Assembly (NCBI RefSeq): GCF_016584665.1
Contig: NZ_BBJB01000117.1
Location: 1-64,000, forward strand
Source: Pseudanabaena sp. lw0831
Lineage (GTDB): Bacteria; Cyanobacteriota; Cyanobacteriia; Pseudanabaenales; Pseudanabaenaceae
Direction: 5' to 3'
DNA length: 64,000 nt
Part shown: positions 1 through 64,000 of the stretch, one piece after another
How positions within the stretch are numbered: position 1 is the stretch's first letter
Layout: every line of letters starts with the position of its first letter
Translations under genes and position numbers: made by a program
The notes under the pieces: model-generated
Told to the model about the DNA's origin: nothing
The model's database searches: none
The model's input: the letters and a program-made list of their open reading frames with translations, nothing else

Positions 1-194
1 TTCTTGTGAGTATAATTACTCAGTGCCAAACTGAGATGCTCCCAAAGTAACCCTCCTCCTGCCTGTGCTTCTATTACCAAACGAAAAATGTTAGATTTTC
101 GTATTGAATTTTCTCGTGTTACCACTGTCTCAGTATGAGACTCACCTAAGTTTTCTGCACCACTAAGGTATAGGTCTAAGAACTTCCTGTCCAT
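1..194 (-). CDS. Unidentified protein, C-terminus cut by window edge
   Basis: An open frame runs leftwards from an ATG at 194 to the window edge without a stop, giving 64 codons. An AGAGG ribosome-binding sequence lies about 9 bases before the ATG. The peptide begins MDRKFLDLYLSGAENLGES and is mostly polar, with no signal peptide or membrane segment. I do not recognise the family. It faces away from the decayed genes to its right. Confidence 0.4.
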   Translation of the reverse strand, partial: MDRKFLDLYLSGAENLGESHTETVVTRENSIRKSNIFRLVIEAQAGGGLLWEHLSLALSNYTHK

Positions 195-239
195 ACCTTT
201 TAACCTCTTTCTGAGTCTATCTTTACCCTACTCTGCTTT

Positions 240-461
240 CCACGTAACATCAGTGATAAGCCTGAGCCTGTATTTGAAATTCTTGATATTCTGAAAGAGG
301 ATAGCGTTAAATTTGTTAAAAAGTCTGTTGCGAATAATATAACTGACTATTTAAAAGTTAATTATGAAGCGGCAAGAACATTATTGCTTGAATGGTCTAA
401 ATCTGATGATGCAAATACTAAATGGATTATAAATCATGCTACAAGAAAAATATCAATCTAA
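240..461 (+). pseudogene. DNA alkylation repair (AlkD-like, HEAT-repeat) gene fragment
   Basis: The frame through 240-461 encodes about 70 residues matching the C-terminal half of the DNA alkylation repair family (AlkD/AlkC, HEAT-like). Key stretches are ILDILKEDS, VKKSVANNITDY (family pattern VRRSVANNLND) and NTKWIINHATR. These enzymes excise alkylated bases as DNA glycosylases. No in-frame start or N-terminal half is present and the frame ends early after HATRKISI, so this is a remnant. Its TAA stop overlaps the first core box of an attC-like site, as is typical for an integron cassette gene. The family call is by motif recognition. Confidence 0.6.
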
Positions 462-520
462 CAACCGCTTCAACTTGACTCACGGGACAAGTCAGGTTGA
501 AGGTTAAGCAAATGTTATAC
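456..520 (+). repeat. attC-like folded recombination site 1
   Basis: The left box ATCTAAC (456-462) fits the integron RYYYAAC core and the right box GTTATAC (514-520) fits GTTRRRY with one mismatch. Between them lie 13-base inverted arms (468-480 and 490-502) differing at one position. The total of 65 bp is within the known attC range. The left box overlaps the stop codon of the alkylation-repair fragment. No integrase gene is visible in the window. Confidence 0.5.
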
Positions 521-641
521 CGAAACCGATAAGGTTGGCTACTTTTAGCCAAGTTTAAGCAATCAAAAATTATTGGCTTTGTTGATGAGTTCCGAGAAGT
601 TATCGGCGATCGCAAAGATAAATAATAGTTAAGCGATCGGG

Positions 642-729
642 GCATAACACATCATTGGAGCGGACAATATTAGGGATTTTGATGTTGAGTTGAGAAGCGA
701 TTGCTTGCCGCTCAACTAGAACGTCATAC
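642..729 (+). repeat. attC-like folded recombination site 2
   Basis: The left box is GCATAAC (642-648) and the right box GTCATAC (723-729). The inner arm TTGGAGCGGAC (655-665) pairs with GCCGCTCAA (707-715), leaving two unpaired bases on one arm. That is the strand-asymmetry hallmark of attC sites. It is part of a degenerate tandem duplication: about 514-722 resembles 723-962, including AAACCGA and GAGAAGTTAT stretches. Confidence 0.5.
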
Positions 730-880
730 CAAAACCGAAGCGCCCGTTAAGTTTGTTTGTTTCTAGCCGAGATTAGACAAGCAGAAATGGTTCGCTTCGT
801 TGTTGAGTTTGGAGAAGTTATTGGCGATTACTTTCAGGATGCGTCCAGCCGCAAAGACAAATAATTTTTAAGCGATAAAG

Positions 881-968
881 TTAGAACACACAATTGGAGC
901 AGACAATATTGTGATATTTTGGAGCTGAGTTGTAGGCGAGCTATTGCCGCTCAATTCAACCGTAATAA
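881..968 (+). repeat. attC-like folded recombination site 3 (degenerate)
   Basis: This is the second copy of the previous site. The arm TTGGAGCAGAC (894-904) pairs with GCCGCTCAA (946-954), but the outer boxes TTAGAAC and GTAATAA have drifted from consensus. It sits about 239 bases after the equivalent arm of site 2. No ORF is visible in the roughly 150 bases between the two sites. Confidence 0.4.
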
Positions 969-1161
969 TTATTTCTGCTTGAAGTTACGCTTTCTTGAGA
1001 CTTAGCGAGTGGGGTATGGAAGAGAGGTTAGACTACGATTATTGTTAATCACTATGTAGCGAATGATTAATCAATTCTTTGGTAGGTTGCGATCGCCGAA
1101 ATTAAAAAATGGCGAATATTAACCAGATATTTATCTTTCATCAACTTGCTTATTCATTCTT

Positions 1162-2734
1162 ATGCTACTCACGAAGTTGCCAGTTCTATTCAAACAATTC
1201 GTTTGCCTGTTTGCAGGCATCTGCTTAATGCTGTCGCTGTGGTTGAGTTGGGTACCCATTGCTATTGCAATCACTGTTCAAGATGTTCCCAACCCACGCC
1301 AGACCTCTGAGGGGTGGGTAACTGACATGGCAGAATTGCTTTCGCCTCAGGCGAAAGCCCAGATCAATCAAATTGCGACGAATCTGGAAGCCGATACGAA
1401 AGCTGAGTTAGCCGTCGTCACAGTTCCAACGACAGATCCTGCATTTTCTCCTAAAGCCTTTGCTACGGAACTATTTAATATCTGGGGAATTGGCAAAGCC
1501 GATCAGGACAATGGGCTCCTAATTCTTGTCTCCCGCGACGAGCGTCGAGTTGAAATTGAAATTAGGACGAGGAACAGCTAATATTCTGCCAGATGCCAAG
1601 ATTGCCGCGCTCATTGAAACGGTCATAGTACCGCGTTTCCGCCAGAAGGACTATGCAGGTGGAATTATCCAAGTAACTCAGCAACTAGCAGACGAGATTC
1701 ATAACCATGCCGATCGCCTTTGGGAGTTTGTGATCCCCACGGTGATTTGGGAATTACTCGGGCTGGGAATTGTGGGCTTGATGGGAATATGTGGGCTTTT
1801 GATCTGGCGATCTCACCAACCTACGCCTCTTAAGATGGGAGAACAGCAAACGCGACGGGACGTTCTTGGTCAGACCGATATTCAAAGCTGGTTTGGCGAT
1901 CATCCCCCGTATCAATTGACAAGGCTATTTCTGGCTCCAGTTCTGATTACCGTTACAGTTGTTCTCTATAGCCTCACCTTTATTGTCTTAATTTTCACTC
2001 GTTACTGGGGCGGCTCACTTTTTCACTGCAGCTTGCTGATTCCGATCATAGCTGCCTTACTGATTTTTGGCTGTCTCCTGAAGTTCCTCATTGACTGGCT
2101 GATAGGTAAGGAGGGTTTCCTAGTTGCGCTGCGGAAAGCGACTCAACTTGAGCGGGAAGCAGCGCTGGAGATCCCAGTACTTTCGGCAATATTACTATTC
2201 CCCCTTCTGGGGTTTTCTGAACTTGGTTGGTTTCCCATCCAGAATATCTGGTTGTGGATTCAGAGGCCAGTTCAAGCGGCTGGGCTGACTGTAGCATTCA
2301 GTATTCCGCTCAGTTGGAAGTTGTTGCAAGCGTTTGAACATGATAGTTTATGCTATCTCAGCCAACATCAAGCGTTTTGTTGCGATCGCGACCGAACCGC
2401 GCTAAATCTTTTGCAGCCCAACCAGCTAGAACCGCTGCTCACATCAGAGCAAAAAACGTCTTTAGCCGCTAAAACCGTCAAAATTTATGGCTGGCACTGC
2501 CCAACCTGCAATGTGGCAATCAATCGAAAAACTACTAATCTTCAAATCGCTCGGATTTATCGCCCATCTCAACCGTTTGGTTCTGAATCATCTGGGCGAT
2601 CGCGCATGTCCTCTGATTCAAGTTCCGCATCAAGTAGCACCTACGAACCCAGTTACTATCCCGATACGTCGAGCAGTAGTTCTGACTTTGGTGGTGGCAG
2701 CAGCGATGGTGGTGGGGCTGGAGATAACTGGTAG
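1162..2734 (+). pseudogene. TPM-domain membrane protein, broken by a frameshift
   Basis: The first frame (from ATG 1162) gives an N-terminal hydrophobic segment (residues about 10-38) followed by a TPM domain of the YgcG/Psb32 type, including DNGLLILVSRDERRVEIEI. It shifts into a dead end at a TAA at 1579-1581. The next frame continues the domain precisely as GRGTANILPDAK from about 1565, then has several membrane helices, a CPTCN motif and a Gly/Ser-rich tail ending GGGAGDNW, which is typical for this family. One extra base near 1564 explains the break. It is either a real pseudogene or a sequencing error. Confidence 0.75.
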
Positions 2735-2744
2735 AGGTTTACTT

Positions 2745-3425
2745 ATGCCTAATATTTCAGAAGAATGCTGGCAAAGTTTAATCACCCGTTATGGACCGCC
2801 GTTGGAGCCAGACAACTTAGATGAAGACACTCTGAAGCTAGCAATTGCGGAACGACGAGCCTTAGTGACAGTCCGAGTATCGGATGGATGTGGGGGTGGT
2901 GATGTATATTTCTATCGTGCCCAAATGGGTCATTACAAAGAACGGGCAATATTTGTATTCCTTCGACCTTGTGAAATCACAGATGAGGAAGTAGCAGCCC
3001 TAGATTATCCCAACCCTTGGGAGAGCGATTCAGATATTCAGAGATTCACCTGGAGGATCTTGAGTCTAGGTTGCTGGAAAAGCTTGATTACCCGTTATGG
3101 CGCTCCCCTCGAACCAGACAGCTTAGATGAGGACACCCTGAAACTGGCCATCGCGGAAAAACGAGCATTAAAAGTAGCCGAAGTACGGAATTACTATCTA
3201 GGTGAGTATAAGAGCGGATATGTGCTGTTCTGGCGCACCGAAGTAGGTGATACGATCAAGGGCTTCTATATGCGGAATGGTACCTATTTCTGCATCGCAT
3301 TCCCTCAACCCTGTGAAATCACTGACAATGAAGCCAACATACTAAGTGTGCCTCGCTGGAAGTCGTGGGAGGAGGTTTGTGAGTTCACTGATGCGATTCT
3401 GAGTGAAGGGCTTAATTCTCCATAG
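2745..3425 (+). CDS. Hypothetical protein with two internal repeats
   Basis: The start at ATG 2745 is chosen because AGAGG lies 7 bases upstream and the upstream part of the frame only shadows the TPM gene. The 226-residue product consists of two tandem units. Unit 1 begins CWQSLITRYGPPLEPD and unit 2, from about residue 107, begins CWKSLITRYGAPLEPD. Both contain DEDTLKLAIAE and PCEITD. I know no function. It starts 10 bases after the TPM gene and may be co-transcribed with it. No signal peptide or membrane segment is seen. Confidence 0.65.
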   Translation: MPNISEECWQSLITRYGPPLEPDNLDEDTLKLAIAERRALVTVRVSDGCGGGDVYFYRAQMGHYKERAIFVFLRPCEITDEEVAALDYPNPWESDSDIQRFTWRILSLGCWKSLITRYGAPLEPDSLDEDTLKLAIAEKRALKVAEVRNYYLGEYKSGYVLFWRTEVGDTIKGFYMRNGTYFCIAFPQPCEITDNEANILSVPRWKSWEEVCEFTDAILSEGLNSP

Positions 3426-3539
3426 CTTTGTAGTCTTGAGGCGAGTCCTCATAAAACGTCAGAACTTGAGGGAAGACAACAGATAGGGTTAAACTTTAGA
3501 AGCGGAAAAACAGAGAATTCAAGGAAAGAAAGCTAAGCA

Positions 3540-3980
3540 ATGAATACTGAATCCAGCAATACCCTAGAGGCATTATTTGACCAGATGACTCCAGAACAAA
3601 AGCTTTGTTTTAAGCAAGCCGTGGTGCAGCAGACGATTTATTACGTCACCCAACACCTGCCTGCTGAGAACAAGGACGATGGCGAGAGAAATTTTATTTG
3701 GGCTGCACAGAAATGGATTGACGAACCCACTAGCGAAAATGCAGCCTTTGCAAACAATATGGTTACTTTAGATTTAATTGATGGGGGGGCAAGGAATCGG
3801 GACTACCCATCCTATTTTTTGACACCTGCTGACGCGGCAGGTGCTAACGATGCCATTGCTGCCACAAGTTATGCATTGGAGGCAGCAGGTAATCGAACAG
3901 AAATCGCTCGCCAATGGCAAATCGCGGCTGCTGAGGCTATTTTGCAAGTGCAGGCATTGCCTGAGTTGGATCATGCCTAA
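3540..3980 (+). CDS. Hypothetical protein, Ala-rich C-terminus
   Basis: A 146-residue soluble protein that I do not recognise. The N-terminus (LEALFDQMTPEQKLCFKQAV) looks helical and the C-terminal half is rich in Ala (ANDAIAATSYALEAAG). This is reminiscent of helical immunity-type proteins, but that is only an impression. The ATG at 3540 has an AAGGAAAG-like sequence 10-15 bases upstream. The 270 bases after it hold no credible gene. Confidence 0.5.
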   Translation: MNTESSNTLEALFDQMTPEQKLCFKQAVVQQTIYYVTQHLPAENKDDGERNFIWAAQKWIDEPTSENAAFANNMVTLDLIDGGARNRDYPSYFLTPADAAGANDAIAATSYALEAAGNRTEIARQWQIAAAEAILQVQALPELDHA

Positions 3981-4254
3981 AAAGGCTCCACCATTTACTT
4001 CGTTTCTGGGGAGATTAGCTTTTATTTCCAGTTGGTTGTAGTCCCATCATATTTGCTGGTATCGAATCAGCGCAGATGATCAGTTGCTAAAGCGAATGTA
4101 GCATGAAGTGATCGGGAAACTAGGCGAATGGTTTCAAATTGCGATCTTACACAAATCATCCAATTTGCTCTTGGGTAATATTGGGATACGGAGTTACATT
4201 GTTACATTAAAAATCCAACAATCGCGGAAGTGGAAATTGGTTTTACTTTGTCTA

Positions 4255-4581
4255 CTAAATATTCCGTCCAGCGATTAAGCCACCTTCTACATTCCATATT
4301 GCTCCAGTTACCCAAGCAACGCGATCGCCAAGTAAAAAAGCTACAGTCTCTGCAATATCAATCGGCTATCCAACCCGTCCAATCTGATAGAAATCATTAA
4401 AACCTTAAGCGTGTTATGAATTTCTCCACGCTTGATAAAAGCACCATAAAGTGGAGTTTCAACCACTGTGGGAGCAACAGCATTAACGCGGATTTGGTAT
4501 TGAGCAAGTTCTATTACTAAATGCTGGGTAAGAAAATATAAGCCAGCATTTAGCACCGCTATTACCACCAATAATCAATAC
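4255..4581 (-). pseudogene. Short-chain dehydrogenase/reductase remnant with internal deletion
   Basis: Reading leftwards from 4581, the frame gives VLIIGGNSG, the Rossmann glycine motif of an SDR oxidoreductase. It then jumps directly to AGLYFLTQHLVIELAQYQIRVNAVAPTVVETPLYGAF, the family's catalytic C-terminal half. The central region with the Ser/Tyr active site is missing. Further on, after a frameshift near 4405 and an in-frame TAG, the tail reads [20 protein letters not shown] and ends at a TAG at 4255-4257. The gene is therefore broken three ways. Confidence 0.75.
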
Positions 4582-4637
4582 GTTCTGCTACTTAAATTCT
4601 ATATGATCGGTATTTAAGTAACTGTGCAGAATAAATT

Positions 4638-4692
4638 ACCCAAAACCACAAGGTTTCGCCCCTCATGGGGGCGCAACCTTGTGGTTTTGGGT
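4638..4692. repeat. Long intergenic palindrome
   Basis: Arms beginning ACCCAAAACCACAAGGTT fold back on themselves around a short TCAT-centred loop. It lies between two pseudogenes, so a terminator role for a live gene is doubtful. It belongs to the window-wide palindrome set. Confidence 0.7.
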
Positions 4693-4711
4693 TTGTAATT
4701 AATTATGCCAT

Positions 4712-4969
4712 CTACTTATCAGGAATATCTAGGCAAATCACTCGTTTATGTTTAATCCAAGCCAGAAAGTTTGTGTAAATTTTCCTGCGATGAGATTTCT
4801 CCATCACAAAAACTAAATTAGCCTAGATAATTGCTTCGCCACTTCAAGGTGTGTCGGCTTCTTGCCCTATTCCTGCTGAATCCACTTCTATACCTCCATA
4901 ATCCGCAAATACCTTTTCCGCTGTGGGGCTTCGTAATCTGTTTTTCCCACAAACAAATAGCAATTTCAT
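4712..4969 (-). pseudogene. Low-molecular-weight phosphatase-like gene remnant
   Basis: From an ATG at 4969 the leftward frame reads MKLLFVCGKNRLRSPTAEKVF, close to the P-loop region of LMW protein tyrosine phosphatase-like proteins, then VDSAGI. Two in-frame stops follow (after ADTP and after GEAII), then recognisable tail pieces VFVMEKSHRRK and KRVICLDIPDK before another TAG at 4712-4714. The gene is clearly dead. The family call rests on motif order. Confidence 0.7.
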
Positions 4970-5048
4970 AAAACCAGAAAGTAACATTAGTTAAAATACA
5001 GACATAGAGCTTTGCATAAGTAGCTAAGCAAAATTAAATATAAAGCTC

Positions 5049-5089
5049 CAAAACCTGTACCGCCCACTTAGCGGGCGGTACAGATTTTG
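5049..5089. repeat. Intergenic palindrome
   Basis: Arms CTGTACCGCCC and GGGCGGTACAG surround a short loop and are extended by CAAAA/TTTTG pairing. A T-run follows at about 5095-5101, so it could act as a rightward terminator. It stands about 90 bases before the VTT-domain gene. Confidence 0.6.
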
Positions 5090-5179
5090 AGCCTGTTTTT
5101 TTAATTATGCTGAGTTACTTAGATATGTGTTGGGAACCAATATCTAATATTTTGATTCAGAAAGCTACCAGAAGTATTT

Positions 5180-5914
5180 ATGAAGCGATCGCGATTTAAT
5201 ACGCCAAGATTTTGGCTAAAAGTTATATTTCTTATAGCTTCAGTACTTATATTGATAGCAGTTTTTCAGAAGCTGAGCATCAACGATAGAGTCAGTAATC
5301 TGCTTCAAAATACTTTGCTTTGGGTCAAGATGCTTGGTGCAATGGGCGCGATCGCTTTTATTGTTATTTTCAATCTAGCAACGATTTTATTTATTCCAGC
5401 ATCGTTATTGACTTTAGGCGGTGGAGCGATATATGGCGTGGTATGGGGATCAATCTATGTATTTGTTGCAGCAACTTTGGGCGCAATTTTTGCTTTTTTA
5501 ATCGGTAGATATTTTGCGCGAGGCTGGGTAAGTGAAAAGATTCGCGACAACATGACTTTTCGGGCAATCGATGCGGCTGTAGCGAACGATGGATTCAAAA
5601 TTGTTTTGCTGACAAGGCTATCACCAATTTTTCCGTTCAATATGCTGAATTATGTTTTTGGTGTCACCCGTGTGGCTTTAAAGGATTACATTCTAGGCTC
5701 AATCGGCATGATTCCTGCCACAATTATGTATGTTTATCTGGGTTCTCTAATTGGAGATGTCGCTTTATTGGAAATGCAACCGACCAGCATAGTTGGTAAT
5801 CCACAAACTCAAATTGCTCAATGGACTATTAAAATTTTTGGCTTAGTTGCAACTTTTGCTGTAACCATTCAAGTTAGCCGCTTTGCCAATAAAATTCTCG
5901 CCAGTAAGTTATAA
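5180..5914 (+). CDS. TVP38/TMEM64-family (VTT domain) membrane protein
   Basis: The 244-residue integral membrane protein has about five to six hydrophobic helices. The VTT/DedA-like core includes GGGAIYGVVWGS, FLIGRYFARGWV, and the RLSPIFPFNMLNYVFG signature near residues 145-163. Family members are inner-membrane proteins, some with suspected lipid-scramblase or transport roles; the substrate is unknown here. The ATG at 5180 has AGAAG about 9 bases upstream. The stop overlaps the first arm of the palindrome shared with the convergent linker gene. Confidence 0.9.
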   Translation: MKRSRFNTPRFWLKVIFLIASVLILIAVFQKLSINDRVSNLLQNTLLWVKMLGAMGAIAFIVIFNLATILFIPASLLTLGGGAIYGVVWGSIYVFVAATLGAIFAFLIGRYFARGWVSEKIRDNMTFRAIDAAVANDGFKIVLLTRLSPIFPFNMLNYVFGVTRVALKDYILGSIGMIPATIMYVYLGSLIGDVALLEMQPTSIVGNPQTQIAQWTIKIFGLVATFAVTIQVSRFANKILASKL

Positions 5915-5962
5915 CCCTAAAGAAAAGTGGCAGCGTGAAGCGCTGCCACTTTTCTTTAGGTT
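5913..5962. terminator. Bidirectional palindromic terminator
   Basis: Arms AACCTAAAGAAAAGTGGCAGCG and the reverse complement flank a TGAAG loop; one arm has an extra C. The left end overlaps the VTT stop codon and the right end touches the stop of the convergent linker gene at 5961. A/T-rich outer arms on both sides suit termination in both directions. Confidence 0.7.
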
Positions 5963-7283
5963 ATTTGGCTAGACTGCGAAGTAGCGATCGCTGATTTTCA
6001 TTCATACTTTGCAAGACTTGTTTAGCATCGCTGTTTTGTAACATTTGTAGAAGTTCCTCAATTTCTGCATTTAGCGATCTAGAAATTGGCTCTTTTACCT
6101 TAGATTTTTCATGGGCTGAAGATGTCTTGTGTGATTCTGCTTGAGGAGCAGGCATTACACAAGTACCGGTTTCACAATCCATACCCAACTCTTGCCAGTA
6201 GAGGGTTGGCACGGCTTTTCCATGCTGCCCCATATGCTCATGTTGGATCAAATCACTTTGTAAATAGTTGCGAGGGGAGTCATGAAACTTGACATCACGG
6301 GAATAGGGAACTGTATGGCAGCCAAACGCCTTGCGATATTCCTCAGAATAAAAGATTTTATGGAAGAATGCACCTATACCATGCTTTGTTAATACATCCG
6401 TATAGACACTAATTTCTTCCTTGTCGTGAGGAGTTCTGCCGAGAAGATGCTTAAAACTCAATTCCATAAACTTCAAATTAGAGCTGTCACGATAAAAACT
6501 ATCGAGATATAACTCAGATACAACTAGCTCACCGAGAAAATGACGTACATCAAGTTTGCCAGATAGAAAACCTTGCTCTAGATGAGAAATTCCTTTACGT
6601 TCAAACTCGTAAGGTTGACGTTCTAGAACTTGAGTATAGATTTGATTAAGCGCATTTTTACGATCGGCAGCAGAATGTACAGAATGGCTCATCGCTGCTG
6701 GGTCATGCATCATCTCTTCTGGTATTACACAAGTACCTGTTTCACAATCCATACCTAGCTGTTGCCAATAGATTGTGGGAATTACTTTGCCTCGTTGACC
6801 AACATGCTCATGTTGGAGAAGATTCGTTTGTAGATAGTTACGAGGTGAGTCATAGAACTTGACATCACGGGCATAGGGAATTGTGAAGCAGCCAAATGCT
6901 TTACGATATTCTTCAGAGCCAAGAACTTCATGGAAAAATACAGATACCCCCTTCGTCATCAGCAAATCCATATACTTGGCAATTTCTTCTTTACCTTGTA
7001 GCGCTCTGCCGAGAAGATGCTTAAAGCTCCATTCCACAAATTTGAGATTTGAGCAATCTCGATAGAAACTATTGAGATAAACAGATGACATGACTAGCTC
7101 CCCGATGAAGTGGCGCACACCAAGCTTCCCTTTCAGGAAATCCTTTTCGATCTTGGCGATTTCTTTGCGTTCATAGGTATAGGGCTGTCGCTCTAACACT
7201 TGAGCATAAATCTGATGAAGCGCGATTTGACGCTCTACTTCTGTGGACTTGCGATCGATGGTTATGGGGGTATAGGTATCCAT
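5961..7283 (-). CDS. Phycobilisome linker-domain protein, tandem duplicated
   Basis: The 440-residue protein contains two phycobilisome linker (Pfam PBS_linker_poly type) units at an exact 190-residue period, about residues 20-190 and 210-380. Each has YAQVLERQPY/YTQVLERQPY, FKHLLGR and EEYRKAFGC. Each unit carries a ~45-residue extension, SPRNYLQ...QHEH.GQ.GK..PT.YWQ.LGMDC, ending in a CETGTC motif (C180/C185 and C370/C375). A 60-residue charged tail follows. The layout recalls the Rep domains of ApcE more than a one-domain CpcG. GGAGAAG precedes the ATG. It lies downstream of the phycobiliprotein gene on the same strand, so the two probably work together. The exact role is not known to me. 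Confidence 0.85.
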   Translation of the reverse strand: MDTYTPITIDRKSTEVERQIALHQIYAQVLERQPYTYERKEIAKIEKDFLKGKLGVRHFIGELVMSSVYLNSFYRDCSNLKFVEWSFKHLLGRALQGKEEIAKYMDLLMTKGVSVFFHEVLGSEEYRKAFGCFTIPYARDVKFYDSPRNYLQTNLLQHEHVGQRGKVIPTIYWQQLGMDCETGTCVIPEEMMHDPAAMSHSVHSAADRKNALNQIYTQVLERQPYEFERKGISHLEQGFLSGKLDVRHFLGELVVSELYLDSFYRDSSNLKFMELSFKHLLGRTPHDKEEISVYTDVLTKHGIGAFFHKIFYSEEYRKAFGCHTVPYSRDVKFHDSPRNYLQSDLIQHEHMGQHGKAVPTLYWQELGMDCETGTCVMPAPQAESHKTSSAHEKSKVKEPISRSLNAEIEELLQMLQNSDAKQVLQSMNENQRSLLRSLAK

Positions 7284-7352
7284 GGCATCTTCTCCAAAAA
7301 ATCTCTAAAAAACTTCTGAACATTGATAAATCTGGCTATTAATCACCTAGAG

Positions 7353-7488
7353 TCTCGAAGGGGTGTAATTAAAAGTGAAATTCGGGATAAAAACAGAGTC
7401 TTGAAAACCTTGAAAACTCGTATGCGAAAAGCAACTATTTATTGGGTTTCTTGGAAAAACTTTCACCTTTAATTACGCCCATCTCGGA
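7353..7488. repeat. Imperfect inverted repeat in the phycobiliprotein-linker gap
   Basis: Arms of about 28 bases lie at 7353-7380 and 7461-7488. Both read roughly GGGYGTAATTAAARGTGAAA when aligned as reverse complements, with about six differences and an 80-base spacer. It could be a decayed insertion element or a long-range RNA fold. It contains no ORF. Confidence 0.5.
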
Positions 7489-7535
7489 GGTAAATCTCTA
7501 TAGATGATGGAGCCAATTCTGGTAAATTGATCTAA

Positions 7536-8006
7536 CTAAGCATTAAGCAATGCAGATGTAGCCATTTCTGAATAAGGCTTTACCAAGGCTGCACATTCAG
7601 CAGGTAACATCTCGTCAACGACTGATTGAAATAGGCGATAAGCGGTAGAACATTCTTTAGCAATTTGATAGGAATTGATGATATTTGCTAACCAATCCAT
7701 CAAAGTTTCACGGAAGAATAGTTCGTCATCACGCAATACTGATAGCGATGTGTAACGAATCATGTTAGACATGTCATATTTGCAGCGTTGCAACTGTTTT
7801 TGAACTAATTCAGGATATTGCTGAGCCAAGAGCCGAAGTGCTTTGATCGTGATTTCATCAGCATGATCGCGCAAAATATTGTAGGTCTTGACACGTACTG
7901 AAAAACTATTAGCAAAACGTTCTAAATTGTAAAGATCATTATCAGTTAGATAAATATGATCCATATTCGCAATTTTCTCATCCAAAGTCCGATTCATTGT
8001 TAGCAT
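7536..8006 (-). CDS. Short phycobiliprotein-like globin (allophycocyanin-related)
   Basis: The 156-residue protein fits the phycobiliprotein fold. RCKYDMSNMIRYTSL aligns with the RDLDYYLRY bilin-pocket helix, keeping the chromophore Cys (C75 from this start) and the Asp three residues later. Compared with ApcF-type subunits, about ten residues are missing just before that Cys, where the family has the PGGNMYTTRR-type loop. ATG 8006 or ATG 7997 is likelier than the TTG at 8027; AGAAG lies just before 8006. No other phycobiliprotein gene is in the window. The likely partner is the duplicated linker downstream. Confidence 0.8.
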   Translation of the reverse strand: MLTMNRTLDEKIANMDHIYLTDNDLYNLERFANSFSVRVKTYNILRDHADEITIKALRLLAQQYPELVQKQLQRCKYDMSNMIRYTSLSVLRDDELFFRETLMDWLANIINSYQIAKECSTAYRLFQSVVDEMLPAECAALVKPYSEMATSALLNA

Positions 8007-8171
8007 AATCTTCTTGTTACCCCTCAAATAAACTCAGTAAATATACTTGTTCGGCTGCCCCAAACTGGAAAAACAAATTCTCGAAGTCCCCTATCACTAA
8101 ACAATAGAGCTGTATCTACTTATGCATTCAAAAATGAAATCAAAGTTAACTTAAAAATATATTTCGACATA

Positions 8172-8286
8172 TATAGCAATGCAAGAGATAGATAGGACAA
8201 ATCAAAACCCAAAAGATAAGTGGCGGCGCTTCGCGCCGCCACTTATCTTTTGGGTTTTATGTCCTAAGCAAAACTTACATTGCTAT
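8172..8286. repeat. MITE-like palindromic element, copy 1
   Basis: The ends ATAGCAATGCAAG and the reverse complement of CTTACATTGCTAT form terminal inverted repeats. Inside, TAGGACA / TGTCCTA and a long stem AAAACCCAAAAGATAAGTGGCGGCGC close on a TTC triloop. The whole ~115 bp is therefore nearly one palindrome. A second copy with the same ends lies at 14930. No coding capacity. Confidence 0.65.
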
Positions 8287-8344
8287 CTCTGTAAATAATT
8301 TAAAACTGGTGACAGCTATATGAGAATTTCTGAGAGCTTGCAGC

Positions 8345-8469
8345 AATTCTCATTATGAAACCAATTTTGGGGTTTGCTTCGTCGAAGGCGGAGCAAACCC
8401 CAAAATTGGTTTTATTGAAAGTCCGCCTTCGGCGGACTTTCAATAAAACCAATTTTTATAATGAGAATT
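8345..8469. repeat. Three-level nested palindrome
   Basis: Outer arms AATTCTCATTAT / ATAATGAGAATT (8345-8356, 8458-8469) enclose a hairpin with arms AAACCAATTTTGGGGTTTGCT. Next comes a separate hairpin ATTGAAAGTCCGCC-TTC-GGCGGACTTTCAAT, then another AAAACCAATTTTT copy. The order looks like palindromes inserted inside palindromes. It fills most of the 8028-8555 gap together with the previous element. Confidence 0.7.
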
Positions 8470-8555
8470 ACTGGAGAGCTTGAGATTTTATTGCAATTTG
8501 AAGAACTACACGGTTAAAATGGTTGTTTAACAGAACGTAATATTTAGATACCTTC

Positions 8556-9566
8556 ATGCAATCGGCAGTACGAATTGAAAATCTTAGGAAAACTTATGGC
8601 GATACCGTTGCCGTAGATGGAATTTCTCTAAATGTTACACAAGGGCAAATCTATGGACTATTAGGTCCAAATGGGGCAGGCAAAACTACGACTATGCGTT
8701 GCCTTTGCACTCTTACTAAGCCTGACTCAGGGTTGATCGAGGTGGCTGGGGCAACTGAGGCAAGAGCTATTCGCAATCGGCTAGGCTATGTTGCCCAAGA
8801 AGTAGCATTGGACAAAGTCTTGACGGGGCGTGAATTATTACAGTTTCAAGCTGCTTTGTATCATATTTCTCCAAAACAAATTGGCGATCGCATTGCCAGT
8901 GTCTTAGATTTACTACAACTAGAGTCTTATGCCGATAAACTTTCGGGGACATATTCGGGTGGGTTGAAAAAACGTTTAGATTTAGCTGCGGGTCTACTAC
9001 ATCAACCATCGGTGCTCATTCTTGATGAGCCGACCGTGGGCTTAGATATCCAGAGTCGGTTCGCGATTTGGGAGTTTTTACGCAAGCTGCGAGCATCGGG
9101 TGTGACGGTATTAATCTCAAGTCATTACCTTGAAGAAATTGATGCCCTCGCCGATCGCGTGGCAATTATTGATAAGGGCAAAATTATTGCTGAAGGTACG
9201 ACTGACGAACTAAAAACTAAGGTAGGAGGCGATCGTATTACGGTGAGAATACGTGAGTTTGCGGATCGGCAAGATGCGGAACAGGCGAAAAAGATTTTGC
9301 AGCAGTTACCAATCGTGCAAAGCATCACAATTAATTCAGCTCAAGGTAATGCAGTCAATTTATTTGTTACTCCTGATGCTAATGCAATTAACGAAATTCA
9401 AAATATGTTAGCAGCGGTTGATATTGAAGTATTTAGTTTGTCCCAGTCACGTCCTAGTCTTGACGATGTATTTCTAGCAGCGACGGGGCAAACTATTCTT
9501 GATGCCGAAATCGCGCAGTCAGAGATAATGACAGGAAGTAAAGGTAAAAAGAAGGTCAAGAAATAG
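8556..9566 (+). CDS. ABC transporter ATP-binding protein (DrrA/ABC-2 type)
   Basis: The 336-residue ATPase has Walker A GPNGAGKTT (residues 37-45), the signature YSGGLKKRLDLA, Walker B VLILDEPTVGLD, and the H-loop in ISSHYLEEID. The C-terminal ~100 residues resemble the accessory domain of daunorubicin/ABC-2 exporter ATPases. It would drive export by an ABC-2 permease, but no permease gene adjoins it; the next gene encodes a channel-like protein. The substrate is unknown. It starts at ATG 8556. Confidence 0.9.
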   Translation: MQSAVRIENLRKTYGDTVAVDGISLNVTQGQIYGLLGPNGAGKTTTMRCLCTLTKPDSGLIEVAGATEARAIRNRLGYVAQEVALDKVLTGRELLQFQAALYHISPKQIGDRIASVLDLLQLESYADKLSGTYSGGLKKRLDLAAGLLHQPSVLILDEPTVGLDIQSRFAIWEFLRKLRASGVTVLISSHYLEEIDALADRVAIIDKGKIIAEGTTDELKTKVGGDRITVRIREFADRQDAEQAKKILQQLPIVQSITINSAQGNAVNLFVTPDANAINEIQNMLAAVDIEVFSLSQSRPSLDDVFLAATGQTILDAEIAQSEIMTGSKGKKKVKK

Positions 9567-9567
9567 A

Positions 9568-9673
9568 TATATAGGACTTACGCAAAAGAACGAAATGTAG
9601 GGCAATTCATGAATTGCCGCTACTAGGATAAAATGCGGGTTTAAAGTCATTTTTGTGTAAGTACTAATATATA
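9568..9673. repeat. Element with GGACTTACGCA-type inverted ends
   Basis: The left end TATATAGGACTTACGCAAAA pairs with the right end TTTTGTGTAAGTACTAATATA. The middle contains a GGCAATTCATGAATTGCC palindrome. This is the layout of a small non-autonomous element. It begins at the stop of the ABC gene. Confidence 0.55.
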
Positions 9674-9720
9674 CCCAAAGACGAGATGTGGCGCTAACTG
9701 CCGCATCTCGTCTTTGGGGT
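9673..9720. terminator. Palindrome, possible terminator after the ABC ATPase gene
   Basis: Arms ACCCAAAGACGAGATG and CATCTCGTCTTTGGGGT flank a GC-rich core with a small loop and are followed by TTTTA. It lies 107 bases beyond the ABC gene stop, directly after the previous element. Confidence 0.55.
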
Positions 9721-9870
9721 TTTATGGCGTAACAAGCATTAGGTTTTTAGTAAAGTTTTCTATAGCAAGTACAAACAAAATCTTAACTATTGCTGACTAT
9801 TTTATAGCTGTAACTGCATTTAATATACGGTGAGGGATTCTTTCCTTAGTTCTTTACATTGAGGTGCAGT

Positions 9871-11457
9871 ATGCGCGAGTTAACTTCTTTCGTCTTGGCT
9901 CAAGCCTCGACGACAAAAAGTTTTTCGATAGAAGATGTACTGAGACCAGAAGGAATCGTATTCCAACTTGTCTTTGCGATCGCTATCTTAGTTGGTGGTT
10001 GGGTAATTGCCATATTTTTCTCTTCTATGACCGAAGGATTACTGAAACGTACAGATATTGATAATAAACTGTCGAATTGGTTAACAGGTTCTCGCACTAG
10101 TAGTCTATCAATTGAGAAATGGGCAGGTATTACAGTTTTTTGGATCATCATCCTATTCACTTTGGTAGGATTTTTCCAATTTCTGAGATTAGATGCAGTC
10201 GCGACTCCGCTAAATAGTCTGCTAGCGCAGATTGCGTCGTTCTTACCGAAACTAGGAGGAGCGGCGATTATCGCAGGCATCGCATGGGTCTTAGCAACCA
10301 TTAGCAAAGTCATTGTCGGACGCTATTTGCGATCGGCTCAAGTTGATGTCAAGGTGAATGAGAGCGTTGGTGACGCAAATACTGAAGTGATGCCTCTTAG
10401 TGGGACGCTATCTTCGGCTTTGTATTGGTTTATCTTGCTGCTCTTTTTGCCTTTAATTCTTGATACCCTTGGCTTGGTTCAAGCACTTCAGCCCATTCAA
10501 AATCTTGTCAATCAGGTCTTGAGCGCTCTACCAAAAATCCTCAAGGCGCTAATGATTGGTGGGATCGGTTGGTTGATTGCTCAAGTAGTAAAGCGAATTG
10601 TCACGAATCTCTTAGCTACTAGTGGTGCAGATCGGTTTCTTCAGCGTTGGACTCCTAATCAAACTGAATATACTCTGTCTCAAGTGGTGGGGAACTTCAT
10701 CTATGTATTGATTCTGATCCCCACAGCTATATCTACATTAGAAGCATTAGAAGTTGGCGCAATCTCCCGCCCTGCGACAGCAATGCTCGATCAAGTATTG
10801 CGCTTCTTACCTCAAGTTTTTGTGGCTAGTGCAATTCTCACTGTTGCTTATTTCCTTGGTCAATTTGCTAGAGACATTATTTCTGGAATTCTTACAGGAT
10901 TGGGCTTTAACAATATCTTGCAATGGTTGGGATTCTCGACGATCTCATCAGCACCGACTGAATCACGGGTAGATGTCGATTCTGAAAATAGCCCGATCAC
11001 TTCTCTGCCGCCACAAACACCTTCACAAATTGTCGGTATTATCGTATTCCTAGCAATTATGCTAGTTGCGATCGCTACAGCCACAGATGTTTTACAGATT
11101 AATGCACTCACCCGTATTGTCTTTGGAGTGCTGCTAGTAGCAGGTCAAGTTTTAAGCGGCGTAGTTATTTTTGCGATCGGCTTATACCTTGCTAATCTTG
11201 CGTTTAACTTGATTACGAGTACTGGCGGCCGCCAATCCCGAATCCTCGGTCATGCGGCTCGAATTTCGATTGTCGCGCTGATTACAGCGATGGCTCTCAA
11301 ACAGATGGGTATCGCTAGTAATATTGTCGATCTCGCCTTTGGTTTATTGACTGGCGCAATTGCAGTTGCGATCGCAGTTGCCTTTGGTATAGGCGGCAAA
11401 GATATTGCTTCCCAACAATTACGTGAATGGCTAGACTCATTCAAACGGAACGACTAA
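9871..11457 (+). CDS. Mechanosensitive ion channel-like protein (TM-helix repeat)
   Basis: The 528-residue protein is built from repeated hydrophobic units: SFLPKLGGAAIIAGIAWVLA, ALPKILKALMIGGIGWLIA and FLPQVFVASAILTVAYFLG. These match the conserved TM-helix repeat seen in bacterial MscS-related proteins. The end, AVAIAVAFGIGGKDIASQQLREWLD, matches the GLGGRxxA turn preceding an MscS domain, but no full MscS beta domain follows. ATG 9871 is preferred over TTG 9859 because GAGGTG precedes it. The role in osmotic protection is inferred. Confidence 0.8.
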   Translation: MRELTSFVLAQASTTKSFSIEDVLRPEGIVFQLVFAIAILVGGWVIAIFFSSMTEGLLKRTDIDNKLSNWLTGSRTSSLSIEKWAGITVFWIIILFTLVGFFQFLRLDAVATPLNSLLAQIASFLPKLGGAAIIAGIAWVLATISKVIVGRYLRSAQVDVKVNESVGDANTEVMPLSGTLSSALYWFILLLFLPLILDTLGLVQALQPIQNLVNQVLSALPKILKALMIGGIGWLIAQVVKRIVTNLLATSGADRFLQRWTPNQTEYTLSQVVGNFIYVLILIPTAISTLEALEVGAISRPATAMLDQVLRFLPQVFVASAILTVAYFLGQFARDIISGILTGLGFNNILQWLGFSTISSAPTESRVDVDSENSPITSLPPQTPSQIVGIIVFLAIMLVAIATATDVLQINALTRIVFGVLLVAGQVLSGVVIFAIGLYLANLAFNLITSTGGRQSRILGHAARISIVALITAMALKQMGIASNIVDLAFGLLTGAIAVAIAVAFGIGGKDIASQQLREWLDSFKRND

Positions 11458-11461
11458 AAAC

Positions 11462-11507
11462 AAAAAAGCGGTAGGGGCAATTCATGAATTGCCCCTACCG
11501 CTTTTTT
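11462..11507. terminator. Perfect 46-bp palindrome, convergent terminator
   Basis: Every base of AAAAAAGCGGTAGGGGCAAT onward is mirrored, with centre TTCATGAA. It sits between the stops of two convergent genes (11457 and 11515), with A-run and T-run edges suited to termination on both strands. The core GGGGCAATTCATGAATTGCCCC recurs in part at 9601. Confidence 0.75.
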
Positions 11508-11514
11508 ATGCAGT

Positions 11515-12471
11515 CTAAATTAGCATCGAACCTGAGGAATACATGCCTGAAGCGATCGCGCGATTGACCAGCGAATTTGCTCCGATTAAAGTTTGCGCTG
11601 GAATCTGAGCGTCTTTGCCAATGGAAGCATCTTCTCCCACATAACAAGGTGCATTCAAAACTGCTCCCTCGGCTACCTTAGCTGTTTTCGCAATCCAAAC
11701 ACCCTCACTTCTCTGCTCAACGCGATCGCCAAAATCATAGGCAACCTGACCTTCCAAAACATCGACTTGCGCTTGGAAATACTTCTCAGGCGTTCCCATG
11801 TCCATCCAATAGCCATCCCATACAAATCCCATCATCTTTAATCCTCGTTCTAAAACATTGGGGAAAACCTTCCGTTCAAAGCTTAGCGGTTCACCCGTGG
11901 GATAGATGTCAAAAATCTTTGGTTCGAGAACATAGGTTCCTGCGTTAATCGTATCGATCCCTTGAGCAAGAAATTCTACGGCTTGCTCAGCATTCGGTTT
12001 TTCACGAAAAGCTTGTACCTGACTTTGTTCGTTAATCTCTACTAAGCCAAAAGGCGTAATATCGGGGACTTTAGTCAGGGTCAAAGTTGCATCAGCTTGA
12101 GTTTCCTTATGAAACTTTATTAGCGCCGTCAAGTCTAAATTAGTAAGAATATCGGCATTGAACACGATCAATGACTCACCTGTGAAATATGGCTCGGCAA
12201 GCTTAATTGCACCTGCGGTATCGAGTGGGGTTGACTCTTCGATATAGCGAATTTTCACCCCAAAGCGATCACCATCTCCAAAATAATCGATCACTTGTCG
12301 CGCTTGATACTGCACGTTTAGCAAAATGTCGCAGACACTAGCTTCACGGCAACGATTAATCATCCATTCCAGAAATGGGCGATCAATTAGAGGTAGCATT
12401 GGCTTAGGACAGCCATAGGTCAAGGGTCTGAGGCGTGTTCCTTTCCCACCAGCAATAATTACAGCTTGCAT
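11515..12471 (-). CDS. Sugar-phosphate nucleotidyltransferase (mannose-1-P guanylyltransferase-like)
   Basis: The 318-residue enzyme starts MQAVIIAGGKGTRLRPLT, the nucleotide-binding G-G-x-G-T-R-L-x-P-L signature, with KPMLP following. IVFNADILTN and WMDMGTPEKYFQ are conserved active-site regions. The C-terminal ~70 residues (AKVAEGAVLNAPCYVGEDASIGKDA) form a left-handed beta-helix hexapeptide tail. It would make NDP-sugars for polysaccharide synthesis. ATG 12471 is chosen because upstream frame overlaps the divergent LCP gene. It is divergent from the LCP ligase about 50 bases away, consistent with a shared envelope role. Confidence 0.88.
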   Translation of the reverse strand: MQAVIIAGGKGTRLRPLTYGCPKPMLPLIDRPFLEWMINRCREASVCDILLNVQYQARQVIDYFGDGDRFGVKIRYIEESTPLDTAGAIKLAEPYFTGESLIVFNADILTNLDLTALIKFHKETQADATLTLTKVPDITPFGLVEINEQSQVQAFREKPNAEQAVEFLAQGIDTINAGTYVLEPKIFDIYPTGEPLSFERKVFPNVLERGLKMMGFVWDGYWMDMGTPEKYFQAQVDVLEGQVAYDFGDRVEQRSEGVWIAKTAKVAEGAVLNAPCYVGEDASIGKDAQIPAQTLIGANSLVNRAIASGMYSSGSMLI

Positions 12472-12520
12472 AGAGTTGTTGACTTGCGGTATATGTTGTT
12501 TGTTGAGCATTATAGAAGTT

Positions 12521-13600
12521 ATGGAGTGGTGTGTGAGTAATAGACCGATAACTGCATCCAAAATTCGGTCAGGCGATATCACTAATCGTGCTGATTTGTC
12601 TGTTAATACACCACAGCCAACTCTTACAAAAACTATTAATAAAATTAAGCGCATCCCCTTTGCAAAAATTGGTTTTACTTTATCCCTATTAATCTCTGTC
12701 GGTGCTGGTGCGTTTTTAGGTCGGATTATCCCAATTAATGCCTTGGATTGGGGCGGTTTGTTGTCGGGGCGCAAACCTGAAGAAGTCTTGATGGAGGGAT
12801 TAGGTCGTAAGCTAGAGCGTCCCTATCAGATTTTGGTTATAGGTGTAGATCGAGTCCTTGATGCTCGCCTAGGCTCTCCCGAATCTTTTAATGGTCGTAG
12901 CGATAGTATGCTTCTAATTCGTCTCGATCCCGTCGATCGCTCTGTACAGATGCTATCAATCCCTCGTGATACGCAAGTGCCTATTCCTGGCTATGGTGTG
13001 ACCAAAATTAATGCAGCGAATGTCTATGGTGGTGCGTCGCTTGCCCAAGAGGTTGTTTCTGAGAAACTTAATGGTGTTGAAATTGATCGCTATGTGCGTA
13101 TAGATACCTCTGGGCTATCAGCTTTAGTGAATGCCCTAGGTGGTATTGAGGTGAATGTACCAAAGCGAATGAAGTATAAGGACAATACTCAAAAGCTCAA
13201 TATCGATCTTTATGCAGGTGTGCAGACTTTAAATGGGGAACAGGCTGAAGGATTTTCTAGATTTCGCAATGATGAAGATGGCGATATCGGGCGGATTAAG
13301 CGGCAACAGATTGTATTGAAGGCGGTGAAGGCAAAAATTGCTAATCCTGCGGTTGTGCTGCATCTTCCCGATCTGATTAACGTTATGCAAAAACATGTGG
13401 ACTCTAATCTCAGCTTTGACGAGATGATGGCGATCTCAACTTTTAGTATGACTTTAAAGCCTGACCAAATCCAATCTACTAGTCTCAAGGGCAGACCCAG
13501 TGAGCCAAATGAGTTTCGCTTTAGTTATTGGATTGTGAGTCCTGAGGATGTCGATCAGGCGATCGCGGATAAATTTACAACCAAACAAAAAACTCAATAA
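12521..13600 (+). CDS. LytR-CpsA-Psr (LCP) family glycopolymer ligase
   Basis: The product has a short cytosolic N-terminus, one membrane helix (IGFTLSLLISVGAGAFLGRI), then an LCP catalytic domain. Landmarks are NGRSDSMLLIRLDP, SIPRDTQVPIPGYG, INAANVYGG and RFRNDEDGDIGRIKRQQ. LCP proteins attach lipid-linked glycopolymers to the cell wall. ATG 12521 is given, but GTG 12533 has the better spaced GGAG (6 bases) and may be the true start. A strong hairpin terminator follows the stop. Confidence 0.88.
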   Translation: MEWCVSNRPITASKIRSGDITNRADLSVNTPQPTLTKTINKIKRIPFAKIGFTLSLLISVGAGAFLGRIIPINALDWGGLLSGRKPEEVLMEGLGRKLERPYQILVIGVDRVLDARLGSPESFNGRSDSMLLIRLDPVDRSVQMLSIPRDTQVPIPGYGVTKINAANVYGGASLAQEVVSEKLNGVEIDRYVRIDTSGLSALVNALGGIEVNVPKRMKYKDNTQKLNIDLYAGVQTLNGEQAEGFSRFRNDEDGDIGRIKRQQIVLKAVKAKIANPAVVLHLPDLINVMQKHVDSNLSFDEMMAISTFSMTLKPDQIQSTSLKGRPSEPNEFRFSYWIVSPEDVDQAIADKFTTKQKTQ

Positions 13601-13628
13601 AAAAGCAGCGCCTAGCGCTGCTTTTTTT
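13598..13628 (+). terminator. Rho-independent terminator of the LCP gene
   Basis: The stem GCAGCGC closes on CTA-type loop bases with GCGCTGC and is followed by seven T. It starts at the LCP stop codon. It also lies just beyond the 3' end of the convergent tRNA gene. Confidence 0.85.
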
Positions 13629-13639
13629 ATTATTTAGAA

Positions 13640-13713
13640 CGGGCCAGGAGGGATTCGAACCCCCGACACCGTGGTCCGTAGCCACGTGCTCTAGTCCACT
13701 GAGCTACAAGCCC
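13640..13713 (-). tRNA. tRNA-Arg (anticodon ACG)
   Basis: Read on the minus strand, the 74-base gene has acceptor GGGCTTG/CTGGCCC with discriminator G, D-arm TAGCTCAGTGGACTAGAGCA, and anticodon arm CGTGG-CTACGGA-CCACG giving ACG. The T-arm is GGGGG-TTCGAAT-CCCTC. The acceptor stem has a U6-U67 mismatch and a U-G pair. CCA is not encoded. Confidence 0.93.
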
Positions 13714-13779
13714 TTAACTCGCGAATCTAATGATAACACAGTGTGCAATATTGACAAGCAAAAAATAAATTTTCTTTTT

Positions 13780-13895
13780 CCACATAATGAAAACGCCGCC
13801 TTCATTATGTGGGTTACAGCAATTTTCGATCAAACGAACCACAATAATTTTTTGAAAGTGTTGCGAACCAACACTTTCAAAAAATTATTGGTTCG
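13780..13895. repeat. Two adjacent palindromes downstream of the TrmH-type gene
   Basis: The first (13780-13812) has arms CCACATAATGAA / TTCATTATGTGG. The second (13835-13895) has outer arms CGAACC / GGTTCG and inner arms AATAATTTTTTGAAAGTGTT with its reverse complement. Bases 13896-14104 hold a GCGCAAAGCGC palindrome and otherwise nothing I can identify. Confidence 0.65.
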
Positions 13896-14104
13896 GGTTT
13901 GAGCGCAAAGCGCTGTAAGTATAATCAGAGCTTAGCCTGCTAAAAAATATGGTTAGCATAGCGATCGCCGATCCACCAATCCCTCCAAAAATCTCTCTTA
14001 AGGAATGGGCGATCTCCCACCGTCTGGAATAGAGTGGGTTAATGTTTAGCGGAAACCACTATGTTTTGTTTCAAAACGATCTTTGACGGTTCTTTTTCGC
14101 CTAC

Positions 14105-14887
14105 CTACGATCGCTGACGTTTTGCTTCATATAGCAGCAGAGCCGCACAAATAGCCACATTTAAGGATTCCACGCGATCGCTTTGAGGAATCGAAACAGA
14201 TTCATCCGCAAGTTCAATTAATTCTTGAGACAGTCCATTGCCTTCATTACCTAGCAAAATTAAAGTCGGTTGCGTAAAGTCATAATCCCAATAGGTTTTA
14301 GGAGCATTGGCTAATGTGGCGATTATTTTTACACCCTGTGTTTGCAATTTGCGAATATCGGCGGCGATATCTGTGGATGTTTGCATCGCACAGCGAAACC
14401 ATTGTCCTGCGGTAGCCCGAATAATTTTAGGATTAGTCAAATCCACACTATCACTACTCACCAACATGCCATCAATTCCAACTGCCACAGCCGATCGCAC
14501 GATCGCCCCGATATTACCTGGATCTTGAATTGTTTCTAACGCCAAACCCAAGGACTTGATCTTGGCAATTTCGCGAGATGGCATTAACGCAGCAGCGATC
14601 GCCCCATCAGGATTTTTTGTGGTGGCGATCGCCTGAAGCACTTCTTCAGAAACAATTTCTAATCTTTCAATTTCATCAATGGCAGCAATCTGCTCATACA
14701 AATCGGGGTTAACCGCAATCCATTTTTCAGTACAACAGACTATTGAGAGTGGATAAGCTGTGGCGATCGATTCTATTAGAGCATGAGTTCCTTCTACTAA
14801 AAATAGCCCTTGTTCCTTCCGATCTTTAGCACTCTCACCAAGCGATCGCAGTTGCTTAACTAATGGATTTTTTGTACTGGTGAGCAA
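14105..14887 (-). CDS. TrmH/SpoU-family RNA 2'-O-methyltransferase
   Basis: The 260-residue protein begins LTSTKNPLVKQLRSL, the usual opening of rRNA-type SpoU methyltransferases. It carries the three SPOUT knot motifs: ETIQDPGNIGAIVRSA, LLGNEGNGLSQEL and IPQSDRVESLNVAICAALLLYEAKRQ. It methylates a ribose in rRNA or tRNA using SAM; the exact target cannot be read. The start is a TTG with AGGA about 8 bases upstream. Confidence 0.9.
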   Translation of the reverse strand: MLTSTKNPLVKQLRSLGESAKDRKEQGLFLVEGTHALIESIATAYPLSIVCCTEKWIAVNPDLYEQIAAIDEIERLEIVSEEVLQAIATTKNPDGAIAAALMPSREIAKIKSLGLALETIQDPGNIGAIVRSAVAVGIDGMLVSSDSVDLTNPKIIRATAGQWFRCAMQTSTDIAADIRKLQTQGVKIIATLANAPKTYWDYDFTQPTLILLGNEGNGLSQELIELADESVSIPQSDRVESLNVAICAALLLYEAKRQRS

Positions 14888-14929
14888 TTGCTAATTCCTA
14901 CAACAAATGTTTTTTATACGCATTTTAGT

Positions 14930-15030
14930 ATATAGCAATGCAAGAAATAGCTAGGACATAAAACCAAAAAGATGAGTGGCGGTGCTTCGCACCGCCACTC
15001 ATCTTTTTGGTTTTGATTTGTCTTACCGCA
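14930..15030. repeat. MITE-like palindromic element, copy 2
   Basis: The left end (TATAGCAATGCAAGAAATAG, then TAGGACATAAAACC) matches the element at 8172 almost base for base. The stem AAAACCAAAAAGATGAGTGGCGGTGC closes on a TTC triloop. The right end beyond TTTTGATTTGTC has decayed. It lies between the divergent TrmH-type and DUF4189 genes. Confidence 0.6.
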
Positions 15031-15127
15031 GGTTGTTACAAATATGGTAACGGGGTTAAGCAAATTATATTTTGCGGGGTAGTATACAAAATATAGAGTT
15101 TCATCAATAGTCTAAAGAGGATTGAGT

Positions 15128-15526
15128 ATGTCTAAAAAATTCTGGAATTCTTTAGCGATCGCTGCTGCCGTTATCATTCCGACAATCTCTGTGGGAGCTT
15201 TAGAAGCCTTCGCTCAAAACAGCTATGGAGCGATAGCCCGCTCTCCTTCAACTCAAGACAAAGGCTACTCTTGGAATTATCAAACTCGCGCTGCTGCTGA
15301 GAATAGAGCCTTGCAAGAATGTGAAGCTAGCGCTGCTCCAGGGGATTGTGAAATACTGATGTGGACTCGTAATGCCTGTATGTCGATCGCAGAGGGTAGT
15401 AATGGTGCAGCGGGAACAGCTTGGTCAACTAGTAGTAGACAAGCAGAATCTAAAGCTCGCCAAGTTTGCCGTGATTATGATGGCGTAGATTGCAGAGTAA
15501 CTCGCACGATATGCTTGCCTAAATAA
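15128..15526 (+). CDS. Secreted DUF4189-domain protein
   Basis: The 132-residue product has a signal peptide ending near ALEAFAQ, then a DUF4189 domain with YGAIARSPST, KGYSWNYQTRAAAENRALQEC and six Cys. DUF4189 proteins are small exported proteins of unknown function common in cyanobacteria. ATG 15128 has AGAGGA 7 bases upstream and is preferred over TTG 15122. A dedicated hairpin follows the stop. Confidence 0.85.
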   Translation: MSKKFWNSLAIAAAVIIPTISVGALEAFAQNSYGAIARSPSTQDKGYSWNYQTRAAAENRALQECEASAAPGDCEILMWTRNACMSIAEGSNGAAGTAWSTSSRQAESKARQVCRDYDGVDCRVTRTICLPK

Positions 15527-15527
15527 A

Positions 15528-15560
15528 TAGACTAAGCCAAGCGATGCTTGGCTTAGTCTA
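15528..15560 (+). terminator. Hairpin after the DUF4189 gene
   Basis: Arms TAGACTAAGCCAAGC and GCTTGGCTTAGTCTA are a perfect match around a GAT loop directly after the stop. It lacks a clear T-run, so it may rather protect the 3' end of the mRNA. Confidence 0.6.
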
Positions 15561-15581
15561 TAGCTGTTGCCAACCGTATCG

Positions 15582-15630
15582 ATAAAACAAAAAAAGCGAG
15601 TGGCGGCGTGAAACGCCGCCACTCGCTTTT
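15582..15630. repeat. Palindrome related to the 8172/14930 stems
   Basis: Arms ATAAAACAAAAAAAGCGAGT with GGCGGCG fold around TGAAA. TTTTGTCCTAAAT on the right recalls the TGTCCTA end of the MITE-like elements. T-rich outer arms could terminate transcription. Confidence 0.65.
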
Positions 15631-15700
15631 TTTGTTTTATTTTGTCCTAAATCAGATGGCGACAGATATATTATTGATTTAACAACCAGTTTTAAATTTT

Positions 15701-16528
15701 TTGCTATTAATTGAATCTCTCTTTTTACAATGTTTGGCGATCTCGATTGGGGCTTGTATTGGTAGTTTCTTAAACGTGGTAATTTATCGCGTCCCTGCGG
15801 GCTTATCAATTCTTCATCCGCCCTCTCGTTGTCCCCATTGTCTACGTCAACTTGCACCACGCGATAATATTCCGATTATTGGCTGGTTTCTGATTAGAGG
15901 CAAATGTCGTTATTGTCATACGCCCGTATCATGGCGCTATCCTGCGATCGAGGCGCTAACTGCATTTCTGTTTTGGAGCGTAGCTGCATATTTCGGAACT
16001 TCAGTATCAATTCTGACTTTATGTTTTTATGCTGCATTTCTCAGTTGGTTATTAGTACTTGCTCTGATTGATATCGACACGATGACCTTGCCCAATTCCT
16101 TAACGCAATCAGGGCTAGTATTAGGTCTAATTTACCAAGTCAGCCTCGCTTCTCTTGGTAATGGCGATCGTCTAGCTTTTCCTAGTTTGTTGCTATTTGG
16201 CATCGGTGGAGCTGTACTCGGTATATGGCTTTTAGATATCATGCGAATTTCTGGCAAAATTTTTCTGCAAAAAGAAGCAATGGGTGGCGGTGATCCCAAG
16301 TTAGCTGCGATGATTGGTATGTGGCTAGGTTGGCAAAATGTTTTGCTGACGCTCTTGATTGCTTCAGCGATCGGCACACTTATTGGAGCGATCGCTATAA
16401 TTACTAAAGATTTAGGAAAACAGCAGCCAATACCCTTTGGACCCTTTCTAGCTCTAGGTGGTGCAATTTCTCTATTCTTTGGTAAGTCGATTCTTTCAGT
16501 TTATCTTGGTTGGTTTGGACTAACTTGA
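15701..16528 (+). CDS. pilD: Prepilin peptidase (type IV leader peptidase/methylase)
   Basis: The polytopic 275-residue enzyme has SIGACIGSFLNVVIYRVP at the N-terminus and the paired zinc motifs CPHC and CRYC. The two aspartate motifs of type IV prepilin peptidases are present: LALIDIDTMTLPN and GGGDPKLAAMIGMWLGW. It cleaves and N-methylates type IV pilin precursors at the inner membrane. The only plausible start is TTG 15701; no ATG lies near the conserved N-terminus. Confidence 0.92.
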   Translation: MLLIESLFLQCLAISIGACIGSFLNVVIYRVPAGLSILHPPSRCPHCLRQLAPRDNIPIIGWFLIRGKCRYCHTPVSWRYPAIEALTAFLFWSVAAYFGTSVSILTLCFYAAFLSWLLVLALIDIDTMTLPNSLTQSGLVLGLIYQVSLASLGNGDRLAFPSLLLFGIGGAVLGIWLLDIMRISGKIFLQKEAMGGGDPKLAAMIGMWLGWQNVLLTLLIASAIGTLIGAIAIITKDLGKQQPIPFGPFLALGGAISLFFGKSILSVYLGWFGLT

Positions 16529-16580
16529 CATCAAGAAATAAGATGCGGCGTAAAGCTTTGAGCGCAAAGTGCTGTAATGC

Positions 16581-17492
16581 TCAAGAAGCTTTATGGACAA
16601 TGGGCAAAATCAAAGTAATGAAGTAGTACACCAAAGGTGCAGTAAAGACATAGCTATCAGCGCGATCGAGAATGCCGCCATGTCCTGGCATAATCTGCCC
16701 AGAATCTTTGACCCCAGCATCACGTTTCATCATCGATTCAGTCAGATCGCCTAGCAACCCTGCAATACCGATCAATAATCCTAAAATTGCACCCAACAGC
16801 CACCATTCCGCCCATCCCAGACTAAAAACCCAGATAATTGCTGTCACGCAGCAGCAAAGCAACCCTGCGATCGCACCTTCCACTGTTTTCTTCGGACTAA
16901 TGTCCGAAAGTCGCGTGCGTCCAAATATCTTGCCAAATATATATGCGCCAACATCTGAAGCCCAAATGCAACAAAATGCCATCACTACATAAACAGAGCC
17001 ATCGGTCACGGGGAAAGTAATTCGCAACCAAGAAAGCTGTTCAATATTGCGTAACTGATTAAAGAAATCAAACTGGTGTAAGCGATCGCTAATTTCAAAT
17101 ATATTGCCATCACCTAGACCTCTGATTCTTACCCAAAAGCTAGGTAAGTATCCCCCATAAAACAAGCCCAATATCGATGCAGAAATATCGGAAATCGTCG
17201 CAATTCTGGTTTGAAACAATAGATAAAAGCATATAAAAGTGCCTGCAATAGGGATCACAGCATCCGCGAGATCGACTCTCACTTGCGAAACAATCAGTAA
17301 TGCTAAACTAACAAAAATTGTAATCTTGCTTGCTGGGACAATCTCCTTGGCTCGTACCAATGCAAAATATTCCATCTCACCAAAAATCACCAGCAATGCA
17401 AATGCGGCGGTGAACGCCCATCCACCTAGGGCGATCGCCGCTAGTACGAGTGGTACGACTAATAAAGCACTGATAATGCGAGTCCATTTCAT
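16581..17492 (-). CDS. cdsA: Phosphatidate cytidylyltransferase
   Basis: The 303-residue integral membrane enzyme makes CDP-diacylglycerol from phosphatidate and CTP. It has multiple helices and ends with the family signature SMMKRDAGVKDSGQIMPGHG followed by GILDRADSYVF, which includes the catalytic Asp residues. It is convergent with the prepilin peptidase gene, whose stop is about 50 bases away. Confidence 0.94.
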   Translation of the reverse strand: MKWTRIISALLVVPLVLAAIALGGWAFTAAFALLVIFGEMEYFALVRAKEIVPASKITIFVSLALLIVSQVRVDLADAVIPIAGTFICFYLLFQTRIATISDISASILGLFYGGYLPSFWVRIRGLGDGNIFEISDRLHQFDFFNQLRNIEQLSWLRITFPVTDGSVYVVMAFCCIWASDVGAYIFGKIFGRTRLSDISPKKTVEGAIAGLLCCCVTAIIWVFSLGWAEWWLLGAILGLLIGIAGLLGDLTESMMKRDAGVKDSGQIMPGHGGILDRADSYVFTAPLVYYFITLILPIVHKAS

Positions 17493-17519
17493 GAAAATAA
17501 CACAACCGAGGAAGTGGAC

Positions 17520-17589
17520 AATTTATGAAACCGATTTTAGGACTGTTAACGTCGTCGGTGCGAAAAGTCCTAAAATCGGATTCATAATT
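17520..17589. repeat. Imperfect palindrome in the cdsA/J-domain divergent gap
   Basis: Outer arms AATTTATGAAACCGATTTTAG and their complement (17520-17545, 17565-17589) surround an asymmetric centre. Its CCGATTTTAGGACT arms resemble the CCGATTTTGGAGT arms at 34812. It lies in the divergent promoter region of the two genes. Confidence 0.55.
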
Positions 17590-17637
17590 AAAATTGTTGT
17601 TATTAGGCTTTGTTTGTAGATTATATCTGTAAGTGCT

Positions 17638-18087
17638 ATGTCTAAAACCTATTACGCAATCCTAGGTGTCACTCCTTGGGCTAGTGAAATCGATATTCGT
17701 CGAGCCTATCGAGATCTCAGCAAGCTCTACCACCCCGACACGACCCAATTGCCTAAAGATGAAGCAGTTGAAATTTTTCGACAAATTAACGAAGCCTATG
17801 CCATGCTCAGTAATGCCGATCGCCGCAGTGACTATGATCGCCGCATTCAGTTTTCACGATTTCAGTACACAGTAAATAAAACACCGAAAAACCTCCAGAC
17901 CAACGACGATGACGGTTTGCCTAGTGAGCGTCCATTATCTGGTGGCGAACTATTTGCACTCATGTTAATTGGTGCTACGCTAGTTGCTTGTTTAGTTCTA
18001 GTTGTTTTAGTAGCATGGCTACGTGGCGATCGCCTTTTCCCCGAAGCGATCGCGCCCATATCAACTTTTTGGCTATACTTCCCGTAA
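17638..18087 (+). CDS. J-domain protein with C-terminal membrane anchor
   Basis: Residues 3-68 form a J domain (YYAILGV, HPD at YHPDTTQ, FRQINEAYAMLSNADRRSDYD). A linker of about 30 residues leads to one membrane helix (LFALMLIGATLVACLVLVVLVAW). J proteins stimulate DnaK ATPase; this one would work at a membrane. No G/F-rich region or zinc finger is present, so it is not DnaJ itself. DUF3143 follows 35 bases later, a pairing commonly seen in cyanobacteria. Confidence 0.88.
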   Translation: MSKTYYAILGVTPWASEIDIRRAYRDLSKLYHPDTTQLPKDEAVEIFRQINEAYAMLSNADRRSDYDRRIQFSRFQYTVNKTPKNLQTNDDDGLPSERPLSGGELFALMLIGATLVACLVLVVLVAWLRGDRLFPEAIAPISTFWLYFP

Positions 18088-18121
18088 CCATCCAACAATC
18101 ATCCCCATAAACTCGTCTGCT

Positions 18122-18394
18122 ATGGCGCTTCCCTCTCCTACTACACCACTCTACAATCATCCCTTGCCTGCACTTGAAGCATGGTTAGATGAGCAAGGAT
18201 GTTACCAAGATCAGTCTAATCCTAATGTCTGGCGAGTTACGCGATCGTCATGGCAAGCAGAAATTGTTATGGATATTGAAGATATTCGTGTACGCTACAT
18301 TCAAGATGCTTACGGCGGCAAAGAAATTCAACGGGCATTTCCCTATTCTCTCAGTCGCCAAGATGTCGAAGATGCAATTTTTACAGGACCCTAG
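18122..18394 (+). CDS. DUF3143-domain protein
   Basis: A 90-residue soluble protein beginning MALPSPTTPLYNHPLPALE with WLDEQGCYQD and FPYSLSRQDVEDAIF, matching the cyanobacterial DUF3143 family of unknown function. ATG 18122 is chosen because the upstream frame is a shadow of the J-domain gene. It is probably in the same transcript as that gene. Confidence 0.8.
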   Translation: MALPSPTTPLYNHPLPALEAWLDEQGCYQDQSNPNVWRVTRSSWQAEIVMDIEDIRVRYIQDAYGGKEIQRAFPYSLSRQDVEDAIFTGP

Positions 18395-18559
18395 TAAAAA
18401 ATATTAGCAATATTCTGAAAGTTTGTTAATATGTGATTAAGCAAGACATAGAATCAAACTATGAATGATGAAACTATACATAAGTCATTTCATTAAGTAA
18501 TTTCACGGTCTTAGCAAAAGTTTTCCACCCTAACTTGATGTTTTTATTTTGGAGGTTCA

Positions 18560-19576
18560 TTGAGCAAGAATTATAATGTTGCCATTCTCGGAGCAACAGG
18601 CGCAGTTGGTACAGAACTTCTAGCCTTGCTGGAAGAAAGACATTTCCCTTTAGGTAAGTTGGAGCTTCTGGCTTCGGAGCGTTCCGCTGGACAGTCGATT
18701 AAATTTGCTAGCGAAGAATTAATCATTGAAGCCGTCACTGAATCTTCTTTTGATGATGTAGATATTGTGCTTGCTTCCGCAGGTGGCAGCATCTCTAAGA
18801 AGTGGCTACCGATCGCTACCAAAGCAGGAGCAGTATCCATTGATAACTCCAGTGCTTTTCGGATGCATCCCGATGTGCCATTGATTGTGCCAGAAGTCAA
18901 TCCTGAAGCCGCCGAGTATCACAAGGGTATTATTGCTAACCCCAACTGCACGACAATTTTGATGGCTGTGGCAATATATCCACTACATCAGGTGCAGCCG
19001 ATTCAGAGAATTGTCGCCGCTACTTATCAATCGGCAAGTGGCGCAGGCGCAAGAGCCATGGAAGAAGTAAAAGTACAGTCACAAGCAATTCTCAATGGTG
19101 AACCTGCCGTAGCTGAGATTCTGCCCTATCCCCTCGCTTTTAATCTTTTCCCTCACAATTCGCCCATGACGGATAACTCCTATTGCGAGGAAGAGATGAA
19201 AATGGTGAATGAGACTCGCAAAATCTTTGGCGATCATGATATTCGGATCACGGCTACCTGTGTACGGGTTCCCGTATTGCGAGCGCATTCTGAAGCGATT
19301 AATCTAGAGTTTGCCCATCCATTCAGTCCAGACAAAGCTAGAGAGATTCTGGCTAAAGCCGATGGAGTAAGGTTGGTAGAGGATTTCAGTAAAAATTATT
19401 TCCCAATGCCCATTGATGCTAGTGGCAAAGATGACGTGTTAGTAGGACGAATCCGTCAAGATATTTCTCACCCTAACGGTTTGGAATTATGGCTATGTGG
19501 CGATCAGATCCGTAAAGGAGCTGCACTGAATGCTGTTCAGATTGCCGAATTACTAATTGCCAAAGCTCTTATCTAA
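18560..19576 (+). CDS. asd: Aspartate-semialdehyde dehydrogenase
   Basis: The 338-residue enzyme reduces aspartyl phosphate to aspartate semialdehyde in the Lys/Thr/Met and diaminopimelate pathways. Visible are the NADP motif GATGAVG (11-17), the catalytic Cys in NPNC (C130), and RVPVLRAHSEAI with the active-site His. The start is TTG 18560 with GGAGG at ideal distance and no competing ATG. dapA follows 52 bases later, so consecutive pathway steps are linked. Confidence 0.96.
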   Translation: MSKNYNVAILGATGAVGTELLALLEERHFPLGKLELLASERSAGQSIKFASEELIIEAVTESSFDDVDIVLASAGGSISKKWLPIATKAGAVSIDNSSAFRMHPDVPLIVPEVNPEAAEYHKGIIANPNCTTILMAVAIYPLHQVQPIQRIVAATYQSASGAGARAMEEVKVQSQAILNGEPAVAEILPYPLAFNLFPHNSPMTDNSYCEEEMKMVNETRKIFGDHDIRITATCVRVPVLRAHSEAINLEFAHPFSPDKAREILAKADGVRLVEDFSKNYFPMPIDASGKDDVLVGRIRQDISHPNGLELWLCGDQIRKGAALNAVQIAELLIAKALI

Positions 19577-19628
19577 AAGTTTATCGACTTTTAATAAACT
19601 TTTAGCAAGCTTCTATTTATGAGTATCT

Positions 19629-20522
19629 ATGAGTGAAATCGATTTCGGGCGTTTACTAACGGCAATGATTACTCCCTTTGATATAGAAGGGAATGTTGAT
19701 TATGCGAAAGCAGAACAGCTTGCCATTCATTTGGTTGAGACTGGAACCAATACGATTGTTGTGTGCGGTACAACAGGAGAGTCGCCAACGCTTAGTTGGG
19801 ATGAAGAATATAAATTGTTTTCGGTGCTACAACAGACGATCGCTGGTAAAGCGAAAATCATGGCAGGTACAGGATCTAATTCTACTTCTGAGGCGATCTC
19901 GGCTACCATAAAAGCCGCGCATCTCGGATTAGATGGTACACTACAAGTAACACCGTATTACAACAAGCCTCCGCAAGAGGGTTTATATCAACATTTTCGA
20001 GCGATCGCTGAAGCTGCGCCAGAGCTTCCGATTCTTCTCTATAATGTTCCTAGTCGCACGGGCTGCAAACTAGAACCTGAGACTGTTGCCAAGTTAGCCG
20101 AAATCTCTAATATTATTGGGATTAAGGAAGCGACAGGTGATTTAGATCAAGCCAGCCAAATTCGCGCCCTCACACCAGCCGAATTTGCGATCTACTCGGG
20201 TGATGACTCGCTAACATTGCCATTAATGGCTGTGGGTGCAAAGGGAGTTGTCAGCGTTGCCTCGCATCTGGTTGGTACGCAACTGCAAGCAATGATGCAA
20301 TCCTTTGCCGCAGGTAAAGTGCAAGAAGCTTTACAAATTCATATTCAGCTTTTTCCTTTGTTTAAGGCTCTGTTCTTAACCAGTAATCCTATTCCTCTCA
20401 AAGTAGCTTTGCACTTGTTGGGATTAGATACAGGCGTGGTGCGATCGCCTCTAGTTGCAGGTAATGCCGAACTCGAAGCCAAGCTGAAAGTTGTATTACA
20501 AGAAGTTGGGATTCTTGTTTAA
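19629..20522 (+). CDS. dapA: 4-hydroxy-tetrahydrodipicolinate synthase
   Basis: The 297-residue TIM-barrel aldolase condenses pyruvate with aspartate semialdehyde, the first step committed to diaminopimelate and lysine. GTTGESPTL, catalytic Tyr138 in [10 protein letters not shown] and Schiff-base Lys166 in GIKEATGD are all present. It uses the product of asd immediately upstream. Confidence 0.97.
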
Positions 20523-20720
20523 CAAAAGTTGACAACTTCAGTCTAGAGACATAGAACTTGATTACTTCTGATCATGATGAACTTGTGGGGGAACTAAACC
20601 TTTCTAGTCATTCTATCTAGGTATTTATAACCGCAAAGTTTTCCATCACCAATTAAATTGAATTATTTTCAAGATTCAATTTTCTCATTTTTACCTTTTA
20701 CCTTTTACTTACCAAACAAT

Positions 20721-22616
20721 ATGCCTACAACCAACGCTCCTGCTCTCAAAATAATCGCTCTTGGCGGACTCCATGAAATCGGCAAAAACACATGGGTATT
20801 TGAATATAACGACGAAATCATGCTGCTTGATGGTGGTTTGTCTTTTCCCGACAACATGATGCCAGGTGTTAACGTGGTCTTGCCTGACATGACTTATTTA
20901 CGCGAAAACAAACATAAGATCAAAGGCATGATTGTCACCCACGGTCACGAAGATCATATCGGTGCGATCTCTTTCCATTTAAAGCAGTTTGAAATTCCTG
21001 TTATTTATGGTCCACGTTTAGCGATGGCGCTACTCGAAGATAAACTCCGTGAGGCTGGTGTACTTAATCGCACCGAACTGCGCCGCGTCATGCCCCGTGA
21101 TGTCGTCCGTGTCGGCACTAACTTCTTTGTAGAATTTATTCGTAACACTCACTCGATCGCCGATAGTTTCTCGATTGCTATTAATACACCTGCGGGGATG
21201 GTGATTCACTCAGGCGACTTCAAAATTGACCATACTCCCGTTGATGGTGAATTCTTTGACCTCGCTCGTCTCGCTGAACATGGCGAAAAAGGCGTATTGG
21301 CTTTGATTAGTGACTCCACTAATGCCGAACTTCCCGGAATTACTCCTTCGGAAAGAGCTGTATATCCCAATCTTGAGAAATACATCATGATGGCAAAGGG
21401 TCGCGTAATCATTACCACCTTTGCTTCTTCAGTACATCGCGTCAACATGATTTTGGATATTGCTGATAAGCAAGGTCGTGTGGTTGGTGTCGTTGGGCGA
21501 TCGATGCTGAACGTGATTGCCCATGCGCGTAATCTTGGTTACATCAAGTGCCGCGATGACCTATTCCAACCTTTACAAAATCTCCGTCACTATCGTGATG
21601 ATCAAATTCTGATTTTGACTACAGGCTCTCAGGGTGAGCCAATGTCGGCACTAACAAGAATGTCAAATTCCAGTCATAGACAATTGGAAGTCCGTCAAGG
21701 CGATACAGTGATTTTCTCGGCAAATCCGATTCCAGGCAACACTATTCCAGTTGTTCGTACCATTGATCGCTTGATGGCGCTTGGGGCAAATGTAATCTAT
21801 GGTAAGGACAAAGGCATTCACGTTTCGGGACATGGTTCTCAAGAAGAACATAAAATGATGTTAGCCCTTGTCCGTCCGAAGTTCTTCTTCCCTGCTCACG
21901 GTGAATTGAGAATGCTGAAGCAACATGCGAAGATGGCGGAAGCAATGGGCATTCCTAGCGAAAATATCGTGATCGCTGAAAATGGTGATGTTGTCGAAGT
22001 TTGTCAAGATTATATGCGGATTGTGGACAAAGTTCCTTCTGGTGTAGAACTAGTTGATTCTTCTCGCGATGGCATGGTCAAGGGCGATGTATTGCGAGAT
22101 CGCCAACTGATTTCTGGCGAAGGTATCTTTACGATCGCGGTATCTGTTGGGCTTGATGGTAAGCTCTCCACGACTCCTGACATTCAACTAAGTGGCGTGG
22201 TTCTACCGATGGAACATTCCCAAATTATTGCTTTGGTTGCGAAGGCGATCGATAATTCTTTGGCTAATTCTTGGGGTAACTATGCTCGCAATGTCGGTTC
22301 TTTAGAAATTGATTGGATCGGTTTACGTGGTCAGCTTGAGCGCGACCTTACCCGTGTCTTGCGTCAACATATCCAAAGCAAACCAGTGATCGTGTTCCTA
22401 TTGCAAACACCTCCCAATTCCACTCAATCTGCTCCTGCTCCTGCCGCAAAGCCTAATGCCTTAGGTGTGACCTTAAAATCAGGCAGCACTAAGGTTATTC
22501 CTAAAGTTGATCAAGAAAGTATCAATGGTAATAGCGCTCCTATTGAAGTACCCGTTGCTACTGGCGCTGCTACGGCTAGTGTTGGCAGACGCAAGCGTAC
22601 TGCAGCAGCGGTTTAA
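20721..22616 (+). CDS. rnj: Ribonuclease J
   Basis: The 631-residue metallo-beta-lactamase/beta-CASP nuclease matures and decays RNA. The metal motif HGHEDH is at residues 74-79. HSGDFKID, DSTNAELPG and SGHGSQEE follow in the expected order. A Pro/Ala-rich tail of about 70 residues ends in basic GRRKRTAAAV. ATG 20721 is preferred to TTG 20658, whose added residues are low-complexity. The asd-dapA-rnj order suggests one transcript, although the gap here is about 200 bases. Confidence 0.95.
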   Translation: MPTTNAPALKIIALGGLHEIGKNTWVFEYNDEIMLLDGGLSFPDNMMPGVNVVLPDMTYLRENKHKIKGMIVTHGHEDHIGAISFHLKQFEIPVIYGPRLAMALLEDKLREAGVLNRTELRRVMPRDVVRVGTNFFVEFIRNTHSIADSFSIAINTPAGMVIHSGDFKIDHTPVDGEFFDLARLAEHGEKGVLALISDSTNAELPGITPSERAVYPNLEKYIMMAKGRVIITTFASSVHRVNMILDIADKQGRVVGVVGRSMLNVIAHARNLGYIKCRDDLFQPLQNLRHYRDDQILILTTGSQGEPMSALTRMSNSSHRQLEVRQGDTVIFSANPIPGNTIPVVRTIDRLMALGANVIYGKDKGIHVSGHGSQEEHKMMLALVRPKFFFPAHGELRMLKQHAKMAEAMGIPSENIVIAENGDVVEVCQDYMRIVDKVPSGVELVDSSRDGMVKGDVLRDRQLISGEGIFTIAVSVGLDGKLSTTPDIQLSGVVLPMEHSQIIALVAKAIDNSLANSWGNYARNVGSLEIDWIGLRGQLERDLTRVLRQHIQSKPVIVFLLQTPPNSTQSAPAPAAKPNALGVTLKSGSTKVIPKVDQESINGNSAPIEVPVATGAATASVGRRKRTAAAV

Positions 22617-22626
22617 ATCTAAAGCC

Positions 22627-22655
22627 AATTGAACCGTGTTTTGCACGGTTCAATT
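22627..22655. terminator. Hairpin after the RNase J gene
   Basis: Arms AATTGAACCGTG and CACGGTTCAATT enclose a TTTTG loop. It stands between the RNase J stop and the DUF167 start only 15 bases later. It is more likely a processing or attenuation hairpin than a full terminator, as no T-run follows. Confidence 0.5.
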
Positions 22656-22669
22656 AGTAGAGAAGGTGC

Positions 22670-22891
22670 ATGAAGAAGTTGGTTAAGGTCAAGCCTAACT
22701 CTAGAAAGCAAGCCATTATTGAAGAATCAGATGGAAGTCTGACGGTGCATTTAAAATCACCGCCCGTTGATGGCAAAGCCAATAAGGAATTAGTTGAGCT
22801 TTTAGCCAAAAAGTTTAGCGTGCCGAAATCTCATATCACGATTCAATTGGGATTATCTGGGCGGAATAAATTAATAGACATAAAAGAGTAA
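22670..22891 (+). CDS. DUF167 (YggU-family) protein
   Basis: The 73-residue protein has the family core [33 protein letters not shown] and [11 protein letters not shown]. The function of DUF167 is unknown. It is preceded by AGAAGGTGC. Its stop is embedded in the following hairpin. Confidence 0.88.
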
Positions 22892-22920
22892 AGGGAGCGC
22901 TAGGCGCTCCCTTTACTCTT
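22884..22920. terminator. Perfect palindrome over the DUF167 stop codon
   Basis: Arms AAGAGTAAAGGGAGCGC and complement close on TAG. The left arm contains the last codons and stop of the DUF167 gene. Confidence 0.65.
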
Positions 22921-22970
22921 AAGATTTGCTGTATATTGATGATGTTTAACCATCTTCGTGCGCTAAGCTC

Positions 22971-23570
22971 ATGTCAGAACCTATTTGGTCTTATGTCACC
23001 CCCGGTATACCTGACGAATTATTCGATCGCTTGCCAGGAATACCGATGAGCAAATGCGAGACGAGGCTATTAATTATCGGTCAGTTGCGTCTTAAAGCAG
23101 ACTCGATACTGTGGGATATTGGAGCAGGTACTGGGACTATCCCCATTGAGACTGGGTTGCTCTGTCCTAAAGGGAAAATTGTCGCGATTGAACGTGATGA
23201 AGATGTGGCGGGATTGATTGCCAAAAATTGCCAAAAATTTGGCGTAAATAATGTTGAGATTAAAATTGGCAGTGCACCAGAATGCCTGACAAGTCTGTCA
23301 ACCGATCCCGATCGCATTTGTATCGAGGGTGGGCGATCTGTATCAGAAATTCTAGAATACTGTTGGGAACGTCTGCAAAATGAAGGCAGAGCGATCGCAA
23401 CTACAAATAGTCTGGAAGGTTTATATGCAATTTCTGAAAGTTTTGCCAAACTACAAGCGCGAAATGTGGAAGTTGTGCAATCATCAGTGAACCGTTTAGA
23501 GACTCGTGGCAACCGTCAAGTTTTTGCGGCAGTTAGTCCCATGTTTATCATTAGTGGCGAGAAAATATAA
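22971..23570 (+). CDS. cbiT: Cobalt-precorrin-6B C15-methyltransferase-like (CbiT)
   Basis: The 199-residue class I SAM methyltransferase has motif I LWDIGAGTGTIPIE, VAIERDED, and the CbiT features GSAPECL and RICIEGGRS. CbiT methylates C15 and decarboxylates during corrin-ring synthesis (B12). No other cobalamin genes are near, and no cobalamin riboswitch is visible upstream. Confidence 0.87.
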   Translation: MSEPIWSYVTPGIPDELFDRLPGIPMSKCETRLLIIGQLRLKADSILWDIGAGTGTIPIETGLLCPKGKIVAIERDEDVAGLIAKNCQKFGVNNVEIKIGSAPECLTSLSTDPDRICIEGGRSVSEILEYCWERLQNEGRAIATTNSLEGLYAISESFAKLQARNVEVVQSSVNRLETRGNRQVFAAVSPMFIISGEKI

Positions 23571-23601
23571 AAAATGGGGCGCGAAGCGCCCCCCTTTTTT
23601 A
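23568..23601. terminator. Bidirectional terminator between cbiT and rpiA
   Basis: The stem GGGGCGC-GAA-GCGCCCC is bordered by an A-run on the left and a T-run on the right. It overlaps the stop codons of both convergent genes. Confidence 0.85.
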
Positions 23602-24312
23602 GGAAATTTCGCGAATTTGAGGTTTTCCGTCTTTAAACTCACCAACTAAAATCAGATCGGTAACACCGACAAATAGACCATTCTCGACAACGCCAGGGAT
23701 ATTGTTCAAGGTTTTCTCAAGTTCGGCAGCATCTGCGATCGCATCAAAGGTGACATCTAAAACCATGTTGCCTTGATCGGTAATCACGGGGCCATCTTTC
23801 TTCACACCCATCCGCAAGTCAGGCTTGCCACCTAACTTTTCTACAGCTCTGGTTACAGGAGAAACTGCCATCGGCAATACTTCGATTGGCACGGCAAAAG
23901 TCGAGCCGAGCTTATCGACCAATTTCGACTCATCGACAACAACGATAAACAGAGCCGCAAGTGAATCGACAACTTTCTCGCGGGTATGCGCTGCGCCACC
24001 ACCTTTAATCAAAGTTTTATTGGGGTCAACCTCATCAGCACCATCGATCGCTACATCAACGCGATCAACGTCATCAAGACTCCGAATCGGAATGCCATAT
24101 TTTTTACCCAAGACTGAAGCTTGGAAAGAAGTGGGGATGCCGACAATATCGGTTAGTTCACCCGCTGCAATGCGTCTTCCTAGCTCCTCGATCGCAAAGG
24201 CAGTAGTTGAGCCAGTGCCCAATCCGACCACCATACCCGACTTCACCCGTTGTGCCGCTGCGATGCCAACTTCTTGTTTTAACTTTTTAATATCTTCAGC
24301 AGAAATACTCAT
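23599..24312 (-). CDS. rpiA: Ribose-5-phosphate isomerase A
   Basis: The 237-residue enzyme interconverts ribose 5-phosphate and ribulose 5-phosphate (Calvin cycle and pentose phosphate pathway). Present are [15 protein letters not shown], the DGADEVDPN catalytic loop and [11 protein letters not shown] with the active Lys. ATG 24312. Bases 24313-24586 form the divergent promoter region with the cyclase gene and contain a short direct repeat (CTTAAAGATTAA twice). Confidence 0.96.
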
Positions 24313-24586
24313 AGGAAATACTTATTTATAAACTTAAAAGTAGTAATTTTAATCCTATCGCAACCTGTGAGCTGCAACTGAGAATCCACTTAAACAAAAT
24401 GTGCTGTATTATACATTTGTATGCTGTGCTGCTCCAAAAACAGTTAAGTCATATGGCTGATTACACTGCTGACATTATTTAAGTTACAAGTAAAGTGGGT
24501 GGGCTTAAAGATTAACTTAAAGATTAACTTTTTATCTAAATGTCACAAAGATTGAATTCTTTTGTTATTTAAAATATCGCAATTTT

Positions 24587-25669
24587 ATGAAAAGGCTAAC
24601 CTATATTAGTAAGTTTGCGCGATCGCTTACCAAAAAGGAAATTGAGAGCATTGGTAATATTTCGCAAACAAATAATTCTAGAGACGGTATTACAGGAGTT
24701 TTACTGTGCTGTAGTGGTATATTTTTTCAGATTTTAGAAGGTGAAGAAGATAGAATTGATGTCCTCTACAAAAAGATTTTAGAAGATGATCGCCACGATC
24801 AAATTTTGTGTCTAAAATCAGAACTAAACGTTGCACAGCGAAGATTTCCAGATTGGTCAATGGAAGTAATCGTCCTTGATGAAAATAACGATATTTTGTT
24901 GCAACCAATTAAGATTTTGCTGCAAACTTTGGCAGACTCACAAACAATCTTAGCAAGCTATACGCAGTCGGGAGTTTTGCAAGCCATAGCGAACGGAATT
25001 AATCCACTTACACTAGTTCCTCGCTATACAGAAAAGATCATTTTCTTTGCCGATATTATTAGTTTTACAAGCATCACCGAAAAACTAGAGGTAACAGAGG
25101 TTGTCGATTTACTCAATCAATTTTTTACTATTTGTACTAAGGCGATCGCATCTAGGGGTGGTGAAGTCACTAAATTTATTGGTGATTGTGTGATGGCATA
25201 TTTTGACGGTGATCGAGCTGACGAATCTCTGCAAGCTAGTTTAGATATTCTTGCAGAATTAGAAATACTTCGCAATCAAGCTTCAGTGAATAGTCCGTTA
25301 CGAGTTCTCTATATTGGCATTGGGCTATCGAAAGGAACAGTATTGGAAGGAAATATTGGTTCTCAAACTAAAAAAGAATATACTGTCATCGGTGACGCAG
25401 TTAATGTTGCCTCAAGGATTGAAGCGCTCACTAGACAGTTAAATCGCTATTTAGTATTTTCCGCTGCTGTGCGGGAAGGTTTAAGCGATCGCTGGCGACC
25501 TGTCAGACTAGGTGATTTTAAGGCAAAAGGAAAGGATGCGATCGTAGAAGTTTATTCGATTGATGATATTTTAACTTTCCAAAAGTCAGATTTTCAGAAG
25601 CTAAAGCTAGAAATTCAGCAACATCTTGAACTAATTAGCCGTCAGACACCAGAGCTTAATTATTCGTAG
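24587..25669 (+). CDS. BLUF-domain photoactivated adenylate cyclase
   Basis: The 360-residue protein has an N-terminal BLUF flavin photoreceptor (1-92) with Tyr6, Gln48 in FFQILEGE, and Trp90/Met92 in FPDWSM. A class III cyclase domain follows at about 150-330. Metal-binding Asp156 (FFADIISFT) and Asp200 (KFIGD), the adenine-selecting pair Lys196/Thr266, and Asn273/Arg277 (NVASR) are all intact, predicting cAMP rather than cGMP. Key positions coincide with those I recall for OaPAC, so blue light should raise cAMP. The soluble protein lacks a membrane anchor. Its stop lies inside a long palindrome. Confidence 0.95.
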   Translation: MKRLTYISKFARSLTKKEIESIGNISQTNNSRDGITGVLLCCSGIFFQILEGEEDRIDVLYKKILEDDRHDQILCLKSELNVAQRRFPDWSMEVIVLDENNDILLQPIKILLQTLADSQTILASYTQSGVLQAIANGINPLTLVPRYTEKIIFFADIISFTSITEKLEVTEVVDLLNQFFTICTKAIASRGGEVTKFIGDCVMAYFDGDRADESLQASLDILAELEILRNQASVNSPLRVLYIGIGLSKGTVLEGNIGSQTKKEYTVIGDAVNVASRIEALTRQLNRYLVFSAAVREGLSDRWRPVRLGDFKAKGKDAIVEVYSIDDILTFQKSDFQKLKLEIQQHLELISRQTPELNYS

Positions 25670-25739
25670 GATGCGTTAGTGAAACGTAACGCATCATTTT
25701 TGCCTAATTGATGCGTTACGTTTCACTAACGCATCCTAC
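25666..25739. repeat. 31-bp-arm palindrome over the cyclase stop
   Basis: Arms GTAGGATGCGTTAGTGAAAC plus GTAACGCATCA (25666-25696) are repeated in reverse complement at 25709-25739 with a 12-base spacer. The left arm contains the cyclase TAG. This motif is a familiar cyanobacterial interspersed repeat, to my recollection. Confidence 0.7.
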
Positions 25740-25755
25740 ATTTACAGCAATTCTA

Positions 25756-25808
25756 AAATCCAAAAAGACAAAATGCCCGCGTAGCGCGCGCTTTGTCTTT
25801 TTGGATTT
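25756..25808. repeat. Palindrome upstream of the kinase gene
   Basis: Arms AAATCCAAAAAGACAAA and TTTGTCTTTTTGGATTT surround a GC-rich core with CGCGTAGCGCG. It stands about 100 bases before the kinase start, so it lies in the kinase 5' region. Confidence 0.65.
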
Positions 25809-25905
25809 AGGGTTGCAAAGCCACACTTTCAAAAAAATATTGTTTTTTGCTGAAGCACAAGGCTCTGTATGCTGTACGATCGCTAATAGCGATGAATATA
25901 ACTCC

Positions 25906-27705
25906 ATGATGTCAAACCTTTTAGATAACCGCTATCGCGTCACTAGCGTCTTAGGCAGTGGCGGCTTTGGGGAAACCTATTTGGCTGAAGACACCAAAAT
26001 GCCCTCTAACCGTCGATGCGTGATTAAGCAGCTTAAACCTGTTGCTGACAATCCGCAGATGTATGAATTATTACAGCAACGATTTCACCGTGAGGCAGCA
26101 GTCCTCGAAACATTAGGAGAAGAAAGTCGCTACATTCCCAAACTCTATGCTAACTTCGCAGAAAATGGATTATTCTATTTAGTCCAAGAATGGATTGATG
26201 GCTTAACGCTTACTGAAACGATTGAACGTAACGGTAAATGGAATGAGAATGCTGTGCGACAATTGATGACTAGCATCCTTCAAACCCTTATCTATGTTCA
26301 CGATCGCGGCATTATTCATCGAGATATTAAGCCCGACAATATTATTTTGCGTTCTGGTGAACCTGTATTAATTGATTTCGGCGCAGTTAAAGAGACTATC
26401 AATGTCAGCACAATCCGCAGTTCGGCTCAACAGGCGCATTCGATTGTGATCGGTACACCGGGATTTATGGCTTCAGAGCAGGCCGCAGGTAGACCATTTT
26501 TTGCTAGCGATCTTTACAGTCTTGCTCTGACCGCTATCTTTGCACTTACGGGTAAATATCCGCAGGAACTCGGTACTGACCCGCAAACAGGAGAAGTACT
26601 CTGGCAGCCTCATGTTATGGCAATTAGCATGTATTTAAAAGCAGTATTTACTATAACTCTGCAGTTTGATCCACGCGATCGCTATAGCTCTGCGAGAGAA
26701 ATGCTCGAAGCATTGCAACCAAATCAAACTAATTCTGGTAAATTAGTTCCTATTCCGCCAGCCATGTCGAATATGCAGACGGTGGCGGTCACACCTAGAG
26801 GCTATACTCCGCCTACTATTCCTGATCAATCTGTGTATGTATATCAGCCTCAACAAGATCCTAAAAAAAAGATATTTGGTCAATTACTAGTAACAATAAT
26901 TGTCGGTGGGGCTGTCGGGGCTGCGATCGCACTAGGTGTAGTCATCTCTCAGAATGGCGGCATCGTAGCACTATGGAACAAGATCTCTTCCTTTAACAAA
27001 CCCGTTGCTAAAGTTCCATTTTATTTTCTGGCTGATTCTGCTTTTGAAGATATTGAAAAAGCAAATCTCAGAGTGGAAAAATTAAAATCTCTAGGATATA
27101 AAGAAGCAGGAGTGTTTTGGATACCTGACTATCCCAATTTAGGAAGCAATAAATTTCAACAGGTATATACCAGCCAATTCAAAGATATTGAAAGTTGTAA
27201 GTCTAAGCTCAAGGAGCATCTCAAATTTGTTGAAGATGCGTATTGCGCTCAGGCTAGTCCCAACGAGAAAGATCCAGTGGAAAGAATCTCTGGGAGCGAT
27301 TTACAACAACCCACTGTTTCACCTTCACCTATGCCAACAGCAACTCCATCTAAAACGCCAACGGCAACTCCTTCACCAACTAAACCTTCTCCTGAACAAG
27401 CAATTCGAGACTATTACAGTCTGATCAACGATCGCCAATTTCAAAACGCATGGCAAAATCTCACGCCCAAATTTCAACGAGATCGAGCTGGTGGATACAA
27501 AACCTTTACTGATTGGTGGCAAACTGTCAGTCAAGTTTCCGTCAATGGGGTACGTCTTGTTGAATCTAAAGAGAATTCGGCAATTATTGATATTGACCTC
27601 ACTTACCGTAAAGATAAAGCTATTTTCCCCGAAACTTTGCGGATGAGTTTAGTTTGGAATGAATCCTCAAAACAATGGCAAATCAATGAAACCCAAAGAC
27701 AGTAA
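25906..27705 (+). CDS. Ser/Thr protein kinase with membrane anchor and two C-terminal domains
   Basis: Start at ATG 25906 (or 25909), since the upstream frame runs through palindromic repeats. The ~600-residue protein has a eukaryotic-type kinase domain (LGSGGFGETYLAE, VIKQLKP, HRDIKPDNI, DFGAVKE, GTPGFMASEQ). A Pro-rich linker and a membrane helix (LLVTIIVGGAVGAAIALGVVI) follow. Then comes a SPOR-like module (YFLADSAFEDIEKANLRVEKLKSLGYKE), a Thr/Pro linker and an ~100-residue end domain (EQAIRDYYSLINDRQFQNAWQ). Parts after the helix are probably periplasmic sensing domains. Confidence 0.9.
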   Translation: MMSNLLDNRYRVTSVLGSGGFGETYLAEDTKMPSNRRCVIKQLKPVADNPQMYELLQQRFHREAAVLETLGEESRYIPKLYANFAENGLFYLVQEWIDGLTLTETIERNGKWNENAVRQLMTSILQTLIYVHDRGIIHRDIKPDNIILRSGEPVLIDFGAVKETINVSTIRSSAQQAHSIVIGTPGFMASEQAAGRPFFASDLYSLALTAIFALTGKYPQELGTDPQTGEVLWQPHVMAISMYLKAVFTITLQFDPRDRYSSAREMLEALQPNQTNSGKLVPIPPAMSNMQTVAVTPRGYTPPTIPDQSVYVYQPQQDPKKKIFGQLLVTIIVGGAVGAAIALGVVISQNGGIVALWNKISSFNKPVAKVPFYFLADSAFEDIEKANLRVEKLKSLGYKEAGVFWIPDYPNLGSNKFQQVYTSQFKDIESCKSKLKEHLKFVEDAYCAQASPNEKDPVERISGSDLQQPTVSPSPMPTATPSKTPTATPSPTKPSPEQAIRDYYSLINDRQFQNAWQNLTPKFQRDRAGGYKTFTDWWQTVSQVSVNGVRLVESKENSAIIDIDLTYRKDKAIFPETLRMSLVWNESSKQWQINETQRQ

Positions 27706-27775
27706 CCTAAAATTTGCCAAACAGACAAACATAGAGTTTAATTTATAGTAGATAGCTAAACCATTAGATCTATAA

Positions 27776-28492
27776 ATGAAAATCTTTGTTTATCACACGC
27801 CTGAGTTAGTGCCTGCTGAAGGAAATCCAGATTGTGCGATCGCTGTTGATATTTTGCGAGCAACCACTACGATCGCCACAGCCCTAGCTGCGGGAGCTGA
27901 GGGAGTACAAGTATTTTCCGATCTTGATGAGCTAATGCGCGTCAGCGAAGCACACCCACCAGAGTTACGGATTCGCGTTGGTGAGCGCGGGGGAAAGACT
28001 GTAGAAGGTTGTGATTTGGGAAATTCGCCCTTTGACTTTACGCCAGATGTGGTGAAGGGTAAGCGGATTTTTATGAGTACTACTAATGGCACGCGATCGC
28101 TGCAAAAAATCGCCAAGGCAAAGAGTGTTTTGGCTTGTGCAATGATTAATCTCGGCTCAGTATTGAGGTATCTCCGCGAAACTAAACCTGAGACTGTTTG
28201 GATTGTTGGTTCTGGCTGGGAAGGTAGCTATTCGCTCGAAGATACAACTTGTGCGGGTGCGATCGCCGCTAATCTCGAAGATGAGGCTGATTTTGGGAAT
28301 GATGAAGCGATCGCTGCTGCGGCTTTGTACAAAGCTTGGAAAGGTGAAGTTGAAGAATTATTTTATCAAGCGAGTCACGGCAAACGCTTGTTAAACCTCA
28401 ATGGTGCGGAAGATATTGCCTACTGCGCCAAGATTGATGTTGTCGATGTGCTGCCAAAACAATCCAGTGCAGGCTTGCTAGTTGCCGCCTAG
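27776..28492 (+). CDS. comB: 2-phosphosulfolactate phosphatase family protein
   Basis: The 238-residue protein matches Com[55 protein letters not shown] and [20 protein letters not shown]. In methanogens ComB acts in coenzyme M synthesis; cyanobacteria encode homologues whose physiological role is unclear. It is read in the same direction as the kinase, 70 bases downstream. Confidence 0.88.
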
Positions 28493-28531
28493 TGGTACTA
28501 GATTGAATAAGCATTAATTTCCCTTGTCGCC

Positions 28532-29413
28532 ATGCCGCCGTCTCACCGTTCATCTCTGCTCATGACTCCCTTGGCAAAACAAGTGGCAAATATTACTGGA
28601 TCGGCCTCAAAGCCAGAACGTCTTACGCCTCCTCTGAAATGGGCTGGCGGTAAGCGTTGGCTTGTGCAGCATTTGCAGCACACTTGGCAAAAACATAGCG
28701 ATCGCCGTCTTGTGGAGCCATTTTGTGGCGGATTGGCGATCTCCTTGGGATTACAACCTCTCAAAGCTTTACTGAATGACATAAATCCTCATGTTGTCAA
28801 CTTTTATCAATGTTTGCAAAAGGGATTAAAGCTAGAAATTGACGTTCAAAACGATCGCGAATTTTATTATGCTCAGCGTGTGGAATTTAATCGCCTAATT
28901 CATTCAGGACAAGCTGAAACTCCTAAAGCAGCGCAACTCTTTTATTATCTCAATCGCACGGGCTATAACGGGCTGTGCCGATTTAATCAAAAAGGTGGTT
29001 TTAACGTTCCCTTTGGGAAATATAAAACCATAAACTATAATCCAGATTTCACAGCTTATAAATCGACACTTTCACAATGGAAGTTTACAAATCTAGATTT
29101 TGGCAAAATCAAGATTGCTGCTAACGATCTAATTTATGCCGATCCTCCCTACGATGTCGAGTTTCGACAATATTCTAAAAATGGCTTTGAATGGTCAGAG
29201 CAAGAGCGCTTAGCCCAATGGCTAGCAAATCAAAACTGCCCTGCGATCGCCTCAAATCAAGCCACTGATCGCATTCTGACACTGTATAAAGATTTAGGAT
29301 TTGAATATCAAATTCTCGATGCACCAAGACGAATTAGCTGCAATGGCGATCGCGTTCCTGCAAAGGAAATGCTAGCCTATAAAGGATTTGATGGGGGCTT
29401 AGAACTATCATGA
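28532..29413 (+). CDS. Dam-like DNA adenine methyltransferase
   Basis: The protein of up to 293 residues has the D12-class order KWAGGKRWL (SAM motif I, residues 36-44), EPFCGG, LNDINPHVVN, YYLNRTGYNGLCRFNQKGGFN and catalytic DPPY (204-207). This architecture makes N6-methyladenine, typically in GATC. GATC is the centre of the abundant HIP1 octamer. ATG 28532 or ATG 28562 may be the start. The stop overlaps the next start as ATGA. Confidence 0.9.
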   Translation: MPPSHRSSLLMTPLAKQVANITGSASKPERLTPPLKWAGGKRWLVQHLQHTWQKHSDRRLVEPFCGGLAISLGLQPLKALLNDINPHVVNFYQCLQKGLKLEIDVQNDREFYYAQRVEFNRLIHSGQAETPKAAQLFYYLNRTGYNGLCRFNQKGGFNVPFGKYKTINYNPDFTAYKSTLSQWKFTNLDFGKIKIAANDLIYADPPYDVEFRQYSKNGFEWSEQERLAQWLANQNCPAIASNQATDRILTLYKDLGFEYQILDAPRRISCNGDRVPAKEMLAYKGFDGGLELS

Positions 29414-29829
29414 GTCTTCGCAATACCGAAACTGGCGCAGTTCTGGAGCAGATGGTATTGCATTCCTTAATTTATGGTGGATATCTCTCGCAGTCCCAGC
29501 AATATATTGGCAGTCGCCCTGGGGGAGGTAGACACAAAATCGATGTGGTGGCAAATCGTGGCGATCGCAATGTTTTGATTTCCCTGAAATGGCAACAGGT
29601 TGGCGGCACTGCGGAACAAAAGGTTCCATTTGAGGTAATTTGCTTAATGGATGCAATGGATCAAAATCCTAATTATCAAAAAGCTTATTTAGTCCTTGGC
29701 GGTGAAGGGTGGACTTTGCGCGAATTCTATATTTCGGGTGATTTACAGCAATATATTCCCTATGGCGATCGCGTAGAAATTGTCACTCTTGAAAGATTTA
29801 TTATGAAAGCAAATATGGCAAAGCTTTAA
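29410..29829 (+). CDS. Putative PD-(D/E)XK-type nuclease next to the Dam-like methylase
   Basis: The 139-residue protein shows HKIDVV (Asp45), then after a short gap VLISLKWQ (Ser58-x-Lys60), a plausible D...(E)xK core with Ser in the acidic position. GGTAEQKVPFEVICL follows. It overlaps the methylase by 4 bases, the usual translational coupling of a restriction-modification pair. It could be a cognate GATC endonuclease, or a repair nuclease. The fold assignment is inference. Confidence 0.65.
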   Translation: MSLRNTETGAVLEQMVLHSLIYGGYLSQSQQYIGSRPGGGRHKIDVVANRGDRNVLISLKWQQVGGTAEQKVPFEVICLMDAMDQNPNYQKAYLVLGGEGWTLREFYISGDLQQYIPYGDRVEIVTLERFIMKANMAKL

Positions 29830-29942
29830 GGATGTTTTTCTAGATCAAAAAAAATGATCGGGTTTTTATGTCAAATACCTAAGTACAGGACAAAAAGTTA
29901 CAAAAGTAAGGAGGAAGGGGTTTTATAAAAGATAACCACATC

Positions 29943-29987
29943 GCAACTGAACCACTATGCACTTCCAGTGCATAGTGGTTCAGTTGC
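29943..29987. terminator. Palindrome between convergent genes
   Basis: Arms GCAACTGAACCACTATGCAC and GTGCATAGTGGTTCAGTTGC flank a TTCCA loop. It lies between the convergent nuclease and flavoprotein genes. Confidence 0.6.
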
Positions 29988-30021
29988 TCCTTTTCCCTCT
30001 GACACAATCTAATTTACAGTC

Positions 30022-31287
30022 TCAGGAATTTATCCCCTGCGCAGCAATCCAAGCCGTAGTCCATGCACTTTGGAAATTAAAGCCACCTGTCACACCATCT
30101 ATATCCAAAACTTCACCAGCAAAAAATAAACCTTGGCAAATCTTACTTTCCATCGTCTGAAAATTAACATCTTGCAAACGAATCCCACCACAAGTTACAA
30201 ACTCTTCTTTAAACACACCTTTGCCCGCGATCGCATATTCACTCGCGCTTAGTACATTCACAATTTGCTGAATGGCTCTGTTAGAAATATCTGCCCAACG
30301 TTTCTCTAGTTCCACTTCAGATTTGTCGAGCAGATATTCCCATAGACGCAAAGAGATATCGACAGGACAATAATTAGATATGAATTTCTTGGGTTGCTCA
30401 GTCTTCGCACTTAGCAAAATCTGCTTGATTGCTTCTACCTTGAGTGAAGGAATCCAATTAACCGCTAATTTTGCTTGATAGTTGCATTCATGCAATTCTC
30501 GCGCAGCCCATGCTGACAACTTTAAAACGGCAGGGCCACTCAATCCCCAATGGGTGATTAACAGAGCGCCCGATTGTTCTAATTGATTGCGAGCAGATTT
30601 TTTCTTTTCAGGATTAGAATTTGATATTAATAGTTTAACTGTGGCAGGATTAACGCTAACTCCAGCCAGTTCATGCAGTTTAGAATCTTTAATATTAAAT
30701 GTGAAAAGTGAAGGGACGGGAGGTTCTAGTTCATGTCCTAGCGATCGCGCGATCGCGTAGCCAGATGGACTACTACCCGTGGCAAGTAATAGGCGATCGC
30801 AAATTATATTTTCGCCATTTTTGAGAATCACATCAAATTTGCTGTCCCCTTTGTCACCTTCTAAACGCTCAATCTTTTGCACTAAAACATTATTGCGAAG
30901 AAACACACCAGCTTTTTTCGCAGCAAACATCAATGCTTCCACAATCGTTTCTGAATCATCGGTGATAGGAAACATTCTGCCATCCGATTCCGTTTTTAGC
31001 TTCACTCCCTCTGCATTAAACCAGTGCACTACATCTAGAGCCTGAAACCGTGAAAATGCTCCCCGTAAAGCTTTGCCGCCTCTAGGATAGTTCAGAACTA
31101 ATTGCGAAGGTTCAAAACAGTGATGGGTAACATTGCAGCGTCCACCGCCTGAAATTCTTACCTTGGCTAGCGGTTGTCTTCCTGCCTCAAATAAAGTTAC
31201 TCGCGTATGTGGTGCTTGCGCCGCATGGATTGCACCAAAAAATCCTGCTGCCCCGCCACCAATTACTATAACCTCTGTACTTGCCAT
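30022..31287 (-). CDS. FAD-dependent oxidoreductase, HI0933/YhiN family
   Basis: The 421-residue flavoprotein starts with the dinucleotide fold VIVIGGGAAGFFGAIHAA. It has the family marks KVRISGGGRCNVTH, LLATGSSPSGYAIARSLGH, GLSGPAVLKLSAWAAR, and the C-terminal FAD motif FFAGEVLDIDGVTGGFNFQSAW. The substrate is unknown. A palindrome lies 14 bases before its start. Confidence 0.9.
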   Translation of the reverse strand: MASTEVIVIGGGAAGFFGAIHAAQAPHTRVTLFEAGRQPLAKVRISGGGRCNVTHHCFEPSQLVLNYPRGGKALRGAFSRFQALDVVHWFNAEGVKLKTESDGRMFPITDDSETIVEALMFAAKKAGVFLRNNVLVQKIERLEGDKGDSKFDVILKNGENIICDRLLLATGSSPSGYAIARSLGHELEPPVPSLFTFNIKDSKLHELAGVSVNPATVKLLISNSNPEKKKSARNQLEQSGALLITHWGLSGPAVLKLSAWAARELHECNYQAKLAVNWIPSLKVEAIKQILLSAKTEQPKKFISNYCPVDISLRLWEYLLDKSEVELEKRWADISNRAIQQIVNVLSASEYAIAGKGVFKEEFVTCGGIRLQDVNFQTMESKICQGLFFAGEVLDIDGVTGGFNFQSAWTTAWIAAQGINS

Positions 31288-31300
31288 GTTTAATTCCTAA

Positions 31301-31333
31301 TAAGATAGGCGGCGCGAAGCGCCGCCTATCTTA
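31301..31333. repeat. Perfect palindrome with GAA triloop
   Basis: Arms TAAGATAGGCGGCGC and complement close on GAA. It lies directly upstream of the flavoprotein start and downstream of the small secreted protein gene on the same strand, so it may terminate the latter. Confidence 0.7.
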
Positions 31334-31388
31334 GATCTTACCATTGCTTAATTCCTAATAAATTCCGCAAAGAGCCCCTCCACCTATT

Positions 31389-31697
31389 TTATATTTTGCC
31401 ATTTCGGCAAGATTGAAAAATATTGATTACATCTTGAGGTACTTGTTTGGTTTCTCTGGCTGCTGTGTCAATCTTTAAGAACTCCGCAAAGGTATATTGC
31501 GATCGCAATTTATCTAAACTACAAACACAAAATTCTTTGCTATTAGTAAATCCACAACCCTTCATGAAGGTTTTAGTTACTTCTTGAGGATATTCGTACT
31601 TCTCTTGATTAGCAGGCTTATTTTCTTCCGCACCTGCCATAGAGATTCCAGAGACAGCTACAACAAATGTGGTGACAGTGAGTAGATAATGGCGCAT
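31389..31697 (-). CDS. Small secreted Cys-containing protein, unknown
   Basis: The 102-residue product has a signal peptide (residues 1-23, ending AGA) and a mature part with four Cys: KGCGF, EFCVCSLDKL and FQSCRNG. The CxC and spacing could support disulfides or metal binding. I do not recognise a family. Confidence 0.7.
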   Translation of the reverse strand: MRHYLLTVTTFVVAVSGISMAGAEENKPANQEKYEYPQEVTKTFMKGCGFTNSKEFCVCSLDKLRSQYTFAEFLKIDTAARETKQVPQDVINIFQSCRNGKI

Positions 31698-31803
31698 TTT
31701 ATGTTGGTGATTTTTGTTGGGCGCGTAGATGATTATATTAGCAATTAGAAGCCGCGCTTTGTAATGTCCCTAAGCCAAGATGTATTGTGTCGCAAAGCGA
31801 CAT

Positions 31804-31860
31804 ATAAGGAACCATTTTTTGTGGCGCGGCTTCGCCGCGCCACAAAAAATGATTCCTTAT
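31804..31860. repeat. Palindrome with TTC triloop
   Basis: Arms ATAAGGAACCATTTTTTGTG plus GCGCGGC pair with their complement (one mismatch) around TTC. The inner TGGCGCGGC-TTC-GCCGCGCCA is identical to that at 37406. Confidence 0.7.
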
Positions 31861-31977
31861 TAAATCTCATCGACGTAATACCTTTGGCTTGGGTAATTTC
31901 TATCATCGGGATGACTGCATAGATTGCGGTTTCATGACAACATCTATATAGTCATCCTGTTTTGCTTGAGCGTTTGA

Positions 31978-33060
31978 ATGAAATCTCCTGACCGTTTATT
32001 AATTGTTGATGATGTGCCAGACAATCTATTTCTTGTTCGCACAATCCTTGAAGAAGAGGGTTATGAGATCATCACATCATCAAATGGTCATGATGCGCTA
32101 AAGATTGTTGAGTCGGAGCCTCCCGACTTAGTTTTGCTGGATGTGATGATGCCGAAAATGGATGGCTATGAGGTGACTCGTCGCATGAGGGCGATGAAAG
32201 ATTTGCCATTTATTCCGATTTTGTTAATAACAGCTTACGATCGCGCCAATGCTGTTAAAGGCTTAGACCTCGGCGCAGATGAATTTATACGTAAGCCGAT
32301 TGAAGCTGATGAGCTATTGGCAAGGGTGCGATCGCTGTTGCGTTTAAAACATAGTATTGCTGAGCGCGATCGCATCGATCGTCAAAGACAGGATTTTGTG
32401 TCGCGGTTAACCCATGACTTGCGGACACCATTAGTTGCCGCAGATCGGATGTTGGGATTGCTCCAAGATGGCGTATTGGGGGAAATATCACCACAAATTT
32501 GTGAAGCACTGACAATCATGGGGCGCAGCAATCATAATTTGCTAGAAATGGTGAATAAGCTCTTAGATGTCTATCGCTATGAATCTGGAAGTAAAACTAT
32601 TAATTTGCAGCCATTAGACTTGAAAGAACTACTCGATCAAGTTGTGCAGGAACTTAAGCCAATCGCTATTTCTAAAAATCTTGAACTGATTGCCGATCTT
32701 GATCATATTGGTCTGGTCAAGGGCGATCGCTTGGAACTATTACGTGTATTTAATAATCTGATTGGTAATGCGCTCAAATTCACCGAAGCTGGCAGCGTTC
32801 ATGTTAGCCTAAAATCAAATCAATCCGAGGCAATTATTGCGATCGCAGACACAGGTGCAGGGGTTCCTTTAGAAGAGCAGCCGTTCTTGTTCCAAAGATT
32901 TAGTCAAGGCAATCACCAAAAGCAAGGTAGTGGCTTAGGGTTATATCTATCACACTATATTGTCAACGCCCATAATGGCAAAATCTTCGTAAAGTCACCC
33001 AACCTAGACTCCCAAAAAGGTTCTACATTCTTCGTGCATTTGCCCATTATTACGCCATGA
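31978..33060 (+). CDS. Response regulator-histidine kinase hybrid
   Basis: The 360-residue soluble protein has an N-terminal receiver domain (residues 5-125; phospho-Asp in LVLLDVMMPKMDGYE), then HisKA with the phospho-His in FVSRLTHDLRTPL. An HATPase_c domain follows (NNLIGNALKFTE, IADTGAGVP, GSGLGLYLS). A receiver in front of the kinase suggests phosphorylation of this protein modulates its own kinase output. It overlaps the next gene by 4 bases. Confidence 0.93.
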   Translation: MKSPDRLLIVDDVPDNLFLVRTILEEEGYEIITSSNGHDALKIVESEPPDLVLLDVMMPKMDGYEVTRRMRAMKDLPFIPILLITAYDRANAVKGLDLGADEFIRKPIEADELLARVRSLLRLKHSIAERDRIDRQRQDFVSRLTHDLRTPLVAADRMLGLLQDGVLGEISPQICEALTIMGRSNHNLLEMVNKLLDVYRYESGSKTINLQPLDLKELLDQVVQELKPIAISKNLELIADLDHIGLVKGDRLELLRVFNNLIGNALKFTEAGSVHVSLKSNQSEAIIAIADTGAGVPLEEQPFLFQRFSQGNHQKQGSGLGLYLSHYIVNAHNGKIFVKSPNLDSQKGSTFFVHLPIITP

Positions 33061-33620
33061 GTAATCTTCAACTTCAGTACGACTCTCTCCTCAGTCATTA
33101 CAGCAATCCTCTCGAAGCGATTGCCCTTTTGCGCGAATATCGCCCATATTTTGAGCTGATTCCCAGTCTACGCCGTCCTAGTGATAGTTTGATTTCTATT
33201 CCATTGCCAGTAGTCCAGTTTACTAGCCCTAACTTGACTCAAAGCCACGTTCAAATGCAATGCGATCTTGCTTTGATCATGTGCGATCCTGACTGGAAAG
33301 TAAAAACTGGTCAAGAAATTTTTGTATTTATTCATCGTCCTAACGAAGACTATTCCGCATTATTGCAGCGCTGGCGACAAGTAGAAGTAGCCCTCGGCGA
33401 AGAATACTATTGGCTGTTACCTTGGAAACATCGCAGTATCATTAGCGATCGCGGTGAATATCATTATCCTCTATTTGTCACCTTAGACTATTCTCCAGCA
33501 AGAATTACTAAAGGTTTAGAAGGTGCATCGCTTCCTCATGTCAAGGTTGCTAGTCCTGCGATCGAATCACCAGACATTGAAGAAAATCAAGAAGATCGTG
33601 TTTGCGATCCGACTCAATAG
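33057..33620 (+). CDS. Unknown protein coupled to the hybrid kinase
   Basis: The 187-residue protein overlaps the kinase stop as ATGA, implying translational coupling. It contains QMQCDLALIMCDPDWKVKTGQEIF, YSALLQRWRQVEVALGEEYYWLLPWKHR and a charged C-terminus. No membrane segments and no family that I recognise. It could be an output or partner protein of the kinase. Confidence 0.75.
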   Translation: MSNLQLQYDSLLSHYSNPLEAIALLREYRPYFELIPSLRRPSDSLISIPLPVVQFTSPNLTQSHVQMQCDLALIMCDPDWKVKTGQEIFVFIHRPNEDYSALLQRWRQVEVALGEEYYWLLPWKHRSIISDRGEYHYPLFVTLDYSPARITKGLEGASLPHVKVASPAIESPDIEENQEDRVCDPTQ

Positions 33621-33647
33621 AGCGCTGTATTTGCATTTTGCGCTCGA

Positions 33648-33714
33648 ACCCAAATCAATAGATTGTTTACAAGTGTTGCTTCGCAACACTTGTAAACAAT
33701 CTATTGATTTGGGT
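33648..33714. terminator. Perfect 67-bp palindrome with TTC loop, between convergent genes
   Basis: 32-base arms beginning ACCCAAATCAATAGATTG match exactly around TTC. The right end supplies the first base of the TGA stop of the solute-binding protein gene. It is convergent with the 33620 stop. Confidence 0.8.
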
Positions 33715-34799
33715 CATAGTGTTCCCGATCGCAGCTTAGTCCAGAGATCTTTATACTGCGAAAGCGTTGATGGGGACAAAGGTGATATTAACTCACTCTT
33801 CGCCAAAATGTCTTGAGAGAAGAACTTGATCGGATCGGCTTTAACACTGGTCGGAACTTTCTCTAACTCACTTGAAACGCTAACTGCATCAGTTAAAGAT
33901 GTTATCTGAGCAGCAATCTCAGGCGTTAGACAAAAATTCATCCATTCCATAGCCGCGATCGCAACTTCGCCCTTAGGCATTACCCAAATATCGCTCCAAA
34001 GCGCTGTTCCATCTTGGGGAATCACCACTTTGAGATTAGGGTTTGTCCTTTGGGCTTTTAACATATCACTCGTCCATCCGACTGCCGCCAACGTATCGTC
34101 GGCTAATAGAGACTGCAAGTAATTATCGGAAGAGTAAGTTAAAACCTGAGAGTTAAGACTTTTAAGCTCTTGGGTAAGTTTCGCGAGAACATCGGGACGT
34201 TCAACTAAATTTTCTGGTTGATAGGGTTGCCCCATCTTTTTTAAGACCAGACCGATCACTTCTCGGGCATCGTCTGGCAGTGTTAGTTTTAGCTTTAATT
34301 CTGGTCGCCAGAGGTCAGCCCATTGAGTAATCTCAAATTTCAGCTTGTCACTGCGATAGGCGATCGCGGTTGCTCCCCACCGATAAGGAATGCCCCATAC
34401 TTGATTATTGCGCGTAACGCTTTGTTGCCATAGGGGCGAAAGTTTTTGCCATTTTGGAATTTTTTCTAACAGGTTGGGCATGATTGGTTGGATTAAAGAT
34501 TGGGCGATCGCCTGATCCAACCAACTATCACCGATGCTCATTAAATGCGGCGCTTTATCTTTAGCGATGCTGGGATAATTTTGCAGTTCTTGCCAAAGTT
34601 TTGCGGGCAGATTCTCTGCTTTAAATTCGATCTTTGTTTGGGAAGCTGATTCAAACTGATTAATGACTTTACTGGGTATGGCTCCCAGTAAACCAACAAT
34701 GCGGATGCGATCGCGTTGATCAAAAGGATTTGACCATTGACATCCCCCAATTGATGCGATCGCCGCACCGCCCAAAACTAGAAACTTACGTCTATCCAT
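33714..34799 (-). CDS. Extracellular solute-binding lipoprotein (PotD/iron-type)
   Basis: The 361-residue protein starts MDRRKFLVLGGAAIASIGGC, a twin-arginine-like signal with a lipobox Cys at residue 20. It then shows the periplasmic binding fold of spermidine/putrescine-type ABC receptors: VWGIPYRWGATAIAYRSDKL, LPDDAREVIGLVLK, and AAIEWMNFCLTPEIAAQ-like C-terminus. The ligand may be a polyamine or similar. No permease or ATPase gene adjoins it. Confidence 0.85.
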   Translation of the reverse strand: MDRRKFLVLGGAAIASIGGCQWSNPFDQRDRIRIVGLLGAIPSKVINQFESASQTKIEFKAENLPAKLWQELQNYPSIAKDKAPHLMSIGDSWLDQAIAQSLIQPIMPNLLEKIPKWQKLSPLWQQSVTRNNQVWGIPYRWGATAIAYRSDKLKFEITQWADLWRPELKLKLTLPDDAREVIGLVLKKMGQPYQPENLVERPDVLAKLTQELKSLNSQVLTYSSDNYLQSLLADDTLAAVGWTSDMLKAQRTNPNLKVVIPQDGTALWSDIWVMPKGEVAIAAMEWMNFCLTPEIAAQITSLTDAVSVSSELEKVPTSVKADPIKFFSQDILAKSELISPLSPSTLSQYKDLWTKLRSGTL

Positions 34800-34811
34800 G
34801 ACTTAATTATA

Positions 34812-34866
34812 AAACCGATTTTGGAGTTTGCAGCGCCGAAGGCGCTGCAAACTCCAAAATCGGTTT
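34812..34866. repeat. Perfect 55-bp palindrome with GAA loop
   Basis: 26-base arms AAACCGATTTTGGAGTTTGC plus AGCGCC flank GAA. It lies just upstream of the solute-binding protein start. Confidence 0.75.
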
Positions 34867-34876
34867 AAGTAGCTAG

Positions 34877-34927
34877 ACCCAAAAAAGCTGATTCCTTCGC
34901 GAAGCGGAGGAATCAGCTTTTTTGGGT
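34877..34927. terminator. Palindrome downstream of the coiled-coil membrane protein gene
   Basis: Arms ACCCAAAAAAGCTGATTCC and complement close on a CGCGAAGCG core. The T-rich outer arm read leftwards suits termination of the 34960 gene. Confidence 0.7.
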
Positions 34928-34959
34928 TTTGAAGATGGCGCTTTGCGCCGTTTGCAATA

Positions 34960-35730
34960 TTATTTTACAAATGGACGCATCAGCAAATAGCCAGCACCAA
35001 AGGAAGTCAGGACAATTGCCACAATTGTGACAGTCAGAACCCAACCACTTAAACCAGATGTTTCGCGAGAGTCTTCTATCGACTCAGTACGAAGAGGACG
35101 AGAAGATATTTCTTCACGAATTTCTAACTTAGGCAACACTTTTGTTTTTGGAGTTGGCGCAGGATCAGGGGCTTCAAATGCAGCAAAAGAACTATCGTAA
35201 TATAATGCTTCGCTTACCGTTGGCTCATGATCATTTTGAGTTGCCGAATCACTGGCGAGCTGTCTTGCTCTAGAAATTGCTTCTTGGATCGCATTGTTTT
35301 TCTGCTGTGCAGCTACTTTCCGAGGACTAACCTGTGTTGCGGGCTTATCCGCAGGGCGAGGCTTAGCCGCAGGAGGGCGACCTTGGGGCTGCGGATTGTT
35401 TCTTGATGGCGCAGGATTAATTTGCGAAGAAGCACGAATACCTGCTAAAACGTCAGTTAGCTTTGAATCAGGTAAATTAGACTGGGTAAGAATTGTTTGT
35501 ACTCGCTCTGTGGATTGGGCGATCGATTCAAACTCTTGCAATAGCATTTGATTTTGCTTAGTTAGTTGCTCATTCTGCAACTGAAAAAAAGATAATTTTG
35601 CTTGAGTAGATTGCAACTCCGCAGCCAGTTCTCGATACACAGTCACAGGTACTGAAGCCTGATAACCAGATTGAGAGGTCTGATAACCAGAATGAGAAGT
35701 TGTAGGTTTAAAGACTGGATTGGCTTGCAT
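34960..35730 (-). CDS. Coiled-coil protein with C-terminal membrane anchor, unknown
   Basis: The 256-residue protein has a helical coiled-coil stretch (ELAAELQSTQAKLSFFQLQNEQL...), a Pro/Arg/Lys-rich low-complexity middle (NPQPQGRPPAAKPRPADKP), and one membrane helix near the end (WVLTVTIVAIVLTSFGAGYLL). The topology is likely cytosolic with a tail anchor. ATG 35730 is preferred to GTG 35742. Tandem SGYQ repeats occur near the N-terminus. Function unknown. Confidence 0.75.
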   Translation of the reverse strand: MQANPVFKPTTSHSGYQTSQSGYQASVPVTVYRELAAELQSTQAKLSFFQLQNEQLTKQNQMLLQEFESIAQSTERVQTILTQSNLPDSKLTDVLAGIRASSQINPAPSRNNPQPQGRPPAAKPRPADKPATQVSPRKVAAQQKNNAIQEAISRARQLASDSATQNDHEPTVSEALYYDSSFAAFEAPDPAPTPKTKVLPKLEIREEISSRPLRTESIEDSRETSGLSGWVLTVTIVAIVLTSFGAGYLLMRPFVK

Positions 35731-35815
35731 AGGCGACAGCACCGTGGATCGTGAAAAATTTAGTCGAGACTATACCATATGATTTGCTGCTTTTAGTTAA
35801 TTTAAAATAGGATTT

Positions 35816-36496
35816 ATGCTTTTATTACAGTTCAGTACTTCTCACTATTGCCGCAAAGCTAGACTAGCTCTTGGCTATAAGCAAATTCCCTATCAAGTCG
35901 AAAATCTCACTCCCGGTCTACATATTTTACGTGTTAAACCCCTTTCAGGCGCATATACTGTGCCAGTGCTATTACCGCAGCAAAAAAATTGTCCCGCCGT
36001 AGTCGGTGATTCTACAGAAATTATTCGGTTTCTCGAAGACTATCAACCCGATCCACCACTTTATTTAGAAGATGCTATCCAACAAAAAGAAGCGTTACGG
36101 CTAGAAGATCATTTTGATGAATTTGTTGGGACAGCAGCAAGGTTTGTTTACTATCAGTTTCGGGCTAATGAGGGCAAAAAAATTGATCCTTCATTAATGA
36201 GTCAAGCTGTGATTACAATCGTCAGATTGCAATATGGCATTAATGCCAATTCGGCAAAGAGCGCCGCCCAGAAAATTGCGGATGCGATCGCGATGCTCAG
36301 CGAATTTTGGCAAGATGGCTATTGGGTAGGCGATCGCTTTAGTGTTGCCGACTTGACTGCGGCAGCCTTGCTGTCACCATTGGGGTTAGTTCCAACCTAT
36401 CGCCGTAATTATCCTTGGCTATTTGATCGTATTACGGAAATTCATCAGATTTGTAATGAGCCACTGCCCAAAAATTGGCAAGCAGGACTTGATTGA
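35816..36496 (+). CDS. Glutathione S-transferase family protein
   Basis: The 226-residue protein has an N-terminal thioredoxin-like GST domain (LLQFSTSHYCRKARLAL, PVLLPQQ, DSTEIIRFLE). An all-helical C-terminal domain carries the DRFSVADLTAAALLSPL folding motif. Substrate unknown; SxxC near the N-terminus could be catalytic. It is divergent from the coiled-coil gene. Confidence 0.88.
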   Translation: MLLLQFSTSHYCRKARLALGYKQIPYQVENLTPGLHILRVKPLSGAYTVPVLLPQQKNCPAVVGDSTEIIRFLEDYQPDPPLYLEDAIQQKEALRLEDHFDEFVGTAARFVYYQFRANEGKKIDPSLMSQAVITIVRLQYGINANSAKSAAQKIADAIAMLSEFWQDGYWVGDRFSVADLTAAALLSPLGLVPTYRRNYPWLFDRITEIHQICNEPLPKNWQAGLD

Positions 36497-36505
36497 CCCG
36501 CTAGC

Positions 36506-36556
36506 AACCCAAAAGATGAGAGGCGGCGCGAAGCGCCGATTCTCATCTTTTGGGTT
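36506..36556. terminator. Palindrome after the GST gene
   Basis: Arms AACCCAAAAGATGAGA and TCTCATCTTTTGGGTT enclose GGCGGCGC-GAA-GCGCC with small asymmetries. The outer stem matches the elements at 8172 and 14930. Confidence 0.7.
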
Positions 36557-36717
36557 TTGATTTATTGCAAAGTGTTGTAAACATTTTTGGTGTTAGCTTA
36601 TTGATGTTAAGTTAGAGAATATTTCAAAAAATTTAAAAGCTGAATTTTTCTAATACTTAGAGTGCCAAGCAGCAGTTTTCAGATAGGTTATTAAAGGCGA
36701 TTAGTGCGGGTAGTTTT

Positions 36718-37374
36718 ATGACTGTTAATGTTAGTGAATCTTTGTTTGAGCAGATTCTCGAATATCTTCGAGTAAGGACTGAAGCAAGTGATCGCATTGC
36801 CGAAAATTTGCTCAAAGCACTTAAGAATTTGGCATCTAGCAGTACCGCAGATTCAGTTCATCAGTCAACCAGCGATCGCATCGACGATCTAGCAACACAA
36901 TTTGGACAAAAACTATTCGACGCATGGAAAGAGCTAGCCGACTTGCAAGTGGGTGAAAACTATTGGAGCTATCCTGTCATGTTTGAAGACCTTGCTGAAA
37001 CAATGGAAATATCCGTTGATATCTTTGTTCAATATTTAGCAAATGTGCAGATTGGTAGTTTGCAGCTCATCCAAGGACGTGGCTACAACTATCAAGTAAA
37101 TGGACAACAAGCTGCTTCTTTGACTTTTCACTCTGCCCCAACGCTCAAAAAAGCTGCCATTCCCAATATCAATGATAAAAAACAAGGTGCGGATCATAAA
37201 TCTTTTGGTAAGACTTTTAAAGTAGGCGATCGCGTTGCCGTAAATGCGAACCGTCAGCAATATGCCAATCATAAAGGTGTCGTTGAGCAGGTAATTAGTG
37301 TTAGCTGCCGCGTCAAATTAGACAATGGTTGGACAGCATTTTTACCCAATCATTGTTTAGATCACATCACATAA
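36718..37374 (+). CDS. Hypothetical protein with KOW/SH3-like C-terminus
   Basis: The 218-residue protein has a helical N-terminal part (LFEQILEYLRVRTEASDRIAENLLKAL) and a middle segment resembling a small winged or helical domain (LAETMEISVDIFVQYL). The C-terminal ~50 residues (FKVGDRVAVNANRQQYANHKGVVEQVISVSC) resemble KOW/SH3-like beta folds. I cannot assign a function. Confidence 0.7.
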   Translation: MTVNVSESLFEQILEYLRVRTEASDRIAENLLKALKNLASSSTADSVHQSTSDRIDDLATQFGQKLFDAWKELADLQVGENYWSYPVMFEDLAETMEISVDIFVQYLANVQIGSLQLIQGRGYNYQVNGQQAASLTFHSAPTLKKAAIPNINDKKQGADHKSFGKTFKVGDRVAVNANRQQYANHKGVVEQVISVSCRVKLDNGWTAFLPNHCLDHIT

Positions 37375-37405
37375 AACCCAAAAGGGGCGAAACGCGCCTC
37401 AAATG

Positions 37406-37460
37406 CAAGAACCAATTTTTAGTGGCGCGGCTTCGCCGCGCCACTAAAAATTGGTTCTTG
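37406..37460. repeat. Perfect 55-bp palindrome with TTC loop
   Basis: 26-base arms CAAGAACCAATTTTTAGTGG plus CGCGGC flank TTC. It sits about 30 bases upstream of the next start and after ACCCAAAAGGGG, half of another palindrome arm. Confidence 0.75.
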
Positions 37461-37491
37461 GGTAAATCGCAAAAACCTAAGATTGAAAAAT

Positions 37492-37980
37492 ATGACCTTT
37501 GAAGAGGCGATCGCCTATACAGAAGCTTTGCTTTCGCGCAAAGACATAGATGACTCACAGCTAGAATCAGAAATCTCGTCACTTGTACAAACTTCAAATG
37601 GAGCAAGAGGATTCTTTGTGTGCTTCTTGACTGGTGAATGGCAACTAGCGGATGCACCTAGCACTCATATTATTAGGGCTTTGCAATCTGCTCCTCATGC
37701 GATCGCAGAACTACTTGTCAAAAATCTAGCTATGTCCACAGCCATGGCGATTGTCCATCGTCGCGCAGGTAATGAAGAACAAGCTCAAGGCTCCGATCGC
37801 GTCGCTAGGCGAACTGCACTTTTAATTGAGAAAGTAGAACTGGCTGAAGTTTACGAAATCGCTACGCAAATGCGTAACTCGGCAATCTCAAACGATGGCA
37901 ACTACGCCTCTTTTCTGGAAAAATGGGGATATGATGCTGAGCAAAAACAAGCGATCGCCAATGTACTAGCCAATGGTTGA
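37492..37980 (+). CDS. Hypothetical protein upstream of a DUF309 gene
   Basis: The 162-residue protein starts at ATG 37492 (MTFEEAIAYTEALL). It is predicted helical and soluble, with NGARGFFVCFLTGEWQLAD and HAIAELLVKNLAMSTAMAIVHRR. Its stop overlaps the DUF309 start by 8 bases, so the two are probably translated together. I do not recognise the family. Confidence 0.75.
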   Translation: MTFEEAIAYTEALLSRKDIDDSQLESEISSLVQTSNGARGFFVCFLTGEWQLADAPSTHIIRALQSAPHAIAELLVKNLAMSTAMAIVHRRAGNEEQAQGSDRVARRTALLIEKVELAEVYEIATQMRNSAISNDGNYASFLEKWGYDAEQKQAIANVLANG

Positions 37981-38368
37981 TCCTGCATTTGAAGAGGCGA
38001 TCGCCCAGTTTAATAGTGGTGATTATTATGCCTGTCACGATACTTTAGAGGCGATTTGGAATGATTCTTGGCAAAGCGATCGGGCTTTTTATCAGGGGGT
38101 TTTACAAATTGCCGTTGGTCTATATCACCTCAAAAGTCAAAATTGGCATGGTGCAGCGATACTCTTAGGTGAGGGAACAAGCCGCTTACCAGCATATCTT
38201 CCTGACTATCAATCCATTGATGTTGAAACTTTATTAGCAGATAGTTTACTCATCTTACGTAAAGTCCAGACAAATGGGAAAGAGGGAATCGCGGAGATAT
38301 GGCAACAAATGGTGCATGGTGATTTAAAGATTCCTAAGATCACCAGATCCAATCTGGAAAATGCTTAG
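37973..38368 (+). CDS. DUF309-domain protein
   Basis: The 131-residue helical protein has the DUF309 core FNSGDYYACHDTLEAIWND, FYQGVLQIAVGLYHLKSQNWHGA and LLGEGTSRL. The conserved His/Glu residues could bind metal. Biochemical role unknown. It overlaps the upstream gene and is followed 26 bases later by the acyltransferase. Confidence 0.88.
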   Translation: MVDPAFEEAIAQFNSGDYYACHDTLEAIWNDSWQSDRAFYQGVLQIAVGLYHLKSQNWHGAAILLGEGTSRLPAYLPDYQSIDVETLLADSLLILRKVQTNGKEGIAEIWQQMVHGDLKIPKITRSNLENA

Positions 38369-38394
38369 CGCCATCAAAATAATCTTTACAAAAT

Positions 38395-39450
38395 ATGACT
38401 TGGGAACTCTCTGATCTACTGCGTGCGATCGCCACAACTATTGTCATTGGCATCCATGCTTCGCATCATTGGTGGTTTGGTGTGCATGATACGACGAGTA
38501 TCAGTTTTGAGATTTTTATCGACACAATCATTAACCAAGTTGGACGCTTTACAGTACCAATATTTGTGATTTTGTCAGGTTTCGCACTAGCGAAGTCAGA
38601 AGAGAAAAGACCTTTTGATTTACAAATATTTTTTCAGCGCCGCCTGTGGCGTATCGTGCCGCCCTACGTTCTATTTACTTTACTTAATATCATTGGGCAG
38701 AGCCAGTTTCAAAGAGCAGATTGGCTGGAGCGCGGAAAACAAACTATTCAATTGCTTTCTACAGGTATGGGTGACTATCACCTTTACTTTTTAGGGATCA
38801 TTTTTCAATGCTACATACTATATCCAATTCTTCGGATCATCGTATTTACAAAATGGAACTTATCTATTCTGATGTTTATCACCTTTGCTCTATTTAGCTT
38901 GAGATGGGTATCGGCAACTTTTGATTTACTAGTAAATATTACGACGTTCTTACCCAACGGTAATCATGTAATTTATTGGTTGTCCTATTTCCAAATCGGT
39001 ATTTGGCTAGCTAAGGATCGCGGATGGGCTAGTCTTTTGGTAGCGAAATGGCGATCTCAATCTTGGGGATATTTATTTGCGATCGCGGCAATTATCGAAC
39101 TAAGCGAATTCTATTGGACAGCTATACTCAAGAACTCTGCTGAAGCAGTTGGTCATTATGCTCGTCCAACAGTAGTTTTGTTGACATTGACCTTCTTGCT
39201 ATGGTCAATGTCTTGGCAAAAGATAGTGAGGCAGCCCGAAGGGCTGCCTCACTATCTTAGATTTCCCCAAACTATACCTTTCGCCAAGGCAAGCTTTACT
39301 ACTTATCTAGTTCATGTCTGGGTGCTGCGGGCGATCGCTCCTCTAGAAATAGTTGGAGGAATTCTATATGTTCCATTAGCAACAAGTATTTCTTGGCTAA
39401 TTGGTATTATGATCTGGCAGCTTTTACAACGCTTTGCGGTGTCACTTTAA
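38395..39450 (+). CDS. Acyltransferase-3 family membrane protein carrying an in-frame palindrome
   Basis: The 351-residue polytopic protein begins LSDLLRAIATTIVIGIHASHHWW, has FTVPIFVILSGFALA and the RRLWRIVPPYVLF loop, and closes with ATYLVHV-like FTTYLVHVWVLR. These features fit acyltransferase-3 enzymes that O-acylate surface glycans. A 39-bp palindrome at 39220-39258 encodes 13 residues exactly in frame in the cytosolic loop before the last helices. It therefore looks tolerated rather than disruptive. Confidence 0.85.
   Translation: MTWELSDLLRAIATTIVIGIHASHHWWFGVHDTTSISFEIFIDTIINQVGRFTVPIFVILSGFALAKSEEKRPFDLQIFFQRRLWRIVPPYVLFTLLNIIGQSQFQRADWLERGKQTIQLLSTGMGDYHLYFLGIIFQCYILYPILRIIVFTKWNLSILMFITFALFSLRWVSATFDLLVNITTFLPNGNHVIYWLSYFQIGIWLAKDRGWASLLVAKWRSQSWGYLFAIAAIIELSEFYWTAILKNSAEAVGHYARPTVVLLTLTFLLWSMSWQKIVRQPEGLPHYLRFPQTIPFAKASFTTYLVHVWVLRAIAPLEIVGGILYVPLATSISWLIGIMIWQLLQRFAVSL
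39220..39258. repeat. Perfect 39-bp palindrome with GAA loop inside a coding sequence
   Basis: 18-base arms AAGATAGTGAGGCAGCCC and complement flank GAA. It begins at a codon boundary and spans exactly 13 codons (KIVRQPEGLPHYL), so the reading frame continues. Its structure matches the intergenic members such as 31301 and 54527. Confidence 0.85.
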
Positions 39451-39453
39451 CCC

Positions 39454-39514
39454 AAACCGCAATAAATCGCTAAAAGTTTTGCAAAGCAAAACTTTTAGCG
39501 ATTTATTGCGGTTT
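39454..39514. terminator. Perfect 61-bp palindrome between convergent genes
   Basis: 29-base arms AAACCGCAATAAATCGCTAA plus AAGTTTTGC flank AAA. The right arm encodes the last residues and stop of the phytochrome kinase (39495). The left arm starts four bases after the acyltransferase stop. Confidence 0.8.
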
Positions 39515-42278
39515 GCTTGCTCGAAAACTTCTGTAACACTGCATCTAGTTCGTCTATCTTTATGGGTTTGCCAATAAAATCATCCATGCCATTCAAAATA
39601 CAATTCTCCCGATCTTCCGCCATGGTATTTGCGGTCATTGCTACGATTTTAACTTTGTTAATTGCCATTGTCTCTTTCTCTTTTAATCGGATACGGCGAG
39701 TTGCCTCTAAGCCATCCATCTCAGGCATTTGGATGTCCATCAGAATTAAATCATAAAATTTATGCTCTAGCGCTTTAAGTACTTCCAGACCATTCACTGC
39801 AAGATCTGCTTGATAACCAAGCTTTTCCAAAAACTTCAAAGCAATCATTTGATTATAGGTAGTATCTTCAGCCAATAGAATTCGCAAAGAATTAGATACT
39901 TCTTGTTTACTAGGCGCTTCTGTAATTTCTATGGCGGGCTGTACAGAAATCGCGATCTGACTTGTTTCAATCTCTACATCAGATAATTGCTCAACCTCAA
40001 CCTCAACCTCAATATCAAACTGAAAAATCGTACCCTTATTTAAAAAACTACTTGCCGAAATATGACTGCCCATGCAATGAGCAAACTGTTGACTGATCGC
40101 TAAGCCTAGTCCTGTTCCAGTTTGCGACTCTTTGCCCGAAGAAGTTTGTACAAAAGCTTCAAATAAATTATCGATTTCTTCTGGAGCTATTCCTATCCCA
40201 GAATCTTCTAATTCAAAATGAATAATAGCTTTTGAAGATTCATCTTCTTTATCCATTAAGGACACACGAAGAAGCACATAGCCTTTATCTGTAAACTTGA
40301 TCGCATTTCCCATCAAATTCAATAAAATCTGTCTGAGTTTTCGCTCGTCAGCTTTAATATACTGGGGAGAATTGGGATGTACTGCAAAGATTAACTGTAA
40401 ATTTTTATCCTTTGCTTGAATTTGCATCATCTCTCGCAAATTATGCAAAAACAGATGAAGGTCAAACTGATTCTCGTTAAGAATAATCTTACCTGCTTCA
40501 ATCTTCGACATTTCTAAAATGTCATCAATTAAGCATAGTAAATGCTCGCTGCTATAACTAATAATATTAACGTATTCCCCAATCGCTTGAGTTAGAGAGT
40601 TATCAAGATGCATCAACTGAGTGCATCCCAAAATTGCATTGAGAGGAGTTCTCAATTCGTGACTCATTCGTGCCAAAAAGCTGGTTTTAGCCTGACTTGC
40701 AACTTGGGCGCGTTCAGCTTCTAGCCTCAGTGCTTGTTGTGACAATTCCAGAGCTGCAAGCATGAGCGTACTTCTCAATTCTGACGCAGTTTCAATTGCT
40801 ACTTCATCCCAAGGCAAAGACTTCGCTTTGACAGTTTCTTTCCATAACTCAAATGACCGTTGTGGAGTTAGCTCCCATTCATCATCAAGAGCCAATTTAT
40901 TGGGATCGCCAGCCCAATTAACAGTTTGGATAACTTCACTGCGAAACCAAATAATATGATAGGAAGTATGATTGAGCGAGATAGAAATTGCTAATATTCC
41001 ACTGGCTATATCCTTAATAGCGATCGCTTCGGGATATAGGTAACTTAAGCAATTGGTATGAAAAACATCCTCAGATTTAGTCTCTAGCCATAAAATTAAC
41101 GAGCTGATAAATTTTTGAGAAGGGCAAATTCCAATCTCGGAAATGCGATCGCTAAGATAGATGACCACACCTTGAGCATTAACCAAATTCAACAAATCCT
41201 CTGCATTTTGAGAGAATATGTCGTTGATAGATTGATGCGGTTTGAGAATATTCTGTTTTATTTTAGCTTGAACGATCTTGACTTTTTCTTGAGCATTCTT
41301 TAACTCTTGCTCATATCTGCTGACGATTTCGATGGACATGACTTGCGCTAAAAACTCACAGGCTTTTCTGGCTTCATAGTCAATATATCGAGGAGAAAAG
41401 TGGTGGCAGACAATCAATCCCCATAATTTACCTGCATTAATCAAAGAGATACTGAAAGAAGCAGAAACTCCCATCTTTTGTAAATACTTGATGTGACCTA
41501 GCGAAACACTTCTTAGCGTACTGAAGCTTAGATCGATGGGTTCCTGAGTAATTGGATTATTTAATGGAACAATTGGGACAGGGTGAGAATTAACATCAAT
41601 AATTTGACGTAGCCAGTTTTTATAGTAGAGCTTTCGCGCAAGTTCAGGAATGTCAGCAGCAGGAAAATGTAATCCTAGAAAGGATTCTATCTGTTCATCT
41701 TTAGCCTCAGCAATGACAATACCGCTATGATCTGGCTCGAATCGATAGAGCATTACGCGATCGCATTGAGTTATTTTGCGAATTTCCTGAGCCAGCAAGT
41801 CTGACATTTCAGTGAAGCTATTAGCCTGTCTGACATTAGCTGTTGCAGATCTAGCAAAATGATAAAAACCAAGGCTAGAATCAATACCTGTAGATAAAAG
41901 TTCTAATTCTAAAATCAGTAATCCATCGGAGCGATGCATTACTCCCTGAAATAAATACTTCTTCTCCTCTATTTGAACAGTTATTGTTATTGGATTAAAT
42001 ATTTCCAAATCTTTTCGAGCAAGGAAAGAGACTAAGGTGTCAATCTGAGATTTTGGAAATAGAGTGCTTAAAGGCTTCTCAATCAATGAGCTAGCTGGAA
42101 TATTGAAAAAGTCAATTGTGTTATCACTAATCTGAGCGATTGTCAGATCTAGTTCGTTGATCCCAATCAAGATGCCATGCGACTGAATATGCCCCAATAG
42201 ATGAATCTGTTCGCGATCGCAGTTTTCGTAGCCAAATGGCTTGGAAAAATTAGAAGCTATAGCTTGTACTGATTCCAT
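39495..42278 (-). CDS. Bacteriophytochrome-type hybrid histidine kinase
   Basis: The 927-residue protein is arranged PAS (~20-120), GAF (~140-315), PHY (~325-500), HisKA (His540 in MSHELRTPL), HATPase_c (NLMGNAIKF, DSGIGI, GTGLGL) and a receiver (~797-920; LILMDIQMPEMDG). Cys20 in NCDREQIH is the biliverdin-attaching Cys of bacteriophytochromes. The GAF position used by plant/Cph1-type phytochromes is Gly261 before His262. PASDIP is PAADIP (Asp209), and the PHY-tongue PRxSF reads PQRSF (472-476). It should sense red/far-red light. The last codons come from a palindrome. Confidence 0.95.
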   Translation of the reverse strand: MESVQAIASNFSKPFGYENCDREQIHLLGHIQSHGILIGINELDLTIAQISDNTIDFFNIPASSLIEKPLSTLFPKSQIDTLVSFLARKDLEIFNPITITVQIEEKKYLFQGVMHRSDGLLILELELLSTGIDSSLGFYHFARSATANVRQANSFTEMSDLLAQEIRKITQCDRVMLYRFEPDHSGIVIAEAKDEQIESFLGLHFPAADIPELARKLYYKNWLRQIIDVNSHPVPIVPLNNPITQEPIDLSFSTLRSVSLGHIKYLQKMGVSASFSISLINAGKLWGLIVCHHFSPRYIDYEARKACEFLAQVMSIEIVSRYEQELKNAQEKVKIVQAKIKQNILKPHQSINDIFSQNAEDLLNLVNAQGVVIYLSDRISEIGICPSQKFISSLILWLETKSEDVFHTNCLSYLYPEAIAIKDIASGILAISISLNHTSYHIIWFRSEVIQTVNWAGDPNKLALDDEWELTPQRSFELWKETVKAKSLPWDEVAIETASELRSTLMLAALELSQQALRLEAERAQVASQAKTSFLARMSHELRTPLNAILGCTQLMHLDNSLTQAIGEYVNIISYSSEHLLCLIDDILEMSKIEAGKIILNENQFDLHLFLHNLREMMQIQAKDKNLQLIFAVHPNSPQYIKADERKLRQILLNLMGNAIKFTDKGYVLLRVSLMDKEDESSKAIIHFELEDSGIGIAPEEIDNLFEAFVQTSSGKESQTGTGLGLAISQQFAHCMGSHISASSFLNKGTIFQFDIEVEVEVEQLSDVEIETSQIAISVQPAIEITEAPSKQEVSNSLRILLAEDTTYNQMIALKFLEKLGYQADLAVNGLEVLKALEHKFYDLILMDIQMPEMDGLEATRRIRLKEKETMAINKVKIVAMTANTMAEDRENCILNGMDDFIGKPIKIDELDAVLQKFSSKQTAINR

Positions 42279-42945
42279 TTCCTAACTCTTGCAGCTTAAA
42301 GTACTTTGTATGAAAAAAATTAAAAATTTACTGTTTTGAGCAAGTGTTTTGCAATGCCTGTTAAAGCTATCCCACACCTAATTAGAGCGATAAACGCATC
42401 ACATAAATCTACGTCGCATAGATTTAAATCTATGATATCTACAAATTCTTATACTTAAATTATAGCGATAGTCATTCTTCATTTAGGATCAAGCTCTTAA
42501 CAATGATTTTTAGACTCAAGAACCACAATTATGTTGCAACAGTGATGGCAACAATTAGCCTGACTTTCTATATTTTTAACTTTTTTCTAAAAACTATAGA
42601 CAAAACATCTCACATAGAGTTATGATTGCTAATCGTGACTAAAAACAGAAACTAAGTGAAATAAACCAATGCGTTTCCTTCCTTAAGTCTGAGTCACGCT
42701 TTGGTATAGCGACATAAAGAAAGTCAAAAGTCTTTTAAACCTATAACAACCAACCCAAGAGATTGAGTTTCTCACGTCTAGTAGTTTGACTAGATATCTT
42801 CTGTAAGTCGTCTCGAAGCCCGTTAAACAGCCTTCAAAACCAATACTTCTTACTAAGATCGAAACCGATCTCTTTTGAGCCTGTCAAAAATCGGCAGAAA
42901 TATTCTGCGCGAAAATTTGAAGTCAAGCAAGCGGAGCTAATTTTA
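42279..42945. other. 667-base leader region before rplC, no gene seen
   Basis: This A/T-rich gap separates the phytochrome gene and the ribosomal cluster. I find no ORF of note, no tRNA and none of the long palindromes. It must contain the divergent promoters and probably a long untranslated leader for rplC. No specific promoter boxes or regulatory fold could be called by eye. Confidence 0.5.
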
Positions 42946-43587
42946 ATGACTGTCGGAATTCTCGGCACAAAACTTGGGATGACCCAAGTATTCGATTCGG
43001 ATGGCAACGCAGTTCCTGTAACCGTTGTCCTAGCAGGTCCCTGCACAATCACACAAGTCAAGACCGAAACCAAAGAAGGCTACAAAGCCATTCAAATTGG
43101 TTACGGTAAGACCCGCGAAAAGCTGCTTAGCCAGCCAGAACTGGGGCATTTGAAAGTCTCAGGTGCTGAGCCTGTTAAGCATCTTCGTGAATATCGCCTT
43201 GATAATGTTAGTGATTTCACTATTGGTCAGACTCTAGATGTAAGTCAGTTCAAGGATGGCGACATCGTTGACGTGATTGGAACTAGCATCGGTAAAGGTT
43301 TTGCTGGTTACCAAAAGCGCCACAACTTTGCTCGCGGTCCAATGGCTCACGGTTCTAAGAACCACAGACAACCTGGATCGACAGGAGCAGGTACTACTCC
43401 TGGTCGTGTATATCCCGGTAAGCGCATGGCTGGTCGCCTTGGCGGTAAGCAAATCACCGTGAAGAAGCTAATTATAGTCAAAGTCGATGCAGCGAACAAT
43501 GTGTTGCTAATTAAAGGAGCAGTCCCTGGTAAACCTGGCGCATTGCTTAACGTCATTCCTACCGTAATTATCGGCAAGGCTAAATAA
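42946..43587 (+). CDS. rplC: 50S ribosomal protein L3
   Basis: The 213-residue protein begins [15 protein letters not shown] and has the conserved core [25 protein letters not shown] near residues 110-140 that reaches the peptidyl-transferase region. First gene of the cluster. Confidence 0.98.
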
Positions 43588-43654
43588 AGGCGCAATTATA
43601 GGCGCGAAATAAAAGACTAAGTAGTTTGTTCGTGAGATCGAGAGAATATAAGTT

Positions 43655-44329
43655 ATGCCTACAGTAATAGATTGGACAGGGAATGAAGTCGGCGAAGTAA
43701 GCCTTGAGTTGCGTGTTGCCAAAGAAGCAAGTGCAAAAGGTTTAGTTCACCGCGCCCTTGTCAGACAGTTAGCCAATGCCCGTCAAGGCACAGCCAGCAG
43801 CAAGACTCGCGCTGAAGTCCGTGGTGGTGGTCGTAAGCCCTTTAGACAGAAGGGTACAGGTCGCGCCCGTGCTGGTTCGACCAGATCCCCACTCACTCGT
43901 GGTGGTGGTGCAATTTTTGGACCTAAGCCTAGAGATTACGAAACCAAGATGAACCGTAAGGAGCGTCGTCTTGCACTTCGTACCGCATTTATCGGTCGTA
44001 CATCTGATTTGATTATTGTTGAAGATTTTGCCGTAAACCTTGCTCAGCCTAAGACTAAGGAATTATGTCAAGCCCTTGAGCGTTGGGGTGTCACCGTTGG
44101 CAAAAAGACCCTGATCATCACCGATCGCAAAGAAGCAAACATTGTTCTTTCTGCTCGTAATATTCAGAACTTACAATTGATTGCGGCCGATCAGCTCAAC
44201 ATGTTCGACATTCTAAATTCTGAAAAGATCGTGGCAACTCGCTCGGCGATCGCCAAGATTCATGAAGTATATGGTGGCGACGCAAAGTTGGTAACTGAGA
44301 TCGTAACCACGGTCGAAGACGCAGAATAA
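43655..44329 (+). CDS. rplD: 50S ribosomal protein L4
   Basis: The 224-residue protein has the extended loop [23 protein letters not shown] that lines the exit tunnel. In some bacteria L4 also represses its own operon; no S10-type leader fold was recognised here. Confidence 0.98.
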
Positions 44330-44357
44330 CGGAATCTAAGTAGAAGAAAGAAACACC

Positions 44358-44672
44358 ATGGCTAAGATCCCCACCGAATTCGATCCCCGTCGGTTGCCCG
44401 ACATCATTCGTCGCCCTTTGCTCAATGAAAAGGCAACCCGACAATTAGAAAGCAACAAATACACATTTGATGTTTTTCATGATGCTACTAAACCTGAGAT
44501 TAGAGCCGCCATTGAAAGCCTTTTCTCGGTTACGGTCAAAAAAGTGAACACCCATAATCCACCCGCACAAGCGCGTCGTATTGGTAAGTTCGCAGGCAAA
44601 CGCGCTCAAATCAAAAGAGCGATCGTCACCCTCGCAGAAGGCAGCAAAATCGATTTGTTCCCCGATGTGTAA
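44358..44672 (+). CDS. rplW: 50S ribosomal protein L23
   Basis: The 104-residue protein has [11 protein letters not shown] and the C-terminal [16 protein letters not shown]. It sits at the tunnel exit and is the docking site for trigger factor and SRP. Confidence 0.97.
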
Positions 44673-44734
44673 GCAATAGCTTTTTACAAAAAAGGCAAAA
44701 TCAGAGAACTGTTCTTTAACAAAATCAGACAATT

Positions 44735-45601
44735 ATGGGCGTTCGTGCATATAAACCGTATACCGCTAGTACAAGACAAACTGTTGTCTCGGACTTCTCG
44801 GAAATCACCAAATCAGAACCCGAAAAGTCTTTAACTAGCCATGTCCATCGTAAAAGAGGACGCAATAACCGTGGTGTAATCACTAGCCGCAGACGTGGCG
44901 GTGGTCACAAGCGTTTATATCGAATCATCGATTTCAAACGCAACAAGCGTGACATCATCGCTGAAGTAATTGCGATCGAGTACGATCCTAACCGCACTTC
45001 TCGGATTGCTCTCCTCCAGTACGAAGATGGCGAAAAGAGATATATCCTCGCACCGAAAGGCATTGCTGTTGGCAACAAAATCCTCGCAGGCGCAAGTAAC
45101 GTTCCCTTTGAAATCGGTAACGCGATGCCATTGGTAAATATCCCTCTCGGTACGATTGTTCACAATGTGGAACTCGTCCCTGGTAAGGGTGGACAAATTG
45201 TGCGATCGGCTGGTGCTGGCGCTCAAATTGCGGCGAAAGAAGGAGATTTCGTTACACTCAAGCTTCCTTCTAGCGAAGTTCGCTTGATTCGTAAAGATTG
45301 CTTTGCCACCATCGGACAAGTTGGCAACCTCGATCATAGCAATACCAGTCTTGGTAAGGCAGGTCGTAGTCGTTGGTTGAACCGTCGTCCGAAAGTCCGT
45401 GGTATGGCGATGAACCCCATCGATCACCCTCATGGTGGTGGTGAAGGTTGTGCTCCAGTTGGACGCAGTGGTCCTGTTACACCTTGGGGTAAGCCAACCT
45501 TGGGTTATAAGACTCGCAAGAAGGGCAAACTCAGTGATGCCTTGATTGTTCGTCGCCGTCGCAAGTCCTCGAAGCGCGGTAAGGGCGGACGTAACGCCTA
45601 A
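44735..45601 (+). CDS. rplB: 50S ribosomal protein L2
   Basis: The 288-residue protein begins [15 protein letters not shown] and has [18 protein letters not shown] near residue 225, including the His implicated in peptidyl transfer. A palindrome follows its stop. Confidence 0.98.
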
Positions 45602-45607
45602 TTTTTT

Positions 45608-45636
45608 GCTAAGCGACTGCGAAGCAGTCGCTTAGC
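45608..45636. repeat. Perfect 29-bp palindrome in the rplB-rpsS gap
   Basis: Arms GCTAAGCGACTGC and complement flank GAA. There is no T-run after it, so read-through into rpsS is expected; it may be an RNA-processing hairpin. Confidence 0.75.
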
Positions 45637-45664
45637 GCGAAGACTTATTTAGAGAGTATAAATT

Positions 45665-45943
45665 ATGACGCGATCGCTAAAAAAAGGCCCTTTTGTTGCC
45701 GATCACTTAATGACCAAAATTGAGAAGCTGAACGCCAAAGGCGAAAAGCAAGTTATCAAAACATGGTCTCGCGCTTCCACCATTCTTCCGCAAATGATTG
45801 GGCATACCATTGCTTGTCACAACGGAAAACAACACGTTCCTGTATATGTCACGGAGCAAATGGTAGGTCACAAACTCGGTGAGTTTGCACCGACTCGCAC
45901 CTTCCGTGGTCATGCCAAGAGCGACAAAAAAGCCAAGAGATAG
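45665..45943 (+). CDS. rpsS: 30S ribosomal protein S19
   Basis: The 92-residue protein begins [14 protein letters not shown] and ends with [20 protein letters not shown], diagnostic for S19. Confidence 0.98.
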
Positions 45944-45960
45944 GTAGACAGGTAGTTAAA

Positions 45961-46317
45961 ATGATCCTCGCTCAAAACGAAATCCCTGCCGTAGCCAAAT
46001 ATATTCGGATGTCACCCCATAAGGTGCGTCGAGTACTAGACCAAATCCGTGGTCGTAGCTACCGCGAAGCATTAATGATTCTCGAATTCATGCCTTATCG
46101 TTCTTGTGAACCAATTACGAAAGTATTGCGTTCGGCAGTCGCTAATGCTGAACATAATGCAGGACTTGATCCCGCATCCCTAGTAGTTAACCAAGCCTTT
46201 GCCGATATGGGGCCTAGCCTCAAGCGCTTCCGTCCCCGCGCTCAAGGTCGTGCTTACCAAATCCGTAAGCCAACGTGCCACATTACGATCACCGTCAAAC
46301 CATCGGAGGAAGAATAG
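45961..46317 (+). CDS. rplV: 50S ribosomal protein L22
   Basis: The 118-residue protein has [19 protein letters not shown] and [20 protein letters not shown], the beta-hairpin lining the exit tunnel. Its stop lies three bases before the rpsC start. Confidence 0.97.
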
Positions 46318-46319
46318 GT

Positions 46320-47066
46320 ATGGGTCAGAAAATTCACCCAACAGGGTTACGCCTCGGCATCACCAAGTCCCATCTTTCCCGTTGGTACGCTGATGTCAAT
46401 CGCTACGGCATTCTTGCTGAAGAAGATAGCAAAATTCGTAAGTTTATCGAAAAAACTCTGAGTAATGCTGGTATCGCTGAAATCTTGATCGATCGCAAGG
46501 CTGATCAAGTAGATCTCGAAATCCGCACTGCTAGACCAGGTGTTGTCGTTGGTCGTGGTGGCGCTGGCATCGAACAATTGCGTGTCGGACTAGTTAAGTA
46601 CCTTGAACAAGATGGTTCTCTGAAAAAGACAGGTACTAGCCAAGTTCGCATTAATGTCACCGAAGTAACCAGAGTTGATGCGGAAGCGCCTCTCATCGCT
46701 GAATACATCGCTCAGCAAATCGAACGTCGTGTTTCCTTCCGTCGTGTTGTTCGCCAAGCTATTCAAAGAGCACAGCGCGCAGGCATCGAAGGGATAAAGG
46801 TGCAAATCAGTGGTCGTCTTAACGGTGCTGAAATCGCCAGAACTGAGTGGGTGCGTGAAGGTCGTGTCCCTCTGCATACATTGCGTGCTGACATCGACTA
46901 TAGCTACAAAACTTCCAGAACTATTTATGGTGTTATTGGCATCAAGGTCTGGATCTTTAAAGGCGAAATCATTCAAGGCGAAGAAGCTCCTGCTCCTGCC
47001 GCTCAACCCCGTCGTCGCCAGCAACGTCGTCCCCAATTTGAGGATCGTTCTAGCGCTGAAGGATAA
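46320..47066 (+). CDS. rpsC: 30S ribosomal protein S3
   Basis: The 248-residue protein begins [21 protein letters not shown] domain ([16 protein letters not shown]) follows, and the tail is basic ([11 protein letters not shown]). ATG 46320 with upstream GGAGGA is chosen; earlier in-frame codons lie inside rplV. Confidence 0.97.
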
Positions 47067-47092
47067 ACTTCTGTCATCTAGAGTTTTGAACC

Positions 47093-47506
47093 ATGTTAAG
47101 TCCTAAACGTACAAAATTTCGTAAGCAGCAACGCGGTCGGATGGCGGGTCCTGCTACCAGAGGAACTGAAATCAACTTTGGTGATTACGCCATGCAGGCT
47201 CTAGAGCCTGCTTGGATTACCGCTCGTCAGATAGAAGCTTCCCGACGTGCCATGAACCGCTATATCCGTCGCGGCGGCAAGATTTGGATTCGTATTTTCC
47301 CAGACAAACCTGTAACCATGCGTCCTGCTGAAACCCGTATGGGTTCTGGTAAAGGTGCTCCTGAGTTTTGGGTGTCAGTGGTTAAGCCAGGTCGCATCAT
47401 GTTTGAAGTAGCTGGTGTGACTGAAGAAACCGCAAGAGAGGCAATTCGCTTGGCAGCAGCCAAGATGCCAATCAAAACCAGATTTGTTATCCGCGAGAAG
47501 GAGTAA
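47093..47506 (+). CDS. rplP: 50S ribosomal protein L16
   Basis: The 137-residue protein begins [17 protein letters not shown] and has [21 protein letters not shown], typical for L16. Confidence 0.98.
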
Positions 47507-47510
47507 GAAT

Positions 47511-47714
47511 ATGGCACTCCCAAAAGTCCAAGAAACTAGAGAGCTATCTGATGATGAGTTGCAAGCTCAGATCTTGACCGTCAAGAAAGAGCTATTTGAT
47601 CTGCGTTTCAAGCAGGCTACTAGACAACCCGTCCAGCCACATCAGTTCCAACATGCTAAGCATCGTTTGTCTCAACTGATGACCGTCGAACGCGAACGTC
47701 AGTCCAGAGCTTAA
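47511..47714 (+). CDS. rpmC: 50S ribosomal protein L29
   Basis: The 67-residue protein begins [18 protein letters not shown], the usual cyanobacterial opening, and has [18 protein letters not shown] 47511 follows GAAGGAG; the longer frame overlaps rplP. Confidence 0.95.
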
Positions 47715-47747
47715 GAAAGCTATTTACATAACATAGGAATTTTAGCA

Positions 47748-47999
47748 ATGGCAGTTAAAGAAAAAGTTGGCGTTGTCGTCAGCGACAAAATGCAAAAAAC
47801 GGTGGTTGTCGCGGTTGAAAACCGTACATCTCACCCAAAATATGGAAAAATCGTGGTCAAAACGACAAAGTTTAAAGCCCACGATGAAGAAGATAAAACC
47901 CGTGAAGGCGATCGCGTCAAAATTCGGGAAACCCGTCCCCTCAGCCGTACAAAGCGATGGGAAGTTGTAGAGATTCTCTCATCTAGCTCGGAAGCATAA
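47748..47999 (+). CDS. rpsQ: 30S ribosomal protein S17
   Basis: The 83-residue protein has [19 protein letters not shown] and [22 protein letters not shown], an OB-fold protein of the 30S body. rplN starts three bases after its stop. Confidence 0.97.
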
Positions 48000-48002
48000 G
48001 CC

Positions 48003-48371
48003 ATGATTCAACAAGAGTCTTATTTAAATGTGGCGGATAATAGTGGAGCTAAAAAACTACTATGTATCCGCGTACTGGCTGGTGGTAACCGTGCCTTTGG
48101 CGGAGTTGGTGATGTGATTATCGCCACAGTCAAGGACGCAGCCCCTAACATGCCAGTCAAAAAATCGGATGTCGTCCGCGCGGTCATTGTTCGTACCAGA
48201 GCATCCATCAACCGCGAAAGCGGCATGAGAATTCGTTTTGACGACAATGCTGCTGTAATCATCAACCAAGACGGCAACCCCAAAGGAACCCGCGTATTTG
48301 GTCCAGTTGCGCGTGAGTTGAGGGATAAAAACTTCACCAAAATTATCTCCCTAGCGCCAGAGGTACTGTAA
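48003..48371 (+). CDS. rplN: 50S ribosomal protein L14
   Basis: The 122-residue protein begins [19 protein letters not shown] and has the L14 signature region [19 protein letters not shown]. Its last base overlaps the rplX ATG. Confidence 0.98.
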
Positions 48372-48754
48372 TGTCATTCAAGTCAAAGCCTGTCTATCGC
48401 GGCAACCGTAATTCTTTCAAGATTCACGTCAAAAAAGATGATGTGGTTCAAGTAATTTCAGGAAGCTCTAAGGGAACTGTGGCTAAGGTGCTACAAGTAT
48501 TTCCCAAGGACAGCACCATCATCGTTGAAGGTGTTAATGTCAAGACTAAGCATATCAAGCCTCAGGCTGATGGCGAGTCTGGACAAATTATTACCCGCGA
48601 GTTTCCGATTCACAGTTCTAAAGTGTTGTTGTATTCCGAAAAGGAAAAGACCGCTAGTCGCTCTTGCTTCACCTTTACGGATGATGGCAAGAAAGTAAGA
48701 ATGTTGAAAAAGACTGGCGAAATCGTCGATTCCGTCCAGACCGAAAAGAAATAA
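48371..48754 (+). CDS. rplX: 50S ribosomal protein L24
   Basis: The 127-residue protein has the KOW motif [22 protein letters not shown] followed by [13 protein letters not shown]. It has about ten more residues than is usual for L24, at the C-terminus. Confidence 0.97.
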
Positions 48755-48802
48755 TTCTATACAACCTGACCAAGCCCAGGAAAACTCATCGAGGAAGATA
48801 AA

Positions 48803-49348
48803 ATGCTATCAAGATTTACCGAAGTCTATAAAAATCAGGCTGTTCCCAAGTTGATGGAGCAGTTTAAATACACCAACATCCATCAAGTTCCTACATTTGA
48901 AAAAGTAGTGATCAACCGTGGTCTTGGTGAAGCTGCTCAGAATGCTAAGTCCCTAGAAGCTTCTTTAATCGAAATTGCGACGATCGCTGGTCAAAAGCCC
49001 GTAGTCACTAGAGCAAAGAAAGCGATCGCTGGCTTTAAATTGCGTCAAGGAATGCCCGTCGGGATGATGGTTACTCTGCGCCGCGATAAGATGAACAACT
49101 TTTTGGATCGTCTGATCAACTTCTCATTGCCTCGCATCCGTGACTTTCGCGGTGTTAGCCCAAAGAGCTTTGATGGACGTGGTAACTATACCCTCGGTGT
49201 TCGCGAGCAACTTATCTTCCCCGAAATCAGCTACGACAGTATTGAGCAAATTCGGGGGCTTGATATTTCCATCATTACCACTGCCAACACGGACGAAGAA
49301 GGACGTGCGCTCCTGAAAGCAGTTGGTATGCCCTTTAGAGAATCATAA
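48803..49348 (+). CDS. rplE: 50S ribosomal protein L5
   Basis: The 181-residue protein has [19 protein letters not shown] and [22 protein letters not shown], the 5S rRNA-binding protein of the central protuberance. Confidence 0.98.
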
Positions 49349-49371
49349 GTAGATCGAATTAGGAGATAAGG

Positions 49372-49773
49372 ATGGCTACCAACGACACCATCTCGGACAT
49401 GCTTACCCGCATTCGCAATGCAACACTTGCAAAGCACCAGACAACCTCTATCCCTGCCACAAGGATGACGTTGAGCATTGCCCGAGTGATGAAACAAGAA
49501 GGTTTTATCGCAGATTTTGAAGAAACAGGCGAAAACATCGACCGCGCCTTGGTCGTCGCCCTCAAGTATGAAGGCAAGAATCGTCAATCGATTATCAAGC
49601 GCCTCAAGCGCGTTAGCAAACCTGGTTTACGGGTTTACTCAAACTCTAAAGAATTACCCCGTGTATTAGGTGGGATCGGCATTGCGATCATCTCCACCTC
49701 TAGAGGGATCATGACCGATCGCGAAGCCCGTAAACAGGGAGTCGGCGGTGAAGTCCTTTGCTATATCTGGTAA
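49372..49773 (+). CDS. rpsH: 30S ribosomal protein S8
   Basis: The 133-residue protein begins [19 protein letters not shown] and ends with [21 protein letters not shown], the S8 signature. Confidence 0.98.
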
Positions 49774-49859
49774 TTCAGATCTTTTAGATTGCTTAATCTA
49801 GATCTGGTAATTCAGGCTGTTAACTCAGCAAATAACATCACAAGCAACGGAAAACAGAC

Positions 49860-50423
49860 ATGTCTCGTATTGGAAAACGTCCCATTCCTCTTCCCCCTAA
49901 AGTTGCGGTCTCCATCGTAGGGCAAGAGGTTACTGTCAAAGGACCTAAAGGCGAACTTAAGCGTGTGTTGCCAAACACTGTAGAAATTCTGCAAGAAGAA
50001 AGCAACTTGATTGTCAACCGCGCTAATGAATCTCGTCCCGCAAAGCAACAGCACGGTCTTTTCCGCACCCTCGTTGCCAACATGGTCGAAGGTGTGTCAA
50101 CTGGCTTTCAGCGCAAGTTGGAAATTCAAGGTGTTGGTTATCGTGCCAACCTGAACGGAAGCAATATTGTTCTTACTGTTGGCTATAGCCATACAGTTGA
50201 CATCATTCCTCCCGATGGAGTTTCTTTAGGCGTTGAAGATGCTACAGGCAAAAAAGTCCCTCAAGGAACATTTATTGTCGTCGAAGGAATTGACAAAGAA
50301 ATCGTCGGTAACTTAGCAGCAAAAATTCGCGCTGTACGTCCGCCTGAAGTATACAAAGGTAAGGGCATCCGCTACCTCGGCGAATTCGTCAGACGTAAGG
50401 CTGGTAAGACTGGTAAGAAGTAA
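49860..50423 (+). CDS. rplF: 50S ribosomal protein L6
   Basis: The 187-residue protein begins MSRIGKRPIPLPPKVAVSI and has the L6 signature PEVYKGKGIRYLGEFVRRK near the C-terminus. Confidence 0.98.
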   Translation: MSRIGKRPIPLPPKVAVSIVGQEVTVKGPKGELKRVLPNTVEILQEESNLIVNRANESRPAKQQHGLFRTLVANMVEGVSTGFQRKLEIQGVGYRANLNGSNIVLTVGYSHTVDIIPPDGVSLGVEDATGKKVPQGTFIVVEGIDKEIVGNLAAKIRAVRPPEVYKGKGIRYLGEFVRRKAGKTGKK

Positions 50424-50489
50424 GGCTAAGATTTTTCTGGCTTCTTTATTTAATCTTCTTAATTTTCGTAATCTTCATATATAAAAAAC

Positions 50490-50855
50490 ATGAGTGCTAA
50501 TAGTCGTAGACAAGCAACCATAAGCCGCCACAAGCGAATTCGTAAAGGTATGTCAGGCACACCCGAACGTCCTCGCTTAGCAATTTATCGCTCTAACAAT
50601 CACATCGTGGCGCAAGTGATTGATGATGTAGCACAGCATACTCTCGTCGCTGCATCGACCCTCGAATCCGATGTCCGTGAAGGTCTCAGCACTACTGCCA
50701 ACTCTGAAGCTTCGGCTAAGGTTGGTGCTTTGATTGCTGAAAGAGCGATCGCGCAGGGAATTACCAAAGTTGTGTTCGACCGTGGTGGAAACCTCTATCA
50801 TGGAAGAGTCCAAGCTCTCGCTGAAGCTGCCCGCGAAGCAGGTCTAGATTTCTAA
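50490..50855 (+). CDS. rplR: 50S ribosomal protein L18
   Basis: The 121-residue protein has [19 protein letters not shown] at its basic N-terminus and [26 protein letters not shown] at the end, typical of this 5S rRNA binder. Confidence 0.98.
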
Positions 50856-50898
50856 CGCATCGAATCATCCAGCAGTGAATCAGTAGATAGAAACAAAT

Positions 50899-51516
50899 AT
50901 GGCTAAGAATAGAGAATCAAGACCAGGTGCTGGTCGCGACAGTGGCAGCGGCGACAGTGGCGATAGCAACCGCGATGAAAAACGTAAAGGCAAGCGCGAT
51001 AGTAAAAAAAGCGATCGCGCTCGCACTGAGAAAGAATCTGAATGGCAAGAGCGTGTTGTCCAAATCCGCCGCGTAACTAAGGTTGTCAAAGGCGGTAAAA
51101 AGCTCAGCTTCCGTGCGATCGTCGTCGTCGGTAATGAGAAAGGACAGGTCGGTGTTGGTGTTGGTAAAGCTGCCGATGTAATTAACGCAGTTAAGAAAGG
51201 CGTTGCTGATGCTAGAAAACACGCGATCGACGTGCCTTTAACCAAGAGTAATTCCATCCCACATCCTACCAACGGGATCGGCGGTGGCGCAAAAGTGATG
51301 ATCCGCCCTGCATCTCCAGGTACTGGGGTAATTGCTGGTGGCGCTGTCAGAACCGTACTAGAACTAGCTGGTGTCAAAAATATTTTGGCAAAGCAACTCG
51401 GTTCTAGCAGTCCTCTGAACAATGCTCGTGCGGCAATTAATGCCCTTGCAACCTTGCGTACCTTTGGTGAAGTTGCCAGAGCGCGTGGTATTACGCTGGA
51501 ACAGCTATTTAACTAA
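50899..51516 (+). CDS. rpsE: 30S ribosomal protein S5, extended N-terminus
   Basis: The conserved S5 part ([41 protein letters not shown]) begins near residue 47. It is preceded by about 46 hydrophilic residues rich in Ser, Asp, Arg and Lys ([20 protein letters not shown]). At 205 residues it is about 25-30 longer than common S5 proteins. A palindrome follows immediately. Confidence 0.97.
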
Positions 51517-51547
51517 TGCAATAACGGCGCGTAGCGCCGTTATTGCA
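51517..51547. repeat. Perfect 31-bp palindrome in the rpsE-rplO gap
   Basis: Arms TGCAATAACGGCGC and complement flank GTA, starting right after the rpsE stop. No T-run follows, so an attenuation or RNA-processing role is more likely than full termination. Confidence 0.75.
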
Positions 51548-51570
51548 CCAACGATAAACGAGAAAAAACT

Positions 51571-52014
51571 ATGAGAATTGACGATCTTCAGCCTCAAGAA
51601 GGCTCTCAGCATCGCAAGCGTCGTCTAGGACGTGGTATTGCCGCAGGGCAAGGCGCTAGCGGTGGTTTCGGTATGCGTGGTCAAAAATCTCGTTCAGGTC
51701 GTCCCACCAGACCTGGTTTTGAAGGTGGTCAAATCCCTCTTTATAGACGAGTACCCAAACTTAAGCATTTCACAATTGTCAACCCTAAGCATTTCACAAT
51801 TGTTAATCTCGATCAATTAAGCGGATTACCTAAGGGTACTGTAGTAACTCTTGATTCTTTGATGGAAGCAGGAATTATTACTCAAAACGACGGTGTATTG
51901 CGTGTATTAGGAAGAGGCGAAGTAACTGTAGCACTTACAGTCCGCGCTCACTCATTTACAGCATCTGCTAAGAGCAAAATCGAAGCTGCTGGTGGCACTG
52001 TAGAAGTTGCCTAG
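51571..52014 (+). CDS. rplO: 50S ribosomal protein L15
   Basis: The 147-residue protein has [25 protein letters not shown] and ends [13 protein letters not shown]. Residues about 67-82 read [16 protein letters not shown], encoded by a nearly exact 24-base tandem repeat (about 51764-51811). Family members have a similar but less identical double motif here. Confidence 0.97.
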
Positions 52015-52018
52015 TTAT

Positions 52019-52067
52019 AAAGAGAATATGTGGCGGAGCGCTAAGCGTTTCGCCACATATTCTCTTT
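52019..52067. terminator. Palindrome in the rplO-secY gap
   Basis: Arms AAAGAGAATATGTGGCG and CGCCACATATTCTCTTT flank an imperfect core containing AGCGCTAAGCG. T-rich right edge. A second, smaller palindrome (GTTAGGAGG/CCTCCTAAC) lies at 52133-52159. Some termination before secY is possible. Confidence 0.65.
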
Positions 52068-52188
52068 TGTTGTTTTAGAAGAACCTCGCGTTACGCTTTT
52101 CTCTATGCAACTACAATATTTAAATATCTTAAGTTAGGAGGAGCTTTGCGCCTCCTAACCCAATCACTAGCTTGAGGTAAGTTTAGTT

Positions 52189-53529
52189 ATGGTTGTTAGT
52201 AAGGGAAAGAACCCAACAGCACAAGAAACTTTTATGCAAATGGCTCAAGCCGCAGGGCTAAGAGGTCGTTTGTTAGTTACTGTTGGTGTTTTGATATTGG
52301 TTAGACTTGGCATTTACTTGCCATTGCCAGGGGTCGATCGCCTGAGATTTACGGAAATTGTTAAAAATAATGCCGTAGTTAACTTCTTAGATATTTTCTC
52401 TGGTGGTGGCTTATCACTACTAGGTATTTTTGCCCTTGGTATTTTGCCATTCATTAATGCCTCGATCATCATGCAATTGATGACATCCGCTCTCCCAAGC
52501 TTAGAAAATCTTCAAAAGAATGAAGGAGAGGCAGGTAGAAGAAAAATTTCTCAATACACTCGCTATGTTGCCTTTGTTTGGGGTGTAATCCAAAGCTGGG
52601 GGCTGGGTGTCTGGGTGCAGAACTCTGGCGTACTTTCAGATCCAAGCACTAACTGGATTACGGTTGGCGATGGTCGAGTTATTTTGTCCAGCTTTATTTT
52701 CCAGACGACAGTAGCCTTGGCGGCTGGTTCGATGTTTGTAATGTGGGCTGGTGAGCTAATTACGGAGAAAGGGGTTGGTAATGGTGCATCCTTACTGATT
52801 TTTATTAGTATTGTCGCCAACTTGCCAACTTCTCTGGGTGATACAATCGCGCTTGCTCAAAAAGACAGCTCGAGAGTTGGTGGTGTCATCTTACTGCTCG
52901 TCATCTTCTTGATTATGATTGTGGGGATTGTGTTCGTTCAAGAAGGAACGCGGCGGATTCCGATTATTTCGGCGCGGCGGCAGGTTGGACGGAAACTATA
53001 CCGCGAACAAGCTTCTTATTTACCTTTGCGATTAAATCAAGGCGGCGTTATGCCAATCATTTTCGCCTCATCGGTGATGATTTTACCTGCCTACTTAAGT
53101 CAAAGCATCAATAACGAAGTGTTTGTGGCGATCGCAACTTGGGTTTCTCCGAGCGGAGCTGGTCATATTCCTGTATATATGTTGCTGATTTTAGGATTTA
53201 GCTTCTTTTACTCAACCCTAGTTCTCAATCCTGTCGAACTATCGCAGAACCTAAAGAAGATGGGTAGCAGTATTCCCACGGTGCGCCCTGGTACAGCCAC
53301 TTCAGACTATATCAGCCGTATTTTGAATCGCTTAACTTTACTTGGCTCGGTCTTCTTGTGTGGCATTGCGATTATTCCTAGCGCCCTCGAAAAAGCCACT
53401 GGCGTATCCACCTTTAGTGGCATTGGTGCAACTTCGTTACTGATTTTGGTTGGTGTCGCGATTGAAACCTCGAAGCAAATCCAAACTTATGTGATCTCGC
53501 AACGTTATGAAGGCATGGTGAAACAGTAA
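52189..53529 (+). CDS. secY: Preprotein translocase subunit SecY
   Basis: The 446-residue protein has ten predicted helices with GVDRLRF, NASIIMQLMTSALPSLENLQK and FVQEGTRRIPIISARRQVGR, and forms the translocon channel with SecE/SecG. The adk start codon overlaps its stop by one base, so coupling is likely. Confidence 0.98.
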   Translation: MVVSKGKNPTAQETFMQMAQAAGLRGRLLVTVGVLILVRLGIYLPLPGVDRLRFTEIVKNNAVVNFLDIFSGGGLSLLGIFALGILPFINASIIMQLMTSALPSLENLQKNEGEAGRRKISQYTRYVAFVWGVIQSWGLGVWVQNSGVLSDPSTNWITVGDGRVILSSFIFQTTVALAAGSMFVMWAGELITEKGVGNGASLLIFISIVANLPTSLGDTIALAQKDSSRVGGVILLLVIFLIMIVGIVFVQEGTRRIPIISARRQVGRKLYREQASYLPLRLNQGGVMPIIFASSVMILPAYLSQSINNEVFVAIATWVSPSGAGHIPVYMLLILGFSFFYSTLVLNPVELSQNLKKMGSSIPTVRPGTATSDYISRILNRLTLLGSVFLCGIAIIPSALEKATGVSTFSGIGATSLLILVGVAIETSKQIQTYVISQRYEGMVKQ

Positions 53530-54086
53530 TGCCTAGAGTGATTTTGATGGGGCCACCTGGTGCTGGTAAAGGTACACAGGGCGAGATTTTGGCTGAATCT
53601 TGGCAAGTACCGAGAATTGCTCCTGGAGATATTTTTCGGGCTGAGATTAAGCAAGGCTCTAAGTTAGGGCTAAAGGTTAAGTCTTTCAGTGATTCGGGTA
53701 CATTGGTTCCTGATGCTGTTGTGATTGAGGTGATTGAGGCCAGATTGAGACAACCTGATACTCAAGTTGGTTGGATTCTTGATGGCTTTCCGCGTACAGT
53801 AGCTCAAGCTGAGGCTTTAGATACTTTATTAGCTGAGATCGAGCAGCCCTATGATTCGGTGATTAATCTTGATGTGCCAGATCAGTTTTTAATCGATCGC
53901 TTGTTGGCAAGGGCGATCGATCAGGGACGTGCTGATGACACGGAGGAAGTCATTAGGAATCGGTTGCAAGAGTACAATTCCAAAACTAGACCTTTGCTAG
54001 AATTTTATGGAAAGAAAGTTACCCAAATTGATGGCACACCGTCGATGCCAGAAGTAACTGAGACAATCAAAAAATTCTTTGCATAA
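53529..54086 (+). CDS. adk: Adenylate kinase
   Basis: The 185-residue short-type enzyme has P-loop GPPGAGKGT (residues 8-16), GDIFRAEI and WILDGFPRTVAQAE. It lacks the zinc-finger LID insertion of long-type adenylate kinases. It balances ATP, ADP and AMP. Confidence 0.98.
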   Translation: MPRVILMGPPGAGKGTQGEILAESWQVPRIAPGDIFRAEIKQGSKLGLKVKSFSDSGTLVPDAVVIEVIEARLRQPDTQVGWILDGFPRTVAQAEALDTLLAEIEQPYDSVINLDVPDQFLIDRLLARAIDQGRADDTEEVIRNRLQEYNSKTRPLLEFYGKKVTQIDGTPSMPEVTETIKKFFA

Positions 54087-54093
54087 ATACGGT

Positions 54094-54126
54094 GATATTT
54101 GATTGAGTAATGCTTAATCAAATATC
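54094..54126. repeat. Palindrome in the adk-infA gap
   Basis: Arms GATATTTGATT and AATCAAATATC flank an AT-rich loop with further partial pairing. It lies between adk and infA. Confidence 0.55.
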
Positions 54127-54200
54127 TATCCCATGTTGTAAGCGCTTTGCGCCCGCAACATCATACATAAAGAACTAATACTAAATTTGGGAGAGTTTGT

Positions 54201-54440
54201 TTGTCAAAAGAAGATTCTATTGAAATGGAAGGGACGGTAACTGAGTCTCTTCCTAATGCTATGTTTCGGGTTGCGCTCGATAATGGCTTTAATGTACTTG
54301 CACACATTTCGGGCAAGATCCGTCGGAATTACATCAAGATTTTGCCTGGCGATCGCGTGAAGGTGGAACTAACGCCCTATGACCTTACCAAAGGACGCAT
54401 TACCTATCGCCTCAAAAATCAAGGCGGCGGCAAGAAATAA
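54201..54440 (+). CDS. infA: Translation initiation factor IF-1
   Basis: The 79-residue OB-fold protein has [24 protein letters not shown] and [21 protein letters not shown], with an extra GGGKK tail. The TTG 54201 start is preceded by GGGAGAG and matches the usual MSKxDxIEMEG opening. It is the last gene of the cluster; rpmJ-rpsM-rpsK-rpoA-rplQ, usual next in cyanobacteria, are absent. Confidence 0.97.
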
Positions 54441-54442
54441 AG

Positions 54443-54476
54443 CAAAAAGCAACGACTGTAAAGTCGTTGCTTTTTG
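54443..54476 (+). terminator. Terminator of the ribosomal cluster
   Basis: The stem CAAAAAGCAACGACT with complement AGTCGTTGCTTTTTG closes on a small loop and includes a T5 run, three bases after the infA stop. Confidence 0.8.
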
Positions 54477-54526
54477 TTAATATCCAAAAAATAATTCGCT
54501 GTGCAAAGTATAGCTATAAATCAATT

Positions 54527-54579
54527 AATACAGCTAGAGAGGTTTCGGCGCGAAGCGCCGAAACCTCTCTAGCTGTATT
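54527..54579. terminator. Perfect 53-bp palindrome with GAA loop
   Basis: 25-base arms AATACAGCTAGAGAGGTTTC plus GGCGC flank GAA. The right arm contains the final codons and TAG stop (54569-54571) of the GGCT-like gene on the minus strand. Confidence 0.8.
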
Positions 54580-55141
54580 GTCGCTTGTTAAGTGACTGCA
54601 ATTGGTAGATATGATAAAACAATTGCCAAAAATATTTTTCGGTCAACCCACAGGTAGAAGCGCCTCGCAGCACTACATTTGAATACCAGTCATTTGGAGC
54701 AAGTTCACGAGAAAGCTTATTAACAACACTGTAAGTTCTTACATTTGCAAAAATTTTTTGATCAACGCTAACTGTGATCAATTCATGTTGATAGCCGCCT
54801 CTTGATACATCCTCGCGCATGTCAAGCTGATCGCTTAAACGCATGGGCAAGCAATATAAAACGCCCTCAACATAAGAACTTGAATCTTTGACAATATCTA
54901 AGCAACCACAATCACGGTGAGGAGATCGATAATAAAAGCCAAGTTTATATCCACTTAATCTTGCTACGCCAACAACATAATGATGGGCTGCCACACCAAG
55001 AGATCGCTTCAAATCAACAGGACACATACAAGAGCCGTAAGCAAAATAGTAAAACATCGGCTCGGATTGACATGGCTCTAGATGAGAACTTTCTGAAGTC
55101 TGTAAGTGCTGTATTGAATCTGATTTGAGCGAATCTACCAT
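54569..55141 (-). CDS. Gamma-glutamylcyclotransferase-like (GGCT/AIG2) protein
   Basis: After about 29 N-terminal residues, FYYFAYGSCMCPVDLKR matches the YGSNM substrate loop of the GGCT family. EGVLYCLPMRLSDQLDMREDV carries the usual acidic catalytic position. It would release 5-oxoproline from gamma-glutamyl compounds, but the Asn-to-Cys change in the YGSNM loop makes specificity uncertain. The start may be ATG 55141 or the internal Met before FYYFAYGS. Confidence 0.8.
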   Translation of the reverse strand: MVDSLKSDSIQHLQTSESSHLEPCQSEPMFYYFAYGSCMCPVDLKRSLGVAAHHYVVGVARLSGYKLGFYYRSPHRDCGCLDIVKDSSSYVEGVLYCLPMRLSDQLDMREDVSRGGYQHELITVSVDQKIFANVRTYSVVNKLSRELAPNDWYSNVVLRGASTCGLTEKYFWQLFYHIYQLQSLNKRQYS

Positions 55142-55303
55142 ATCTGTAAGTTAGGCAAAAGCTTTCTAGTATTCTGGGATACCTGCAAAAAGTATAAAGC
55201 TTTGTGTATGCTCATTTGAATTAACTATTTAGATAATTCAAGCGTTAAAGGCTTTATTACTAATTGATGTGATCAAGTATGTCGCGCCTAATTTTTGAAA
55301 AAT

Positions 55304-56545
55304 ATGCCTGAGTATACAAAAAAAGATCCAGAACTAGAATCTAACTCTCTATTAGATGGTCAAGTGGCTGATCGAGTCCCAGAAACTCAGTTATCGCCAA
55401 AAATTGGATTGTGGGAATTAGCAATAGTTTTTGCTAAGCTCGGTGCGATCGCCTTCGGGGGGCCAGCCGCGCATATTGCCCAGATCGAGTTAGAAATAGT
55501 GCAGCGTCGCCAATGGCTCAGTCGCGAAAAGTTATTAGATTTGTTAGGTGTTACCAGCCTAATCCCAGGTCCTAATTCTACCGAATTGACAATTCATATC
55601 GGGCTGGAGCAGGCCGGATGGCAAGGGGCGATCGTGGCTGGAGTTTGTTTTATAACCCCTGCGATGTTATTAGTGTGGGGATTAGCGATCGCCTATGTGG
55701 AATACCAAACTATTCCCGCCGTTGGTTGGTTACTTTATGGAGTTAAGCCCGTAATTATCGCGATTATTGCTCAAGCCCTATGGAAGTTAGGACATTCAGC
55801 ATTAAAAAATATCCCAACATGGAGCGCAGGGATTTTAGTCCTAGCTTTATATTTTCTAAAAATCAATGAAATCGTACTGATGCTAGGTGCAGGTATCATT
55901 GTCAGCCTCGTCCACAATTTAACATCCTTCCAAAAAAATAAATCTCTCTCAATTTTCCTTGTTCCTTTTTCCCTTTTCCCTTCTCCTTTAGCTTCTATTG
56001 CCTCCGAAACTCATTCCAAAACTTGGACAGCCGTATTTCTGAGCTTTCTTAAAATTGGTTCGGTTCTCTATGGCGGAGGCTATGTACTATTAGCTTTTGT
56101 GCAACAAGAATTTGTTGATCGTACCCATTGGCTAACTTCACAGCAATTATTAGATGCCGTTGCGATTGGGCAGTTTACCCCAGGTCCTGTATTTACGACT
56201 GCAACATTTATCGGTTATCTCGTTGCTGGAAATCTGGGTGCGATCGCAGGGACGATTGGTATATTTTTACCCGCGTTTATTCTCGTTCCATTGATCAATC
56301 CATTTGTGGCAAGATTACGCAAATCGCCTTGGACAGCAGGTTTTCTTGATGGTGTGAATGCTGCTTCCATTGGTTTGATGGCAGCCGTTGCCTTGGAATT
56401 AGGGCGCGGCACTTTGATTGATCTTTGGACAATTATTGTAGCGATCGTCAGTCTATTAGTTCTACTTAAATTCCCAAAAGTTAATTCTGCTTGGTTGGTA
56501 ATTGCTGGCGCTGCGATCGGCTGGCTGATTAAATTCAACCAATAA
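55304..56545 (+). CDS. chrA: Chromate transporter, two-domain
   Basis: The 413-residue membrane protein has two homologous CHR halves: FGGPAAHIAQIELEIVQRRQWLS with LIPGPNSTELTIHIG, and YGGGYVLLAFVQQEFVDRTHWLT with FTPGPVFTTATFIGY. ChrA-type proteins export chromate. ATG 55304 is preferred to TTG 55295. Confidence 0.92.
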   Translation: MPEYTKKDPELESNSLLDGQVADRVPETQLSPKIGLWELAIVFAKLGAIAFGGPAAHIAQIELEIVQRRQWLSREKLLDLLGVTSLIPGPNSTELTIHIGLEQAGWQGAIVAGVCFITPAMLLVWGLAIAYVEYQTIPAVGWLLYGVKPVIIAIIAQALWKLGHSALKNIPTWSAGILVLALYFLKINEIVLMLGAGIIVSLVHNLTSFQKNKSLSIFLVPFSLFPSPLASIASETHSKTWTAVFLSFLKIGSVLYGGGYVLLAFVQQEFVDRTHWLTSQQLLDAVAIGQFTPGPVFTTATFIGYLVAGNLGAIAGTIGIFLPAFILVPLINPFVARLRKSPWTAGFLDGVNAASIGLMAAVALELGRGTLIDLWTIIVAIVSLLVLLKFPKVNSAWLVIAGAAIGWLIKFNQ

Positions 56546-56564
56546 AAAGTGATCATATCAGTGA

Positions 56565-57149
56565 TTAAAAAGATAACTCTTGAAATATTTCTAATAAGGG
56601 AAGACTAAAATCAGGAATAACATCTTCTCCATCAAGGCTATCTTCCAATTGCAAAAGCTTTGATGGTTTAGGTTTATGGTAAACCAATACACATTCTTCA
56701 TCAGGTAAGATTACCCATACCAACCGAGTCCCATTCTCAAAATACTCTACGAGCTTGTTATGGATTTCCTCAAAAGTGTTATTGGGAGAAATAATTTCTA
56801 CAGCTAAGTCAGGAGCACCTTCAAAAAATCCTTTTGGTAATCGCTTTAATCCTTGCAAACGTTCTTTAGCAATAAATGCAAGATCAGGCGATCGCTTATT
56901 GCCTGTTTTCATTTTGAAAGCTGTACTAGAGTCACAAGTTACACCAAGCTTATGAGTACGTACAAATCCTGTCAAAAAATATCCGAGAGTAAGTGCTAAA
57001 TAGCCATGCTCTACACCTGAATTTGCCACAACAATTAACTCTCCATCCACATATTCATAAAGGTTGCCATTTTCAGGCAATGACATAAACTCTTGATCTG
57101 TCAAAGCTTTGGGGTTAGCTAATTCTAGATTGGCGATCGCTTGGGTCAT
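56565..57149 (-). CDS. Uma2-family (DUF820) putative endonuclease
   Basis: The ~194-residue protein has the restriction-like fold signature of Uma2: YEYVDGELIVVANSGVEHG, SPDLAFIAKERL, PDLAVEIISPNNTFEE and VLPDEECVLVYH-like end. These proteins are abundant in cyanobacteria with no established function. ATG 57149 or GTG 57164 is the start. Confidence 0.88.
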   Translation of the reverse strand: MTQAIANLELANPKALTDQEFMSLPENGNLYEYVDGELIVVANSGVEHGYLALTLGYFLTGFVRTHKLGVTCDSSTAFKMKTGNKRSPDLAFIAKERLQGLKRLPKGFFEGAPDLAVEIISPNNTFEEIHNKLVEYFENGTRLVWVILPDEECVLVYHKPKPSKLLQLEDSLDGEDVIPDFSLPLLEIFQELSF

Positions 57150-57217
57150 TAGATTTAAGTCCACAGATTAAACTAATGGGATTTCTAAGGCTAGGATTTA
57201 TATCTAAATATATCACT

Positions 57218-59176
57218 TTAAAACTCAATGACATTCTTCTCGTCCGTGCTAGTACCTGACAGATCAAGATAATTAACTTTAATCTGTTCAAGAATTTCAG
57301 TTGAACGTTGTCTTGCTTCTTCGGCTTTTAATTGACATTCACAACCAAATGCTCGATTTGAAACGTTATCGTTGCTTTCATATTTTCTTAGCCAATCCTT
57401 CCTGTTTTTTTCGCACATAATATATTGAATCTTGGCGATCGCAGTTCTCACTACGATCTGAGGACGTAATAAACCAATGCGCGAGTTTTCGTCAAGCCAG
57501 AGCAGATGTTGCAATTGCTCAGCAACCTCTGTTGTTTCCGCACAGAGAATCTGTAATTGTTGCACGAGGTGATCGGGGTAAGGTTCTTCCGCAGCAAGGG
57601 AAGTTTTATTCTCTTGAATTAGGTTGAGAATAATTTGCCAAAGATAGCGATGATTGGATTGCGTAAATTCAATGTTCTCCTCTTCGGCAATCTCCTGATA
57701 TAAATAAGCACGATGTTGGGGAAAATGCAGATAAATTTGTAAAAGTTGCGTTTCGGCAATATGCAGCGAATTTGTTGTCGTTGTTAGGGATGGAGCAGGC
57801 TTATTGCTGTTCCAGCGGGTGTTGCGTAACTGACGGCGCAGATCTTGCTCTAGACGCAATGCCAGATAAGAATTACCTTGTGACAAGCGCTGTGCGGAAG
57901 TATGGATGTAATGGGTGCGAAAGAAAGAATCAACGGGCAGATTATTTAATAATTGCGCGATCGCTTGACTGCTTTTTTGGAAGCGGTCGGCTTGGTTAAG
58001 GTCTTGACCTACAAGGATTTGATCGATCTGCCAATCGAGAAATAATGGTGCATTTTTAAGTAAATCGCGATATGCCTCTGCACTATGTTGTTTGAGATAC
58101 TCATCGGCATCTTTGCCATCGGGCATCGTCAAAACTCGCAACTGCACGGTTCCATTAAATACTAATTCCTTGAAACCTGCGATCGCCTTTTCCGCCGCCG
58201 TAATTCCTGCCTTATCGGCATCGAAGTTTAGAATTACATTCTTGGTTTCGGTATATCGCAATAACTGCTTCATTTGGTCAGCATTAAGCGCTACACCCAT
58301 CGTGGCGATCGCCTGTTCAATTCCCGCCTGATGCAAGGCGATCGCATCGAAATATCCTTCTACTACAATTGCTTGGTCAGACTTAGCGATCGCATCGCGA
58401 GCCTTATCCATTGCGAATAGAATTGAACCTTTGCTGAATAGTTCCGTTTCAGGAGAGTTAAGATATTTTGGCTCTTCATCCCCTAGCGATCTCCCACCAA
58501 AGGCAATTACGCGACCTCTAGTATCGTGAATGGGAACCATCAGTCGATCGCGAAAGCGATCGTAAAATCCATTACCTGTTTTGCGCGGAACGATCAAGCC
58601 TGCTTCTTCAACTAAACTCACAGGGATCTGCTTTTGCTGCACTAGATAGCCCATCAAGGTTTCCCAACCCGCAGGCGCATAACCCAGTTGAAATTTCTGG
58701 ATTGTATCTTTGCTCATTTGCCGCTTTTCGCTGAGATAGGCAAGGGCTGCCTTGCCTTGGTGGGCATAGAGGGCATGTTGATAAAAACTGGTGGTCAAAG
58801 CCATCACTTCATAAAGGCGATCGCGATGGGAGATTTGACGCTGTATTTCCTTAGCTTTTTCAGGCTCGACTGTGGCAATGGGAACGTTGTATCGTTTCGC
58901 CAAATCTAAAACTACGTCAGAGAACGATCGCTTATCGATCTCCATCAAAAACTTGACTGCACCACCTGCTGCCCCGCAGTTAAAGCAGTGATACATCTGC
59001 CGCGCTGGATTTACTGTCAGCGCTGTGGCGTTTGTCCCATTGTGAAAAGGACAAGCGCCCCGAAAATTTGCCCCACTTTTGCGTAGTACAACGCGCTCGG
59101 AGACGATATCTACGATGTCTGCCCTTTGACTTACTTGGTCAATGGTGTCTTTGTGGATTTGGAACTGTGCAGACAT
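57218..59176 (-). CDS. dnaG: DNA primase
   Basis: The 652-residue enzyme makes RNA primers at the replication fork. A CHC2 zinc finger (C42, H45, C64, C67), the RNA polymerase basic patch, and a TOPRIM core with VVEGYFDAIAL and NFDADKAG are in place. The C-terminal third would bind DnaB helicase. ATG 59176 leads directly into the conserved N-terminus. Confidence 0.96.
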   Translation of the reverse strand: MSAQFQIHKDTIDQVSQRADIVDIVSERVVLRKSGANFRGACPFHNGTNATALTVNPARQMYHCFNCGAAGGAVKFLMEIDKRSFSDVVLDLAKRYNVPIATVEPEKAKEIQRQISHRDRLYEVMALTTSFYQHALYAHQGKAALAYLSEKRQMSKDTIQKFQLGYAPAGWETLMGYLVQQKQIPVSLVEEAGLIVPRKTGNGFYDRFRDRLMVPIHDTRGRVIAFGGRSLGDEEPKYLNSPETELFSKGSILFAMDKARDAIAKSDQAIVVEGYFDAIALHQAGIEQAIATMGVALNADQMKQLLRYTETKNVILNFDADKAGITAAEKAIAGFKELVFNGTVQLRVLTMPDGKDADEYLKQHSAEAYRDLLKNAPLFLDWQIDQILVGQDLNQADRFQKSSQAIAQLLNNLPVDSFFRTHYIHTSAQRLSQGNSYLALRLEQDLRRQLRNTRWNSNKPAPSLTTTTNSLHIAETQLLQIYLHFPQHRAYLYQEIAEEENIEFTQSNHRYLWQIILNLIQENKTSLAAEEPYPDHLVQQLQILCAETTEVAEQLQHLLWLDENSRIGLLRPQIVVRTAIAKIQYIMCEKNRKDWLRKYESNDNVSNRAFGCECQLKAEEARQRSTEILEQIKVNYLDLSGTSTDEKNVIEF

Positions 59177-59272
59177 GATCGCGATCGCCTATTTGTAAAC
59201 CGCAGTATGCTCAATATATTTTATATCAATCACCATCAAAAAAGTAGAACCTACTTATAAAAGCGCAAGTTG

Positions 59273-59337
59273 AGATCCCCGACTTTTTTTGTGAATTTGC
59301 AAGTTGCCTTTAGTTGCCTAGAAAAAGTCGGGGATCT
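59273..59337. repeat. Inverted repeat of the GATCCCCGACTTTTT type
   Basis: Arms AGATCCCCGACTTTTT and AAAAAGTCGGGGATCT flank a 33-base spacer containing TTGCAAGTTGCC-like repeats. It occupies the gap between dnaG and xisI. Confidence 0.6.
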
Positions 59338-59453
59338 GTGCATTTACAGGTTGCTTTTGATTACCTACTTGCGATCTTAAAGGCATTACTCAGCATTTCT
59401 GAATACAATATCAAAATCATGGTTTTTGATATTCAACGCGAGGAAATTTTACA

Positions 59454-59789
59454 ATGGATAAATTAACTCTCTATCGCCAACATGTTCAATCCATCTTAAC
59501 TTATCACTGTCAACTCGATCCTGTTGGTGAAGCGATGGAAACCTATACTGTATTTGATACAAAAGGCGATCACTATCAAGTAGTTAGTGTGGGCTGGGAA
59601 AATGGCTTTCGGATGTATGGTTGTTTAATTCATGTGGATATTAAAGATGAAAAGATTTGGATTCAGTACGATGGAACGGAGTATTCTGTTGCCAATGAAC
59701 TAATTGATCTTGGTGTACCTAAGCAAGATATTGTTTTAGGTTATCATGCGCCCTATGCTAGAAAGTATACTGAGTTTGCCGTGAGCTAG
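59454..59789 (+). CDS. xisI: XisI-family fdxN element excision controlling protein
   Basis: The 111-residue protein has LYRQHVQSILTYHC, VFDTKGDHYQVVSVGWENGFRMYGCLIHVDI and VPKQDIVLGYHAPYARKYTEFAV, the XisI family. XisI was named from nitrogen-fixing Anabaena, where XisH/XisI assist excision of the fdxN element. No XisH partner lies beside it, so this is an orphan. Confidence 0.93.
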   Translation: MDKLTLYRQHVQSILTYHCQLDPVGEAMETYTVFDTKGDHYQVVSVGWENGFRMYGCLIHVDIKDEKIWIQYDGTEYSVANELIDLGVPKQDIVLGYHAPYARKYTEFAVS

Positions 59790-59797
59790 CATAGACA

Positions 59798-60436
59798 TTA
59801 CCAATGCAGAGCAACGAACATAATATTCTGAATGATGATGATTGCTGTGAGCGCCACTCCGAAAAAATAGAATAATGATGCAAAAAGTCTTGCTGGGGTA
59901 TTTTTCTTTGCTAAAGATTCCACAATGATTTGATAAATCTCTTTAAGCTCGCGCCCTTCATTTTCGATAGAGACTCCATTAATGTCATCCCGTTTAGATA
60001 GCGTTACCTGACGATGCGAAGAAAACCAATTAAGCCATTGAGGTATAGTATCACCAGACAGGAGTCCTGCCTTTTCTAAGCCTTTAAACTGAACTTCTAA
60101 CTCATAAATGCTACGCTGTTGGTCAGCGAATTCACGGTATGTTTCAGTCTCTTTAATAAGCTTAGGGCACCAAATCGCAAAAATAATATTCGCGAGTAGG
60201 AAGAATATAGCAGCAAAAAACAATACTTTCCAGCTAAAAGGGAGAGTTAAGTTAATAGGAAACTTATGTCCAAATAATTCTACTGTCACTACGCCTTGAA
60301 CACGTTCTAATAACTTCGCAGAGATTGGAACTACAATCGCCCAGATGTTTGCCGAGCGTACAGATTTGTTTTCACCAAGGCGACGAAGGGTTGACCATGT
60401 CGGAATGTGACGAAGGGTTGACCATGTCGAAATCAT
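59798..60436 (-). CDS. Hypothetical membrane protein
   Basis: The 212-residue protein has membrane helices at about 68-90 (VLFFAAIFFLLANIIFAIW) and at the C-terminus (LFASLFYFFGVALTAIIIIQNIMFVA). A charged, probably cytosolic segment lies between them. The N-terminus contains a doubled STWSTLR motif caused by a 24-27-base tandem DNA repeat (about 60379-60433). Family unknown. Confidence 0.7.
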   Translation of the reverse strand: MISTWSTLRHIPTWSTLRRLGENKSVRSANIWAIVVPISAKLLERVQGVVTVELFGHKFPINLTLPFSWKVLFFAAIFFLLANIIFAIWCPKLIKETETYREFADQQRSIYELEVQFKGLEKAGLLSGDTIPQWLNWFSSHRQVTLSKRDDINGVSIENEGRELKEIYQIIVESLAKKNTPARLFASLFYFFGVALTAIIIIQNIMFVALHW

Positions 60437-60552
60437 AATGAGCCGTATATTGAATAGTTTTTATTATGATGGTTAGCAGTATATTAGAATATAAAAAATG
60501 CCTATTCACTTCTAAATGATAGTCGTATATCTTGCTCTGTCAATCTGAGTTA

Positions 60553-60666
60553 ATGTCAACTGACGCATTGTATCAGCGTTATCGAGCAAGACAAAACTCT
60601 CATCCGAATTTTTTCTTCTTCGATAACACTGAAATGCCCAGCCCAGTCGTCTCGCAATCGGCTTAA
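60553..60666 (+). CDS. Possible small ORF (37 residues)
   Basis: ATG 60553 opens MSTDALYQRYRARQNSHPNF and ends at TAA 60664. No good ribosome-binding site is seen. It is the only ORF in the 285-base gap and may be chance or the remnant of a longer gene. Confidence 0.2.
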   Translation: MSTDALYQRYRARQNSHPNFFFFDNTEMPSPVVSQSA

Positions 60667-60721
60667 GGATCGTACCGAGTCAATGGGGAAACTTTCGTTA
60701 GCAAGAAACTTTATAAACTAT

Positions 60722-62782
60722 TTAGAATAATCGTGATGTTAGAAGCAAAAGCGATAAACCTAATAGAACTAGAATGGAACTGCCGATGTTGTTCCAGAAT
60801 TGGTGATAGCTGGTGAGAGAAGCGCGTTGCTTGGGGCGATCCTCCATGATTGGTTGCAGTGTCGATAGATCGATAATTGGGAACTTGCCTCGTCGAAACC
60901 AGCCTGTGGCAATTACCGAGCGATCGCAGAGCATTTCTAGATTTTTGATGGTACTAGAAGGATCGATAATCCATTGACGAAAATTGGGAATGTAGTTAAT
61001 AAAAGCCAAACCGCCTTGATCCTCCAAACGCATCGAATAGCCAATATAAAACTCATCAGTGCCATAGCCAAGCAACTCGCCTGGGATTTGTACAGGAATG
61101 CCTTGGACATAGCTGGCATAGGGATCGATGAGTAAGCTCACCAGATCGGTGTCGGCAACTTTGCGAAAATCTGGATAGCGCAAACTGCCTTGCAACATAA
61201 ATCCTAAGCCTAAGCCAATCATGCATAGGCTTAATAATAACCAACGGTTGTAAAGTTGCGATAAAAACATCGCCGCAATTACCGCGATCGCAACACCGAC
61301 AACTGGAGAGACTTGAATTAATAAATCACGCCAGAAATTTCGATATAAAAGTTTTTTATTAAGCTTCTTCTCTTCCTTTAATAGTTCTGCAAAATCATAT
61401 TCTGTCGATAGCCCCAATTGTTTGGAATATCCAGCTAAAAATCTCATCCTTTTACCAACCAATGGATGCGTAGAATGAATCTCTAGCCAACGCCGCCAAG
61501 GATTAAATAGTTCCCAGAGAAATACTCGATATGGATCTTGATCGGTCTGTCCTGAATGGGCAATTTCCATCGCTAGCCCGATCGCAGTCATGGTTTGGCG
61601 ATCGCAGATGCCAATTGCCCTTGTCGATTCTAAAAGACGATTTGTGGGCATGGCTGGCTGATTGTAAGGCAACATTTGCCGCGCCATTTTTGGGAGCGCT
61701 CTTGCCAGTGCATTGGGATTTCCAGTTACTTCTGAGGCAAAGCGATCGCTGACAATCGTACTCGCCTGTGAAAGCCAAACCAATAAATAATTACTCAGGG
61801 AGTAGAGAACATTGGCAAAGGTAGCCAAAACTTGCCAGAGTTGCTTAGCACTTTTAGCACGATAACTTTGGCGACTCAATAGAACATAAATATAATAAAG
61901 AACTTGAACAGGAGCAGAAACAAAGGTCAAAACTGCAAAGCTCTTGTTCCGAATCCTTCCTAGTTGATAGGCATAAACCGCAGCAATTTCGTCATCATCT
62001 AGACATTCAAATAACCCACGACTGACCACAATTCTTGCTGAGTTGGAGATTACACCATAGGTAAAGGCAACGGGGGCATCATCTTCAATCCATCCCAATC
62101 GAGGCACAAAAATATTGTACTTTTCACAGAAGTTCTCAATGATCTCCACAGATTCGGGACTTCTTTCATCTAAATCGGCAAGCGTAATCCATTGAATGCG
62201 GTGATATTGCTTTTGGGTAATGTCGATAATCCAAGGCGACATGAAAAACAGCAAAATGCTGAATATAAACGTAACGATCGCAGTTGTTTTGAGCCAAGCT
62301 TCAGAAAAGAAATCTGTAAAAATCAAGGAAATTCCATAACCGATCAAAAATTGCAAACCAATAATTGCGAGGATCGTCAACACCATTGCTGCAATCAGGA
62401 AATAATTGTATCTAGAGGGAAGGGATAAGGTAACGTCTTTTTTTCGATAACGGCGAGGATCTGATTTGATTACCGAGGCGACATCTTCATTCCGCTTGAT
62501 CCGATCATCAGTTGGGGTGTCAAGCGCCTGCTGAAGCGTAATTAAAGATTTTTGCACCCATTTTTGCAACTGTGGGTCAGAAGTTGTTGCTAATTGTTCA
62601 CAAATAGCGATCGCTTTATCAGCACGCCCCGTTTTTTTGTATGCCGAAACTAGCCAGATTTGGGCTTGTACATAGTCTTTAGAGGTTAGATCGGTACTCT
62701 CTTGGCTATATTCAGTCAAGATGGCGATCGCTTCGGTGTAATGCTTTCGCAGCAAGGCTGCTTTGCCAGCTTTTAGTGACAT
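60722..62782 (-). CDS. M48-family metallopeptidase homologue lacking HExxH
   Basis: The 686-residue protein has an N-terminal TPR-like helical region (1-90), two membrane helices, then an M48 (HtpX/Ste24) domain with the expected context RIVVSRGLFECLDDDEIAAVYA. Where the zinc motif HExxH belongs it reads Y272-Q-L-G-R276, losing both His ligands and the catalytic Glu. The downstream Glu of the third ligand (DRFASEVTGNPNAL) remains. More helices and a C-terminal domain follow. It is probably a catalytically inactive membrane protein. Confidence 0.85.
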   Translation of the reverse strand: MSLKAGKAALLRKHYTEAIAILTEYSQESTDLTSKDYVQAQIWLVSAYKKTGRADKAIAICEQLATTSDPQLQKWVQKSLITLQQALDTPTDDRIKRNEDVASVIKSDPRRYRKKDVTLSLPSRYNYFLIAAMVLTILAIIGLQFLIGYGISLIFTDFFSEAWLKTTAIVTFIFSILLFFMSPWIIDITQKQYHRIQWITLADLDERSPESVEIIENFCEKYNIFVPRLGWIEDDAPVAFTYGVISNSARIVVSRGLFECLDDDEIAAVYAYQLGRIRNKSFAVLTFVSAPVQVLYYIYVLLSRQSYRAKSAKQLWQVLATFANVLYSLSNYLLVWLSQASTIVSDRFASEVTGNPNALARALPKMARQMLPYNQPAMPTNRLLESTRAIGICDRQTMTAIGLAMEIAHSGQTDQDPYRVFLWELFNPWRRWLEIHSTHPLVGKRMRFLAGYSKQLGLSTEYDFAELLKEEKKLNKKLLYRNFWRDLLIQVSPVVGVAIAVIAAMFLSQLYNRWLLLSLCMIGLGLGFMLQGSLRYPDFRKVADTDLVSLLIDPYASYVQGIPVQIPGELLGYGTDEFYIGYSMRLEDQGGLAFINYIPNFRQWIIDPSSTIKNLEMLCDRSVIATGWFRRGKFPIIDLSTLQPIMEDRPKQRASLTSYHQFWNNIGSSILVLLGLSLLLLTSRLF

Positions 62783-62906
62783 CGTTTCGCCTCAATCTCG
62801 CAACATTAAAACTTATTTTGACACTTACCGCACTAAATAATTTTAAAATAGCAATTCTCATTTTAAAAATCGGTTTTTAGAAAGTCCACCCTATGCAGAC
62901 TTTCTA

Positions 62907-62961
62907 AAAAACAATTTGGTAATTTCAGCGCCTTTGGCGCTGAAATTACCAAATTGTTTTT
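62907..62961. repeat. Perfect 55-bp palindrome, beside a second hairpin
   Basis: 26-base arms AAAAACAATTTGGTAATTTC plus AGCGCC flank TTT. A neighbouring hairpin TTTTTAGAAAGTC / GACTTTCTAAAAA occupies about 62875-62909. Together they fill the region upstream of the M48 homologue. Confidence 0.7.
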
Positions 62962-63120
62962 GGCTCGATAGGTGTTTCGGGGAGACGCTTTAGCTTAAGT
63001 GGCTGAAATGCTTGATGTGTAATAGTTTTAGCCTCGGAGGTCTTCGATGTCTGAAACTCTCGTCATTAAAAGCATTGAGCCTTTTATCATGTTTGACCTC
63101 CCCGAAACACCTATAGAGCC
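62962..63120. repeat. 23-bp inverted repeat around a small ORF start
   Basis: The left arm 62962-62984 and the right arm 63098-63120 (GGCTCTATAGGTGTTTCGGG and complement) differ at one base. The right arm continues into a 15-base tandem duplication (AACACCTATAGAGCC twice, 63107-63136). A strong GGAGGT and ATG lie between the arms. Confidence 0.65.
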
Positions 63121-63151
63121 AACACCTATAGAGCCTTCTTCATTACTTTAG
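63047..63151 (+). CDS. Small ORF (34 residues) with strong ribosome-binding site
   Basis: ATG 63047 has GGAGGT 6 bases upstream. The peptide begins MSETLVIKSIEPFIMFDLPE and ends with a PIEP repeat and SSLL. The repeat part comes from the inverted/tandem DNA repeat. It could be a leader peptide, a small effector or a truncated gene start. No family recognised. Confidence 0.35.
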   Translation: MSETLVIKSIEPFIMFDLPETPIEPTPIEPSSLL

Positions 63152-63317
63152 AGATAGATGGGCATAAAACGTTTGCCTATACACTAGTTTGGGCAAAGAG
63201 CCATATTAAAAGTAGCTATATTTACAGAATTTAATATTGGGATCGCCAAAATTGTGAATAACAACTGGTAGCTCATGCCAATGTTGCGCATTCTAGTTAA
63301 CATAACAGGAGGAGACC

Positions 63318-63524
63318 ATGTCTAATATCCCAACTGGCGGTCAAATGCTTTGGAAGCTTGAAGATGGCGAACGTATCTTACATCTACGTCACAATGCAGC
63401 CGAACAATGGCGACACTACGAAGATTTCCCTGAATATGCGATGCAAGACCCCGTAGGATTTTCTAAAGGTATCGCCACTTTTGTCACATTACTAAAAAAA
63501 GATTGGATTGCCATTAAGTCCTGA
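63318..63524 (+). CDS. Small hypothetical protein
   Basis: The 68-residue soluble protein reads SNIPTGGQMLWKLEDGERILHLRH with an acidic middle (EQWRHYEDFPEYAMQD). A strong AGGAGGAGA precedes ATG 63318 by about 6 bases. Convergent with the SulP gene. Function unknown. Confidence 0.65.
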   Translation: MSNIPTGGQMLWKLEDGERILHLRHNAAEQWRHYEDFPEYAMQDPVGFSKGIATFVTLLKKDWIAIKS

Positions 63525-63529
63525 AATGA

Positions 63530-63571
63530 ATGAATGCGGTGCAATGGATCGTATTCATTCGCCGCATTCAT
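63530..63571. terminator. Imperfect palindrome between convergent genes
   Basis: ATGAATGCGG and CCGCATTCAT pair across a 22-base interior that carries further partial symmetry. It lies between the stops at 63524 and 63576. Confidence 0.5.
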
Positions 63572-63575
63572 ACGT

Positions 63576-64000
63576 TTATTCAGCCCAATCGTGCCATTCC
63601 ACTTTATTTACTTCCAAATACATATCAACAGCTTGTCCAATGGTCGGAAAAAAATCGTCCTTGCCAATCTTAGTAAATAGTCCGTAACGTTTTAGGCGAT
63701 CTTTGGTGGGGCCTTTCATCTCTGCAAAACATAATTCTATGTGTGCTTGGCATAGGGTTTTATCGAGTTCAGCGATCGCATCGGCAGCCGTAAGATCGAT
63801 ATCGGTTACAGGTTCAGCTGCGACCAATACCCACCTCGTGACTGTCGGAGCTGTGCCAACCGCATTCATCACCTGATCGCAAAAGATTTCGGCATTGGCA
63901 AAAAACAACGGTGCATCCCAACGAAAGATTACTAGTCCTGGAATTTGTCTAGCTTCGGGATGGCGAGAGACATCATGGTAGCCTTTGATGCCATCAACAC
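63576..64000 (-). CDS. SulP-family anion transporter, C-terminal STAS part (cut by window edge)
   Basis: The frame remains open to the window end. It reads HPEARQIPGLVIFRWDAPLFFANAEIF and then a STAS domain with DIDLTAADAIAELDKTL. This is the C-terminal end of a SulP (sulfate/bicarbonate/anion) permease; the membrane part is outside the window. Ion specificity cannot be told. Confidence 0.88.
   Translation of the reverse strand, partial: VDGIKGYHDVSRHPEARQIPGLVIFRWDAPLFFANAEIFCDQVMNAVGTAPTVTRWVLVAAEPVTDIDLTAADAIAELDKTLCQAHIELCFAEMKGPTKDRLKRYGLFTKIGKDDFFPTIGQAVDMYLEVNKVEWHDWAE

Follow-up and report, generated by a model that had tools for sequence, protein, structure and literature searches.

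A gene of Pseudanabaena at 24587..25669 on the forward strand very probably encodes a photoactivated adenylate cyclase (PAC) that is orthologous or near-orthologous to OaPAC of Oscillatoria acuminata. It lies in a 64,000-nucleotide stretch of DNA (the window) from a genome that belongs to this genus. The open reading frame runs from ATG to TAG and specifies 360 amino acids, exactly as a preliminary description of the DNA had proposed. That description also named the product a probable BLUF-cyclase. Assignment to the OaPAC/bPAC type is well founded because the domain architecture, the gap-free collinearity with known members, the intact key residues, the predicted fold and the signature of purifying selection all agree, and no observation speaks directly against it. 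Characterised PACs are few, and they serve to raise cAMP by light. What is new here is the genomic setting: a PAC-kinase gene order conserved within the genus, and second PACs in tandem with the first. The PAC itself joins a known type.

The protein combines two domains, both detected in Pfam over the cut-off. The BLUF domain (PF04940, E=3.7e-28) spans residues 1-93 (24587..24865), and the class III cyclase catalytic domain (Guanylate_cyc, PF00211, E=1.4e-19) spans residues 147-319 (25025..25543). Between them lies a connector (24902..24991), predicted to form a helix at residues 106-125, the alpha3 position, followed by a second at residues 128-135. The N-terminal domain carries a flavin switch of the Tyr-Gln-Trp/Met type, and six of its residues (Y6, N30, Q48, D67, W90 and M92) show no variation across 22 aligned homologues. 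Roles near the flavin are documented for Y6, N30, Q48, W90 and M92 of OaPAC (PMC11533990). The C-terminal domain is a class III cyclase with its two metal Asp residues (D156 and D200), the Lys/Thr pair for ATP (K196 and T266) and the Asn/Arg pair (N273 and R277). As in class III cyclases generally, D156/D200 would serve metal binding, K196/T266 adenine recognition and N273/R277 the transition state. The preliminary description had called Tyr6, Gln48 and Trp90 intact, along with the catalytic residues including Lys196/Thr266, at positions matching those of OaPAC. Every residue checked was found in its place. The suspicion that this numbering was off by one was rejected, K196/T266 being correct; 197/267 are the bPAC numbers.

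Among solved structures, OaPAC (PDB 4yus, 5x4u, 9f1y) is the closest by sequence (E 1.8e-132), aligning over residues 1-355 with no gap and with 202/355 (57%) ungapped identity. The two proteins have the same domain order, a similar length, and flavin-switch and catalytic residues in common. Identity reaches 63% in the BLUF region (residues 1-110) and 61% in the cyclase (residues 147-320), and falls to 47% between them, where L111, L115 and Y125 of the connector are nonetheless identical to OaPAC. The second-closest is bPAC of Beggiatoa sp. (PDB 5m27; phmmer E 2.4e-113, residues 1-331), which shares the fold and architecture at about 50% identity in structural alignment but is more distant from the window PAC than OaPAC is. 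Euglena PAC alpha/beta likewise join BLUF and class III cyclase domains, but in longer chains, each of which contains two BLUF-cyclase units. An AlphaFold2 monomer model of the window PAC, built from 22 homologues, is of moderate confidence (mean pLDDT 82, pTM 0.63), the connector being among its weakest parts (pLDDT about 57-70, moderate to low). The best PDB matches of this model are OaPAC (E 6e-47) and bPAC, both full length, with TM scores of about 0.65-0.81, so that the predicted fold resembles that of solved PACs.

By homology, we infer flavin binding, dimerisation, light activation, a cAMP product and a physiological role for the window PAC. Oxidised flavin in the N-terminal BLUF domain would take up blue light. 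Tyr6 would then give up an electron and a proton, and the Gln48 side chain would rotate in consequence, with a red shift of roughly 10 nm. The Trp90/Met92 region, and then the alpha3 helices of a parallel dimer, would relay the change, and the two cyclase domains would shift such that the interfacial sites (D156/D200, K196/T266, N273/R277) convert ATP to cAMP. The cAMP would then act via CRP-type proteins, and motility is a plausible target: in Synechocystis, pili and motility are under cAMP control according to work cited in PMC9043183. Several cNMP-binding proteins are encoded in the window genome, among them some that carry GE...PRST/A-type cassettes, and CRP-like proteins are present. One Pseudanabaena strain has been reported as phototactic (PMC8365994).

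There is a slight chance that this BLUF-cyclase binds flavin and makes cAMP while its main natural input is something other than blue light, such as redox state, or that its light gain is very small. The size of the gain cannot be fixed from sequence alone, and even in OaPAC the activity is far below that of bPAC (PMC6937261). Further, the window PAC has N29 and K63 where OaPAC has K29, a flavin phosphate contact, and R63; both substitutions are common among relatives. However, the invariance of the six flavin-switch residues in all 22 homologues would be hard to explain without photochemistry.

The light activity of the window protein may exceed that of OaPAC, because its short C-terminal tail lacks the hydrophobic end reported to damp OaPAC. 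Only 12 residues follow E348 (25631..25666), against 18 in OaPAC and just three past the equivalent position in bPAC (PMC6937261). The last nine residues of OaPAC are mostly hydrophobic and reduce its activity (PMC6937261). The OaPAC group has such a hydrophobic end, of IFGVKSLPL type in the near relatives of OaPAC, and the window PAC lacks it.

At a strict threshold, the PAC gene is present in 23 of 26 Pseudanabaena genomes and in four of 386 genomes sampled phylum-wide, three of these four carriers being Pseudanabaena. The earlier statement that such enzymes are few therefore holds across the phylum sample but fails within Pseudanabaena, where they are near-universal. The nearest named homologues are those of Pseudanabaena sp. 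UWO311 (95% identity) and SR411 (90%), together with a record labelled Phormidium tenue (91%). Further carriers, at 55-58%, are Laspinema, Oscillatoria, Phormidium pseudopriestleyi and Planktothricoides. Phylogenetically, the PAC genes of Pseudanabaena group in a single clade (100/100), separate from the OaPAC group. A contig of an Omnitrophota metagenome-assembled genome encodes a BLUF-cyclase (L068) that is 49% identical to the window protein and sits on a very long branch, which may reflect transfer or mis-binning. A plasmid-borne origin of the window PAC was considered and rejected, there being no match in the plasmid collection. The literature searched, with incomplete coverage, made no mention of a Pseudanabaena PAC or of experiments on one.

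Elsewhere in the window genome, the other matches comprise cyclase domains that have no BLUF partner and a single short BLUF protein. The latter is the sole other BLUF gene of the genome (contig 57, 142949-143224, reverse strand), a short 155-residue open frame of PixD-like size that retains the Trp and the Met.

Comparison with five close relatives gave dN/dS values of about 0.05-0.07 for the PAC. Against Pseudanabaena sp. UWO311, dN is 0.027 and dS 0.43, and in the one pair that was split by domain, both domains are constrained. With dN/dS about 0.06, the gene is therefore under purifying selection. In seven genomes of Pseudanabaena, a second PAC (B) adjoins the first (A), on one side or the other (L019/L041, L025/L042, L027/L040, L028/L039, L015/L018, L034/L043 and L024/L044), with the caveat that in G401 one of the partners has no BLUF part and that of G406 is cut by a contig end. 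B copies are 70-77% identical to the window protein, have a longer conserved C-terminal tail with a KQRKTLFMLYDR-like ending, and also occur alone. The window genome has one PAC only and no tandem partner, and a search of the PAC-kinase gap and of the rest of this genome found no remnant of another PAC. That the window PAC is decaying or inactive, having lost such a partner, as its single state beside seven relatives with two might suggest, is very unlikely, given a frame free of stops and frameshifts, the low dN/dS and active-site residues that, where checked, are all intact.

Variation at the active site is concentrated at T266, the ATP-selecting residue, which is the most variable catalytic position in the genus. 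Alanine replaces it in the A copy of L019, in L021 and L052, and in the B copies of L015, L027, L028 and L056; at the remaining catalytic positions that were checked, Pseudanabaena PACs do not vary, save for one R277K. T266A could alter base selectivity. In five tandem pairs, Ala266 is found in exactly one member. This pattern may be due to chance, because most of these pairs share ancestry. Within tandem pairs, the change arose independently only about twice, and we do not claim it as evidence of heterodimers.

Upstream of the PAC lies rpiA, in divergent orientation. Downstream, on the same strand, is a membrane Ser/Thr protein kinase gene (25906..27705), a conserved neighbour in Pseudanabaena. 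The preliminary description had noted this kinase, and it is real: a hydrophobic stretch is consistent with one membrane span. Its listed TTG start at 25708 is probably wrong and the ATG at 25906 the true one, because the ATG fits the homologues and the kinase domain and the TTG sits within a repeat. Of the 14 Pseudanabaena-group loci that have enough downstream DNA, 13 show the PAC-kinase order. It was found in none of the Laspinema/Oscillatoria-type loci, and it is a point of difference between the PACs of this genus and OaPAC.

The gap between the two genes is 236 nt in the window and ranges from 20 to 477 nt, with 20 nt in two relatives. In the window, the gap holds two hairpins. The first (25666..25739), just past the PAC stop, has 34-nt arms that are 97% complementary and a terminator-like stem. 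It is built from a 26-bp palindromic repeat, present twice (25670-25695 and 25710-25735), which has 13 copies in the genome at no more than two mismatches, against none for the reversed control. The second (25756..25808) has 25-nt arms that are 88% complementary. Since these hairpins separate the genes, co-transcription of PAC and kinase in the window strain is doubtful, and an operon is unsupported. Conservation of the gene order across the genus nevertheless hints at a functional link. We speculate, as an unlikely but not negligible case, that Pseudanabaena has a genus-specific light-signalling locus of a PAC, often a second PAC, and the membrane Ser/Thr kinase, in which the PACs may heterodimerise with one T266A site. 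The window would then hold the one-PAC version.

The window PAC offers a relative of OaPAC at 57% identity with a naturally short tail. Together with some twenty close homologues and the tandem paralogues, it forms a panel for PACs of varied activity and kinetics. It also allows PAC function to be tested in motile filamentous cyanobacteria.
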